DNA of 43,600 nt from a virus. The translations under genes and the position numbers were made by a program. Location of the stretch: positions 1 through 43,600 of the IMG/VR virus record IMGVR_UViG_3300020159_000703; one strand, 5' to 3'. The notes beneath the pieces were generated by a model, which was not told the DNA's origin, ran no database searches, and saw only the letters and a program-made list of their open reading frames with translations. Shown here piece by piece: positions 1 to 43,600 of this stretch (the stretch's first letter is position 1; every line of letters starts with the position of its first letter).

Positions 1-2992
1 CAGTTGAATTAGCATCTAATGTTGTAAAGTTAGCAGTAGCTCGTGTAGTAGTACCTATGTTTATATTGTTAATAGTACCTACGCCAATCGATGTCAAAGT
101 CAATGTAGGAGTATTGCTGGCTGTGAGTGTTATTAAATTCGTATAAGCTATACCATCAACATCATACGCAGACAACGATAAGGTATTGCTAATACCTTTG
201 CTAGATTTTAATTGAGTTCCTGAAGCAAAGGAAGCATTAGATGTAATACTATCTGTGTCGTCGCTACCGAATGTAAGATTTCCATCCACTTGTAAATTGC
301 CGGTAAAACTAGACGAAGTTCCTTTTAATAGTTTGTTAAAATTCCAACTGTCATCAGCAGACGCATAAGTCAATGTTGCTGATGTTGTTGGTCCTTCGAC
401 TGTTAGTCCTGCTCCGTTTGCGGCTGCGGGAGTAGGAGCACCTTTAGCTACAGTAATATTCAAATCTTCAACGTCTAGTGTTGTAGTGTTTAGGGTTGTT
501 GTAGTGCCATTTACTATTAGGTTACCAGTTACAGTTAGATTATTATTAACTGTGGTTGTACCTGTAGCGGAACCAATATTAACTGTTGTTCCTGAACCAA
601 ATGCATTAACTGTAGTTGCGGTATTGTTTAATAGATTAAACGTTGTTTGGTTAGTAGTTAAATCGCCGCCTCTAATTTGAACATCAGCATTGAATACCGC
701 ATTACTATTAACAGTTAATGTAGAACTTCCTACAATATCTCCACCAACAGATAATGTTCCTGTTATCGAAGCATTTCTTGATACAAAGAGGTCTTGGGCT
801 ATTCGAGTGTTACCAGTTACAAATAAATCCTGAAACACTCGAATGTCGTTTTCTACATTAAGATCACTGTTTAATGTTACTGTAGGAACAAATGTGATTC
901 CGGACGAATCGTCAGTATCGATCACACTGCCGTTTAAGGTAAAATTACCTAACTGTATTGACGACGCAGTAGTAGCAATAATCGCAGTGTTAGCCGCACC
1001 AAAGGCATTGACTGTGGTTGCTGTTGTGTTTAATAGATTAAATGTTGTCTGATCGGTTGTTAGGTCACCGCCTTTAATTTCTAGATCTAGATCAACTACT
1101 AAATTGTTGTTGACATTAGTTGTTCCAGTAGCAGCACCTATGTCTATTGTAGTAGCTGCTCCGAACGCATTAACTGTTGTGGCCACTGAGTTATAGACAT
1201 TCTGCGTTGTCTGTGTACCTACTAGAGTAGGATTTCGTAAAGTTACAGTTCCGCTGTCCTCACCTATGTTCAATGTAGCAGCAGTGCCAAAAGCATTAAC
1301 TGTTGTTGCTACGGTATCGTAGACATTCTGTGTAGTTTCTGTTCCAACCAATGTAGGATTGCGAAGGGTTACTGTTCCGCTGTTATCTCCAATGTTTAGA
1401 GTAGCAGCATCGCCAAATGCGTTGACTGTTGATGCGTTGGTATTATATAAATCTTGAATAGCCACTGTGCCAACCACAATAGGATTTTCAATTGTCAATG
1501 TTCCTGTATTGGCACCCATGTTGATAGCTGTAGCAGCTCCAAACACATTTATTGTTGTTGCCACGGTATCTAGCAAGTTAAATGTAGTTTGATCAGTGTT
1601 AAGTATCTGTGTTCTAAGTTCAACACCACCGGTGCCCGACGGATCGATAACTACATCACCGTTGGAGTTTGTACCTTGTATGACATTTTGATAGATATAC
1701 AATCCGTCGGTATTGATCCTATCACGAATATTAATATCGCCTCGTAGATAAACTTCACCATCAATGCGGCCAAGATATAATTCGCCAGCTGATGTATCAG
1801 TGCGAATCATTTCGTTAACGTAGATCGGACTGATTTCAAACTGAAGATTGATTGGAAAATCTATATAACCGGTAGACAGTCCTGTCCAGGATGTGATAAT
1901 TCTAAAATTAGTTGGGCCTGTGTTAGGCTCAGCATAGATATTTTGAATTGTAAAGGCAAATCGAGATGTAGTACCTGATGCCGAATCAATAGTTACCCAC
2001 GTTCCAGGACTTCCAGGAGTTTCTCTTTGTAGTATTACTGATCCAGTTGATAGGGCCGATTCTGCTTTATAGGAAGCGGAGTAGGTTAGTGTACCAGAAA
2101 CTGGCGTTGTAAAATTTACGTAAACAGTTTTTGATGTTTCCGATGTTGACGGTAGATCAATCTCACCTGGACTATCTAGGGTTCCATCACCCGTAAGGTT
2201 AATGAATACGCCTGTGGTTCCAGTTGACGTAAAATTAGTAATGCCATCCTCTCCAGGTATGCTTTGAATTATACCAACTTCTAAATTGTTAAGATATATG
2301 GTGTTAGAAGTAATTGCTCCACGTTCTGTTACAGAATGAAGTGTATCAGTTTCTGTAACGCCAAGCCCTTCAAATCGTAGTTCGGTGTCGCTGATACGAG
2401 TAATATTAATACCGCGGTCAACTGTGAATCGGATACTTTGATCGTCAGTGATAACAGGACCAACTCGTCCGTATAATCGCAATTCTGTTGTGCCCACTGG
2501 CACTTCAAAGTCGTATTCAGATCCGGAAATTGTAAAAGTATCTTGTTCTTCGCTGATATTTTCAAATACAATATTATCACCTGCTACAATGGTCATATTG
2601 TCGCGAACAGAATCTGCTTCAAGAGTATTGCCGCCCGGATCAGTGCCGTTGCCTAACAGTCGAACTTTTCTAAAAAAGTCGTAGTAAGCAGCACTGTTTG
2701 GATAAATGTTAGATGTTTCAAACGAATGCAATGAGCCCGAGCCCACTGATAAGAGATCAACAGCTATGCTATCGCCGGCATTTTCTTCGGTAAGAGCTAG
2801 TTTAAACGTATTAATAGACACAGAAATTATGTAGTATTTGTAACCGTCTACAAGTGCGCCTACTGCGGTTCCTCCGCCTGTGTGATATATTACACCCTGG
2901 CGGTCTATAAACCCGTGTCCATTTATTGTTATAATATCCGTGCCTGTGTTGACAGCAACAGACGGATCAAAAGTATTAATCAGCGGCATCAT
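1..2992 (-). CDS. Large repetitive tail-fibre-like structural protein (3' end outside window)
   Basis: An uninterrupted minus-strand reading frame of 997 codons runs from 2992 off the left edge of the window. It begins with two adjacent ATGs (2992-2990 and 2989-2987) after an AAGGA; spacing slightly favours the second. The start reads MMPLINTFDPSVAVNTG. The first half (about residues 1-450) is Gly/Thr/Ser-rich beta-type sequence. From about residue 450 to 810 it carries tandem blocks of the type ATTVNAFGAATTINIG, each followed by a short segment ending in NLLNTTATTV or QNVYDTVATT. The downstream half has short beta repeats such as LTVTGNLIVNGTTTTLN. This is typical of long fibre or adhesin proteins of marine T4-like phages. 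The function (virion fibre, host contact) is inferred from composition and repeats; no receptor-binding domain is visible in the part present. A late promoter box lies 15 bases upstream. Confidence 0.85.
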   Translation of the reverse strand, partial: MMPLINTFDPSVAVNTGTDIITINGHGFIDRQGVIYHTGGGTAVGALVDGYKYYIISVSINTFKLALTEENAGDSIAVDLLSVGSGSLHSFETSNIYPNSAAYYDFFRKVRLLGNGTDPGGNTLEADSVRDNMTIVAGDNIVFENISEEQDTFTISGSEYDFEVPVGTTELRLYGRVGPVITDDQSIRFTVDRGINITRISDTELRFEGLGVTETDTLHSVTERGAITSNTIYLNNLEVGIIQSIPGEDGITNFTSTGTTGVFINLTGDGTLDSPGEIDLPSTSETSKTVYVNFTTPVSGTLTYSASYKAESALSTGSVILQRETPGSPGTWVTIDSASGTTSRFAFTIQNIYAEPNTGPTNFRIITSWTGLSTGYIDFPINLQFEISPIYVNEMIRTDTSAGELYLGRIDGEVYLRGDINIRDRINTDGLYIYQNVIQGTNSNGDVVIDPSGTGGVELRTQILNTDQTTFNLLDTVATTINVFGAATAINMGANTGTLTIENPIVVGTVAIQDLYNTNASTVNAFGDAATLNIGDNSGTVTLRNPTLVGTETTQNVYDTVATTVNAFGTAATLNIGEDSGTVTLRNPTLVGTQTTQNVYNSVATTVNAFGAATTIDIGAATGTTNVNNNLVVDLDLEIKGGDLTTDQTTFNLLNTTATTVNAFGAANTAIIATTASSIQLGNFTLNGSVIDTDDSSGITFVPTVTLNSDLNVENDIRVFQDLFVTGNTRIAQDLFVSRNASITGTLSVGGDIVGSSTLTVNSNAVFNADVQIRGGDLTTNQTTFNLLNNTATTVNAFGSGTTVNIGSATGTTTVNNNLTVTGNLIVNGTTTTLNTTTLDVEDLNITVAKGAPTPAAANGAGLTVEGPTTSATLTYASADDSWNFNKLLKGTSSSFTGNLQVDGNLTFGSDDTDSITSNASFASGTQLKSSKGISNTLSLSAYDVDGIAYTNLITLTASNTPTLTLTSIGVGTINNINIGTTTRATANFTTLDANST
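560..1640 (-). repeat. Six to seven imperfect tandem coding repeats in the left fibre gene
   Basis: Repeated units of about 120-130 bases recur inside the minus-strand fibre gene. On the plus strand each begins near GCATTAACTGTTGTTGC, at about 603, 1005, 1167, 1290, 1419 and 1546. They encode TTVNAFGxAATLNIG units followed by TVTLRNPTLVGT or equivalents. The three copies between 1167 and 1545 are the most regular; the others are separated by non-repeat sequence. The pattern suggests a repetitive beta-structured shaft that grew by in-frame duplication. Confidence 0.75.
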
Positions 2993-3007
2993 TTATCCTT
3001 TACTCAG

Positions 3008-3015
3008 TATTTATT
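3008..3015 (-). promoter_or_regulatory. T4-type late promoter box (minus strand)
   Basis: The minus strand reads AATAAATA, one base from the T4 late consensus TATAAATA, ending 15 bases before the fibre gene start at 2992. It lies back to back with a plus-strand box at 3029-3036. Confidence 0.6.
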
Positions 3016-3028
3016 GTTCCTAGGATAG

Positions 3029-3036
3029 TATAAATA
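3029..3036 (+). promoter_or_regulatory. T4-type late promoter box, perfect consensus
   Basis: The sequence is exactly TATAAATA and ends 8 bases before the ATG at 3045. In T4, late transcripts start roughly 5-7 bases after this box, so the mRNA leader would be only a few bases. No Shine-Dalgarno sequence fits in between. Confidence 0.7.
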
Positions 3037-3044
3037 TTGATACC

Positions 3045-4484
3045 ATGAAACAAAACCACATCGATCAAGCCATAGAATCCTTTGGGCAAATGCTTAAAAA
3101 CATTGAAGCAACCAAAGCTGCCACACCATTTGACTTCAAAGAAGTAACTGATAAAATAGAGGAAATTGTCAAAGCAATACCCTATAACAGTATTTCCGGA
3201 GATCAAATAGCAGGTGGTAAAATTAAAAGTTTTTCCAGTACAGGCATAGATGATTCTGCTTCACAGCCTACGTTGTCCGTTAAAAACGGAACCATAGAAG
3301 CACCTAGTGCTACTATTCCAGCGTTAAAAGGTCGGGTTTTTATTGAAGACAGTCTAGTAGCCAATGAGATTACTGTGCTAAAAGATCTCACAGTTTCGGG
3401 TGTGCTGCGAGCAAACGTAGAAGTTAACTACGCAGATTTCTTAAAACGCATTCCAAAGCAGGCGATATCGCAGGACCTAATAGGTCAGGGCACAATACGA
3501 AACTTTGCCAGCACAGGTATTCGAGATCAAAGCACAGGTTCAATTAAGATCACAATCAAAGACGATGCTGTTTATATGGACAGTATTTCTGTAGGCACAG
3601 TATTAAACGATCTCAAGGTAGAAAAAACTATCAGAGCAGAGAGTGCCGAATTTACCGGAACGATCAAAGCTAAAAGGATTGAAGTATCTGAAATTAAATC
3701 TGATCTAAGATTAGAAAGAACTTCTAGTTTAGAATTTAAACACGCACCCGATAATCCAATCTACGGCAAAGGTCTTGCTTGGACTGGACTTGGTCCTACT
3801 AAACAGTTTGTTCTTAAAGGTGAGGACAGTATTTTCTCTACAGAAAATATCGATCTCCAACCAGGCAAAAATTATCTAATTAATAATTCTGTTGTGATCA
3901 GTGAAAAAGAATTAGGCCCAGGTATTGTTAAAAGTAGATTAAGAGAAGTTGGTATTTTAAAAGATCTCACAGTAATGGGAGATTCAAACCTCGCAAATTT
4001 TGTGTTCTTTAATTCATCTGCTGAAAGAGCAAATATTGGAATTGGTGAACCCAATGGCAAGTTTTCTGTCTTTGGTAATAACATTGAACTAAAGCACGAC
4101 TTTGTTGACGGTAAGGCTGTATTTGGTACCCACGGTTATCAAGATCTATCATTTGTCACAGACAACACTTCTAGAGTTCAACTACACAACAACGGTCATA
4201 TTACTCTTGGAAATAAAAATACACCACCTACACAGGTATTTGTACATGGTAAAATTGCTGTAGGTGTTAACAGTCCAGATCCTGCTGTGGATCTCCATGT
4301 TAATGGTTCAATCAAGTTTGACAATCATCTACACACCTACGGATCACAAGCACCTGAAACTGGTAATTACAACTCCGGCGACATTGTTTGGAATACTGAT
4401 CCTAAACCTAATCATCCAGTGGGTTGGGTATGTACTAGAGCTGGCAGTCCTGGAACTTGGAGACCATTCGGTATCATTAGCTAA
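3045..4484 (+). CDS. Tail-fibre-like structural protein
   Basis: This 479-residue protein is probably a virion fibre or adhesin. The first 30 residues are helical (MKQNHIDQAIESFGQMLKN). Two related blocks follow, at about residues 46-125 and 134-215. Each starts with IPxxxIS-x-D-x-I-x-x-G-x-I-x-x-F-x-S-T-G-I and ends in a short beta segment containing LKDLTVSG or LNDLKVEK, so the N-terminal half arose by duplication. The middle has fibre-type phrases (IGIGEPNGKFSVFGNN, VHGKIAVGV, LHVNGSIKF). The last 50 residues (GDIVWNTDPKP, GWVCTRAGSPGTWRPFG) resemble the terminal domain of many phage fibres and side-tail proteins. A perfect late box lies upstream and the next gene overlaps its stop as TAATG, so the two are probably co-expressed late. 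The exact role in the tail is unknown. Confidence 0.8.
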   Translation: MKQNHIDQAIESFGQMLKNIEATKAATPFDFKEVTDKIEEIVKAIPYNSISGDQIAGGKIKSFSSTGIDDSASQPTLSVKNGTIEAPSATIPALKGRVFIEDSLVANEITVLKDLTVSGVLRANVEVNYADFLKRIPKQAISQDLIGQGTIRNFASTGIRDQSTGSIKITIKDDAVYMDSISVGTVLNDLKVEKTIRAESAEFTGTIKAKRIEVSEIKSDLRLERTSSLEFKHAPDNPIYGKGLAWTGLGPTKQFVLKGEDSIFSTENIDLQPGKNYLINNSVVISEKELGPGIVKSRLREVGILKDLTVMGDSNLANFVFFNSSAERANIGIGEPNGKFSVFGNNIELKHDFVDGKAVFGTHGYQDLSFVTDNTSRVQLHNNGHITLGNKNTPPTQVFVHGKIAVGVNSPDPAVDLHVNGSIKFDNHLHTYGSQAPETGNYNSGDIVWNTDPKPNHPVGWVCTRAGSPGTWRPFGIIS

Positions 4485-5071
4485 TGATATCGATAGCAAT
4501 CGGCAACGGTGAAAGCCGTACAGGCATCAATCTAACAAATCTTTCTAATCGTATAACCGTGGGCTGTAATGCTGTGGTTAGAGATTTTCCTGTTAATCAT
4601 TTAGTATGTGTTGATCGAAGAATGGTTCGAGAAGCACTACAACACACCAACTGTCCCGATAATGTCTATACTAGACAAGATTGGATCGGTGAATTTAAAT
4701 ACTCGTCTAAAGTATTACCAGTTCCGCAACTTCCGTACCAAGGCACATCAAGAGTTGACGATCCTTTTCATTGGGGTAGTGGACCGTATGCTGTTTTAAA
4801 AGCTGCCATGCTAGCAGACCGTATTGAATTAATTGGTTTTGATTTATGGAGTAACGATAAACACATAAACAATCTTTACAAAGGAACTAACAATTATAAT
4901 TCAGTAGATCATCATGCTATCGATCCTAGATATTGGATACATCAAGTTTCAATGGTGTTCACACATTTCTCTGATAAGTACTTTACAATTTACAACTTAG
5001 CTGAATGGCAATTACCGGACAGCTGGTGTTTGGCAAATGTTTCTTTTAAATCACTTGACAAGCTAGAATAA
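4484..5071 (+). CDS. DUF115/sialyltransferase-like nucleotide-sugar-type protein
   Basis: A 195-residue soluble protein starting MISIAIGNGESRTG. The IGNGES-type loop after the first beta strand, the following NAVVRDFPVNHLVCVDRR (a strand then D-R) and the later VLKAAMLADRIELIGFDLWS (GFD after a strand) match the layout of DUF115-type and related putative glycosyl- or sialyltransferases. In those families the Gly-rich loop binds the nucleotide sugar. I cannot place it in one family with certainty. It begins on the stop codon of the fibre gene (TAATG) and is followed by other sugar-transfer genes, which suggests a role in modifying host or virion glycans. That function is inferred from context. 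Confidence 0.6.
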   Translation: MISIAIGNGESRTGINLTNLSNRITVGCNAVVRDFPVNHLVCVDRRMVREALQHTNCPDNVYTRQDWIGEFKYSSKVLPVPQLPYQGTSRVDDPFHWGSGPYAVLKAAMLADRIELIGFDLWSNDKHINNLYKGTNNYNSVDHHAIDPRYWIHQVSMVFTHFSDKYFTIYNLAEWQLPDSWCLANVSFKSLDKLE

Positions 5072-5083
5072 AATCTGTAAACT
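5055..5083 (+). promoter_or_regulatory. Candidate sigma70-type promoter before queD
   Basis: A perfect TTGACA (5055-5060) inside the end of the preceding gene is followed, after 17 bases, by TAAACT (5078-5083), which matches four of six bases of TATAAT. It would give an untranslated leader of about 80 bases. The weak -10 keeps this tentative. Confidence 0.35.
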
Positions 5084-5102
5084 GTATCAATAGTGGCCTT
5101 TC

Positions 5103-5139
5103 ATGACGTTCATCCCACTTTAAATACTCTGCTCGTCAT
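5103..5139 (+). other. Stem-loop in the leader of the queD-like gene
   Basis: ATGACG (5103-5108) pairs perfectly with CGTCAT (5134-5139) around a 25-base loop. It is the only clear structure in the 100-base gap before queD. It does not look like a preQ1 riboswitch and has no terminator T-tract. A regulatory role is possible but unsupported. Confidence 0.25.
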
Positions 5140-5171
5140 CAAACTTGCTACCTTAATAAAGGAGACTAGAG

Positions 5172-5711
5172 ATGGCAAAATATCTTTCAACAAAAACTTA
5201 CGGCAACGACCGCGGACTTTCATGCTGTTTTAGACAGTGGAGAAGCACTCATTCACATTGCTCATTACTACACGGATACTCAATTGGAATTAAATTGATC
5301 TTCGAATCGGAGACACTAGATGACCGTAACTGGGTTATGGACTTTGGTGGACTTAAAGCATTCAAAGAATGGTCAGAATGGCAGTTTGATCACACTACTG
5401 TAATGGGCAGTGATGACCCTCATCTAGAAAAGTTCAAAGAACTAGCCAAGTTGGGCAAGCAAGCAGAAGGCGGCGTACTGGATCTACGTATTGTAGAAGC
5501 AGTCGGATGCGAAAAGTTCGCTGAACTAGCATATCGAACAATGAACGAGATTCTAACTGCTTTTCAACAAGGTAAAAGATGGGAGTTGAAAGACAACGAC
5601 GGGTCTATCAAAGCATCTTTCATTGCTAGATATCCTGTTGGTGCTGGTGTTAAACTTCGTTCAGTTGAAGTATTCGAACATGCTGGTAATTCAGCAACAT
5701 ACGAAGGCTAA
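5172..5711 (+). CDS. queD: QueD-like 6-pyruvoyl-/6-carboxy-tetrahydropterin synthase family protein
   Basis: A 179-residue protein of the QueD/PTPS fold. Bacterial QueD converts dihydroneopterin triphosphate to 6-carboxytetrahydropterin on the way to preQ0, queuosine and 7-deazaguanine DNA bases. Aligned by eye with E. coli QueD, the catalytic Cys is C30 (HSHC) and the zinc-site HGH appears as HGY (H34, Y36). NWVMDFGGLKAFKEW and QFDHTTV match the second conserved block with its Asp-His pair. Marine phage QueD-like proteins share the phrase SCCFRQ...SHC..LHGY, so this is a phage subfamily. The start is well supported by AAGGAGA six bases upstream. No queC, queE, folE or dpdA partner lies in the window, so whether it serves DNA modification or host metabolism is open. 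Confidence 0.8.
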   Translation: MAKYLSTKTYGNDRGLSCCFRQWRSTHSHCSLLHGYSIGIKLIFESETLDDRNWVMDFGGLKAFKEWSEWQFDHTTVMGSDDPHLEKFKELAKLGKQAEGGVLDLRIVEAVGCEKFAELAYRTMNEILTAFQQGKRWELKDNDGSIKASFIARYPVGAGVKLRSVEVFEHAGNSATYEG

Positions 5712-5869
5712 TGCGTACTGCGTGGAGAGTATGGGCTAAAGCCCTAGGCGAAAAAGCAGGTGCTACTAAGCAGGAAGCTGATAGTGTAGCACTTGTTCGT
5801 ACTGTTATTGTTCTTTGCTACATCATCACTAACATGTTTATTATCGCAGGTGTTATAAGGCATTGGTAA
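5711..5869 (+). CDS. Small single-span membrane protein
   Basis: A 52-residue protein, MRTAWRVWAKALGEKAG..., whose ATG overlaps the queD stop (TAATG) and whose own stop overlaps the next ATG the same way. Residues 1-25 are amphipathic and basic; residues 28-49 (VRTVIVLCYIITNMFIIAGVI) form one hydrophobic span and the protein ends RHW. Nearly identical small proteins occur in many marine T4-like phages, but no function is known to me. The translational coupling on both sides supports expression. Confidence 0.75.
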   Translation: MRTAWRVWAKALGEKAGATKQEADSVALVRTVIVLCYIITNMFIIAGVIRHW

Positions 5870-6564
5870 TGTTAAATGTGATTTGTCTAAAACACGGTAC
5901 CAAGTACGGACCGGAATATGTAAACAAACTATATAACATGGTTCGTCGGCATCTCCACGTGCCCTATCGATTTGTCTGCTTTACAGATGACATCACTGAT
6001 ATTAATCCGGACATTGAAATACGTATGCTTCCAACAGCAGCTATAGCAGGGTGGTGGTGGAAGCCGTATGTGTTTAAAGCAGACCATTTTCCAGCAGGCG
6101 ATACTAATTTATTTTTAGATTTAGATACTGTTATTGTAAAAAACTTTACACAGCTCACCGAATATCTTCCTGGAAAATTTCTTGGTCTTCGAGATGTCGG
6201 GCGAGTATTTCGACAATCGTATCAAAAACTAGGCAGTGCCGTGATGCGATGGCCCGCTGGCCAGTATTACAATATATGGACTGACATGGAAAGAAATCAC
6301 GGCATCATGAGAAAGTTTCACGGTGATCAAGATTGGATTTGGCACCTACATAAAGACAATATAACATTTTACCCAGACCCGTGGATTAGAAGCTACAAAT
6401 GGGAAATACGATCCAAAGAAGAAATTTCAGGAGTTGGTCCCAGAGCAAGATTCATTTCTACTAGAAGCCCCGAAATTCCTGTAGACTGTTGTATATTAGC
6501 GTTTCACGGACACCCGAGAGTAGATCAAGTATTAGATCAAGTTATTGTAGATAACTGGCAATAA
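5869..6564 (+). CDS. Glycosyltransferase-like protein (GT-A fold, DxD motif)
   Basis: 231 residues. The ATG at 5869 is preferred over an in-frame TTG six bases earlier because it overlaps the preceding stop (TAATG). The N-terminus (LNVICLKHGTKYGPEYVNKLY) and the FVCFTDD strand fit a GT-A nucleotide-sugar fold. LFLDLDTVIVKNF (near residue 85) supplies the metal-binding D-x-D. WWWKPYVF, FHGDQDWIW and AFHGHPRV are conserved-looking acceptor and C-terminal His blocks, as in GT8-like enzymes. It most likely transfers a sugar to a virion or host-surface acceptor; the sugar and target cannot be told. It ends tail to tail with the next gene (23-base overlap). Confidence 0.7.
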   Translation: MLNVICLKHGTKYGPEYVNKLYNMVRRHLHVPYRFVCFTDDITDINPDIEIRMLPTAAIAGWWWKPYVFKADHFPAGDTNLFLDLDTVIVKNFTQLTEYLPGKFLGLRDVGRVFRQSYQKLGSAVMRWPAGQYYNIWTDMERNHGIMRKFHGDQDWIWHLHKDNITFYPDPWIRSYKWEIRSKEEISGVGPRARFISTRSPEIPVDCCILAFHGHPRVDQVLDQVIVDNWQ

Positions 6565-7354
6565 GTTTTTGCGGTATTCCCTGTTCCATTTCTTCTTGAG
6601 TCCATTCTGTCCAACATAGATCGTTCAACCACTGTTGTCTTTCTGGTCTACTGGGATTTTCAATTAACTTTAAATCTAAGTTTCCCACAGGTGCTGCTAG
6701 ACTAGCTGATCCCACAAACGCTGGTACACCGTTAATTACTGCCTGTATTCCCGGATTAGAATTCCACCCAACAACTGCCCATGACTGTTGTAATGCTCGA
6801 TCAAATGTATCGTTGTTAATTGTTACTGATCCCCGTAGTCGTACAGGGTATCGAGGATGGGGTCTAAAAACAATTGGGCGATCAGTGTATTGTTTTAATG
6901 TACTGATAGTTTGTTCCACCCATAGGTTCATTGGAGGCTGATTATTCCACTGTTGACTGTTTTCATGCTGGCCACATATTAAAATGTGTTGTCCCGTGTT
7001 AGTCCACTCTTTTAAACAAATTCCTAATTGGTCAGCTCTGCTACTATTGTTACCAATCGGATTAAAGTAAGAACCTAGATTTATTCCGTTTATTCCAATC
7101 TTCCATGTCTTGTTTCGAATTAAATTTCCAATTTCTAAAACAATAACAGGCTTGCCTTGATTTCTATACCTGTCCCAAATGCCTTTATTCTGTCGCATTC
7201 TTCCGTTCCAGAGTACACTCCATATGACTGCAACATCACCAGTTCCGCCTAACGGACTGATTTCTTGATTGGCTTTTAACAAACCCATTTTAAAACTTTC
7301 AAAGATTGGAGGACTATTTAACGCACCAAATTGAGGATAGAGATCATACTTCAT
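6542..7354 (-). CDS. Capsule/surface-polysaccharide-type transferase-like protein
   Basis: 270 residues on the minus strand, starting MKYDLYPQFGALNSPPIFES. A longer upstream frame exists, but this ATG begins the folded sequence. The block RPIVFRPHPRYPVRLRG and the later SWAVVGWNSNPGIQAVINGVPAFVG correspond to the two hallmark segments (pHPR, then a Ser/Asn-Pro-Gly loop with a following strand) of capsule polysaccharide synthesis or export transferases of the KpsC/KpsS and GT-B type. Marine phages often carry one such gene near fibre genes. Its 3' end overlaps the 3' end of the neighbouring plus-strand glycosyltransferase by 23 bases. No clear minus-strand promoter was found. Confidence 0.6.
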   Translation of the reverse strand: MKYDLYPQFGALNSPPIFESFKMGLLKANQEISPLGGTGDVAVIWSVLWNGRMRQNKGIWDRYRNQGKPVIVLEIGNLIRNKTWKIGINGINLGSYFNPIGNNSSRADQLGICLKEWTNTGQHILICGQHENSQQWNNQPPMNLWVEQTISTLKQYTDRPIVFRPHPRYPVRLRGSVTINNDTFDRALQQSWAVVGWNSNPGIQAVINGVPAFVGSASLAAPVGNLDLKLIENPSRPERQQWLNDLCWTEWTQEEMEQGIPQKLIASYLQ

Positions 7355-7364
7355 AATGTATATA

Positions 7365-7393
7365 TTGACTTTTTCCTCTAGTGGTAGTATAAT
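7365..7393 (+). promoter_or_regulatory. Strong host-type sigma70 promoter; leaderless start
   Basis: TTGACT (7365-7370), an exact 17-base spacer and a perfect TATAAT (7388-7393). Transcription would be expected to start about 7 bases after the -10, which is the A of the ATG at 7400. No Shine-Dalgarno sequence precedes that ATG. It would drive the run from 7400 to the UV endonuclease gene. Confidence 0.75.
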
Positions 7394-7399
7394 AAGACT

Positions 7400-7702
7400 A
7401 TGACTACAATTACACGCGAACAATTATCCGAACTGCTACACACTGGAGAGTGTGTGGTAGAATTTACCAAAGTAAACGGTGAAGTGCGATCAATGCCTTG
7501 TACACTCAACGAAGCATTACTTCCGCCTGTGCCTGTACACGAAACTAACACAGACAACCCAATTGACTTTCCTGTAGCAAAGAAAGAAAAGAAACAAAAC
7601 CCAGACGTGATGAGTGTTTGGTGTTTGGACAAAAAGGAATGGCGTTCCTTCCGTATTGCCAATGTTATTTCAGCGAAAGCCAAAGATGAAAATCAAGTTT
7701 GA
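7400..7702 (+). CDS. DUF2693-like small phage protein
   Basis: 100 residues. The layout is a short helix (REQLSELL), a two-strand EF...VNGEVRSMPCTLNEALLPP, a Lys-rich linker (residues 62-70) and a C-terminal block VWCLDKKEWRSFRIANV. The MPCTL...LPP and VW...WRSF pairs are the signature of DUF2693 (SH3-barrel-like) proteins found in many T4-like phages. Their biochemical role is unknown. It is the first gene after the sigma70-type promoter at 7365 and its transcript is probably leaderless, so early expression is inferred. Its end overlaps the next gene by 17 bases. Confidence 0.7.
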   Translation: MTTITREQLSELLHTGECVVEFTKVNGEVRSMPCTLNEALLPPVPVHETNTDNPIDFPVAKKEKKQNPDVMSVWCLDKKEWRSFRIANVISAKAKDENQV

Positions 7703-7853
7703 CAAAGACACTATGCCCGACGAACTCTACAATGCGCTGTTACAGCATTTTGTTAACGAAGCTGTTGGGTTAGGTGTAGAAGTAAACAAGTTTACCGAGT
7801 TTAATAATTGGGTAATCGAATGTACAGTAAATGAAAAGGCGGCGGTACACTAA
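7686..7853 (+). CDS. Small protein of unknown function
   Basis: 55 residues, MKIKFDKDTMPDELYNALLQ... Two helices (DELYNALLQHFVNEAVGLG) and a beta hairpin (EFNNWVIECTVNEK) are predicted by eye. The frame extends further upstream, but the ATG at 7686 is the natural start: it overlaps the end of the DUF2693-like gene by 17 bases and its stop overlaps the next ATG (TAATG). I do not recognise a family. Its position between two co-directional genes implies co-expression with the UV endonuclease. Confidence 0.6.
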   Translation: MKIKFDKDTMPDELYNALLQHFVNEAVGLGVEVNKFTEFNNWVIECTVNEKAAVH

Positions 7854-8875
7854 TGATTAAACGCATAGGCTTTGCCTGTAAGTGGATTGATGGTCCTAGT
7901 CAAATTGACGGTATCAAACAAAAGGATAACTGTAAACAATATAACACAGGTAGTACTACTGTAGCATGGTTAAATAGACAGACTAGAGATGTTGCGGAAC
8001 AAAAACTATGGGACCTAATGGTAGGTAACATCGAAGCAGTGCGTAAACTTGTTTCTCTAGTAGGAGAACAAGATGAAAGTCTTAGAATGGTACGACTCAG
8101 TAGCGATATCCTTCCTGTCTACACTGAGCCAACTTGGGGCGGGTATTGGCGGAATCCCGATGTGCGAGCCTATTGCGAAAGAGAATTTAAACGAGTCGGA
8201 GATATTGCTCGTGAGAAAAACGTTCGGCTATCTATGCATCCTGGCCAGTTTACTGTGCTGGCTAGTGCTAGTCCAGATATTGTAAATCGATCAATAGAGG
8301 AGTTTGAATATCATGTGGACATGGCTCGTTGGATGGGGTATGGTAAAACGTTTCAAGATTTTAAGATCAATGTTCATATCTCAGGTAGACAAGGTCCCAG
8401 CGGTATCCGTAGTGCTCTGGCACGGATGAGTCCCGAAGCACGTAACACACTGACTATCGAAAACGACGAAATGACCTGGGGTATTGAAGACAGCATTGAT
8501 CTTGTCAACGACTGTGCCCTAGTGTTAGACATACATCACCATTGGATTAAAACTGGAGAATACATTGAAACTACTGACGATCGTGTTAAAAGGGTTATTG
8601 ATAGTTGGCGTGGTGTTCGCCCTGTCATACACTATAGTCTATCACGGGAAGAGCATCTTATTGGCCATCCCCAACACCTCCGCCCCGATCTTTGGCCGCT
8701 ACTAGAAAGCGGACATAAAAAAGCAAAACTCAGAGCACATTCAAACTTTTACTGGAATACAGCATCGAATGAATGGGCACTGAGTTTTAGAGATCAGTTC
8801 GATATCATGTGCGAAAGCAAGGCTAAAAATCTAGCATCGTTTGCACTTTACGAACAGGCCAAGCAGATTACTTAG
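7853..8875 (+). CDS. uvsE: UV damage endonuclease (UvdE/UvsE family)
   Basis: 340 residues, MIKRIGFACKWI..., a TIM-barrel DNA repair nuclease that nicks DNA 5' of UV photoproducts. Family motifs are visible in order: RLSSDILP, then RLSMHPGQF (metal-binding His), INVHISGRQG, LTIENDE (Glu), VLDIHHHW (Asp/His cluster) and HYSLSRE. The length is close to bacterial UvsE enzymes, and the metal-binding His, Glu and Asp residues appear intact, so it is probably active. It would let the phage repair sunlight damage independently of the host excision pathway; related genes occur in marine T4-like phages. It starts on the previous stop and its 3' end overlaps by 8 bases the convergent gene at 8868. Confidence 0.9.
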   Translation: MIKRIGFACKWIDGPSQIDGIKQKDNCKQYNTGSTTVAWLNRQTRDVAEQKLWDLMVGNIEAVRKLVSLVGEQDESLRMVRLSSDILPVYTEPTWGGYWRNPDVRAYCEREFKRVGDIAREKNVRLSMHPGQFTVLASASPDIVNRSIEEFEYHVDMARWMGYGKTFQDFKINVHISGRQGPSGIRSALARMSPEARNTLTIENDEMTWGIEDSIDLVNDCALVLDIHHHWIKTGEYIETTDDRVKRVIDSWRGVRPVIHYSLSREEHLIGHPQHLRPDLWPLLESGHKKAKLRAHSNFYWNTASNEWALSFRDQFDIMCESKAKNLASFALYEQAKQIT

Positions 8876-9116
8876 CTTTCGGTTTACGACCTGATTTCTT
8901 TCCAGCTGCTGCTTTTTGAGGAGCAGCTTTTTTTGCCGGTGCTTTTGGAGCAGGTGGTTTAGCCGGAGCAGTTGGTTTAACATTATTTGTTGTTGAATCT
9001 TCAGCTACTACTGGTTTAACTTCTGCTACTGGGGCAGGCACTTCTACTTTATATGGTACTTCTGTTTTTGTTTCAACAGGTGTGCCACTAAAAAGTTTTT
9101 TAATAAATCCAAGCAT
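8868..9116 (-). CDS. Small Ala/Pro/Lys-rich basic protein (histone-tail-like)
   Basis: 82 residues. Residues 1-10 (MLGFIKKLFS) form an amphipathic hydrophobic start, 11-45 are Val/Pro/Glu-rich, and 46-82 are almost entirely Ala, Pro and Lys (PAKPPAPKAPAKKAAPQKAA, then GKKSGRKPKAK), like eukaryotic or bacterial H1-type tails. The start is strongly supported by AAGGAG seven bases before the ATG and a perfect late box at 9136-9143 on the same strand. It lies antisense between uvsE and iscU, which both read rightwards. Late expression and a strongly basic tail suggest nucleic-acid binding, for example in packaged DNA. That is inference; no domain is recognised. Confidence 0.75.
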   Translation of the reverse strand: MLGFIKKLFSGTPVETKTEVPYKVEVPAPVAEVKPVVAEDSTTNNVKPTAPAKPPAPKAPAKKAAPQKAAAGKKSGRKPKAK

Positions 9117-9135
9117 GGTTAATCTCCTTGTGGGT

Positions 9136-9143
9136 TATTTATA
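9136..9143 (-). promoter_or_regulatory. T4-type late promoter box, perfect consensus (minus strand)
   Basis: The minus strand reads TATAAATA, ending 19 bases before the ATG at 9116, with the ribosome binding site AAGGAG between them. It marks the basic protein gene as a separate late unit. Confidence 0.7.
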
Positions 9144-9171
9144 TGGTAAATATCATGAGGGATATGTAAAA

Positions 9172-9561
9172 ATGGCTTATTCAGACAAAGTAATAGATCA
9201 TTACGAAAACCCAAGAAATGTGGGCAAATTAGAAATAGACGACACTGTAGGAACGGGCATGGTTGGTGCTCCTGCTTGCGGTGATGTAATGAAACTACAA
9301 ATAAAGGTAGATCATGATACAGGTATTATTACAGATGCGAAATTTAAAACGTATGGCTGTGGATCGGCTATCGCGAGTTCGAGTCTTGTCACAGAGTGGC
9401 TCAAAGGCAAAACCCTTGACGAAGCAGGAACAATCAAAAACTCCGAAATCGCCACAGAACTAGCACTACCTACAGTTAAGATCCATTGTTCAATTCTAGC
9501 AGAAGATGCTATCAAGGCCGCTGTATCAGACTACAAGAGCAAACATGATCACACTAACTGA
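9172..9561 (+). CDS. iscU: IscU iron-sulfur cluster scaffold protein
   Basis: 129 residues beginning MAYSDKVIDHYENPRNVG, very close to bacterial IscU over the full length. The frame is open upstream to 9082, but homology fixes the start at 9172. Cluster-ligand residues are all present: C36 and D38 (GAPACGD), C63 (KTYGCGS), H105 and C106 (KIHCS). The HscA chaperone recognition site, LPPVK in E. coli, reads LPTVK at residues 99-103. IscU receives sulfur from IscS and assembles [2Fe-2S] clusters in the cytosol. No iscS, hscA, hscB or fdx is in the window, so it must use host partners. The similarity to E. coli IscU remembered from the family is high enough to suggest acquisition from a bacterium. 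It overlaps iscA by 17 bases. Confidence 0.93.
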   Translation: MAYSDKVIDHYENPRNVGKLEIDDTVGTGMVGAPACGDVMKLQIKVDHDTGIITDAKFKTYGCGSAIASSSLVTEWLKGKTLDEAGTIKNSEIATELALPTVKIHCSILAEDAIKAAVSDYKSKHDHTN

Positions 9562-9868
9562 ACAGGCAGTAGCCAAAGTAAAAACCTTGTTGCAACAAAA
9601 GGCAAGTAGGGGCATCCGAATAGGTGTTAAAACCACAGGGTGTAGCGGAATGGCCTATGTGCTAGAATATATAAGAGACGATAAGTTTGACCCAAGCGAC
9701 AACAATATTGTCTATCCAGATTTTGTTGTTAGGGTAAGTCTAAAAGATTCTGTGTATCTAAACGGATTAACTGTAGATTGGGTTAAAAAAGGACTCAACG
9801 AGGGATTTGAATTTATCAATCCCAACGAACGTGATCGCTGTGGTTGTGGCGAATCATTTCGAGTATAG
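9545..9868 (+). CDS. iscA: IscA A-type iron-sulfur carrier
   Basis: 107 residues, MITLTEQAVAKVKTLLQQ... The start at 9545 is set by homology and overlaps the iscU end. The three conserved cysteines of A-type carriers are present: C33 (TGCSGMAYVLE) and C99/C101 (CGCGESFRV at the C-terminus). The phrase GCSGMAYVLE and the ending NEGFEFINPN...CGCGESF are those of true IscA rather than ErpA or SufA. IscA accepts clusters from scaffolds and passes them to target enzymes. Adjacent, overlapping iscU-iscA reproduces part of the bacterial isc operon order. An ErpA-type relative lies at 41707. Confidence 0.92.
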   Translation: MITLTEQAVAKVKTLLQQKASRGIRIGVKTTGCSGMAYVLEYIRDDKFDPSDNNIVYPDFVVRVSLKDSVYLNGLTVDWVKKGLNEGFEFINPNERDRCGCGESFRV

Positions 9869-9869
9869 A

Positions 9870-9907
9870 ACACCTACCTTAGGACCGGTACTAGTTACCG
9901 AAGGTGT
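9870..9907. other. Two-tier hairpin between convergent genes
   Basis: ACACCT (9870-9875) pairs with AGGTGT (9902-9907), and inside it CGGTA (9886-9890) pairs with TACCG (9896-9900) around a CTAGT loop. It lies between the ends of iscA and the convergent zinc-ribbon gene. It has no T-tract, so a terminator role is uncertain. The rest of the roughly 100-base gap shows no gene. Confidence 0.35.
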
Positions 9908-9965
9908 GCCCGGCTGCTGGGCTGTAGTTAGTAGGAGTCGTGCCCAAACGCTACTGAAGTGAGCA

Positions 9966-10253
9966 CTAATTTTTCCCCACAGGCAGTGTAGAACTAGCAG
10001 GCATATCCCATATAGCTTTACGTTCCACTGCTTTCCTTTTAGCAAATCGTTTAGCATCGCAATTAGAGCAAACGTGAAAATAGTTGTTGCTTAGTCTACG
10101 ATAATCTATTTGCTTTAGATCTCTTTCAAATGTATCGTTACAATTATCACAGCGAAACAAAGCCACAGTTTTAGACCGTGTATACGAATGTTCCACACCA
10201 AGTTTGCTAGTGCGTATATATTCCAGTGTACGAATTTCTTTCTTTAAGAACAT
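9966..10253 (-). CDS. Zinc-ribbon protein of unknown function
   Basis: 95 residues, starting MFLKKEIRTLEYIRTSK; the frame could extend upstream to a TTG at 10298, but the ATG at 10253 is more natural. Two CxxC pairs, C35/C38 (RCDNCNDTF) and C62/C65 (HVCSNCDAK), form a zinc ribbon. The tail is strongly basic (AKRFAKRKAVERKAIWDMPASS). Similar small proteins are common in marine T4-like phages next to structural genes; I know of no assigned function. DNA or RNA binding is inferred from the ribbon and charge. It is divergent from the giant fibre gene, with about 70 bases between starts. Confidence 0.7.
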   Translation of the reverse strand: MFLKKEIRTLEYIRTSKLGVEHSYTRSKTVALFRCDNCNDTFERDLKQIDYRRLSNNYFHVCSNCDAKRFAKRKAVERKAIWDMPASSTLPVGKN

Positions 10254-10325
10254 AAAGTTATTTACATTCGGCTTACAAAATTTTGGGCTAAATATCAATT
10301 ATAAGGTATTCAACGGAGTTCCCTA

Positions 10326-13300
10326 ATGTCAAGAAAAGAAATTAATATCGGTATTGAAGGTAATGACGGTACAGGCGATAGTATTCGCGACTCGTTCCAA
10401 AAAGTCAACCAAAACTTCACAGAACTATATGCTATCCTAGGCCAGGGCGGAAAACTGTCCTTTATTGGTCTAGCTGATGTTGAAAAAGATAGAGTGTTAA
10501 AAGAGTACAGAACTGCTGACAATAATAGACTGTTAGTTGTTGATGCCGAAGGCGAACAAATTGTTTTTAAAGAACTAGTAGGTTCTGAAACTATTATTGT
10601 TAACCAAAGTTTTCCTGGTCAAATTCGGTTAAGTTCTCTAGCATCAGCATTGATCAACGACCCTGATCCAACATTACAAACTAACTTAAATGCTAACTTT
10701 AAACGACTAACTAACCTAAGTGAAGCTACAGAAGATACCGATGCTGCTACCAAAGGCTACACCGATACTAAACTTAGTTTAGACGGAACTGATTCTGAAG
10801 ATGTCAGCGGTAGTGCTAGACCCGATTGGGGAGTAATGCGTGGCCCATTAGTACTATCTAGAAACCCTGTTGAATCAGACGACCTAGAATATAACGGTCT
10901 TGTTGCTGCTACCAAAGCCTATGTTGACAGTAAAACATTTATCAGCCAGTATAACATTTATGTAAGCCCACTAGGCCAAGATGAACGTACAGATATTCCA
11001 CAAAATCAAATAGGAAGATCAGAAGCCACAGCATTTGGCAGCGTTCAAAAGGCCTGCGAAGTAGCTGAAGAACTAGTAAACAATGCTCCGTTAGAGCTAG
11101 GACCGTATCAAAAGATATTAACCTATGCTAACGGAACAAAAATATGTGAAATTGTATCTGTTGAAGAATCAGAACTTTCAGGACTTGGTTGTACCGCACA
11201 AGCTAGAATGGGCATTGACGAAGTTGGCTCAGCTTTACAGATTCTTATTGCCGGTACTGGATATCAGAAAGATGACATTCTTACACCGGTTGGTGGAACT
11301 TTCTTAGGACAGGAAACACAGTTTAGAGTTATTGCCGTTGACTTTGCTGGATCTATTTTACAATTAGCAATCAATGAAGACGCCGACGGAGTAAAACAAA
11401 ACGGTGTCTACAGTATTTTACCTGCTAGCCACGTAGACAACGATTTTTTACTATTGTCTGGTGGATCTGGTTCAGGTACTGCTCGTATACGTGCACGTTG
11501 GAAAGTAACTCAGATTGATGTTACAGACACTGGCGAAGGGTATACTTCTGCTTCGGTAATTTTTATAGGTGGTGGCGGTAGTGGTAGTGAGGCATTTATT
11601 ACAGAAATTGGCGGAGAGATCAAAGAAATCACAGTATCTAAACCGGGTGTTGGATATACCAGTATTCCATCAGTTAATGTATTTTTACCAAGATTGTTAA
11701 TTACTACTGAGAGACTTAATACAGATTTCTTAGATGATATTCGAGAAGGTCAAGCAATACGAGGCGAAACCTCAGGTGCGTTGGCAAGAATTGTTCAACA
11801 CGATGGATCACTCGATGAAGATGGTAATGAAATTTTTGAAATTGAAATTTTAAATGGTGTTTTCCAAATTGGAGAAAGTTTAAAATATGCTGACCTAACT
11901 AGAAATATTCAAATTACCATTCATGTTGAAACAGGCATATATTACGAAAACTATCCGTTGAGACTTGCAGAAAACGTCACGCTGCGTGGCGATGACCTAC
12001 GTCGAAGCATTGTTCGACCTAAGCCAGGCGTCAGCCAATCACCTTGGGCTAGAGTGTTCTTTAGAAGAGACAGAGTTGTTGACGGTCTACGTGTAACCGA
12101 TTTTGAATATGGATATCAGTACCTAACAGATCCATTAGACTATTCAAGTCAACCAAAAAACAACGACCAGATGGATGTATTATTATGTAACGATGCTACT
12201 CGTGCTTCGGAAATTTCTTTCCAAGGACACGGCGGCTTTGTTATGGTACTTGATCCGAATGGACAAATTTTATCTAAGTCACCATACTTCCAAACAGGAA
12301 CTAGCTTTTCTAAGAGTATTAACGAAAAGCAATTTGCTGGTGGTATGTACATTGACGGATTTTCTGGAAATCTAGAAGGTGTTTTACTAGGACAACGAGA
12401 AGTAGATCCTAGTGATCCTGCTTATATCCCATCAGATCCTACAACTTTTAAAGAATATGAAAAAGTAATCATTGGCGGTTTGCTTCGTGAACCTAACTTA
12501 CCAACATCATTTGATGTTAACGATCAACTGTATCGAATAACACTGGCAAATAGAGTTGAAACAAATTTATTTGATGCTAAAATTTTACTAGAAAGAAACA
12601 GAAGATTTATTCAAACAGAAACAGTTTCTTTTGTTAACGGAGAGTTTCCAAATTTAGATTTTAACGCTGAAAAGTGTTTTCGCGATGTTGGACTGCTCGT
12701 TGATGCGGTTGTTGATGATGTCATCTTTGGTGGATTTTTAAACAGTACTGAAGCTGCTCGACTTTACTTTGTGGGCGGTAATACTGTTGTGTCGGGCCAG
12801 GTCGCTGAAACCGTAGCAGCTATTGTCAAGGCTAAAGAAGTTGCTGTTGCTGCTATTACTCAAGATATCGATTATGCTCGAGTTGGCACTGTAGATCAAA
12901 CATTTTTGCCAGCATACCCAAACGGTGGCGATGCTCAAGCAGTAGTAGAACAGGCATTTGATCTTATTGCTAATATTATTGAATATGGCGAATCAATTTA
13001 CAAGGCTAAGAATTTATTACAGGCCAATAAAGAAATTATTCAAGCCGAAACTATTGCTTACCTAGATGCTCTTTACCCAACACTAAACTACGATAGAGAC
13101 ACCTGTTATAGAGACGTTGGATATATTATCGATGCATGGTCTATTGATATATTTGGCGATTTCAATAATTCGGTACGTGCCGGATATGCCTATTACCAAC
13201 AAGGCATTAGGATTATTCCAGATGCTGGACCAACCAGTCAGTTGGCAGAAACAATCGACGGTATTGAATACGCTGCGATACTAGCCAAACGAATTGTTAA

Positions 13301-16300
13301 GAATGAATTGTTAGGTGGATTAGTTAGAACCACTAAGTCTTTCAATCCTAGCTCAAACATTGATTTAACATCTAATACTATTACAATTTTAGATCACGGA
13401 TTCAAAAGTGGATCTAGAATAAAATACAGCAGTGGCGGCGGTAATTCTATTGTTGTAGATAACCTTGACGACGAGAATGGAGATCCAATTGCCGACATAA
13501 ACGATTTTGTTTTTTATGTATACGTAGTTGATGGTGATAACATTCAACTTGTAGAAAACTTACCGCTGTTAATTGCAAAAGAAAAAGGTGTTAGTACAGC
13601 GATTGAATTAAACATCGTTGGCACAGGCAGCGGTACAACACATACCTTAGAATACTTTCAAGTCACTGATCCCGAACTAGTGGTTATTGATATCACTGAC
13701 TCCGGTGTTGAGGCAGCAATTAACACTGGTAGAGATTATATCACTACATTAATTAGTGGCGAAACAGCCGGCGTGCCTGGAATATATCCTCAATACGAGT
13801 GTGTATTAGACACTCCATATTACGGTGACGGTTTGTTTAATCAAGCCAAGTGTGCTCGAGACGTTGGTCTAATCTTAGATGCTGTTAACTACGATATGGT
13901 ATTAGGGTCTAACTATCAATCAGTTAAAGCCGGGCTATCATATCTAAGATCGTATTCCAGCGTGGTTATTGACGAACAGAAACAACCTACTATCAACGGC
14001 ATTACCAAAGCAGAAGTTGAAGCGTTGGCATTAATTCCAGAAAGTATCTATTCAGCAGCTAGAAGTGCTTATTCAAATAGATTTGAAATAATTAAAGACA
14101 TTATAAGAAATGGTGTTGGGGCTGCTCCTGCAGTAACATACCCGTTACCGGCAGGTGTATTAGTTGGTTCTAATAAAGACAAAGCAGTTAATGTGTTAGT
14201 AGCCAATAGAGATTTTATTAAGACAGAAATAGTCGCATACGTAACTGATACTAATCCTACTTTTGAATATGACACAGTCAAGTGTGCTCGCGACGTAGCT
14301 TATCTATTAGATGGTATGATCTACGATTTGCTTTACGGTGGCAATAGTCAGACTAAAAATAATGGTGAAACATATTATAGAGATGGAGAAAGTTTTGTAC
14401 CGGATCAAGAAGTAATCACCGCATCTGCTTTCACAAGATTAAGAACGGTGCTATTCTATGTTGTACAAAACGATACCGTTTCATGGACTAAATCATCTAG
14501 TAATATCTTAACACAAAATACTAGCAATCCTGCGGCTACTGCCACAGAGGGAACTACTTTACAGACCCTCACAGATATCTTAATTGACTATGTTGCCGAC
14601 GAGGACTATGACACACCGGTTACAGAAGTATTACCAACTATTATAGGTCAAGATGCTAACTTATTGGCAGCTAGAACTGAAGTAATTGCTGCTAAAGAAG
14701 CAATCAAGACTGCTGTATTGGCGTTCTTAGAAAACGTTGTTGGTAAAGTAGTACTCAGCACAGCTGGTAATAAATCTATGCTAGGTAACGACTTTACACA
14801 AGTTAACGACATGGGCTACGGTATATTCTGTAATAACAACGGCCTGAGTGAACAAGTGTCTGTGTTCACATATTACTGCTATACTGCGTTTTATTCATTG
14901 AACGGTTCTCAGATTCGATCACTAAACGGTTCATCAGCACATGGAGTATTTGGTCTTAAAGCTGAAGGCAATGATCCTAACGAAATTCCAGATACGATAT
15001 TCTTAAAATTCCCAATGGTTCAGATTGCTGAAGCATATGAAAACATACCATTAGAAATTGAAAATGACCGTAACGGTGCTACTATCTGGATTACAAATTA
15101 TAGCTATCTTCCTAGATCAGGATGTATTGTTGATATTGATCACTCAGGTGATCGCACAGATACTATTAATCCAGCAGCTTCAGTAGTACTAGGTACTAGA
15201 TACGAAATTGCTACGCTAGGTACTACTGACTGGAACGCCATTGCCGACACCATCGGAATTGTTTATGCTGTTGGCGATCAGTTTACTACAGTAGGAACTG
15301 GCAACGGTGACGGTACTGTTTATACATTAACTACCGTTGGTCAACGATCATATGTTGCTGAAACCGTTACTATTTCTGGATTACCTATTGGAGTTGCTAA
15401 ACTACAATTGAGTACTGTAGCAGCTAATTCTGGTCTTGCTGTGTATGTTAAACCAGGAAAGCCGGTCGTTGTTAGAAGCAACGAAGAATTTGTGTTGGGA
15501 GACAAAGAAGAAGTTGTAGCGGTACGTCCTTCTACTGCTTTGATATTTGATGAAAACACAGGTACAGCAATTCGACTATTGAGCTTTAACCAATACGACG
15601 AACCAGACGCTGGCGCCAGTGATCAAATTATTACAACTCGAGATGGTTATCAATATGTTAAACTGACCATTCTAAAAGATACTGAAGCGTTTGATGTGCC
15701 AACAGGGTTTGGTGAAGTTGGTGATAATAGCGTTATTATACAGGCGTTGAACTTTAGGGATTCTAAACGTGTTGTTTTCCAAACTACTGGCGCTACTATC
15801 TATGATGGATCAACTACAGGCACTGGCGGAATGATATTTGGTTATCAAGATTCTATGTACGAGATAACTGATTACCAAGTTAACAATCTAGATCCTAATA
15901 ATATATTCGGTGTTATTAGTTTTAAAAACATTACTAACCCGTTAGCGGAATCTAGAACTTATACAATATCAGTTACAGGATCATTACCTGCTCAAGTTGC
16001 CACTACCACAGATCACAATCTATCAAATGCTCGAAGAGTAAAAATCAACAGCACTAACTTCTATGTTAAAAACGTAATCAGCAATGTAACACACGGGCCA
16101 CTCAGCGGTACTAATGTGTTCCCAGCAACTGGAGGTGGTAGCAGCGCAACATTTACAATCACTAGAACCAACAGTATCAGTTACGCAGGTATTGCGATTA
16201 ATGCTGCAGGTACAGGCTACGACATTGGTGATACTATTAGAATATTAGGCACAAGTCTAGGTGGCGCAACTCCCAAGAACGATGTTCTCATAACTGTCAA

Positions 16301-18845
16301 CGACGTAGGCGGAAGCGGCGATATTACCGAAGCGATTATATCTAGAGGTATTGCTACACAAGTTAGAATGGAATTACAACTGTACTTAGACGAAGAGTTA
16401 ACTACTCCTGTCAACTCAAGTGCGTTAGGATCTGCCACTACCATGGATGTACTAGGTGGATTAACATATTCGCCACTAGAAGCAAACGGCACCAATGTGT
16501 CATTTGATGCTGGTATTAGAGCAGGGGCAACCGGTACTGTTACTGTTAATATTTCTACAATGCGAGCAACAGGTCATGACTTCTTAGACATTGGTACTGG
16601 TTCATATGCCGATACTAACTACCCAAGTAACATTTTTGGAGAACCAGCTAACGAACCCGATGTCGAAGCACAAGTAGTTGAAGTAACAACAGGTCGTGTG
16701 TTCTATGTAAGTACTGATCAAAACGGTAACTTCAAAGTTGGTGACTTCTTTGCTGTTGACCAAGGTACTGGTAAACTTACACTTGATGCTAAGATTGATT
16801 TGAAAGGTATTGACTCTCTCAAGTTACGTTCTGGTAATGAGATTTTTGAATTTACCAACGACATTACCATGGGCGGTGAGGGTGCTGCTGACCCACAAGC
16901 TGTTCCAACAGAGTATGCTATTAGAAGTTATATTGACAAACGTTTAGGTCTTAACCACTTTGGCGTTCGAGTAACTGACGGTCTAAGAGGTCCAGGTTAC
17001 CTAGCACTTGACGGCTCCCTAGCAGTTAAGGGTACCATTGAGATGGACGGCAATACTTTACGTAACTTGCCTGCTCCAAGAAAAGGTGCTGTAGGTGATA
17101 CCGAAGCAGTGCCTAAGTTCTATATGAGATTAGGTAACCTAGAAGATAGTCCGGAATACTGGAGACCGGCAGAAGGATCACCAACCTATGCAATTCAAAG
17201 AGCTGATATTCTAGCATTTACTGGCACTGACAGTCAGTTTAGTCATGCTACAATGACTGGTGCGTTGACATTTACTTTAAACACTACAACACCTAACGAT
17301 CCGTTTGTTGTTTCAACTATCAACGATAACGTTATAGTTAACGACGACATAAACTACAATGCTGCAATTTTACAACATAAACTTCAGCTAAATTATATTC
17401 GCGATACTGCTGCTGATGGATTTACAATCACAGCATATACAACCACTGGAGTTCCATCTGGCTTTACTAGATTTACCGCCAACGGTCACGGTATTACAGA
17501 AAATGACAGTATTGAGATCTTAGGTGAAACTACAGGAACACTAACTGGTATTAACAAACGCTGGAAGGCTGTAGGTGTTACTACAAACACTTTTGATATT
17601 CCTATTACAGGTTTAACAGGTGTGCTCAGTGGTAATGCTAAAGTAAGAGAGCCTGGACTACTTAGCGGTGCTAAGACAACAGAATTTCAGGTATCGGCTA
17701 ACGGTTTCTTACAACTGCGATCATCGGCCAGTACAACAACCGGTGTTACATTTGATAAACTTGCGTATATTGATCCTGCAGTGTATGATGCCACAGACGA
17801 AACATCATATTCCGGCGGTGGCACTAAACTACTAGGTAGACGTGCTTTACCAACAGCAGGCAGCGTAGTCGGACAACCGGTGCCTATTGATGCTAGAACT
17901 ATTATAAGAGACGGTTTTGGATTATCTAAGTTTGATGTACCGTTAGAAGGTATATTGGCTAGGATCGATTTAAGCAATGATCCAGGCGACGACAGCTTCA
18001 CATCAATTAGCTATAGTTCTGCTAATAGCGGAAATGCTTTAATAAGAAGAGATGCTGATGGTAATTTCAGTGCTAATGCTGTAACTGTTAATAGTTTACT
18101 GTCCAACGGTAATATTACTATTGTTACTGCTCCTTCAGAGGTATCAAATCCTAACGGTATTAGGATGACTATCAATAGCACTACTGCTACTGTTTTACAG
18201 AGAGCTATAGAAGCTACTGGCGACAATGCCTACAAGACTGTGCTGAGAAATGGCAATGGTGGTAACGGTATTGTTATTGTTGATGGTAACAGTAATACAA
18301 ACAAACACACCGACTATTATGCTAATGAGCATAGATTCTATGACGCTACTGGTGGTTCTGGTACAATATATCTTGGTAACGGAATTTTAAAAGCTGCCAG
18401 CGGAGCAGGTGCTACTATTCAAGGTGCGTGGTCATTAGATGCTGGGGCGACATTCCAAGCTACTTGGGCCGACTTAGCAGAGTGGTATTCATCAGACAAG
18501 GAATATGCTCCTGGTACTGTGTTAGAATTTGGCGGTGATGCTGAAGTTCGTGCGTCAAGCAAACAAGGTACTACAAGAGTAGCTGGCGTTGTAACAACTA
18601 ATCCAGCATACGTGATGAATCAAGGCTTAGAAGGTACAAGAACATGTGTGGCACTTCAAGGTCGTGTTCCATGTAAGGTAGTAGGCAAAGTACAAAAAGG
18701 TGATTTAATGATCACAAGTTCAATCACAGGAGTTGCTGTGTCAGCAGGCGAGGTCGCGCAACCTGGCACCATTATCGGTAAAGCATTACAAAATTATGAC
18801 AGCGATCATATTGGTTCGATAGAAGTTGCTGTAGGGAGATTATAA
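10326..18845 (+). CDS. Giant fibre/adhesin-like structural protein (2,839 residues)
   Basis: One uninterrupted reading frame. Residues 1-40 (INIGIEGNDGTGDS, then RDSFQKVNQNFTELY) are the N-terminal module shared with neighbouring virion proteins. About residues 300-460 hold GYTSxPxV-type Gly-rich strands. About 535-690 look like a beta-helix (VTLRGDDLRRSIVRP). About 750-1360 hold four copies of a Cys-x-Arg-Asp-Val helical repeat. One LGTRYEIATLGTTDW motif lies near 1620. The final 150 residues (ATWADLAEWYSSDKEY, PGTVLEFGGDAEV) match C-terminal domains of phage fibres often linked to self-cleavage or attachment. It is probably a tail or baseplate-attached fibre contacting the host. It starts after CGGAG; GCTAAATA at 10287-10294 is a weak late-box candidate. 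Confidence 0.88.
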   Translation: MSRKEINIGIEGNDGTGDSIRDSFQKVNQNFTELYAILGQGGKLSFIGLADVEKDRVLKEYRTADNNRLLVVDAEGEQIVFKELVGSETIIVNQSFPGQIRLSSLASALINDPDPTLQTNLNANFKRLTNLSEATEDTDAATKGYTDTKLSLDGTDSEDVSGSARPDWGVMRGPLVLSRNPVESDDLEYNGLVAATKAYVDSKTFISQYNIYVSPLGQDERTDIPQNQIGRSEATAFGSVQKACEVAEELVNNAPLELGPYQKILTYANGTKICEIVSVEESELSGLGCTAQARMGIDEVGSALQILIAGTGYQKDDILTPVGGTFLGQETQFRVIAVDFAGSILQLAINEDADGVKQNGVYSILPASHVDNDFLLLSGGSGSGTARIRARWKVTQIDVTDTGEGYTSASVIFIGGGGSGSEAFITEIGGEIKEITVSKPGVGYTSIPSVNVFLPRLLITTERLNTDFLDDIREGQAIRGETSGALARIVQHDGSLDEDGNEIFEIEILNGVFQIGESLKYADLTRNIQITIHVETGIYYENYPLRLAENVTLRGDDLRRSIVRPKPGVSQSPWARVFFRRDRVVDGLRVTDFEYGYQYLTDPLDYSSQPKNNDQMDVLLCNDATRASEISFQGHGGFVMVLDPNGQILSKSPYFQTGTSFSKSINEKQFAGGMYIDGFSGNLEGVLLGQREVDPSDPAYIPSDPTTFKEYEKVIIGGLLREPNLPTSFDVNDQLYRITLANRVETNLFDAKILLERNRRFIQTETVSFVNGEFPNLDFNAEKCFRDVGLLVDAVVDDVIFGGFLNSTEAARLYFVGGNTVVSGQVAETVAAIVKAKEVAVAAITQDIDYARVGTVDQTFLPAYPNGGDAQAVVEQAFDLIANIIEYGESIYKAKNLLQANKEIIQAETIAYLDALYPTLNYDRDTCYRDVGYIIDAWSIDIFGDFNNSVRAGYAYYQQGIRIIPDAGPTSQLAETIDGIEYAAILAKRIVKNELLGGLVRTTKSFNPSSNIDLTSNTITILDHGFKSGSRIKYSSGGGNSIVVDNLDDENGDPIADINDFVFYVYVVDGDNIQLVENLPLLIAKEKGVSTAIELNIVGTGSGTTHTLEYFQVTDPELVVIDITDSGVEAAINTGRDYITTLISGETAGVPGIYPQYECVLDTPYYGDGLFNQAKCARDVGLILDAVNYDMVLGSNYQSVKAGLSYLRSYSSVVIDEQKQPTINGITKAEVEALALIPESIYSAARSAYSNRFEIIKDIIRNGVGAAPAVTYPLPAGVLVGSNKDKAVNVLVANRDFIKTEIVAYVTDTNPTFEYDTVKCARDVAYLLDGMIYDLLYGGNSQTKNNGETYYRDGESFVPDQEVITASAFTRLRTVLFYVVQNDTVSWTKSSSNILTQNTSNPAATATEGTTLQTLTDILIDYVADEDYDTPVTEVLPTIIGQDANLLAARTEVIAAKEAIKTAVLAFLENVVGKVVLSTAGNKSMLGNDFTQVNDMGYGIFCNNNGLSEQVSVFTYYCYTAFYSLNGSQIRSLNGSSAHGVFGLKAEGNDPNEIPDTIFLKFPMVQIAEAYENIPLEIENDRNGATIWITNYSYLPRSGCIVDIDHSGDRTDTINPAASVVLGTRYEIATLGTTDWNAIADTIGIVYAVGDQFTTVGTGNGDGTVYTLTTVGQRSYVAETVTISGLPIGVAKLQLSTVAANSGLAVYVKPGKPVVVRSNEEFVLGDKEEVVAVRPSTALIFDENTGTAIRLLSFNQYDEPDAGASDQIITTRDGYQYVKLTILKDTEAFDVPTGFGEVGDNSVIIQALNFRDSKRVVFQTTGATIYDGSTTGTGGMIFGYQDSMYEITDYQVNNLDPNNIFGVISFKNITNPLAESRTYTISVTGSLPAQVATTTDHNLSNARRVKINSTNFYVKNVISNVTHGPLSGTNVFPATGGGSSATFTITRTNSISYAGIAINAAGTGYDIGDTIRILGTSLGGATPKNDVLITVNDVGGSGDITEAIISRGIATQVRMELQLYLDEELTTPVNSSALGSATTMDVLGGLTYSPLEANGTNVSFDAGIRAGATGTVTVNISTMRATGHDFLDIGTGSYADTNYPSNIFGEPANEPDVEAQVVEVTTGRVFYVSTDQNGNFKVGDFFAVDQGTGKLTLDAKIDLKGIDSLKLRSGNEIFEFTNDITMGGEGAADPQAVPTEYAIRSYIDKRLGLNHFGVRVTDGLRGPGYLALDGSLAVKGTIEMDGNTLRNLPAPRKGAVGDTEAVPKFYMRLGNLEDSPEYWRPAEGSPTYAIQRADILAFTGTDSQFSHATMTGALTFTLNTTTPNDPFVVSTINDNVIVNDDINYNAAILQHKLQLNYIRDTAADGFTITAYTTTGVPSGFTRFTANGHGITENDSIEILGETTGTLTGINKRWKAVGVTTNTFDIPITGLTGVLSGNAKVREPGLLSGAKTTEFQVSANGFLQLRSSASTTTGVTFDKLAYIDPAVYDATDETSYSGGGTKLLGRRALPTAGSVVGQPVPIDARTIIRDGFGLSKFDVPLEGILARIDLSNDPGDDSFTSISYSSANSGNALIRRDADGNFSANAVTVNSLLSNGNITIVTAPSEVSNPNGIRMTINSTTATVLQRAIEATGDNAYKTVLRNGNGGNGIVIVDGNSNTNKHTDYYANEHRFYDATGGSGTIYLGNGILKAASGAGATIQGAWSLDAGATFQATWADLAEWYSSDKEYAPGTVLEFGGDAEVRASSKQGTTRVAGVVTTNPAYVMNQGLEGTRTCVALQGRVPCKVVGKVQKGDLMITSSITGVAVSAGEVAQPGTIIGKALQNYDSDHIGSIEVAVGRL
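12574..14400 (+). repeat. Four Cys-x-Arg-Asp-Val protein repeats in the giant fibre gene
   Basis: Four related segments start at about 12574, 13009, 13800 and 14190. Each fits the pattern N-x-x-F/I-I-x-x-E-x-x-x-y, y-P-x-x-x-y-d, then C-x-R-D-V-g-x-x-x-D-a and a short Gly/Asn turn. The cores read CFRDVGLLVDAV, CYRDVGYIIDAW, CARDVGLILDAV and CARDVAYLLDGM. The third lacks the leading helix. DNA identity between copies is low, so they are old duplications. Confidence 0.7.
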
Positions 18846-18847
18846 GA

Positions 18848-19753
18848 ATGGCACAGAGAACATTATCAATAGCACCCCCAGTAACTTGGGAAAAATTTGG
18901 CGGAGAGACCGAATCAATCTTTGCCAAGATCAATGACAACTTTACTGAATTATATCTCAGTATTGGCGGTTCGGGGGTTGACTTAACATCACTCGGGTCT
19001 AGTTTAATCCCAAACCTTGATGAAGATCACGACCTGGGTTCTAGTTCAAAAAAGTGGGATAACATTTATGTAAGTTCAACTGGATTACATATTGGAACTG
19101 CTGTAATTACTTCTACAGGCGGTATTGTAGATTTACCATTAGGTTCAACTATTGGCGGTGTTAATCCAGCTGTTCCTAGTGCGTTGTCAATTACTTCTAT
19201 AGAATTAGATTCCGGAGTATCCGTTGACAATATTAGTACAGATACTACATTTGGTGTAGATAATGATAATTCCACACTGGCTACTAAATTAGCTGTAAAA
19301 ACCTATGTTGACAACGAAATACCAACAGATATTAATCAGTTATCTGATGTTGATAGTCTTCTTGGAGCAGCTTTAGAAAGTAGAATAACTGCTGTTAATA
19401 CTACCGGAAGTTTAGCAACCAACGCTTCAGAAAATTTAACTTTAGTAGGTTTTAAAAGTTATGCTTTGTTAAAAATATTAACAAACAGATCTGCGTGGGT
19501 CCGGGTGTATACATCACAAGCTGCTAGATCCGCCGATACTTCAAGACTGATTACTGACGATCCATTACCTGGTTCAGGAGTTATAGCCGAGGCCATAACT
19601 GACGGAACTAATCCAGTTTTGATATCGCCAAGTATTGTTGGATTTAATGATGAAACTATTCCTACGTCTGACATTTATGTAAGGGTAACTAATACCAACG
19701 CTGTCACTGGCACTGTTACTGTTACACTATCTTTAATAAAATTAGAGGCTTAA
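18848..19753 (+). CDS. Virion-type structural protein with shared N-terminal module
   Basis: 301 residues. Residues 8-38 (VTWEKFGGETESIF, AKINDNFTELYLSIGG) match the N-terminal module of the giant protein before it, suggesting a common way of attaching to the tail. DEDHDLGSSSKKWDNIYVSSTGLHIG is a beta-helix phrase common in phage fibres and reappears as DVDNTYDLGTASKKWNTLYA in the protein at 22166. The C-terminal 120 residues (KSYALLKILTNRSAWVRVYTS to VTVTLSLIKLEA) look like one compact beta domain of the kind that caps fibres. It begins two bases after the giant gene and ends just before the protease gene. The function is structural by inference. Confidence 0.78.
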   Translation: MAQRTLSIAPPVTWEKFGGETESIFAKINDNFTELYLSIGGSGVDLTSLGSSLIPNLDEDHDLGSSSKKWDNIYVSSTGLHIGTAVITSTGGIVDLPLGSTIGGVNPAVPSALSITSIELDSGVSVDNISTDTTFGVDNDNSTLATKLAVKTYVDNEIPTDINQLSDVDSLLGAALESRITAVNTTGSLATNASENLTLVGFKSYALLKILTNRSAWVRVYTSQAARSADTSRLITDDPLPGSGVIAEAITDGTNPVLISPSIVGFNDETIPTSDIYVRVTNTNAVTGTVTVTLSLIKLEA

Positions 19754-19754
19754 C

Positions 19755-21410
19755 ATGTCTGAAATAGATCGTTATGAATATATAGTGACTCTTAACAATA
19801 GAGAAGATCTACCTAATTTCTATGACGACATGGAAACTCCTGGTGGTGATTTATATATTCCTGATCGTGCTGTAGCTGTGGCCAGCAGAAGACATATCAG
19901 CAGAAATACACATTACTATCTCACAGAACAAGAAGCAGATTTATTAAAAAATGATCCTCGAGTATTAGCAGTTTCTAGATTGCCTAGAGATCTTGGCATG
20001 ATCCCCATTTCACATTGGCAGCAGACTGGAAAATTTGAAAAGAGTACTGCTGTTCAATCCACTGATAAGAATTGGGGATTGGCTAGAATTGTTAATGGAG
20101 TTCAAACTGACAATTGGGGCAGCAATGGACTTTTTAACGAATTACAAACTTCCATAACTACTGATTCAGCAGGAGAGCATGTAGATGTTGTAATCGTAGA
20201 TGCTCATATAAACCCTAACCATCCCGAGTTTGCCGTCAACGAAGACGGCACGGGCGGCACTAGAGTTATTCAATACAACTGGTTTCAACATCAGGCGGCT
20301 GTTGGATTAAGCGGGTTAGGAACATACAGTTACACTAGTTTTACCAGTAATCATGGTACACACGTAGCAGGGACAGTTGCAGGTAATACTCAGGGGTGGG
20401 CTAGAAAATCTAACATATACTATATGGAATTTAATTACAGTCCATTTCCTCAACCAGACGGATGGGCAGTGTATCTGTTTGATTTTATTAGAGCATGGCA
20501 CAACAGCAAACCAATTAACCCAATCACTGGACGTAGAAATCCCACTGTGACTAATAACAGCTGGGGATATAGTTATGGTAACATTTCTCTAAGTGCTATT
20601 ACTAGTGTAACATATCGAGAAGCAACCACTGACCTAACTGGTTTATCTACCGCAGCTAAAAAAATTCAGTTAGAAAACAATGGGGTTCCTGTGCCGGGTG
20701 GGACATATCTGTTTAGAACACCAGCAAGAAACTATGCGTTAGATGCCGATGTAATTGATGCGGTTGAAGACGGAATTATCGTAGTAGCATCAGCTGGTAA
20801 CAGTTATTGGAATATGACCAACGACCCAACTCATCCAGATTATAATAATAATGTGTTTGACGGCGGGGTGCTTTATCATTCCAACGGTTCTAGTCCAGGA
20901 GCAGCAGAAGGTGCTATTTGCGTGGGTGCGTTAGGTACTTCTACCCAAGAATACAAAATAAATTTCAGCAATTATGGTGATAGGATAGATATCTGGGCAC
21001 CTGGGCAAAATATAATATCGTCTGTTTTTAATTCTACAGCAGCTTCTGAGTTTGGTATTTCACTGGCTAATGACCCAAGAAATTCTGTTTTTAAAATAGG
21101 ATCAATATCAGGTACTAGTATGGCCAGCCCGCAGGTAGCGGGAGTAATTGCTTGTATGATGAGCAGATATCCTAACTATACCTCACAAGAATTATACAAT
21201 TATTTAATTGCCAATACTAAAACAGGCCAGATAGGAACTACCAACGGAAACCATGGTGATTATACAAATATTAGAGATAGTGTAAACAAATATCTGTATT
21301 TCCCAGTAGAAAGAGTACAACAAGGCACAGCTTTTCCAGACGTTAGCTACGATCTGCGTCCAACTACAGGCAACATATATCCTCGGCTACGTATTAGAAG
21401 ACGCGGATAA
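19755..21410 (+). CDS. Subtilisin-family serine protease (S8)
   Basis: 551 residues with a complete S8 catalytic set: Asp149 (VVIVDAHINPNHPEF), His200 (SNHGTHVAGTVAG), oxyanion Asn349 (VVASAGNSYW) and Ser455 (SGTSMASPQVAGV). Residues 8-78 resemble an inhibitor-type propeptide: YEYIVTLNNREDLPNFYDD, then a strand ending DPRVLAVSRLP. There is no signal peptide, so it would act in the cell or in the virion. The last 50 residues after the catalytic domain (VSYDLRPTTGNIYPRLRIRR) are extra. It is embedded, without a promoter of its own, between fibre genes, two bases after one gene and 22 before the next. That suggests it processes fibres or rides on the tail to digest host surface protein; both are inference. 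Confidence 0.92.
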   Translation: MSEIDRYEYIVTLNNREDLPNFYDDMETPGGDLYIPDRAVAVASRRHISRNTHYYLTEQEADLLKNDPRVLAVSRLPRDLGMIPISHWQQTGKFEKSTAVQSTDKNWGLARIVNGVQTDNWGSNGLFNELQTSITTDSAGEHVDVVIVDAHINPNHPEFAVNEDGTGGTRVIQYNWFQHQAAVGLSGLGTYSYTSFTSNHGTHVAGTVAGNTQGWARKSNIYYMEFNYSPFPQPDGWAVYLFDFIRAWHNSKPINPITGRRNPTVTNNSWGYSYGNISLSAITSVTYREATTDLTGLSTAAKKIQLENNGVPVPGGTYLFRTPARNYALDADVIDAVEDGIIVVASAGNSYWNMTNDPTHPDYNNNVFDGGVLYHSNGSSPGAAEGAICVGALGTSTQEYKINFSNYGDRIDIWAPGQNIISSVFNSTAASEFGISLANDPRNSVFKIGSISGTSMASPQVAGVIACMMSRYPNYTSQELYNYLIANTKTGQIGTTNGNHGDYTNIRDSVNKYLYFPVERVQQGTAFPDVSYDLRPTTGNIYPRLRIRRRG

Positions 21411-21413
21411 ATA
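21406..21413 (+). promoter_or_regulatory. T4-type late promoter box
   Basis: GATAAATA overlaps the stop codon of the protease gene and ends 19 bases before the ATG at 21433. Confidence 0.5.
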
Positions 21414-21432
21414 TTAGAGAGAAACAAAGATT

Positions 21433-22152
21433 ATGGCTATAGAAACAGTAAACTTAGGAAATTTAGTTAACGACGGGCTCGGTGACGATCTACGCACGGC
21501 TTTTCAAAAGGTTAATAACAGCTTATTATCCTTAAACAGCGAACTGGTGTTATCAGGTCGAAGCCTAGGTGACGGCGCTGCCGTTTATAAAAGAAAATCA
21601 AATACTAGTGGGACCGTAACAATACCTCCCGAAGCAGATGCTGATAGATTAGAATTTAGATCAATTAAAGGATCAGCTAACATAGTTGTAACAGAAAACT
21701 TAAATGATGTTACCATTTCTAGTCCGTTACAAAATGTGTTTACTAAAGTTTCAGTTCCCGAAGCTAGTATTATTGTTGGAGCAGATACCTCTGATACTAC
21801 GCTAACTCTAATAGGTGGTGTTAACACTTCGTTGGCGGTCAATGGTAAAACTATTACAATTAACACAGATCCTGTAGGAAATATTCTTTTACAAGACTTA
21901 GATTTAAACACAAACGATATTATCGGTACTGGTAATATAACAATTAACGGAAACATAACTGCTAATAACTTTAGCGGAGACCTTTGGGGCTATAATGGTT
22001 TTGAATCAGTGAGTGCGTTGTATTCATTTGATTTTGGAACTTATACAAATGTATTCAACAATGCTCTACAATTTATTGTTTCTAACACTGACTTTGATAT
22101 GGGGACTATCTTAACCCCAACTGATCTAGAAATAGATCTCGGCACGTTTTAA
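21433..22152 (+). CDS. Virion-type structural protein with shared N-terminal module
   Basis: 239 residues. The start (TVNLGNLVNDGLGDDLRTAF, then QKVNNSLLSL) is another copy of the N-terminal module seen at 10326 and 18848. The rest is short beta repeats such as NTNDIIGTGNITINGNITAN, the same phrase type as in the next protein (NGNDITGTGNIDITGDVDVA). The C-terminal 60 residues (GFESVSALYSFDFGTYTNVF) look globular. Probably a minor fibre or fibre-attached protein. A late box overlaps the upstream stop. Confidence 0.72.
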   Translation: MAIETVNLGNLVNDGLGDDLRTAFQKVNNSLLSLNSELVLSGRSLGDGAAVYKRKSNTSGTVTIPPEADADRLEFRSIKGSANIVVTENLNDVTISSPLQNVFTKVSVPEASIIVGADTSDTTLTLIGGVNTSLAVNGKTITINTDPVGNILLQDLDLNTNDIIGTGNITINGNITANNFSGDLWGYNGFESVSALYSFDFGTYTNVFNNALQFIVSNTDFDMGTILTPTDLEIDLGTF

Positions 22153-22165
22153 CGGAGAATTATAA

Positions 22166-23539
22166 ATGGCTCTAAGATTAAAAAGAGGAACAACAGCTGA
22201 AAGATTAACGTATACACCACTCGTTGGTGAGCTGGTATACGATATTAATCTAAAGGCAATTTATATTGGTGATGGCGCTATCGTAGGCGGCAAATTATTG
22301 GCCAGTGGTCGTGAAATTATCGACGATATAGTTCTCAACGGTAACGACATTACAGGCACAGGCAACATTGATATTACTGGTGACGTTGACGTTGCGGGTA
22401 ATATTCATGCTACTGGAAATATAACATCGGACGGTACTATTACATTAGGTAACAACAATGCCGATGCGGTTGAATTTAAAGCAGAAATAATTTCTAATAT
22501 TGTTCCTGATGTTGATAATACCTACGATTTAGGAACAGCTAGTAAAAAATGGAATACCCTATATGCCAATGTTATAGAAGCAACCACTGTCAGCGGAAAC
22601 ACCACCGGTTATCACTCTGGTGATGTTACAGGTTCTGTGTTTGCCGATAACTCAACATTATTGGTTGATTCTACGTCAGGCAGAATTGTAGGACCAGTAT
22701 TTGCTAATGTAACAGGTAATACTGCTGGTACACATACCGGAAACGTTATTGGTAACGTGCTTGGTAATGTCAACGGTAATCTAGATGGTGTTGTAACAGG
22801 AACATTCATTGGAGCTGTTACTAATTCTGATGGTACTGTGATTTTTGATACTAGATTAGCCGGCAGTGGGCTTACTATTCCTGCTGATATAATAGGTGAC
22901 CTTTCTGGTTCTGTATTTGGTCAAAATTCAACTAGACTTGTTGATGCGTCGGAAAACATTATTAATACCGATGGCACAGTTATTGAGGTTATTCCATATC
23001 TTGACGGAACATATCGAATTGGCACTAGAGAAGCAAGATTTACAGTGTTACACTTAGCCGATGGTATTAACATTGCTGATCGACACTTGCGATCAGAAAA
23101 CAATAAAATTTCAGCATGGGGTGGTATTTCAAATAATGTTGAAGTTAGCACAACACTAAGTGCAGATGTTGCCGACGGTGTTTCCACAACTAATTTTACC
23201 GTTACATCTGGGTCAGGTATTAAACCTGGAGCTAAATTTTATCTAAACGGAACTAGCGAGATAACTGTTAGTACCGTTGTAGGGGGCACAGTAACTGCAA
23301 CTGCTTTGTTTACACCGTCAGGCAACTTGTCAGGTCAAACTGTTAAATTTTATAATCCATCATCGTCAACTCCGAGTGTTACATTTAGAGATGTAGCACC
23401 TGTTACATCAAAAGGTCTTAACGGTGACAAACCAGGAATGGTATTTGCCAATGCAAATTACATTTATTTCTGTATAGCAAATTGGGACGGGACCACTGAT
23501 ATTTGGGTTAGAACACCAGTAGTGGTAGCAACATTCTAA
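22166..23539 (+). CDS. Fibre protein with Mtd-like N-terminal domain
   Basis: 457 residues. Residues 1-45 (LRLKRGTTAERLTYTPLVGE, then LVYDINLKAIYIGDGAIVGG) are the short domain that begins the major tropism determinant of Bordetella phage and many fibre proteins. Then come beta-helix repeats: ITGTGNIDITGDVDVAGNIH, a TYDLGTASKKWNTLYA block, and two GSVFADNSTLLVDSTSG-type units with GNVIGNVLGNVNGNLDG between them. The C-terminal 130 residues (TLSADVADGVSTTNFTV to CIANWDGTTDIWVRTPVV) form a beta domain ending in the W-D-G-T...W pattern frequent in phage fibre tips. Role: host recognition fibre, inferred. It starts after CGGAGA, 13 bases behind the preceding gene. Confidence 0.8.
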   Translation: MALRLKRGTTAERLTYTPLVGELVYDINLKAIYIGDGAIVGGKLLASGREIIDDIVLNGNDITGTGNIDITGDVDVAGNIHATGNITSDGTITLGNNNADAVEFKAEIISNIVPDVDNTYDLGTASKKWNTLYANVIEATTVSGNTTGYHSGDVTGSVFADNSTLLVDSTSGRIVGPVFANVTGNTAGTHTGNVIGNVLGNVNGNLDGVVTGTFIGAVTNSDGTVIFDTRLAGSGLTIPADIIGDLSGSVFGQNSTRLVDASENIINTDGTVIEVIPYLDGTYRIGTREARFTVLHLADGINIADRHLRSENNKISAWGGISNNVEVSTTLSADVADGVSTTNFTVTSGSGIKPGAKFYLNGTSEITVSTVVGGTVTATALFTPSGNLSGQTVKFYNPSSSTPSVTFRDVAPVTSKGLNGDKPGMVFANANYIYFCIANWDGTTDIWVRTPVVVATF

Positions 23540-23549
23540 GGAATTATGA

Positions 23550-26123
23550 ATGGCACTGTCTTGGATAACTCCCCCGGGATCTCTGGGCACTATAAATGAA
23601 AGAGACAGGCAAGCTATACAATTACTTGCCTCGTCAACTCAGGGTCCTATAACATTCTCGTTACAGGCAGGCACACTACCCAAAGGTCTAAGATTAGAAA
23701 ACAATGAAATCTTAGGTACTCCGTTAGAGGTCACAAAACCAACTACTAGTAGATTTGTTATTAGAGCTAGTGACGGAGTAGAAAGTAAAGATCAAACATT
23801 TAGTATCTCCGTTGAAGGGTATGACGATCCACGTTGGGTAACCAGCGAAGGCCTATTACCAGTTGGACCAAATTCTACTTTCTTTGTGTTAGACAATGAC
23901 AAGGTAGATTTTCAACTTGTTGCTCTAGATCCAGATATTCCGGCCGGTGACACTATTGAATATTATGTTCCCTACAACGGCGGAGAATTACCTCCTGGAC
24001 TATCGCTATCAAAGTCCGGCAGAATAACAGGCTTCACTGATCCTATATTTGCATTAGAATATAAAATTTACAGTGGTAACTATGATTTAAATCTCTTTGA
24101 TTCTGAACCATACGATCTAGGCACTAGACCAATCAACGGTTTTGACAGTTTTACATTTGACGAAAGAACATTCGACTACTTTGATGAAACTGGATTTCCA
24201 AGAAGACTAACCAGATACTATCAATTTACAGTAGTAGCCACCGACGGACTATTTGAAGATCGTCGATCGTTTCAAATTTATGTAGTCAGCGAAGATTTCC
24301 TACGATCAGACAACACTATAATGCAAGTTGGCACAGGTATATTCCGTGCTGACAATACCTACATAAGAAAGCCTATTTGGATCACTGAACCAAATTTGGG
24401 CATCAGACGTGCTAATAATTATGTAACAGTATACCTCGATGTGTTTGATCCTCCGTCGATGCCAGGATACATTTCGTATCGATACGAAACAATTAATCCA
24501 GAGTTTAGTGGTAAAACTGTTAAAATTTTTCGTGACGAAACAGATTATATCGAAATAGATATAATTCCCGCATTATCCGGGACTACAGGTATTCCAAGAA
24601 GAAATCAAAAATTTGCGGTAGCAACTGTATATAATTTTCTAGACAGTAGTCTTGGAACATACACCATTACCAACGTAGAAAAGATCAGCGGCTACTCTGC
24701 TCGATACGGCATTACATTTGATCCTAGCCTTGGAGAGCGTGTTATTGAAGGTGCTGAAATAATCTTTGGTAACGACAGTATACTTCCGCCAGGTCTAACA
24801 TTAGACACTATCACTGGAGAGTTAGTAGGCAATTTACCGTACCAACCAAGAGTAACAAAAGATTATAGATTTACAGTTAGTGCCGTTAACACCTATGACA
24901 ACGGTGTCGCAGTATCAACACCAAGAACATTTAGCCTACAGGTACTAGGTGAAATTGAAAGCGGTATTGAATGGATATCTAACAGAGACATTGGATCAAT
25001 TAGTCCTAATAAAGACAGTATGCTTTATGTTGAAGCAATATCTAAACTAGGTGGAAAAAATATTTTATATTCTCTTAGATCAGGAGACCTTCCTCCCGGG
25101 TTACAACTACTTCCAACTGGGGAAATCTACGGCAAAGTAAATCAGATCGGTACCGAAACTGTATCAGGTATTACACGATTTTACAACTGGGACGGAAGTT
25201 CTGCTCGCGACTACACAACAACAACGTTTGATAGTAATTTAACATCATTTGACAGAGTGTATACATTTGTAATTGAAGCTAGAGACATTCTCAATTATTC
25301 AGAAACTGCTAAGACATTTCAAATTACAGTTCAAACACAAGCAGATATTATCTATAGTAACTTATATTTTAAAGCATATCAGAAAAGATCTAAGAGAGAT
25401 ATTTGGAATAACTTTATTTCAGATTACTCTATTTTTGAACCTGAGAAAATTTATCGATACGGTGACCCAGCATTTGGTGTACAAGACGAAATAAAAATGT
25501 TAATGTTTGCAGGTATTGAAAGCAATAACTCCGAAACATTTATACAAGCAATTAGTAGAAATCATTATTTTAAAAGATTAAGTTTTGGTGCTGTAAAGAA
25601 AGCTGTAGCTAAAGATCCTACTACTCAGGAAGTTGTGTATGAAGTAATATATGTAGATATCATCGATTCATTAATTAAAAATAATAAAAGTATTTCTGAT
25701 GTAGTTAGTTTACGTGATAATATAAACAGTAAATTTTTAGTTAACAACACCAGAATAGATGTCAGCAGCAATATTCCATTAGCTAGCGACAGCGATTATC
25801 AGCGTGTGTTTCCTAACTCTGTTAAAAACATGCGTAAAAAAATCAAAGGCACTGGTCTACGAGATCGATCATACTTGCCATTGTGGATGAGAAGTATTCA
25901 AGAAGATCAATTCGCTGAGCCTGGATTTGTTAGTGCATTGCCATTGTGTTTTGCCAAACCGGACACAGGTGATGACATTATTTTGAACATAAAGAAAAAC
26001 GGATTTGATTTTAAGATTTTAGACTTTGAAGTAGATCGTTATATTATTGATTCTTTAGACGGTGAGTTAGAGGATAAATATCTCGCATTTCCTACTTTTG
26101 AAGCAGACAGATTTAGACAATAA
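23550..26123 (+). CDS. Virion protein with Ig-like (He_PIG/cadherin-type) repeats
   Basis: 857 residues. At least four Ig-like units carry the L-P-x-G-L-x-L...G-x-I/L-x-G signature of putative-Ig domains: LPKGLRLENNEILGTP (near residue 47), LPPGLSLSKSGRITGF (near 147), LPPGLTLDTITGELVG (near 413) and LPPGLQLLPTGEIYGK (near 516). They are interrupted by longer phage-specific stretches (residues 165-385). From about residue 600 the sequence changes to a charged alpha/beta domain (NLYFKAYQKRSKRDIWNNFI to the C-terminus) with no match I recognise. Ig-like units on phage proteins usually give weak binding to cell-surface sugars. It lies in the tail gene run, 10 bases after the Mtd-like gene. Confidence 0.8.
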   Translation: MALSWITPPGSLGTINERDRQAIQLLASSTQGPITFSLQAGTLPKGLRLENNEILGTPLEVTKPTTSRFVIRASDGVESKDQTFSISVEGYDDPRWVTSEGLLPVGPNSTFFVLDNDKVDFQLVALDPDIPAGDTIEYYVPYNGGELPPGLSLSKSGRITGFTDPIFALEYKIYSGNYDLNLFDSEPYDLGTRPINGFDSFTFDERTFDYFDETGFPRRLTRYYQFTVVATDGLFEDRRSFQIYVVSEDFLRSDNTIMQVGTGIFRADNTYIRKPIWITEPNLGIRRANNYVTVYLDVFDPPSMPGYISYRYETINPEFSGKTVKIFRDETDYIEIDIIPALSGTTGIPRRNQKFAVATVYNFLDSSLGTYTITNVEKISGYSARYGITFDPSLGERVIEGAEIIFGNDSILPPGLTLDTITGELVGNLPYQPRVTKDYRFTVSAVNTYDNGVAVSTPRTFSLQVLGEIESGIEWISNRDIGSISPNKDSMLYVEAISKLGGKNILYSLRSGDLPPGLQLLPTGEIYGKVNQIGTETVSGITRFYNWDGSSARDYTTTTFDSNLTSFDRVYTFVIEARDILNYSETAKTFQITVQTQADIIYSNLYFKAYQKRSKRDIWNNFISDYSIFEPEKIYRYGDPAFGVQDEIKMLMFAGIESNNSETFIQAISRNHYFKRLSFGAVKKAVAKDPTTQEVVYEVIYVDIIDSLIKNNKSISDVVSLRDNINSKFLVNNTRIDVSSNIPLASDSDYQRVFPNSVKNMRKKIKGTGLRDRSYLPLWMRSIQEDQFAEPGFVSALPLCFAKPDTGDDIILNIKKNGFDFKILDFEVDRYIIDSLDGELEDKYLAFPTFEADRFRQ

Positions 26124-26126
26124 ATA
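26119..26126 (+). promoter_or_regulatory. T4-type late promoter box
   Basis: AATAAATA overlaps the stop of the Ig-repeat gene and ends 21 bases before the ATG at 26148; GGTGGAGA between them is the ribosome binding site. Confidence 0.5.
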
Positions 26127-26147
26127 CCTATACGGTGGAGATAAAAG

Positions 26148-26738
26148 ATGCCAACATTAAGTAATATTAACGCAACAGCAATTGACGAATCATATCCAGT
26201 TGCTGGAGTAGACAACGATACCCAAGGATTTAGAGATAACTTCTCTTACATTAAAACTGCGTTAAGTACTGCTAAAACAGAAGTTGAAGGATTACTTAAC
26301 AACACAGCAAAGATTGACACAGATAATAGCTTTAATGAAAAGTTTTTATCAAACGCAGTGTTCAAGCAAAATCAAAATAGTTTAAACAACTACGGTACTG
26401 GCTCTGGAATTAATAATAGAATTACAATTAATTTTAGTAATGCCGATTATCAAGTTTATCGATTGGATGATGATGTCACATTTGAATTTGAAGGTTTTTC
26501 AAATAACAACGTTAACAAAGTTACAATTGAACTGCTGTCAGACGGCGGCACATATAATACAGCATTTTTTACTGATGGTGCTTATCCAATTAAGAAGAGC
26601 AGTAATTTTCCAACATCACTAACAGTTTCTAGCACTGCTAATCCAATTTTGATCGAAGTTATTACTAGATCAAAAAGCCAAGACCCGGGATTACTAGGAA
26701 GAATTATTTTCCTAAACTATCTAGGTTCATTCGCATAA
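26148..26738 (+). CDS. Small virion-type structural protein
   Basis: 196 residues, starting MPTLSNINATAIDESYPVAG. Residues 19-45 (AGVDNDTQGFRDNFSYIKTA) are a diverged copy of the module shared by the other structural proteins (G-x-x-N-D...R-x-x-F-x-x-I). The remainder is a single beta-rich domain with RITINFSNADYQVYRLDDDV. It has a late box and a good ribosome binding site, and its stop codon overlaps the next start (TAATG). It is probably the last gene of the tail block. The specific function is unknown. Confidence 0.72.
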   Translation: MPTLSNINATAIDESYPVAGVDNDTQGFRDNFSYIKTALSTAKTEVEGLLNNTAKIDTDNSFNEKFLSNAVFKQNQNSLNNYGTGSGINNRITINFSNADYQVYRLDDDVTFEFEGFSNNNVNKVTIELLSDGGTYNTAFFTDGAYPIKKSSNFPTSLTVSSTANPILIEVITRSKSQDPGLLGRIIFLNYLGSFA

Positions 26739-26980
26739 TGTTCCACCCACTTGAAGGCGATCTTAGTCAATTAAAGGACTCCGAAGTAGAGGCCAAGCTA
26801 GTTGAATTGACTAGAAAATACTATCAAGCAGCAAGATTAGGTAACCCTGATCTCTTGACACAGCTATCAACATTTGTTACAATATATAGAGACGAGTTGC
26901 GAAAAAGACAAGCGAAACTAATGTCGTCTACTAATAATGTAACTAATGAGGATTTGGGTCAGTTGATCAATGTTGACTAA
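26738..26980 (+). CDS. Small helical protein of unknown function
   Basis: 80 residues, MFHPLEGDLSQLKDSEVEAK... It is almost entirely helical, with a heptad-like run (VEAKLVELTRKYYQAARLGN, YRDELRKRQAKL). Proteins with the phrase LTRKYY.AARLGN are widespread in marine T4-like phages immediately downstream of tail genes, but have no known role that I can name. It starts on the stop of the previous gene and overlaps the next gene by 11 bases, so it is translationally coupled on both sides. Confidence 0.75.
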   Translation: MFHPLEGDLSQLKDSEVEAKLVELTRKYYQAARLGNPDLLTQLSTFVTIYRDELRKRQAKLMSSTNNVTNEDLGQLINVD

Positions 26981-27443
26981 TACAGAAAATAAGCTAATAC
27001 AAGGTATATTAAAATACGGTCCAGATATCTTGGAGGACTGCCTTGCGGAAAAAACAAATCCAAATATTGAAAATTATCTGGAAAGAATAGCAGTAGAAAA
27101 ACTGTTATATCCTCAACCAATGTTGTCAGAACCTGTGGGCAGGAATTGGTTTATACCCAAGGAATACCAAAACTTAGACATTGAAGAATTTTTAATTAAT
27201 CAATGTCCAAAAGAAAATTATCAAAGAGTAATTGATGAAATTGCTCTGTTTAACAAATACGATATGATAGACGTACTACAGGTTATGAAATATCTAGTAG
27301 ATACCCTAAGAAAAAACAATATAGTATGGGGAGTTGGGCGAGGAAGCTCCGTTTCTAGTTACTGTTTGTATCTAATAGGGATACATAAAATAGATAGTGT
27401 AAAGTACGATCTTCCTATATCGGACTTTTTCAAAGGAGAATAA
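26970..27443 (+). CDS. Stand-alone fragment resembling bacterial DNA polymerase III alpha
   Basis: 157 residues. The C-terminal part, NIVWGVGRGSSVSSYCLYLI then GIHKIDSVKYDLPISDFF, reproduces the GRGS-x-x-x-S...YCLGI...DP...Y-x-L-x-F-x-F segment at the start of the palm of C-family replicative polymerases (DnaE). In DnaE the catalytic D-x-D follows shortly after this point, but here the protein stops at FFKGE, so it cannot be a polymerase. The N-terminal 90 residues are helical, with a FIPKEYQNLDIEEFLINQCP block. It may be a regulatory or structural relic of a polymerase, or a nucleotidyltransferase-like binding module. Short versions occur in other marine myoviruses. It overlaps the previous gene by 11 bases. 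Confidence 0.7.
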   Translation: MLTNTENKLIQGILKYGPDILEDCLAEKTNPNIENYLERIAVEKLLYPQPMLSEPVGRNWFIPKEYQNLDIEEFLINQCPKENYQRVIDEIALFNKYDMIDVLQVMKYLVDTLRKNNIVWGVGRGSSVSSYCLYLIGIHKIDSVKYDLPISDFFKGE

Positions 27444-27444
27444 C

Positions 27445-27666
27445 ATGGGAAAAACATATAGAACTATGCAGGGCAAAGAGGTTGACATGGAGAAACTTGC
27501 CCTAGTAAATGAATTAACTCCAGCTGTAGGCAACGCAAGAGTAAATGCTCGTGGCGATGAACTAGGCCCTGGCGGTAAAATTGTTAAAAAGCGTGAAGAA
27601 ATTGTAGCAGAATACTACGAAAAAAATTCTAAGAGTGTAAAAGCAGAAACCAAAGCAAAGGAATAA
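27445..27666 (+). CDS. Small conserved phage protein of unknown function
   Basis: 73 residues. The middle, ELTPAVGNARVNARGDELGP then GGKIVKKREEIVAEYY, is recognisable from many marine T4-like phages, where it precedes a GroES-like gene as it does here. The C-terminus is a Lys/Glu/Ala-rich tail. No function is known to me. It has a strong ribosome binding site (AAAGGAG) and is two bases upstream of the co-chaperonin, so the two are co-expressed. Confidence 0.75.
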   Translation: MGKTYRTMQGKEVDMEKLALVNELTPAVGNARVNARGDELGPGGKIVKKREEIVAEYYEKNSKSVKAETKAKE

Positions 27667-27667
27667 C

Positions 27668-28027
27668 ATGGCTGCATACGAACCAAAAAAAGTAAAACTT
27701 AAAGCTATTCATGATAGTGTTCTAATTACCGACATGGAATTTGGAGAACAAAAGACTAGCTCAGGTATTATTTTAAAGTCCGATGACGGTAAGGTCCATG
27801 GTATTAAGCCTCGGTGGGGGCAAGTGTACAAAGTTGGACCCGAACAAACAGATGTTAAAGAGGGTCAGTGGGTACTTATCGAACACGGTCGTTGGACTAG
27901 AGGATTAGAAATTGACGACGGTGATAGTATTAAGACTATCCGCAAGGTTGATATATCCTGTATGTTGGCAGTATCTGATGAGCCACCAACATCGGATGAA
28001 ATTTACATTCCGCTAGTTAAATCCTAA
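27668..28027 (+). CDS. GroES/gp31-type co-chaperonin
   Basis: 119 residues. The order of strands and loops matches GroES: KLKAIHDSVLITDMEF (first strands), a mobile loop with GEQKTSSGIIL where GroES binds GroEL, then KPRWGQVYKVGP and VKEGQWVLIEHGRWTRGLEI. Phage T4 uses gp31 in place of host GroES to fold its capsid protein inside host GroEL, and this protein should do the same. It is longer than GroES (about 97) and near gp31 (111). It starts two bases after the previous gene, and its stop overlaps the next start. Confidence 0.87.
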   Translation: MAAYEPKKVKLKAIHDSVLITDMEFGEQKTSSGIILKSDDGKVHGIKPRWGQVYKVGPEQTDVKEGQWVLIEHGRWTRGLEIDDGDSIKTIRKVDISCMLAVSDEPPTSDEIYIPLVKS

Positions 28028-28269
28028 TGGGTTTTAGAAAAAGTTGGGACCCGGCTGACATCGCAAATCAAATTCGTTCGCTGTCTCGTGAATGTTCTAG
28101 CATGTACAACGACGGGTTTACCTCGTTTGAATGTAAAAAAGATCTATTCTTGATTAAAAAACTAGTTGACGATGCTCTAGCCGAAGCTCCAGAATTTGGT
28201 GAAATAGAGGAGCGATGGTTGAAAGAACAAGAACAAAAGCGTATAATTAAAATCCTTAAGGAGAAATAA
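28027..28269 (+). CDS. Small protein of unknown function
   Basis: 80 residues, MGFRKSWDPADIANQIRSLS... It is mainly helical and charged, with two Cys (SRECSSMYND and FECKKDL) and a Lys-rich end (EQEQKRIIKILKEK). I do not recognise a domain. Similar small proteins accompany MazG genes in related phages. The start and stop overlap both neighbours by one base (TAATG type), so it belongs to the GroES-MazG translational unit. Confidence 0.7.
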   Translation: MGFRKSWDPADIANQIRSLSRECSSMYNDGFTSFECKKDLFLIKKLVDDALAEAPEFGEIEERWLKEQEQKRIIKILKEK

Positions 28270-28634
28270 TGTCTAACCCATTTCGCGATCAAGAAAAATT
28301 TATGCGGGCGTGTGATCAGACCGTAGGTGAATTTAATCAAAATCAATTTAATATGTATCTTGGTTTGATTGAGGAAGAAGCAAAAGAGCTAGCAGTTGCT
28401 ATCAACAATCATGATAAAATTGAAACACTCGATGCACTGATTGATATTTTAGTTGTTACTATAGGTACTATTCATTCAATGGGCGCAGATGCCGAAGGTG
28501 CTTGGAAAGAAGTTATGTCAACTAACTTTGCCAAGATCGACAAAGACACTGGCAAAGTACGCAAGCGTGAAGATGGAAAAGTGCTAAAACCGTTAGGTTG
28601 GGTGGCTCCAGATCTAAAACCGTTTGTCAAATAA
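28269..28634 (+). CDS. mazG: MazG-like/PRA-PH nucleotide pyrophosphohydrolase
   Basis: 121 residues. The metal-binding signature of all-alpha NTP pyrophosphatases is present: YLGLIEEEAKELAVAI (E-E-x-x-E) followed by ETLDALIDILVVTIGT (E-x-x-D-A-x-x-D). The C-terminal phrase NFAKIDKDTGKVRKREDGKV resembles the substrate-closing loop of phosphoribosyl-ATP pyrophosphohydrolase-type enzymes. It probably hydrolyses (d)NTPs or related nucleotides during infection; the true substrate cannot be told from sequence. It is the last gene before the terminator at 28649. Confidence 0.82.
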   Translation: MSNPFRDQEKFMRACDQTVGEFNQNQFNMYLGLIEEEAKELAVAINNHDKIETLDALIDILVVTIGTIHSMGADAEGAWKEVMSTNFAKIDKDTGKVRKREDGKVLKPLGWVAPDLKPFVK

Positions 28635-28648
28635 ATTAGCCAATACTT

Positions 28649-28678
28649 AAATAGGGCCTTGACTGGCCTTATTTTTTT
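28649..28678 (+). terminator. Rho-independent terminator with a promoter hexamer as its loop
   Basis: A 10-bp stem (28649-28658 with 28665-28674, including one G-T pair) encloses a 6-base loop that is exactly TTGACT. It is followed by T residues to 28678. It ends the GroES-MazG unit, 15 bases after the mazG stop. Confidence 0.85.
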
Positions 28679-28687
28679 CTGTATAAT
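28659..28687 (+). promoter_or_regulatory. Host-type sigma70 promoter nested in the terminator; leaderless start
   Basis: TTGACT (28659-28664), exactly 17 bases, then TATAAT (28682-28687). The predicted start of transcription coincides with the ATG at 28694, and no ribosome binding site precedes it. The -35 hexamer is the loop of the upstream terminator. Confidence 0.8.
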
Positions 28688-28693
28688 AAAGAT

Positions 28694-28882
28694 ATGAGAA
28701 ATTTAGAACTAGTAGATGCTGTAATAAAATTACACGACATTGCTCGATTGGTAGAAATCGAAATAGGCAAAGGCAAATTATCAGACGATATGCGTGATAT
28801 AGCAGATCGTTTACACGCACTCAGTGTAGAACAAAGTCGTGCTAGCCACGCAGCCGACGAAATTATTAAACAGGTAAAATAA
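28694..28882 (+). CDS. Small helical protein, first gene of the clamp-loader unit
   Basis: 62 residues, MRNLELVDAVIKLHDIARLV..., all helical and acidic, probably two helices. Homologues of this size sit directly upstream of the clamp-loader gene in marine T4-like phages; function unknown to me. The ATG lies 6 bases after a perfect -10 box, so the mRNA is likely leaderless. The stop overlaps the start of the next gene (TAATG), which would couple clamp-loader synthesis to it. Confidence 0.72.
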   Translation: MRNLELVDAVIKLHDIARLVEIEIGKGKLSDDMRDIADRLHALSVEQSRASHAADEIIKQVK

Positions 28883-29799
28883 TGAAAGAGCTATGGGTAG
28901 AAAAATACCGTCCTAACACAGTAAGTGGGTATGTGTTTAGAGACGGACATCAAAGAAAACAAGTTGAAACCTGGATCAAGGACATAAGTATTCCGCATCT
29001 GTTGCTCAGCGGTAGTGCTGGCATTGGTAAAACCACCCTAGCAAAAATTCTTATTAACGAACTAGGCATTGAAGATTATGATGTACTAGAGATCAACGCA
29101 TCACGTACAAACTCAGTAGATGATGTCCGTGATAAAATTACAAATTTTGTCCAGATGATTCCGTTTGGACCTTTCAAGGTGGTACTGTTAGATGAAGCTG
29201 ATTATCTTAGTCCGAATGCTCAAGCAGCGTTACGTGGGGTCATGGAGGAGTACCATGCGACTGCTCGTTTCATCCTCACCTGTAACTACCCTAATCGTAT
29301 TATCCCTGCTTTACACTCACGATGTCAAGGATTTCACGTTGAGCGAACGGATATTACTGAGTTTACCGCTCGTGTTGCTACTATTCTTGTTGAAGAGAAT
29401 GTGGAATTCGATCTTGACACGCTAGACGATTATGTCAAAGTAACTTATCCAGATCTTAGAAAATGTATTAACTTGACTCAACAAAATGTCAACGAAGGAA
29501 AACTGCTAGCACCAAGCAAAGGTGACCAAGGCGAATCCGATTGGAAGTTTGAAATGGTTGCGTTGTTTAAAGCAGGAAAAATTTCCGATGCCCGTAAAAT
29601 GCTTTGCGGAAAACTACGTGCCGAAGAAATGGAAGAAGTGTATCGTTGGTTATACGACAACCTAGAAATTTTTGGCGAAGAGGCAAAACAAGACTCTGCT
29701 ATTCTTATTATCAAACAAGGGTTAGTTGATCACACATTAATTTCGGATCCGGAGATCAATCTGTCTGCTACATTAGTTAAACTTGCTAAATTAATCTAA
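28882..29799 (+). CDS. 44: Sliding-clamp loader large subunit (T4 gp44-like AAA+ ATPase)
   Basis: 305 residues. It begins ELWVEKYRPNTVSGYV, the RFC/gp44 signature. Walker A is GSAGIGKT (residues 44-51), Walker B VVLLDEADYLS (near 103-113). Sensor 1 is in FILTCNYPNRI and the SRC arginine-finger motif in IPALHSRCQGF. It loads the phage sliding clamp onto primer ends for processive replication, as a complex with gp62. No gp62 or gp45 is in the window, so they must lie elsewhere. Length fits gp44 (about 319). Its stop overlaps the dCMP deaminase start. Confidence 0.92.
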   Translation: MKELWVEKYRPNTVSGYVFRDGHQRKQVETWIKDISIPHLLLSGSAGIGKTTLAKILINELGIEDYDVLEINASRTNSVDDVRDKITNFVQMIPFGPFKVVLLDEADYLSPNAQAALRGVMEEYHATARFILTCNYPNRIIPALHSRCQGFHVERTDITEFTARVATILVEENVEFDLDTLDDYVKVTYPDLRKCINLTQQNVNEGKLLAPSKGDQGESDWKFEMVALFKAGKISDARKMLCGKLRAEEMEEVYRWLYDNLEIFGEEAKQDSAILIIKQGLVDHTLISDPEINLSATLVKLAKLI

Positions 29800-30311
29800 T
29801 GAAATTTAAATTTATTCAACTGTATATGGACTGGGCAATACGTTGCTCTAAGCTCAGCCATGCTATGCGATTACAAGTTGGTGCCGTTATTGTAAAAGAT
29901 GACTCAGTTATTAGTTATGGATACAACGGCATGCCGGCTGGGTGGGATAACAACTGCGAAGATAAAGTATTTGATCCCGGAGCAGGTGGTTGGCTTGATC
30001 CCGAAGAGATTGAGGCCAAGTATCCTTACGAAGGATGGCACGATGGTGCCGGTCGCAATGTACGTTACGGATTAAAAACAAAACCAGAGGTGTTACATGC
30101 GGAATCTAATGCCATCGCAAAACTGGCTAAGTCTCACAACAGTGGTGTGGGTGCTACTATGTTTATTACCCATGCTCCATGTTTGGACTGTGCCAAACTT
30201 ATCTACCAAAGTGGTATTGGCAGTGTTCTATATAGGAACCCTTATAGGGATACTGGTGGTGTTGAGTTTCTTGAAAAATCAGGAGTCAAAGTAGAACAGG
30301 TGGAATTTTGA
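29799..30311 (+). CDS. cd: dCMP deaminase
   Basis: 170 residues of the zinc cytidine/deoxycytidylate deaminase family. The active site reads H100-A-E102 (VLHAESNAIAK) with C128 and C131 (APCLDC); a zinc-stabilising insert (residues 50-90, NNCEDKV...) is typical of phage dCMP deaminases. The reaction is dCMP to dUMP, feeding thymidylate synthesis for phage DNA. Length is close to T4 Cd (193). It starts on the last base of the clamp-loader gene and overlaps the next gene by 4 bases. Confidence 0.92.
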   Translation: MKFKFIQLYMDWAIRCSKLSHAMRLQVGAVIVKDDSVISYGYNGMPAGWDNNCEDKVFDPGAGGWLDPEEIEAKYPYEGWHDGAGRNVRYGLKTKPEVLHAESNAIAKLAKSHNSGVGATMFITHAPCLDCAKLIYQSGIGSVLYRNPYRDTGGVEFLEKSGVKVEQVEF

Positions 30312-30547
30312 AATACAGATACATGCTAGTGTCTTACCATCAAAGAGATGATGGAAAATATAATGAACTTACTGAGTTTAAAAACAGTGTAAAATTCAAA
30401 AACAGACATTCCGCCAAAGTAATTTTAGACTTTAAGAAAAAAGCAGTATTAAAAAATGAATTGAACCCCAACGCATCTTATAAAGACATGTTGGAGTTCT
30501 ACAAAAAAGTTATTGGTCCTACCCTTTTGCCTTACCTTCCGTCGTGA
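30308..30547 (+). CDS. Small conserved phage protein of unknown function
   Basis: 79 residues. The likely start is TTG at 30308, overlapping the deaminase stop, with AGGTGG four bases upstream; an ATG at 30323 is the alternative. The sequence LVSYHQRDDGKYNELTEF, then HSAKVILDFKKKAVLK resembles small proteins found next to phoH or deaminase genes in marine T4-like phages; no function is known to me. Its 3' end overlaps the 3' end of phoH on the other strand by 16 bases. Confidence 0.65.
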   Translation: MKYRYMLVSYHQRDDGKYNELTEFKNSVKFKNRHSAKVILDFKKKAVLKNELNPNASYKDMLEFYKKVIGPTLLPYLPS

Positions 30548-31272
30548 TCTCCATAGATTGCTAGGATTTCTCTAACAGCTTCGTGTCGTTCTACATCCTC
30601 AACACTAAACTGACAGATATCGACATGTTTGTGATTTTTAAAATTATCGTACAGTTTTAAAAATTCAAGTAGCCCATTGCTGCTTGGACGGTCAGCTTGC
30701 TGCAAATCGCCGGTAACTATCATTCTAGACCCGTCTCCAATTCTAGTTAATAACATTTTCATTTGACTAGGCGTGGCATTCTGCATCTCGTCAGCAATAA
30801 TAATACTCTTTTTAAATGTACGTCCTCTCATATATGCTAAAGGACTGATCTCAATCACCCCCTCTTTTATAAAGTTTTCTATTTCTCTAGCATAATAGTA
30901 TTCTTCAAATACATCAAAAATCGGGCGAGTCCAAGGTTGCATTTTCTCCTGTAGGGTTCCTGGTAAAAATCCATGCTGCTCGTCCACGCTTACAGCAGGA
31001 CGAGTAACCACAATTTTATCAACTTCGCCATCTTGGAACATCTTGACTGCCCACTGGCAGGCCAACATAGTTTTACCCGTGCCCGCTGGCCCAATAGCAA
31101 ATACTATGTTTTTCTGTTCTTCTTGGAGTTTGAGAAGATAATTCTCTTGATTGAGGTTTTTAGGATATATTGTTACCCTATTTTTCTTTTTTGGAAGGAA
31201 CTTATTTATTTGAACTACGTTATCCTGCTCTTGCACAGCTAGATTTTTGACTGATTTTCTTTGTTTTCTCAA
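30532..31272 (-). CDS. phoH: PhoH-like ATPase
   Basis: 246 residues. Walker A is GPAGTGKT (residues 61-68), preceded by NIVFAI; TRPAVSVDEQHGFLPGTLQEK and SIIIADEMQNATPSQMKMLL (Walker B) then GDLQQAD complete the PhoH/helicase-I-like core. PhoH genes are common in marine phages and related to phosphate-starvation proteins; the activity is ATP-dependent RNA unwinding or handling, and the role in infection is not settled. The start is TTG at 31272, not ATG: AGGAGG lies seven bases before it and no ATG is nearby. The basic N-terminus (MRKQRKSVKN) precedes the domain. It is transcribed toward the replication genes. Confidence 0.9.
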   Translation of the reverse strand: MRKQRKSVKNLAVQEQDNVVQINKFLPKKKNRVTIYPKNLNQENYLLKLQEEQKNIVFAIGPAGTGKTMLACQWAVKMFQDGEVDKIVVTRPAVSVDEQHGFLPGTLQEKMQPWTRPIFDVFEEYYYAREIENFIKEGVIEISPLAYMRGRTFKKSIIIADEMQNATPSQMKMLLTRIGDGSRMIVTGDLQQADRPSSNGLLEFLKLYDNFKNHKHVDICQFSVEDVERHEAVREILAIYGDHDGR

Positions 31273-31279
31273 AGGATAG

Positions 31280-31327
31280 CCTCCTGATTAAGTGTTAGGC
31301 ACGGACCTTTCAACCGTTGTGTCCGTG
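31280..31327 (-). promoter_or_regulatory. phoH leader: strong ribosome binding site and stem-loop
   Basis: On the minus strand AGGAGG (31285-31280) lies seven bases before the TTG start of phoH. Upstream of it CACGGAC and GTCCGTG (plus-strand 31300-31306 and 31321-31327) form a 7-bp stem with an inner CAAC/GTTG pair. The 143-base gap between phoH and the next gene otherwise holds only AT-rich sequence and the late box at 31390. Confidence 0.5.
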
Positions 31328-31389
31328 ACCGAACACAATGTTATTTAAGATAAAATTCAAATAATAATAACTTAAGATAATTTTTTTGC

Positions 31390-31397
31390 GATAAATA
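31390..31397 (+). promoter_or_regulatory. T4-type late promoter box
   Basis: GATAAATA ends 18 bases before the ATG at 31416; TTGGAGA between them is the ribosome binding site. It opens the run that includes the lysis genes. Confidence 0.65.
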
Positions 31398-31415
31398 TTA
31401 TTGGAGACTTAAAAC

Positions 31416-31934
31416 ATGCGTGATACCAAAGAAATACTTCAAAATATAGAAAATATCTATGGCTCAAACAATTCTTTAAACATTTTAAAGGACTTTGAGC
31501 GGGTATTAGATGAGCTAGATCTATATGTTTACGAAAACTGGATCGATGGCGAACTAATTGAAGGTCCCGAAGAATCTAGATATTACATTACTTGTAAGTT
31601 TATGTGGCCTGAAACAGACATGCCTAATCCTAAGGGCGGTATGCGGTTGTTAGACTACGGTTGTAGAGTGTTCTTTGAAAAAGATGAAATGACTGAAGTT
31701 AGAAAAATTAAAACTCCTGACGATATTCGTCCAGGAACTAAGAAAGGTAAACTTGATCACAAGTCTATATGGATTGTTGAAATCCGTATGCCTAAAAAAT
31801 TAATGTTTGACATTGATAAAGGTTACAGAAAATTAGCAAAAAATAAAGTTGAGAGCCCAATGGCTGGTGTTACAACTGCTGTTCCTCCTTCTCAACAAAG
31901 TCAATCTGAGCCAGTTGACGGAGGAGTACAATAA
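31416..31934 (+). CDS. Virion-type protein of unknown function
   Basis: 172 residues, MRDTKEILQNIENIYGSNNS... It is an alpha/beta protein with YYITCKFMWPETDMPNPKGG and GCRVFFEKDEMTEVRKIKTP, ending in a Gln/Ser/Pro-rich flexible tail (residues 152-172). Proteins of this type accompany the next gene in marine T4-like phages. It is the first gene after a late box, so a role in virion assembly or lysis timing is likely, but I do not recognise a domain. Its stop overlaps the next ATG (TAATG). Confidence 0.65.
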   Translation: MRDTKEILQNIENIYGSNNSLNILKDFERVLDELDLYVYENWIDGELIEGPEESRYYITCKFMWPETDMPNPKGGMRLLDYGCRVFFEKDEMTEVRKIKTPDDIRPGTKKGKLDHKSIWIVEIRMPKKLMFDIDKGYRKLAKNKVESPMAGVTTAVPPSQQSQSEPVDGGVQ

Positions 31935-32674
31935 TGAAACAAATTAGTGAAGGATTGAGACCCAACGATCTTGTTGATATGGTCTTTGATAACTTTGAAG
32001 TCGATTCTTTCAAAAGCAAAATGGGCGAAGACCGTGATGTCTGTGTTGTGTCGTTCAGAGCTAGAGAACGCGGGCCAGCGAAAGACATGATGGAGTTTAT
32101 TGAAAAAGGTTATGGTTTTGTGTTAGACGCCGATGTCAGTGCTGGCGAAGACAAAGACGGCATGTATCATATTTTTGTAGAGTTAAAAAGAACTCCGGCT
32201 GTATACGAACATATTCAAGAACTGTTAGATGGAGTTAAAAGGCTAACTAATATTAATGAATGGAAATTCAAGTATCATAAAAATAATAGATTTCAATCAC
32301 TAGACGAACAAAGTCTTAGATCGTTAATTCCCGGAACACCGGATGCCTACGACATGATGGTTGAAAATATCAGAGTCGAAAGTATCAAAAGATTCTTTTC
32401 CAAAACATTTAAGAATGAACTAATCATCGAAGGCAACAAAATTACAGTTATAAAACCTTTTGGTAGCAAACTTAGTTTTAGCCTAGTTGAGTTTGGAAAG
32501 GTTGATGAATTACAAGTAAAAATTACTGAAACAGTAAAGATCGATACTAAGAGCATGGCTGAAGTAATGTGGCTTACAAAAGTCTTAGGTGACTTTAACA
32601 TTACCAAATACGGAGATCAATTTGTCCTTGAAGACGGAAAGAAATCTATGATTATTAAAATGGAGGAATTCTAA
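31934..32674 (+). CDS. Virion-type protein of unknown function
   Basis: 246 residues, MKQISEGLRPNDLVDMVFDN... It is soluble, with a beta strand pair DVCVVSFRARERGPAKDMME, a helical stretch YEHIQELLDGVKRLTNINEW and a C-terminal beta domain (LIIEGNKITVIKPFGSKLSF). Its linkage to the protein before it (one-base overlap) and to the endolysin after it (one-base overlap) places it in a late unit. I do not recognise a family; a minor virion or assembly protein is the best guess. Confidence 0.62.
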   Translation: MKQISEGLRPNDLVDMVFDNFEVDSFKSKMGEDRDVCVVSFRARERGPAKDMMEFIEKGYGFVLDADVSAGEDKDGMYHIFVELKRTPAVYEHIQELLDGVKRLTNINEWKFKYHKNNRFQSLDEQSLRSLIPGTPDAYDMMVENIRVESIKRFFSKTFKNELIIEGNKITVIKPFGSKLSFSLVEFGKVDELQVKITETVKIDTKSMAEVMWLTKVLGDFNITKYGDQFVLEDGKKSMIIKMEEF

Positions 32675-33312
32675 TGAGCTTTACTTTTGATTTTAAAAAA
32701 GAACATCTAAAAGAAATGATAGGTGCTAACCCGTATCTTGACAATTGGCATTCAGCATTGTCTGAAATATTGCCAGTGTATGATATTAATACTGAAGCAC
32801 GAGTAGCAGCCTTCATAGCTCAGTGTGCTCATGAATCAGGCGGATTTAAATTCTTAAAAGAAAATTTAAATTATAAAGCAAAAAGTTTAAGATCAGTGTT
32901 TCCTAAATATTTTACAGACGATGCTACAGCCAATGACTATGCCAATCGTCCTAACAAACAACAAGCTATTGCTAGCCGAATCTATGCTAATCGTATGGGC
33001 AACGGCGACGAGGCCAGCGGCGATGGATTTAAGTATCTAGGCCGTGGACTCATTCAGTTGACTGGTAAGAACAACTATACATTGTTTGCCGCAGCTATTG
33101 ATACACCATTAGAAGAAATTCCAGAGTACCTACAGACGTTCGAAGGTGCTGTACAATCAGCTTGCTGGTTCTGGGAACAAAATAATCTTAATCAATGGGC
33201 AGATAAGAAAGACATTCTTACATTGACTAAGCGTATCAACGGCGGTACTATTGGTCTTGAAGATCGTATCAAGCACTTTAACCACGCTCTACACGTTCTT
33301 GGAGTACATTAA
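32674..33312 (+). CDS. Endolysin, glycoside hydrolase family 19 (chitinase-like muramidase)
   Basis: 212 residues. The GH19 signature AHESGGFKFLKENLNY (residues 52-67) contains the catalytic Glu54. A second acidic region lies in the RIYANRMGNGDEASGDGFKY stretch before GRGLIQLTGKNNY (substrate cleft) and the ACWFWEQNNLN and ITKRINGG-like blocks (LTKRINGGTIGLEDRI) follow. It degrades the peptidoglycan sugar backbone at the end of infection. There is no signal peptide, so it needs the holin encoded at 34042. It overlaps both neighbours by one base. Confidence 0.9.
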   Translation: MSFTFDFKKEHLKEMIGANPYLDNWHSALSEILPVYDINTEARVAAFIAQCAHESGGFKFLKENLNYKAKSLRSVFPKYFTDDATANDYANRPNKQQAIASRIYANRMGNGDEASGDGFKYLGRGLIQLTGKNNYTLFAAAIDTPLEEIPEYLQTFEGAVQSACWFWEQNNLNQWADKKDILTLTKRINGGTIGLEDRIKHFNHALHVLGVH

Positions 33313-33782
33313 TGTTTTGGATGATAGGTTGGATTCCTGATAGTCTGTTGGCCTACGCTGTTAATATTTTATTAGTAGTTGGTGCCGTCAGTGCTTTCTT
33401 ATCCTTCTTTGTCATACATAGGATAGTTCGGTGGGTTCCTGCTCTTGCTCCATACCATCTTTTATTACAAATTGCCAGTGCTGTTTTGTTAGTTGCTGGG
33501 TTGTATTTTAAAGGTGGCTACGGAGTTGAGATGGCCTGGAGAGAAAGAGTTGCTGAACTTGAGGCTAAGATAAAAGAGTCTGAAGAAAAGTCTAAACAAA
33601 TCAACGAAAAAATTGTTGTACAATATAGAGACAGAGTAAAAGTAATTAAAGACACTCAAGTAGTTGTACAAGAAAAAATTAAAGAAGTTGAAAAAATTGT
33701 AGATGCAAAATGCGAAGTAGCTCCGGAGGCTATAAACATTTTAAATGAAGCAGCCAAAAAACCTGAAAGAGGACAAAAATGA
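33312..33782 (+). CDS. Inner-membrane spanin-like protein (i-spanin)
   Basis: 156 residues. Two hydrophobic spans (about 9-38 and 44-66) are followed by a long charged coiled coil (about 72-142, ERVAELEAKIKESEEKSKQI onward). Between the endolysin and a small lipoprotein, this fits the inner-membrane half of a spanin pair that fuses the two membranes at lysis. Classic Rz has only one membrane span, so the second span is unusual. A holin function for the N-terminal part is possible. The start overlaps the endolysin stop (TAATG) and the stop overlaps the lipoprotein start (ATGA). Confidence 0.7.
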   Translation: MFWMIGWIPDSLLAYAVNILLVVGAVSAFLSFFVIHRIVRWVPALAPYHLLLQIASAVLLVAGLYFKGGYGVEMAWRERVAELEAKIKESEEKSKQINEKIVVQYRDRVKVIKDTQVVVQEKIKEVEKIVDAKCEVAPEAINILNEAAKKPERGQK

Positions 33783-34045
33783 AAATAGTCCTAATTCTAG
33801 CAACTACAATATTACTAACAGGATGTTTATCTACTCCTGTTAAACGAAATTTTCCAGAAGTTCCAAAGGAACTAATAGAAATTTGTCCTAATTTAAAAGA
33901 TGTGCCGGAAGGTACAACTAAAATGAGTGAAGTTTTAAAAGTAGTAACTGAAAATTATAGTCAATACCACGAATGCCAATTTAAAAGCGAACTTTGGAAG
34001 GAATGGTATGAAATACAAAAACAAAATTTTGACAGCGTAAAATGA
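33779..34045 (+). CDS. Outer-membrane lipoprotein spanin-like (o-spanin)
   Basis: 88 residues with a signal sequence MKIVLILATTILLTGC. The lipobox L-T-G-C puts the lipidated Cys at residue 16. The short mature part (Pro-rich FPEVPKELIEICPNL, then a helix) would lie in the periplasm, anchored to the outer membrane, and pair with the coiled coil of the preceding protein. In lambda this gene (Rz1) is nested in Rz; here it only overlaps by 4 bases. The 3' end overlaps the holin start (ATGA). Assignment rests on lipobox, size and position. Confidence 0.75.
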   Translation: MKIVLILATTILLTGCLSTPVKRNFPEVPKELIEICPNLKDVPEGTTKMSEVLKVVTENYSQYHECQFKSELWKEWYEIQKQNFDSVK

Positions 34046-34377
34046 CCGCAAAAGTACACGAAGATTGGATGAATAGAAAGTGGCGTCCGGCCATGGGGTG
34101 GACCTACATGTTTATCTGTATTTTAGATTTTGCTGTATTTCCAGTACTGTGGTCAATTATTCAAGCAACAAATTCAGGCACAGTTTTAACACAATGGGAT
34201 CCCATTACTCTGAAAGGAGCAGGCTTGTTTCATATGGCCATGGGTGCTATCTTGGGTATTGCTGCTTATGGTCGTACACAAGAAAAAATGATGAGTGCTA
34301 CAGGGCCGGTTCAGCCTGTAGAAACAAAACCAATAGTGCTACGTAAGCCTATTCAACCGCCTGAACCGGAACTATAA
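34042..34377 (+). CDS. Holin (3-TM phage holin family)
   Basis: 111 residues. The block RKWRPAMGWTYMFICILDFA (residues 12-31) is the signature of the GTA/phage 3-TM holin family. Hydrophobic spans lie at about 18-42 and 60-78 (GAGLFHMAMGAILGIAAYGR), and the C-terminus is cytosolic and Pro-rich (KPIVLRKPIQPPEPEL). It makes membrane lesions that release the endolysin at a set time. It completes the cassette endolysin, i-spanin, o-spanin, holin, and overlaps the o-spanin by 4 bases. Confidence 0.87.
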   Translation: MTAKVHEDWMNRKWRPAMGWTYMFICILDFAVFPVLWSIIQATNSGTVLTQWDPITLKGAGLFHMAMGAILGIAAYGRTQEKMMSATGPVQPVETKPIVLRKPIQPPEPEL

Positions 34378-34389
34378 AGGAGATTTTAC

Positions 34390-34512
34390 ATGTTAGATAT
34401 TTTATTATGGGTAGCAGTAGGAGCATTTGTAGGATGGAATTTTCCACAACCTTTCTGGGCAAAAGCCGTACAAGAAAAAGTTCAAGCCATGTTAGCTAAA
34501 AAGGAAAAATAA
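34390..34512 (+). CDS. Small single-span membrane protein
   Basis: 40 residues, MLDILLWVAVGAFVGWNFPQ... One hydrophobic span (residues 1-17), then an amphipathic Lys-rich tail (FWAKAVQEKVQAMLAKKEK). It has its own strong ribosome binding site (AAAGGAGA). Short proteins with the phrase VGWN.PQP.WAK are frequent in marine T4-like phages beside lysis genes; they could modulate the holin, but the function is unknown. Confidence 0.72.
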   Translation: MLDILLWVAVGAFVGWNFPQPFWAKAVQEKVQAMLAKKEK

Positions 34513-34513
34513 A

Positions 34514-34786
34514 ATGAAATTATTAACAACAGCAATTTTTGCAGGTATGATGGTAATCGGTACAGCAGCCTGTGCCAAAGAAGAACCAAAGAAAGAAGTA
34601 GCAGCAGAAGTTAAAAAAGACGCAGCGCCTGCTCCAAAGACTAAACAAGTGTGCTTAGATGTACAAGGCAAAGACGGTAAACCAGTAATGGATCCAAAGA
34701 CCAACAAGCCAAAACAAAACTGCACAACTGTAAAGGTTCGTGAAAAGTTTGAAGGTACTAAAATTCCAGAAGGAACAAAGAAGTAA
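34514..34786 (+). CDS. Small exported lipoprotein-like protein, Lys-rich
   Basis: 90 residues. Residues 1-20 form a signal peptide (MKLLTTAIFAGMMVIGTAAC) ending in a near-lipobox T-A-A-C; the -3 residue is Thr rather than Leu or Val, so lipidation is plausible but not certain. The mature part is Lys/Ala/Pro-rich (KEEPKKEVAAEVKKD, then APAPKTK), with two more Cys (QVCLDVQG, NCTTVKV). It starts one base after the previous stop and ends before a terminator, closing the lysis-linked operon. Function unknown; periplasmic or outer-membrane location inferred. Confidence 0.7.
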   Translation: MKLLTTAIFAGMMVIGTAACAKEEPKKEVAAEVKKDAAPAPKTKQVCLDVQGKDGKPVMDPKTNKPKQNCTTVKVREKFEGTKIPEGTKK

Positions 34787-34793
34787 TCACTCT

Positions 34794-34822
34794 TTGACTT
34801 AATTACAAAGGTATAGTATAAT
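34794..34822 (+). promoter_or_regulatory. Host-type sigma70 promoter overlapping a terminator
   Basis: TTGACT (34794-34799), 17 bases, then TATAAT (34817-34822). The -10 box spans the end of the left arm and the loop of the terminator at 34807. Transcription would start near 34829 and reach the dnaJ-like ATG (34846) after about 17 bases, with no ribosome binding site. Confidence 0.8.
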
Positions 34823-34840
34823 TACTACTATACCTTTTTT
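34807..34840 (+). terminator. Rho-independent terminator, perfect 12-bp stem
   Basis: AAAGGTATAGTA (34807-34818) pairs perfectly with TACTATACCTTT (34826-34837) around a 7-base loop, followed by T residues to 34840. It ends the lysis/lipoprotein operon 20 bases after the stop at 34786. Confidence 0.9.
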
Positions 34841-34845
34841 CATCT

Positions 34846-35655
34846 ATGACAGACTACTATAAAATACTAGGGATTGGCAAAAACGCTAATCAAGAAGAAA
34901 TTAAAAAAGCATATCGTAGCTTGGCTATGAAGCACCATCCTGACCGCGGTGGTGATGCTAATAAGTTTAAAGAAATTGAAGAAGCATACCGTACTCTTAG
35001 CGATGAAAATAAAAGATACGAGTATGATAATCCTCACCAATCGCATTTTGCTCACAGTATGGGAGGACACGAAGATGTGTTTTCAACATTCTTTGGCGGC
35101 CCGCATTTTGGATTTGGATTTAACCAACCACAACGTAATAATAATATAGGTGCTACTGTTGCGTTAACTTTAGAAGAAGTGTTAGTTGGCAAAGCAATTG
35201 ATGCTGAAGTTAGTTTTAAAAACGGACAAAGAAAATTAGTGTCTATTAATATTCCTGCCGGAGTTGACGATAACATACAAATTAGATACCCGGGTATGGG
35301 AGATCACAGCCTTTCTAAGATGCCGCCGGGCGATCTAATAGTTACTGTTAGAGTTTTACCGCACGACGTTTGGCGAAGAGACGGGTCTAATATTATTGCT
35401 GAGAAAGAGATTAATGTATGGGATGCTCTGTTAGGCACAGAAGTAGTATTTGAAACTTTAGAAAAGAAAACATTAAGCATACATGTTCCGGCTGGTACAC
35501 AACCAGGAACTGTGTTTAGTTGTAAAGGCGAAGGACTCCCTCATCCAAGATCTGGAGTTAGGGGTGCTGCGTTGATTAAGGTGCGTATTAAGATACCAAA
35601 AACCTTGTCTGATCAAGAAAGAAAAACCATTGAGGATTTAAAAAATGGCATTTAA
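34846..35655 (+). CDS. dnaJ: DnaJ/CbpA-type J-domain co-chaperone
   Basis: 269 residues. The J domain occupies residues 1-65 with [20 protein letters not shown] and the HPD motif ([17 protein letters not shown]). A Gly/Phe stretch follows ([11 protein letters not shown]). There is no zinc-finger domain, and the C-terminal substrate-binding domains resemble CbpA ([36 protein letters not shown]). It stimulates a DnaK-type Hsp70 and presents substrates; no phage DnaK is in the window, so host DnaK is the likely partner. It is the first gene of the operon with def and clpA, and overlaps def by 11 bases. Confidence 0.9.
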
Positions 35656-36136
35656 ATTAGGACCACACAACAGTCTAACAGAAGTAAGTACTGACTGGAG
35701 TTTTAGCTCTGATCTAAATGCTCCCGAGATAGAAAAAGAAATGATAGAGTTTATGCTGGCCAATAATGGTATTGGGTTAGCAGCTAATCAAATTGGTGTT
35801 ACTAAAAATGTATTCGTGATCGGTAGCAAACACATCCCAGGCTACGAGCCAATGGCTGTGTTTAATCCTAAAATTATTGAGATCAGCAAGGACACTGAAC
35901 TATTTAAAGAAGGGTGTTTAAGTTATCCAGGCCTATGGCTAACGATCAAACGTCCTAAGGCAATTATCGCAGAATATCAGAACAGCCAAGGTGAAACAAT
36001 TACCGCAGAGATGGACGGGTTAATAGCACGATGTTTTCAACATGAGTTCGATCACTTGAACGGAATCTGCTTCGTTGACAGAGTATCGCAAATGAAGTTA
36101 CAATTAGCTATGAAAAAAATTAACAAGAGAAAATAA
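35645..36136 (+). CDS. def: Peptide deformylase
   Basis: 163 residues. All three family motifs are present: [10 protein letters not shown] (residues 42-51), EGCLSYPG (metal ligand C91) and QHEFDHLNG (H133, catalytic E134, H137). It removes the formyl group from the first methionine of new proteins, with a bound metal ion. Phage deformylases are known from marine cyanophages and may speed maturation of proteins made in bulk. The length is close to bacterial Def (168). The coding start overlaps the dnaJ-like gene by 11 bases; clpA follows after 3 bases. Confidence 0.93.
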
Positions 36137-36139
36137 CCG

Positions 36140-38482
36140 ATGCTAGAACCAAGTAAAAAATTACAAGTAATCTTTGAAAAAGCAATCGACATTGCTCAAC
36201 AACTCGAACACGAATATATTACTATTGAACATTTAACATTTTCAATTATTTTAGACCCAGAAACATATAATAGTCTTGCCCAGGCAAAATTTGCCAGCGA
36301 GTTTATTAAAGTAAATCTTGAGCATTTTCTCAAAACAAAATTAGAAGATATTAGAACAGGGGCATCGACCCAGAAACCTAAAAGAACTACATCAGTAGAG
36401 CGAGTGCTCAACAGAGCATTTACCCAAGCACTGTTTAGTGGCCGCCAAGTTATTGAAGTTGAAGATGTGCTGATTGCTATAATTGGTGAAAGAAAAAGTT
36501 TTAGTTTTTACTACATGACTAAAGCTGGCATTACAAAAGAAAGGCTAATTGAATATTTCCAATCAAAATTTGAAAACGAAATTGAATTAGACGAAGATCG
36601 CCAACCAAAACTTAATACAAATCAGTTGGATAAAATTCTTAATCAGTTCTGTACAAACCTTAGCCTTTTAGCAAAACAAAGAAAAATTGATCCCGTAATT
36701 GGTCGAGATGACGAACTAGAAAAAATTCAATTAATTCTAGCACGTAGATCAAAGTGTAACGTATTACTTATTGGTGAACCAGGTGTTGGTAAGACTGCTA
36801 TCGCAGAAGGGCTGGCTCGTAAGATTTTTGAAAAGAAAGTTCCTAAGTTTATTCTTGATCATCAAGTATACACCTTAGACATCAGTGCGTTGCTTGCCGG
36901 TTCAAAATATCGTGGCGACTTTGAAGAACGAATTAAAGCTGTGTTAACTGCGTTAGAAAAGAAAGGTAAAATTATTCTTTTCATCGATGAAGCACACATG
37001 ATGCAGGGTGCTGGGGCAGCTAATGGGTCATCTAACGATCTTGCTAATATTTTAAAACCTATGTTAACCAAAGGCACAATGAAAGTTATTGCGTCAACAA
37101 CATGGGAAGAGTATCGCAAGCATTTCGAAAAGGATCGTGCGTTAATGCGTCGATTCCAACGTGTTACAGTTGACGAGCCTACACCAGAACTAACAGTTAA
37201 AATTATTAAAGGAATTCGCAAGTACTACGAGCAATTTCACAGTGTTAAAATCACTGATGCTGCTATCGAACAAGCAGTAAAGATGAGTATCAAATACATG
37301 CCTGATAAGAAATTACCAGATAAAGCCATCGATATTATTGACTGCTCTGCTGCTCGATTCAAAATTAAAGACATAGAAACAGACGGAAGCAACATTGTTG
37401 ATCTAGAACAAGTTATGTTTGAAGTCAGCAAGATGACTAATATGCCGTTTGAAACTGTAAGTGAAAAAGAATCTAAAAACTTAGGTGACTTAGAAGACAA
37501 TCTTAAAAACGTAGTGTTTGGCCAGGACGTGGCTATTCGCAATTTGTTAGATAAGATCTTTGTAGCACAAGCAGGAATGAAACAGCCTAATAAACCTGTG
37601 GGATGTTTCTTATTTGTAGGACCTACAGGATGTGGTAAGACAGAAACTGCTAAACAACTATCAGATAAAATGGCTATGCCATTGGTAAGATTTGATATGA
37701 GTGAATATCAAGAGAAGCACAGTGTTGCTAAACTCATTGGTGCTCCTCCAGGGTATGTTGGCTTTGAAGATAACGCAGGCCAATTGATTACCAAGCTACA
37801 AGAAACTCCTAACTGTGTGCTATTACTTGACGAAATAGAAAAGGCTCACCCCGATGTGTCTAATATTTTGTTACAATTTATGGACAACGGTTTTGTAACT
37901 GGATCAAACGGTAAACAAGCTGACGGACGTAATTGTATTTTGATTATGACTTCAAACTTAGGTGCTGCTGACAACGAGAAAAACACAATTGGCTTTGGTG
38001 ATTTGTCTAAAGACGGCGAAGATGACAAAGCAGTTAAGAAGTTCTTTGCTCCCGAGTTCCGTAATCGCTTAGATGCCATTGTTAAGTTTGGCGGATTGTC
38101 ATCCGAAACAGTAAGAGTCATTGTAGATAAGTTTATGCGTGAACTTAACACACAGATCAAAGACAAAGGTGTCGAAATTATCCTTACAGAAGATGCTAGA
38201 GATTGGTTAGCAAAACAAGGGTACAATCCTAAAATGGGTGCTAGACCGTTGAATCGTTTGATTGATAATGAAATCAAATCCCCATTAAGCAGAAAAATAC
38301 TGTTTGGTGAGCTAAAAAATGGTGGACGAGTATTTGTCAATGTAGTTGACAATAAGCTAGAGTTTGTGTTAAAATCATCTGAAGAAGAACTTGATAAGTT
38401 TGAAAAGAAAGCGTTTAAACATCATAGAAAAATCCTTGATGGTGCTCTGCTAATTAAAGATGATACATTACAAACCAACTAA
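36140..38482 (+). CDS. clpA: ClpA-type AAA+ unfoldase
   Basis: 780 residues. An N-terminal Clp domain (about 1-150, LEPSKKLQVIFEKAIDIAQQ) is followed by two AAA+ modules. Walker A1 is GEPGVGKT (near 212) with Walker B FIDEAH (near 280); Walker A2 is GPTGCGKT (near 494) with Walker B LLLDEIEKAHPD (near 560). The long middle domain of ClpB is absent, so this is ClpA-like. An IGF tripeptide (near residue 617, KNTIGFGDLS) lies where ClpA and ClpX carry the ClpP-docking loop, so it may form a protease with host ClpP. No clpP or clpS is in the window. It is a full-length phage copy, following def by 3 bases. Confidence 0.92.
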   Translation: MLEPSKKLQVIFEKAIDIAQQLEHEYITIEHLTFSIILDPETYNSLAQAKFASEFIKVNLEHFLKTKLEDIRTGASTQKPKRTTSVERVLNRAFTQALFSGRQVIEVEDVLIAIIGERKSFSFYYMTKAGITKERLIEYFQSKFENEIELDEDRQPKLNTNQLDKILNQFCTNLSLLAKQRKIDPVIGRDDELEKIQLILARRSKCNVLLIGEPGVGKTAIAEGLARKIFEKKVPKFILDHQVYTLDISALLAGSKYRGDFEERIKAVLTALEKKGKIILFIDEAHMMQGAGAANGSSNDLANILKPMLTKGTMKVIASTTWEEYRKHFEKDRALMRRFQRVTVDEPTPELTVKIIKGIRKYYEQFHSVKITDAAIEQAVKMSIKYMPDKKLPDKAIDIIDCSAARFKIKDIETDGSNIVDLEQVMFEVSKMTNMPFETVSEKESKNLGDLEDNLKNVVFGQDVAIRNLLDKIFVAQAGMKQPNKPVGCFLFVGPTGCGKTETAKQLSDKMAMPLVRFDMSEYQEKHSVAKLIGAPPGYVGFEDNAGQLITKLQETPNCVLLLDEIEKAHPDVSNILLQFMDNGFVTGSNGKQADGRNCILIMTSNLGAADNEKNTIGFGDLSKDGEDDKAVKKFFAPEFRNRLDAIVKFGGLSSETVRVIVDKFMRELNTQIKDKGVEIILTEDARDWLAKQGYNPKMGARPLNRLIDNEIKSPLSRKILFGELKNGGRVFVNVVDNKLEFVLKSSEEELDKFEKKAFKHHRKILDGALLIKDDTLQTN

Positions 38483-39113
38483 AAAACTATTTTACGGCAA
38501 GTGGCTATACAAAGTTAGCTATGCCCTCCCGGGTGCTTCCTTTGTTAGACACAAGGCATTTGATGATCTTGAAGAAAAAATTAATAGTATCAAATCAGCA
38601 AGTCATTATTACAAGAAAGTTATTGATAATCGAGAAGAGTTGTTGACGCTAACTGGTTTTTTAAAGACTCTAACTATCGATAGTTACGATATGCGTATTG
38701 AAACAGACATTATCGATGTATACACTAATCAAGAACCAATTTTTAACACATTAGTCAATACACTACCTAATAAAGTTAGATACGCACAAAAACCAGATGA
38801 TCCTACCGGTCAAGCATTATCAGACAAGAAAACAATATTAGTTAAAAAATACCCGCAGGGTAGGTTTAAAATGCGGGTATATCTAAAACCGCACAAGATG
38901 GAAGACTCTGACGAAAAGCTAAGATACATTAGCTGGATCAAAGGTATGCCTGGCATTTCTATATCCGAAGCTGTCGAAAGATGGTTTTACGCCACTAACT
39001 GGAACTGGGATCGTAGATACGTGTTAGTTGACGACGACAAGACCCTGTTATTGCTAAGATTAAAGAATTCTAACGTGGTTGGCACGGTCTATAACCTAGT
39101 TTTACAAGATTAA
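38460..39113 (+). CDS. Protein of unknown function, co-transcribed with clpA
   Basis: 217 residues, MIHYKPTKKLFYGKWLYKVS... It overlaps the end of clpA by 23 bases, so it is translationally linked to it. It is a mixed alpha/beta soluble protein; blocks that look conserved are KKYPQGRFKMRVYLKPHKM (residues 128-146), WFYATNWNWDRRYVLVDDDK and LLLLRLKNSNVVGTVYNLV. I recognise no domain. A ClpA adaptor is one idea suggested only by position. It is the last gene of the dnaJ-def-clpA operon. Confidence 0.65.
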   Translation: MIHYKPTKKLFYGKWLYKVSYALPGASFVRHKAFDDLEEKINSIKSASHYYKKVIDNREELLTLTGFLKTLTIDSYDMRIETDIIDVYTNQEPIFNTLVNTLPNKVRYAQKPDDPTGQALSDKKTILVKKYPQGRFKMRVYLKPHKMEDSDEKLRYISWIKGMPGISISEAVERWFYATNWNWDRRYVLVDDDKTLLLLRLKNSNVVGTVYNLVLQD

Positions 39114-39140
39114 ATCATTTTCCAGTTCATTTAGTCATGC

Positions 39141-39148
39141 GATAAATA
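39141..39148 (+). promoter_or_regulatory. T4-type late promoter box
   Basis: GATAAATA ends 12 bases before the ATG at 39161. It is the only promoter-like element in the 47-base gap after the clpA operon and opens the run of small genes to the end of the window. Confidence 0.65.
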
Positions 39149-39160
39149 TAGTATCATTCT

Positions 39161-39904
39161 ATGAGAGATACTATGCGTGACATTTTAAACAAATTATATT
39201 CTATAGTTTCCGAATCACAACTAAATCCCCGCGATCCTAAAGGTGACTACGAGGCTAAAAAACAAGCCCTTGACGATTTAGAAGCTGATCCGGTTGCTGG
39301 GCAAGATCCAGAGATTTCTGCGGCCATTGATCAACGTAGATCAGATCTTGAAAAGGAAGCTCAATCTGCCGGTATTTTTGAAGTCGGTGATGACTTCGGT
39401 ATTAGTTTTTCTGAAGATTTTGAGATTGCTACTGAAATTGTAGATATTTTAGAAGATGGCATTGTCATTGAGTTAGATGATCCCGCATTAGAAATGCTAG
39501 CCAACGAAGGATTACAATTTTTAGAAGGCGAATTAGAAGAAGGTGTAGCTGGACCGCAAAAATGTTGGAAAGGTTATAGGAAGACTGGTACCCAACCAGG
39601 CACTGGCAAGAACGCAGGCAAGCGTGTAAACGATTGCGAGAAGATCAAAGAAGACGATGTTGACGAAGCCGAGTACCAAGGACGTGAAGTTCCATTAGGT
39701 AAAAAGATGGCAGGCGATGTCAAAAAATCAAAAGTGTATGTACGTAAGCCAAATGGCAATATTGTCAAGGTAAACTTTGGCGATAAGAAAATGCGTATTA
39801 AAAAATCAAACCCAGCACGTAGAAAATCATTCCGTGCTCGTCATAATTGTAAAAATCCAGGTCCACGTTGGAAAGCGAGATACTGGTCTTGTAGGAGCTG
39901 GTAA
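39161..39904 (+). CDS. Acidic protein with basic C-terminal tail; candidate capsid-packaged protein
   Basis: 247 residues. An ATG at 39173 (MRDILNKLYSIVSESQ) is an alternative start. The first part (residues 20-130) is acidic and helical. It contains KCWKGYRKTGTQPGTGKNAG (residues 134-153), a motif I know from several marine phage head proteins. The last 60 residues are strongly basic, Arg/Lys-rich (KKMRIKKSNPARRKSFRARH, CKNPGPRWKARYWSCRSW), and recur at the end of prohead-type proteins in cyanophages. The start peptide resembles the T4 capsid-targeting sequence with a V-S-E site. A scaffold or internal head protein is likely, but this is inference. A late box lies upstream. Confidence 0.68.
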   Translation: MRDTMRDILNKLYSIVSESQLNPRDPKGDYEAKKQALDDLEADPVAGQDPEISAAIDQRRSDLEKEAQSAGIFEVGDDFGISFSEDFEIATEIVDILEDGIVIELDDPALEMLANEGLQFLEGELEEGVAGPQKCWKGYRKTGTQPGTGKNAGKRVNDCEKIKEDDVDEAEYQGREVPLGKKMAGDVKKSKVYVRKPNGNIVKVNFGDKKMRIKKSNPARRKSFRARHNCKNPGPRWKARYWSCRSW

Positions 39905-40251
39905 TGAGATTGTTTGAATTATTTGGTTCAGAGACCGAAAACAAAGACGCAAGATTAGATTCTGATATTGATTACGTATCGGATTTGAAATTTTTTATTG
40001 ATAGCGATGACGAACTTACAAGTCAATCGCTGTTTCCTGCAATTAAACAACACAAAAAGTTAGGCGGCATGGCCGATCAGTATCAGTTATATCATGACAC
40101 TGTTGGTGCTGCTATTCCTAAATACTGCGAACAATACGATCTCAACGACATTAAAGAAGACATTTTTACTAATGAAGTTATAGAAGCAATCTGTAAAAGA
40201 TTTGCTGAAGAACAAAGTAAATTTATAGAACGTGGCGACTATGAGAATTAA
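39904..40251 (+). CDS. Small acidic protein of unknown function with targeting-like N-terminus
   Basis: 115 residues, MRLFELFGSETENKDARLDS... The opening M-R-x-x-E-L-F peptide is shared by several neighbours. The rest is acidic and helical (LKFFIDSDDELTSQSLFPAI; CKRFAEEQSKF). I do not recognise a domain. It starts on the stop of the previous gene (TAATG) and overlaps the next by 11 bases. Confidence 0.65.
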   Translation: MRLFELFGSETENKDARLDSDIDYVSDLKFFIDSDDELTSQSLFPAIKQHKKLGGMADQYQLYHDTVGAAIPKYCEQYDLNDIKEDIFTNEVIEAICKRFAEEQSKFIERGDYEN

Positions 40252-40846
40252 TGAGTTATTTGAACAACCTGGAAAAACTGTAGCCGTAACATTCGGTAGA
40301 ATGAACCCGCCTACAATCGGTCACCAAAAACTAGTTAATACGGTATTAAAACAAAAAGCCGATGCTCATTTTCTATTCGTGTCACAAACACACAAGGCTA
40401 CTGGAAAGAATCAAACAAGATTGTCTAATCCGCTGCCATTTGATATTAAATTAAATTTTGTACAAAAGGCATTTCCAAATATCAGCATCGGCGATACATC
40501 AGTCAAAACTGTTATAGAGATGATGAAATTATTAGAAACTCAAGGTTTTAATAATGTAATTCATGTGTGCGGACAAGATCGTGTTCCAGAATTTGAGCAA
40601 TTACTCAATCAACAAAACGGAATTGATTATAATTTTGATTCTATTAAGATAATCTCCAGCGGGGAACGAGATCCCGATGCTGAAGGTGCTGAAGGAATGA
40701 GTGCTAGTAAAATGAGACAGGCAGCTATAGATAATAATTTTGAATCTTTTAAATCAGGGTTGCCACAAAATTTACAAGGTTCTTCTAAAGAATTATTCTC
40801 CATACTTAGAAAATATTTAGAACCATGGATTGAATCACAGGAATAA
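40241..40846 (+). CDS. Cytidylyltransferase-like nucleotidyltransferase
   Basis: 201 residues from the ATG at 40241; a GTG nine bases earlier is possible but unneeded. VAVTFGRMNPPTIGHQKLV holds the nucleotide-binding T-x-G-H motif of NMN/pantetheine-phosphate adenylyltransferase-type enzymes. VIHVCGQDRVPEFEQLL and GMSASKMRQAAIDNNFESFK supply the second half, where SASKMR matches the I-S-S-T-x-x-R signature. It joins a nucleotide to a phosphorylated acceptor; the substrate (for example NMN) is not certain. The first residues, MRINELFEQPGK, lie outside the Rossmann fold and match the targeting-like peptide of the neighbours. Related phage proteins carry similar N-terminal extensions. Overlaps the preceding gene by 11 bases. 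Confidence 0.82.
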   Translation: MRINELFEQPGKTVAVTFGRMNPPTIGHQKLVNTVLKQKADAHFLFVSQTHKATGKNQTRLSNPLPFDIKLNFVQKAFPNISIGDTSVKTVIEMMKLLETQGFNNVIHVCGQDRVPEFEQLLNQQNGIDYNFDSIKIISSGERDPDAEGAEGMSASKMRQAAIDNNFESFKSGLPQNLQGSSKELFSILRKYLEPWIESQE

Positions 40847-40848
40847 TT

Positions 40849-41493
40849 ATGAAAGCAAAAGAATTTATACCAGCAAATAAACCTCGTAACTTTGTTGCTA
40901 AAAATGCTATGAAAACTACCAGTGGTGCTGGCGTCCATAAAGACAAAAAGAAAGCAGCCAAACAAGGTGATGTAAAACACAAAAATAAAGAAATGGCCGA
41001 AAGCACCGTAGAGCTTAATCCCGGTGAAGATCCACATTACTTTAGAGTGCGTCATCAAACCAAACGAGATATTGAATTAGAAATGCCACCTAGAGCATGG
41101 GATGGTGTTGGTCCTGCTTATGCTACATACGAAGAAGCTAAAACAGCATTTGAAACTCTGAAGTCTAAACAGCCAAATGAAAGATTTACTGTTACACAAC
41201 ATTCTAGAATATCTCACATGGGCGGAGTCGCAAAACGTGTGTTCCCCGAGGAAGTAAGTATGGAAGCAAGAGATCCAGAAGATTGGGACGAGGGTAATAC
41301 TGAACCGCCAAACAACTTTGCTATCTACATTAACGGTAAGCAATGGAAAATAATTAAAGGTCGTGGACAATATGCTGACGACTATAAAGAAAGAGATCAC
41401 TTACGTCAGTTAAATGCTATGGCTCAACAGAAATCACAAGCTACTGGTAAGAAGTGGACTATCGCAGTTACTGGCGAACCTGCTACTGAATAA
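40849..41493 (+). CDS. Basic modular protein of unknown function
   Basis: 214 residues in three parts. Residues 11-45 (KPRNFVAKNAM, then HKDKKKAAKQGDVKHK) are a Lys-rich module that I recognise from many small marine phage proteins. The middle (residues 55-125) is a beta domain with HYFRVRHQTKRDIELEMPPR. The C-terminal part (EPPNNFAIYINGKQWKIIKG) is another small domain common in these phages. It could be an internal head protein or a DNA-binding protein; no function is known. The stop overlaps the next ATG (TAATG). Confidence 0.66.
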   Translation: MKAKEFIPANKPRNFVAKNAMKTTSGAGVHKDKKKAAKQGDVKHKNKEMAESTVELNPGEDPHYFRVRHQTKRDIELEMPPRAWDGVGPAYATYEEAKTAFETLKSKQPNERFTVTQHSRISHMGGVAKRVFPEEVSMEARDPEDWDEGNTEPPNNFAIYINGKQWKIIKGRGQYADDYKERDHLRQLNAMAQQKSQATGKKWTIAVTGEPATE

Positions 41494-41714
41494 TGGACAT
41501 TAGTACGCTAAAACGACTTGCTGGGATTAACGAGTTTAAGGGATTTCAACCTTACACAATCGAACAGGGTAGCAATATAAGTCTAACAGGAAATGAAAAA
41601 GGCCAGCTAATGAAAAAACATAATATTAGACCCGGTACGCCCGAATGGTTTCAGTTATGGTTTAGCTTGCCTTATATGACAGGCGAAAAACCTATAGGAA
41701 AACAAAATGGTTGA
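41493..41714 (+). CDS. Small protein of unknown function with targeting-like N-terminus
   Basis: 73 residues, [20 protein letters not shown]... The L-K-R-L-A-G-I-N-E start is typical of small proteins in marine T4-like genomes and holds a potential I-N-E cleavage site at residues 12-14. The C-terminal 30 residues ([20 protein letters not shown]) read like a short helical domain. It overlaps the ErpA gene by 8 bases. Confidence 0.62.
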
Positions 41715-42033
41715 AATAACCGAATCAGCAAAAAATAAAGTAATAGATCTTCTCATGGAAGAAAACAATCCCAATCTCATGTTAAGAACATTTGTGCAAG
41801 GCGGCGGGTGTTCTGGTTTCAGTTATGGCTTTACCTTTGACGAAATAAAAAATGAAGATGATTTTGAATTTGAACTTGACGCCACACACAAAGTAGTAGT
41901 AGATGCTATGAGCATGCAGTATCTCACCGGGGCAGCAATAGACTACAAAGAAGATATCTCAGGCAGTCAGTTTGTGATTACTAATCCTAATGCTCAATCA
42001 ACCTGCGGCTGCGGTAGCAGCTTTTCAGTATGA
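41707..42033 (+). CDS. erpA: ErpA-type A-type iron-sulfur carrier
   Basis: 108 residues. The three carrier cysteines are C35 ([14 protein letters not shown]) and C100/C102 ([11 protein letters not shown]). The phrases [24 protein letters not shown] and [13 protein letters not shown] are characteristic of ErpA rather than IscA. In bacteria ErpA delivers [2Fe-2S] or [4Fe-4S] clusters to essential enzymes. It is distinct from the phage IscA at 9545 (different cysteine contexts), so the phage has two carriers. Phage hesB-like carriers are known in cyanophages. It overlaps the previous gene by 8 bases and the next by 4. Confidence 0.9.
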
Positions 42034-42107
42034 ACCCAAACAACTATCCAGTATACCCAGAGGACGATGGTTATGACTCTCCAAAAAACCCTTACAGTCC
42101 TCACTAA
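42030..42107 (+). CDS. Possible micro-ORF
   Basis: 25 codons, [20 protein letters not shown]..., starting on an ATGA overlap with the erpA stop. It is acidic and Pro/Tyr-rich. Its second half is overlapped in another frame by the exported micro-protein at 42073. The only support for translation is the start overlap; no homologue is known to me. Confidence 0.35.
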
Positions 42108-42222
42108 TATTATATTAGGTTTAGCAATCTATAGTACTAGTTTAGTCTATGCTAGTGATTTGCAATACGAGTGGTGCGATCCTAGATTTTGTTGCCCTCC
42201 AGGACACTTAGATGCGAGCTAA
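42073..42222 (+). CDS. Exported Cys-rich micro-protein
   Basis: 49 residues. Residues 1-28 form a signal peptide: [20 protein letters not shown] then STSLVYASD with an A-x-A-like cut after VYAS. The 20-residue mature part contains three Cys in DLQYEWCDPRFCCPPGHLDA. It is preceded by GAGG about nine bases upstream, and its end overlaps the HAD gene start by 11 bases, which fits the spacing style of the cluster. A small secreted, possibly disulfide-bonded or metal-binding peptide is inferred. No family is recognised. Confidence 0.6.
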   Translation: MTLQKTLTVLTNIILGLAIYSTSLVYASDLQYEWCDPRFCCPPGHLDAS

Positions 42223-42847
42223 AGATTTAAATCTACCAGAAGGCATGGAAGTCTATGTTGATATGGACGGAGTTGTTGCTGACTTCTTTACGGAATACGC
42301 AAAACTAGCAGGCGTACATACCGGCAGTTACAGAGATATTCCTCCTGCTAAAGTAGATCCTACATTGGATAAAATGGTAGGCACAGATTTCTTTGCTCGA
42401 TTGCCTAAGTTTCCTACAGCAGACAAACTATTAGACATAGTAGTAGACGCTGCTGGATCATACAATATCTGTTCTAGCCCATTGCGTGGCGATCACGAAG
42501 GGTCAGCAAAGTACAAAAACATCTGGATTAAGAAACATCTTAATCCGCAACCTAAACATATCTTTATTGTTGCTAATAAAGCCAAGTATGCTAAAAACAG
42601 CAATGGTATGCCAAACGTACTAATAGACGATCGTGGCAGTAACATTTCAGCTTGGGAAGCCGCAGGCGGCATTGGTATCAAATACCAAGCAGACGAGGAC
42701 AGTCTCAAAATAATATTAGACGGGCTTAAACGTGCTCGGCGTGTTGCTCAAGGTAAAGAGAAACATGAACCACAAAAACTACAAAGTTTAGATCGCGGCA
42801 AGATGATTGCTGTACATACCAGCGGTGACAAAGATGAGAGCATTTGA
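42212..42847 (+). CDS. HAD-superfamily phosphatase, 5'(3')-deoxyribonucleotidase-like
   Basis: 211 residues. Motif I is VYVDMDGVVADFFTEYAKLA (catalytic Asp pair D-x-D), motif II is probably the Ser in YNICSSPLRGDH, and motif III/IV is PNVLIDDRGSNISAWEAAGG. The cap size and the DMDGVVADF signature fit the 5'-nucleotidase C family, which dephosphorylates deoxynucleotides. Residues 1-10 (MRAKDLNLPE) precede the fold and match the cluster's targeting-like peptide. The C-terminal 45 residues are Lys/Arg-rich and probably flexible. The gene overlaps both neighbours (11 and 14 bases). Confidence 0.8.
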   Translation: MRAKDLNLPEGMEVYVDMDGVVADFFTEYAKLAGVHTGSYRDIPPAKVDPTLDKMVGTDFFARLPKFPTADKLLDIVVDAAGSYNICSSPLRGDHEGSAKYKNIWIKKHLNPQPKHIFIVANKAKYAKNSNGMPNVLIDDRGSNISAWEAAGGIGIKYQADEDSLKIILDGLKRARRVAQGKEKHEPQKLQSLDRGKMIAVHTSGDKDESI

Positions 42848-43160
42848 GTTTATCACAGAAGCCAGGCGTAAGAAACGTAAAAAACCACGTTGGGCTGCTT
42901 ACGGTCCCGGACCTTACGGCGGGTATGGATACTATGCCGGCTACAGTGGCGATGGTGGATCCAGCGGCAGCGACGGTGGCGGAGTAGGTGAAAACTTTGC
43001 TGACGGAAAAGTAAAAGGTAAAAGTCGTCCAGGACGTGTAAAAAAAGCAGGTGCTAGCTGTTCTGGTTCTGTTGCAGATCTTCGAGCAAAAGCTAAAAAA
43101 TCCGGCGGTGAAAAGGCAAAAATGTATCATTGGTGTGCCAATATGAAATCTGGTAAATAG
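42834..43160 (+). CDS. Basic Gly/Tyr-rich protein with T4-type capsid-targeting N-terminus
   Basis: 108 residues from the ATG at 42834; upstream codons back to a TTG are less likely. It starts MRAFEFITEARRKKRKKPRW, nearly the same as T4 internal protein I (MKTYQEFITEAR). The next part is Gly/Tyr-rich and probably disordered (GPGPYGGYGYYAGYSGDGGS). The last 55 residues are basic and end SCSGSVADLRAKAKKSGGEK, YHWCANMKSGK, a terminal module I recognise from several marine phage small proteins. Composition and start suggest a protein cleaved at I-T-E and packed with DNA in the head. That is inference. Overlaps the HAD gene by 14 bases. Confidence 0.7.
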   Translation: MRAFEFITEARRKKRKKPRWAAYGPGPYGGYGYYAGYSGDGGSSGSDGGGVGENFADGKVKGKSRPGRVKKAGASCSGSVADLRAKAKKSGGEKAKMYHWCANMKSGK

Positions 43161-43163
43161 TGT

Positions 43164-43349
43164 ATGAGAATTGAAGAGCTTACTAATCAATTTAAATTTT
43201 TTGCTGCTAAGGTAAAAATAAAACAAGCAAGCTATAGTCAAATTATAGATACTACAGTGACCGCTAAAAATCAGGAAATGGCTAGACGATTAATAAAAGC
43301 ACAGTACGGTAAAACAGCATTAGTAAGTAATGTAAGAGAAATTAAATGA
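43164..43349 (+). CDS. Small protein of unknown function with targeting-like N-terminus
   Basis: 61 residues, MRIEELTNQFKFFAAKVKIK... After the opening peptide it forms a small alpha/beta domain (SYSQIIDTTVTAKNQEMARR, KAQYGKTALVSNVREIK), a family repeated in marine T4-like genomes with no known function. It follows the previous gene by 3 bases and overlaps the next by 4. Confidence 0.65.
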   Translation: MRIEELTNQFKFFAAKVKIKQASYSQIIDTTVTAKNQEMARRLIKAQYGKTALVSNVREIK

Positions 43350-43537
43350 AAATTAAAGACATTGTACAAGAAACAGCTACAGCAGGCGGTACATCAGAAG
43401 CCAATGTGTCTGTAGGCGTAGTGTATCCTAATGTTAAAGGAAAACAGCCTAAAAAACGCAAGGACGGAACCGCTCCAAATGCCTTAGATATAAAGGGCGG
43501 TAATCTGCTTTCGGGCGGCTCTTTGACAAAAAGATAA
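43346..43537 (+). CDS. Small basic protein of unknown function with targeting-like N-terminus
   Basis: 63 residues, MKIKDIVQETATAGGTSEAN... It has a potential V-Q-E cut at residue 9, then a small Gly/Ser/Val-rich stretch, and a Lys-rich tail region (KGKQPKKRKDGTAPNALD). Similar short proteins occur in this part of marine T4-like genomes. It overlaps the preceding gene by 4 bases (ATGA). The function is unknown. Confidence 0.62.
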   Translation: MKIKDIVQETATAGGTSEANVSVGVVYPNVKGKQPKKRKDGTAPNALDIKGGNLLSGGSLTKR

Positions 43538-43540
43538 ATA
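43533..43540 (+). promoter_or_regulatory. T4-type late promoter box
   Basis: GATAAATA overlaps the stop codon of the preceding gene and ends 5 bases before the ATG at 43546. Transcripts would start almost at that ATG. Confidence 0.55.
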
Positions 43541-43545
43541 GATAT

Positions 43546-43600
43546 ATGAATAAAAAATCAGTTAACGAAGATCAAGATTTGGGTCCTCAAGACCACGAAG
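43546..43600 (+). CDS. Start of a further small gene (cut by the window end)
   Basis: Eighteen codons are visible (MNKKSVNEDQDLGPQDHE) with no stop before the window edge. The start follows a late box by 5 bases and has no ribosome binding site. A V-N-E tripeptide at residues 6-8 resembles the cluster's potential cleavage sites. Nothing more can be said. Confidence 0.55.
   Translation, partial: MNKKSVNEDQDLGPQDHE

Follow-up and report, generated by a model that had tools for sequence, protein, structure and literature searches.

What is a subtilisin doing in the middle of a tail-fiber operon? The window analyzed here, the whole 43,600-nucleotide stretch of IMG/VR virus record IMGVR_UViG_3300020159_000703, belongs to a virus related to viruses of cyanobacteria and places an S8-type protease gene within a tightly spaced plus-strand run of structural genes (Table 1). 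A sequence-only reading of the window had offered three candidate roles for its product: maturation of the giant fiber proteins, release of fiber ends, or service as a virion-mounted enzyme that cuts through host surface proteins. The last of these is the best supported, by the pairing of the protease with a fiber domain, by lectin and esterase-like fusions among its relatives and by the virion label of one of them (S-SCSM1), and we lean slightly toward it, in the form of a protease carried on a baseplate-attached fiber and cutting host surface proteins.

The identity of the enzyme is the least complicated part of the problem. The ORF is intact, and Pfam Peptidase_S8 (PF00082) matches residues 142-492 (E 1.3e-28, 100.6 bits, cutoff 21.8); matches to Pfam 2C_adapt and TTC3 fell below cutoff and were disregarded. 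The profile of phrog_9158, a family listed as of 'unknown function', matches residues 7-522 (E 2.2e-89), which is full-length homology. An AlphaFold2 model built with 56 sequences is confident (pLDDT 89.2; a run with 9 sequences gave pLDDT 40.6 and was set aside), and Foldseek retrieves proteinase-K-type structures with it, including 2b6n at E 2.2e-19 and a TM-score of 0.85 (by target length). The order of the catalytic triad, the oxyanion-hole Asn and the predicted fold place the ORF in peptidase family S8. D149, H200, N349 (in SAGN, the column of N155, the oxyanion-hole Asn of subtilisin BPN') and S455 (in GTSMASP) all lie where the sequence-only reading had put them. Among 109 ORFs surveyed, 108 have D149, 107 have H200, 106 have N349 and 106 have S455, the exceptions being alignment gaps only: two are fragments (L008 and L120), and in the third (L009) a large insertion opens a gap at N and S in the profile alignment, a separate alignment showing both residues. 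No catalytic residue varies among the 106-108 members covering the respective columns; the serine, whose loss in relatives had been named beforehand as counting against the sequence-only reading, is kept in 106 of 106. (In L008:1-1535 the protease lies in two overlapping frames, a frameshift or an assembly error.) Because this invariance is coupled with a dN/dS of ~0.1 for the window protease relative to its near relatives, chance can be dismissed as the origin of the match and catalysis is under selection. The C-terminal tail carries a motif of the family that was considered as a general fiber tail signal and rejected: it is present in one of 833 non-protease ORFs, and is therefore largely protease-specific.

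The protein starts MSEIDRYEYIVTL, without an obvious signal peptide, as had been read from the sequence. The propeptide-like character attributed to its N-terminus is a more qualified matter. Residues 7-75 of the AlphaFold2 model are arranged strand-helix-strand-strand-helix-strand, the beta-alpha-beta-beta-alpha-beta topology of I9, and this predicted likeness makes a propeptide plausible; conservation and Pfam speak less clearly for it. Pfam Inhibitor_I9 matches three of 56 family members, and those weakly (best E 0.047), and column identity is 0.60 in the N-terminal domain versus 0.56 in the catalytic core. A disposable propeptide would not usually exceed the catalytic core in conservation, even by so small a margin, so that the domain may have a lasting structural role. 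Foldseek alignments reaching across propeptides have an rmsd of ~21 and so fail to reproduce the zymogen with its propeptide docked; self-inhibition by the N-terminal domain is possible. The protease shares fold, catalytic residues and, in the model, an I9-like N-terminal topology with secreted proteinase-K/subtilisin S8 enzymes that have I9 propeptides and, unlike them, has no obvious signal peptide, an N-terminal domain that exceeds the core in conservation, a ~30-residue linker, and a coupling to a phage fiber gene.

Several genes of the run have N-termini of the T4 gp9/gp10 type or the Mtd type. The spacing on the downstream side of the protease was correctly given as 22 bases (next start at 21433); on the upstream side a single base, rather than the two previously counted, separates the stop (19753) from the protease start (19755). 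Elsewhere in the window are genes for an ATP-dependent protease (phrog_4871, 36140-38482) and a peptide deformylase (35645-36136), as well as a QueD-like (5172-5711) and a NifU-like gene (9082-9561).

Table 1. The protease, its parts and its neighbors (coordinates within the window)
Feature	Coordinates	Strand	Basis or remark
Giant fiber gene, 2839 aa	10326..18845	+	T4 gp9/10-like N-terminus, below Pfam cutoff
Partner fiber gene, 301 aa	18848..19753	+	gp9/gp10-like N-terminal helix motif (ESIFAKINDNFTELY); C-terminal CTD-A
CTD-A, ~130 aa conserved C-terminal domain, proposed protease dock	19352..19750	+	residues 169-300 of the 301 of the partner
S8 (subtilisin-like) protease gene, phrog_9158 family	19755..21410	+	551 aa, ATG to stop
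N-terminal I9-propeptide-like domain, residues 7-75	19773..19979	+	AlphaFold2 model
Catalytic core, residues 141-495	20175..21239	+	PF00082 match
Catalytic Asp149 codon	20199..20201	+	ORF translation, family alignment
Catalytic His200 codon	20352..20354	+	ORF translation, family alignment
Oxyanion-hole Asn349 codon (SAGN)	20799..20801	+	ORF translation, family alignment
Catalytic Ser455 codon (GTSMASP)	21117..21119	+	ORF translation, family alignment
C-terminal tail, family motif (S/T)GxxYPR	21312..21407	+	poorly ordered in AlphaFold2 model
Downstream structural gene, 239 aa	21433..22152	+	phrog_677 N-terminus; 22 nt after protease
Fiber/spike-like gene, 457 aa	22166..23539	+	Mtd_N
Ig-like (He_PIG) structural gene, 857 aa	23550..26123	+	Pfam

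The partner gene immediately upstream carries the argument about function. Its N-terminal motif resembles that of the neighboring giant fiber, and the corresponding CTD-A protein of S-CREM1 has a significant T4_gp9_10_N N-terminus; these motifs suggest attachment to the baseplate at one end of the partner, with CTD-A at the other. A Pfam scan of the window partner protein yields no match, and a search of the PDB with a CTD-A profile no relative even at E 10. Where sequence upstream of the protease is available, the gene before it almost always terminates a few bases from the protease start; in 99 main-clade loci with CTD-A the upstream stop lies between -11 and +4 nt from that start, and at exactly +1 in 65 of the 99. 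Any two of these loci have homologous CTD-A sequences, which make up the C-terminal ~126-133 aa, while the N-terminal parts ahead of them range from 10 to 1144 aa (74 complete cases) and are homologous in only 13% of pairs. At two of the loci (L047 and L062) the proteases are 88% and the C-terminal domains 86% identical, and the N-terminal parts are mostly unalignable. Five divergent proteases (P-SSM2, S-SCSM1, S-T4, Sf-CH8 and AG-345-L05) follow genes that share a different C-terminal domain, CTD-B, and the two dock types separate on the protease tree with one change. Protease identity correlates with C-terminal domain identity at r 0.55, versus 0.39 with coverage of the N-terminal part, which hints weakly at co-evolution of the protease with the domain. 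Across these sequences, the pairing of the protease with a fiber C-terminal domain is near-absolute, and the modules around that domain have been exchanged. The window conforms to the pattern, with its 1-nt gap and an upstream gene ending in CTD-A.

CTD-A also occurs in other company. In Sf-CH1b, S-BM3, S-H9-1, ACG-2014i and S-SCSM1, CTD-A genes are followed, after 1-5 nt, by a different family of ~610-780 aa, and in the siphoviruses P-SS2 and S-CBS2 structural genes carry CTD-A at their end or close to it, with no such protease adjacent. These occurrences indicate that CTD-A is independent of the protease and that the module following it is exchangeable; its position ahead of the ~610-780 aa family is what one would expect of a dock with exchangeable tips. 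Members of that family, of 608-776 aa, lie at L022:4581-6884, L028:5383-7680, L029:5383-7209, L025:3181-5511 and L034:709-2679; FCARTT forms the C-terminus of several, and the one in S-SCSM1 (ORF232) bears a virion-protein label.

By tblastn, 44 phage records contain a phrog_9158 homologue. Almost all belong to T4-like cyanophages; going by their names, 33 are Synechococcus phages, 6 Prochlorococcus phages, 2 Acinetobacter phages and 3 marine single-cell viruses, and query coverage is at least 80% in 39 of the 44. An alignment-based scan of viral contigs yields at least 541 relatives. By an approximate count, in which duplicate records are included, the protease is present in 33 of 381 (~9%) portal-positive 'Synechococcus' phage records; it is an accessory family. 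Relatives in S-CREM1 (UYA57622), S-H38 (QPB07966), S-WAM2, S-H9-1 and P-SSM2 (PSSM2_297) range from 57% to 27% identity, and several database homologues already bear the annotation 'subtilisin-like serine protease' or 'peptidase'. The phrog_9158 proteins of T4-like cyanophages are homologous to the window protease over most or all of their length and share its catalytic residues and its position after a fiber gene; the clade of the window lacks the C-terminal cupredoxin-like, lectin and esterase-like additions that some of them bear. In S-SCSM1 ORF228 a complete catalytic set is followed by LamG/ConA-like lectin domains; the ACG-2014h protease has esterase-like and cupredoxin-like additions. 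The cupredoxin-like domain of marine members (L022:8004-10010, L026:7980-10151, L023:7998-10922, L030:5359-7614), which is also found in cyanophage structural proteins (phrog_677), is C-terminal; in S-CAM1 it is apparently inserted between Asp and His. Behind CTD-A, S-CAM1 has an outlying relative, a 'tail fiber protein' with a divergent S8 fold; a pseudo-enzyme was considered here and rejected, since the alignment retains His, Asn and Ser, and only an Asp-to-Glu change, itself doubtful, would speak for it. The distant giant protein of P-HM2 falls outside the cassette pattern; L021:7263-12758 (P-HM2) and L029:1-2421 (S-BM3) are giant structural proteins annotated as, or matching, S8 (T4-GC_519). 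Relatives in bacterial MAGs (L116-L120, in Gammaproteobacteria, Rhodobacteraceae and Bacteroidetes bins, three of them in one Rhodobacteraceae bin) are probably binned viral contigs.

These facts bear on the notion that the enzyme is a maturation protease, cutting its fiber, its neighbor's C-terminal domain or the giant fibers during assembly, and need not remain in the virion. Its gene sits within the fiber operon, strict coupling to one fiber gene would suit an enzyme and its substrate as well as it suits a fiber and its tip, and an I9-like domain would suit control of timing. However, CTD-A precedes unrelated genes and occurs in siphoviruses without an adjacent protease, the family is accessory, lectin and esterase-like fusions are better suited to an enzyme that works at a surface, and the homologue in S-SCSM1 bears a virion label. 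We consider processing of this kind unlikely; the roles in maturation or release of the giant fibers that the sequence-only reading had put forward fare poorly for the same reasons of distribution.

The S-SCSM1 label deserves scrutiny. The GenBank record designates both ORF228 and the upstream ORF227 as virion proteins; it contains 48 such labels versus 45 MS-detected proteins in the corresponding paper, and because labelled ORFs 91, 213 and 214 are those that the paper's text names as MS-detected, the labels very probably derive from MS. ORF228 is only ~27% identical to the window protease and is a fusion, so that the MS peptides may come from its lectin part, and the authors of that study allow for carry-over after CsCl purification. 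A CTD-A protein, ORF087 of P-SS2, was detected in virions (count 11 in the paper's table); the text on the S-CREM1 virion proteome, a shallow one of 14 proteins, does not mention the 57%-identical peptidase. Presence of the protease in virions is supported by one homologue. Highly expressed enzymes may be carried over into virion preparations, and subtilisins are general proteases; these considerations, together with the lack of an obvious signal peptide, would fit a late enzyme working inside the cell or during lysis, where it would degrade host proteins or aid release, its location among fiber genes being incidental. An incidental location cannot explain a conserved fiber C-terminal domain directly upstream in 99 loci with domain exchange around it, and we judge such a role to be quite improbable. 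That the protein is mainly a fiber-tip adhesin built on a subtilisin fold, with catalysis secondary, is suggested by S-CAM1, with its S8-fold tail fiber protein behind CTD-A, inserted domain and doubtful Asp, but is very improbable in view of the invariant catalytic residues of the phrog_9158 survey.

Since the gene is almost always tied to a conserved tail-fiber end domain, the protease is probably tail-mounted, and the reading that we favor, a virion-borne enzyme, can be set out as follows. The partner protein would form a short fiber, attached to the baseplate through its gp9/gp10-like N-terminus and presenting CTD-A at its other end; the protease, its translation coupled to that of the partner through the start codon that follows, would fold with its own N-terminal I9-like domain and dock on, or co-assemble with, CTD-A at the outer end of the fiber. 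At adsorption it would cut proteins in the outer membrane, S-layer or another coat of the host, allowing the tail to reach its final receptor. Docking on CTD-A is suggested by gene pairing; that the enzyme is active, that its substrates are host surface proteins and that a zymogen stage controls it are presumed.

In T2/S16-type phages, gp37 and gp38 provide a T4-type fiber and a separately encoded tip adhesin. The proposed arrangement is analogous in that a gene directly following a fiber with a conserved C-terminus would supply an exchangeable tip; it is unlike gp37/gp38 in that the tip is a protease and the docking a proposal, and the Pfam and PHROG scans of the window contain no match to gp38 or a glycine-rich adhesin. 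The analogy with tail-spike depolymerases is that a tail enzyme would clear the path to the receptor; depolymerases cut polysaccharides, and this enzyme is a protease. In a review of the phage enzymes that breach cell envelopes the word 'protease' is absent (PMC6116005). The protease family was already known by database annotation; what the present analysis adds is the cassette that it forms with an exchangeable fiber domain. In the open literature (subscription journals were mostly outside the search) we found no description of the function of a cyanophage subtilisin, of its position in the virion or of its pairing with an exchangeable fiber domain.

Sugar- and peptidoglycan-cutting tail enzymes are familiar, protein-cutting ones have hardly been described, and the receptors of cyanophages, with the steps from adsorption to DNA entry, are largely unknown. 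Our more general suggestion, which is tentative and might well fail, is that aquatic T4-like viruses, mostly of cyanobacterial hosts, share a CTD-A/CTD-B dock on which tips can be swapped, and that one such tip is a subtilisin that controls itself and cleaves a host surface protein at adsorption. This proposes a function for phrog_9158 and, if true, would provide a protein-cutting counterpart to the tail-spike depolymerases; a conserved dock with exchangeable tips, among them a protease whose active site is intact, offers a testable handle on host-surface recognition by these abundant aquatic viruses.
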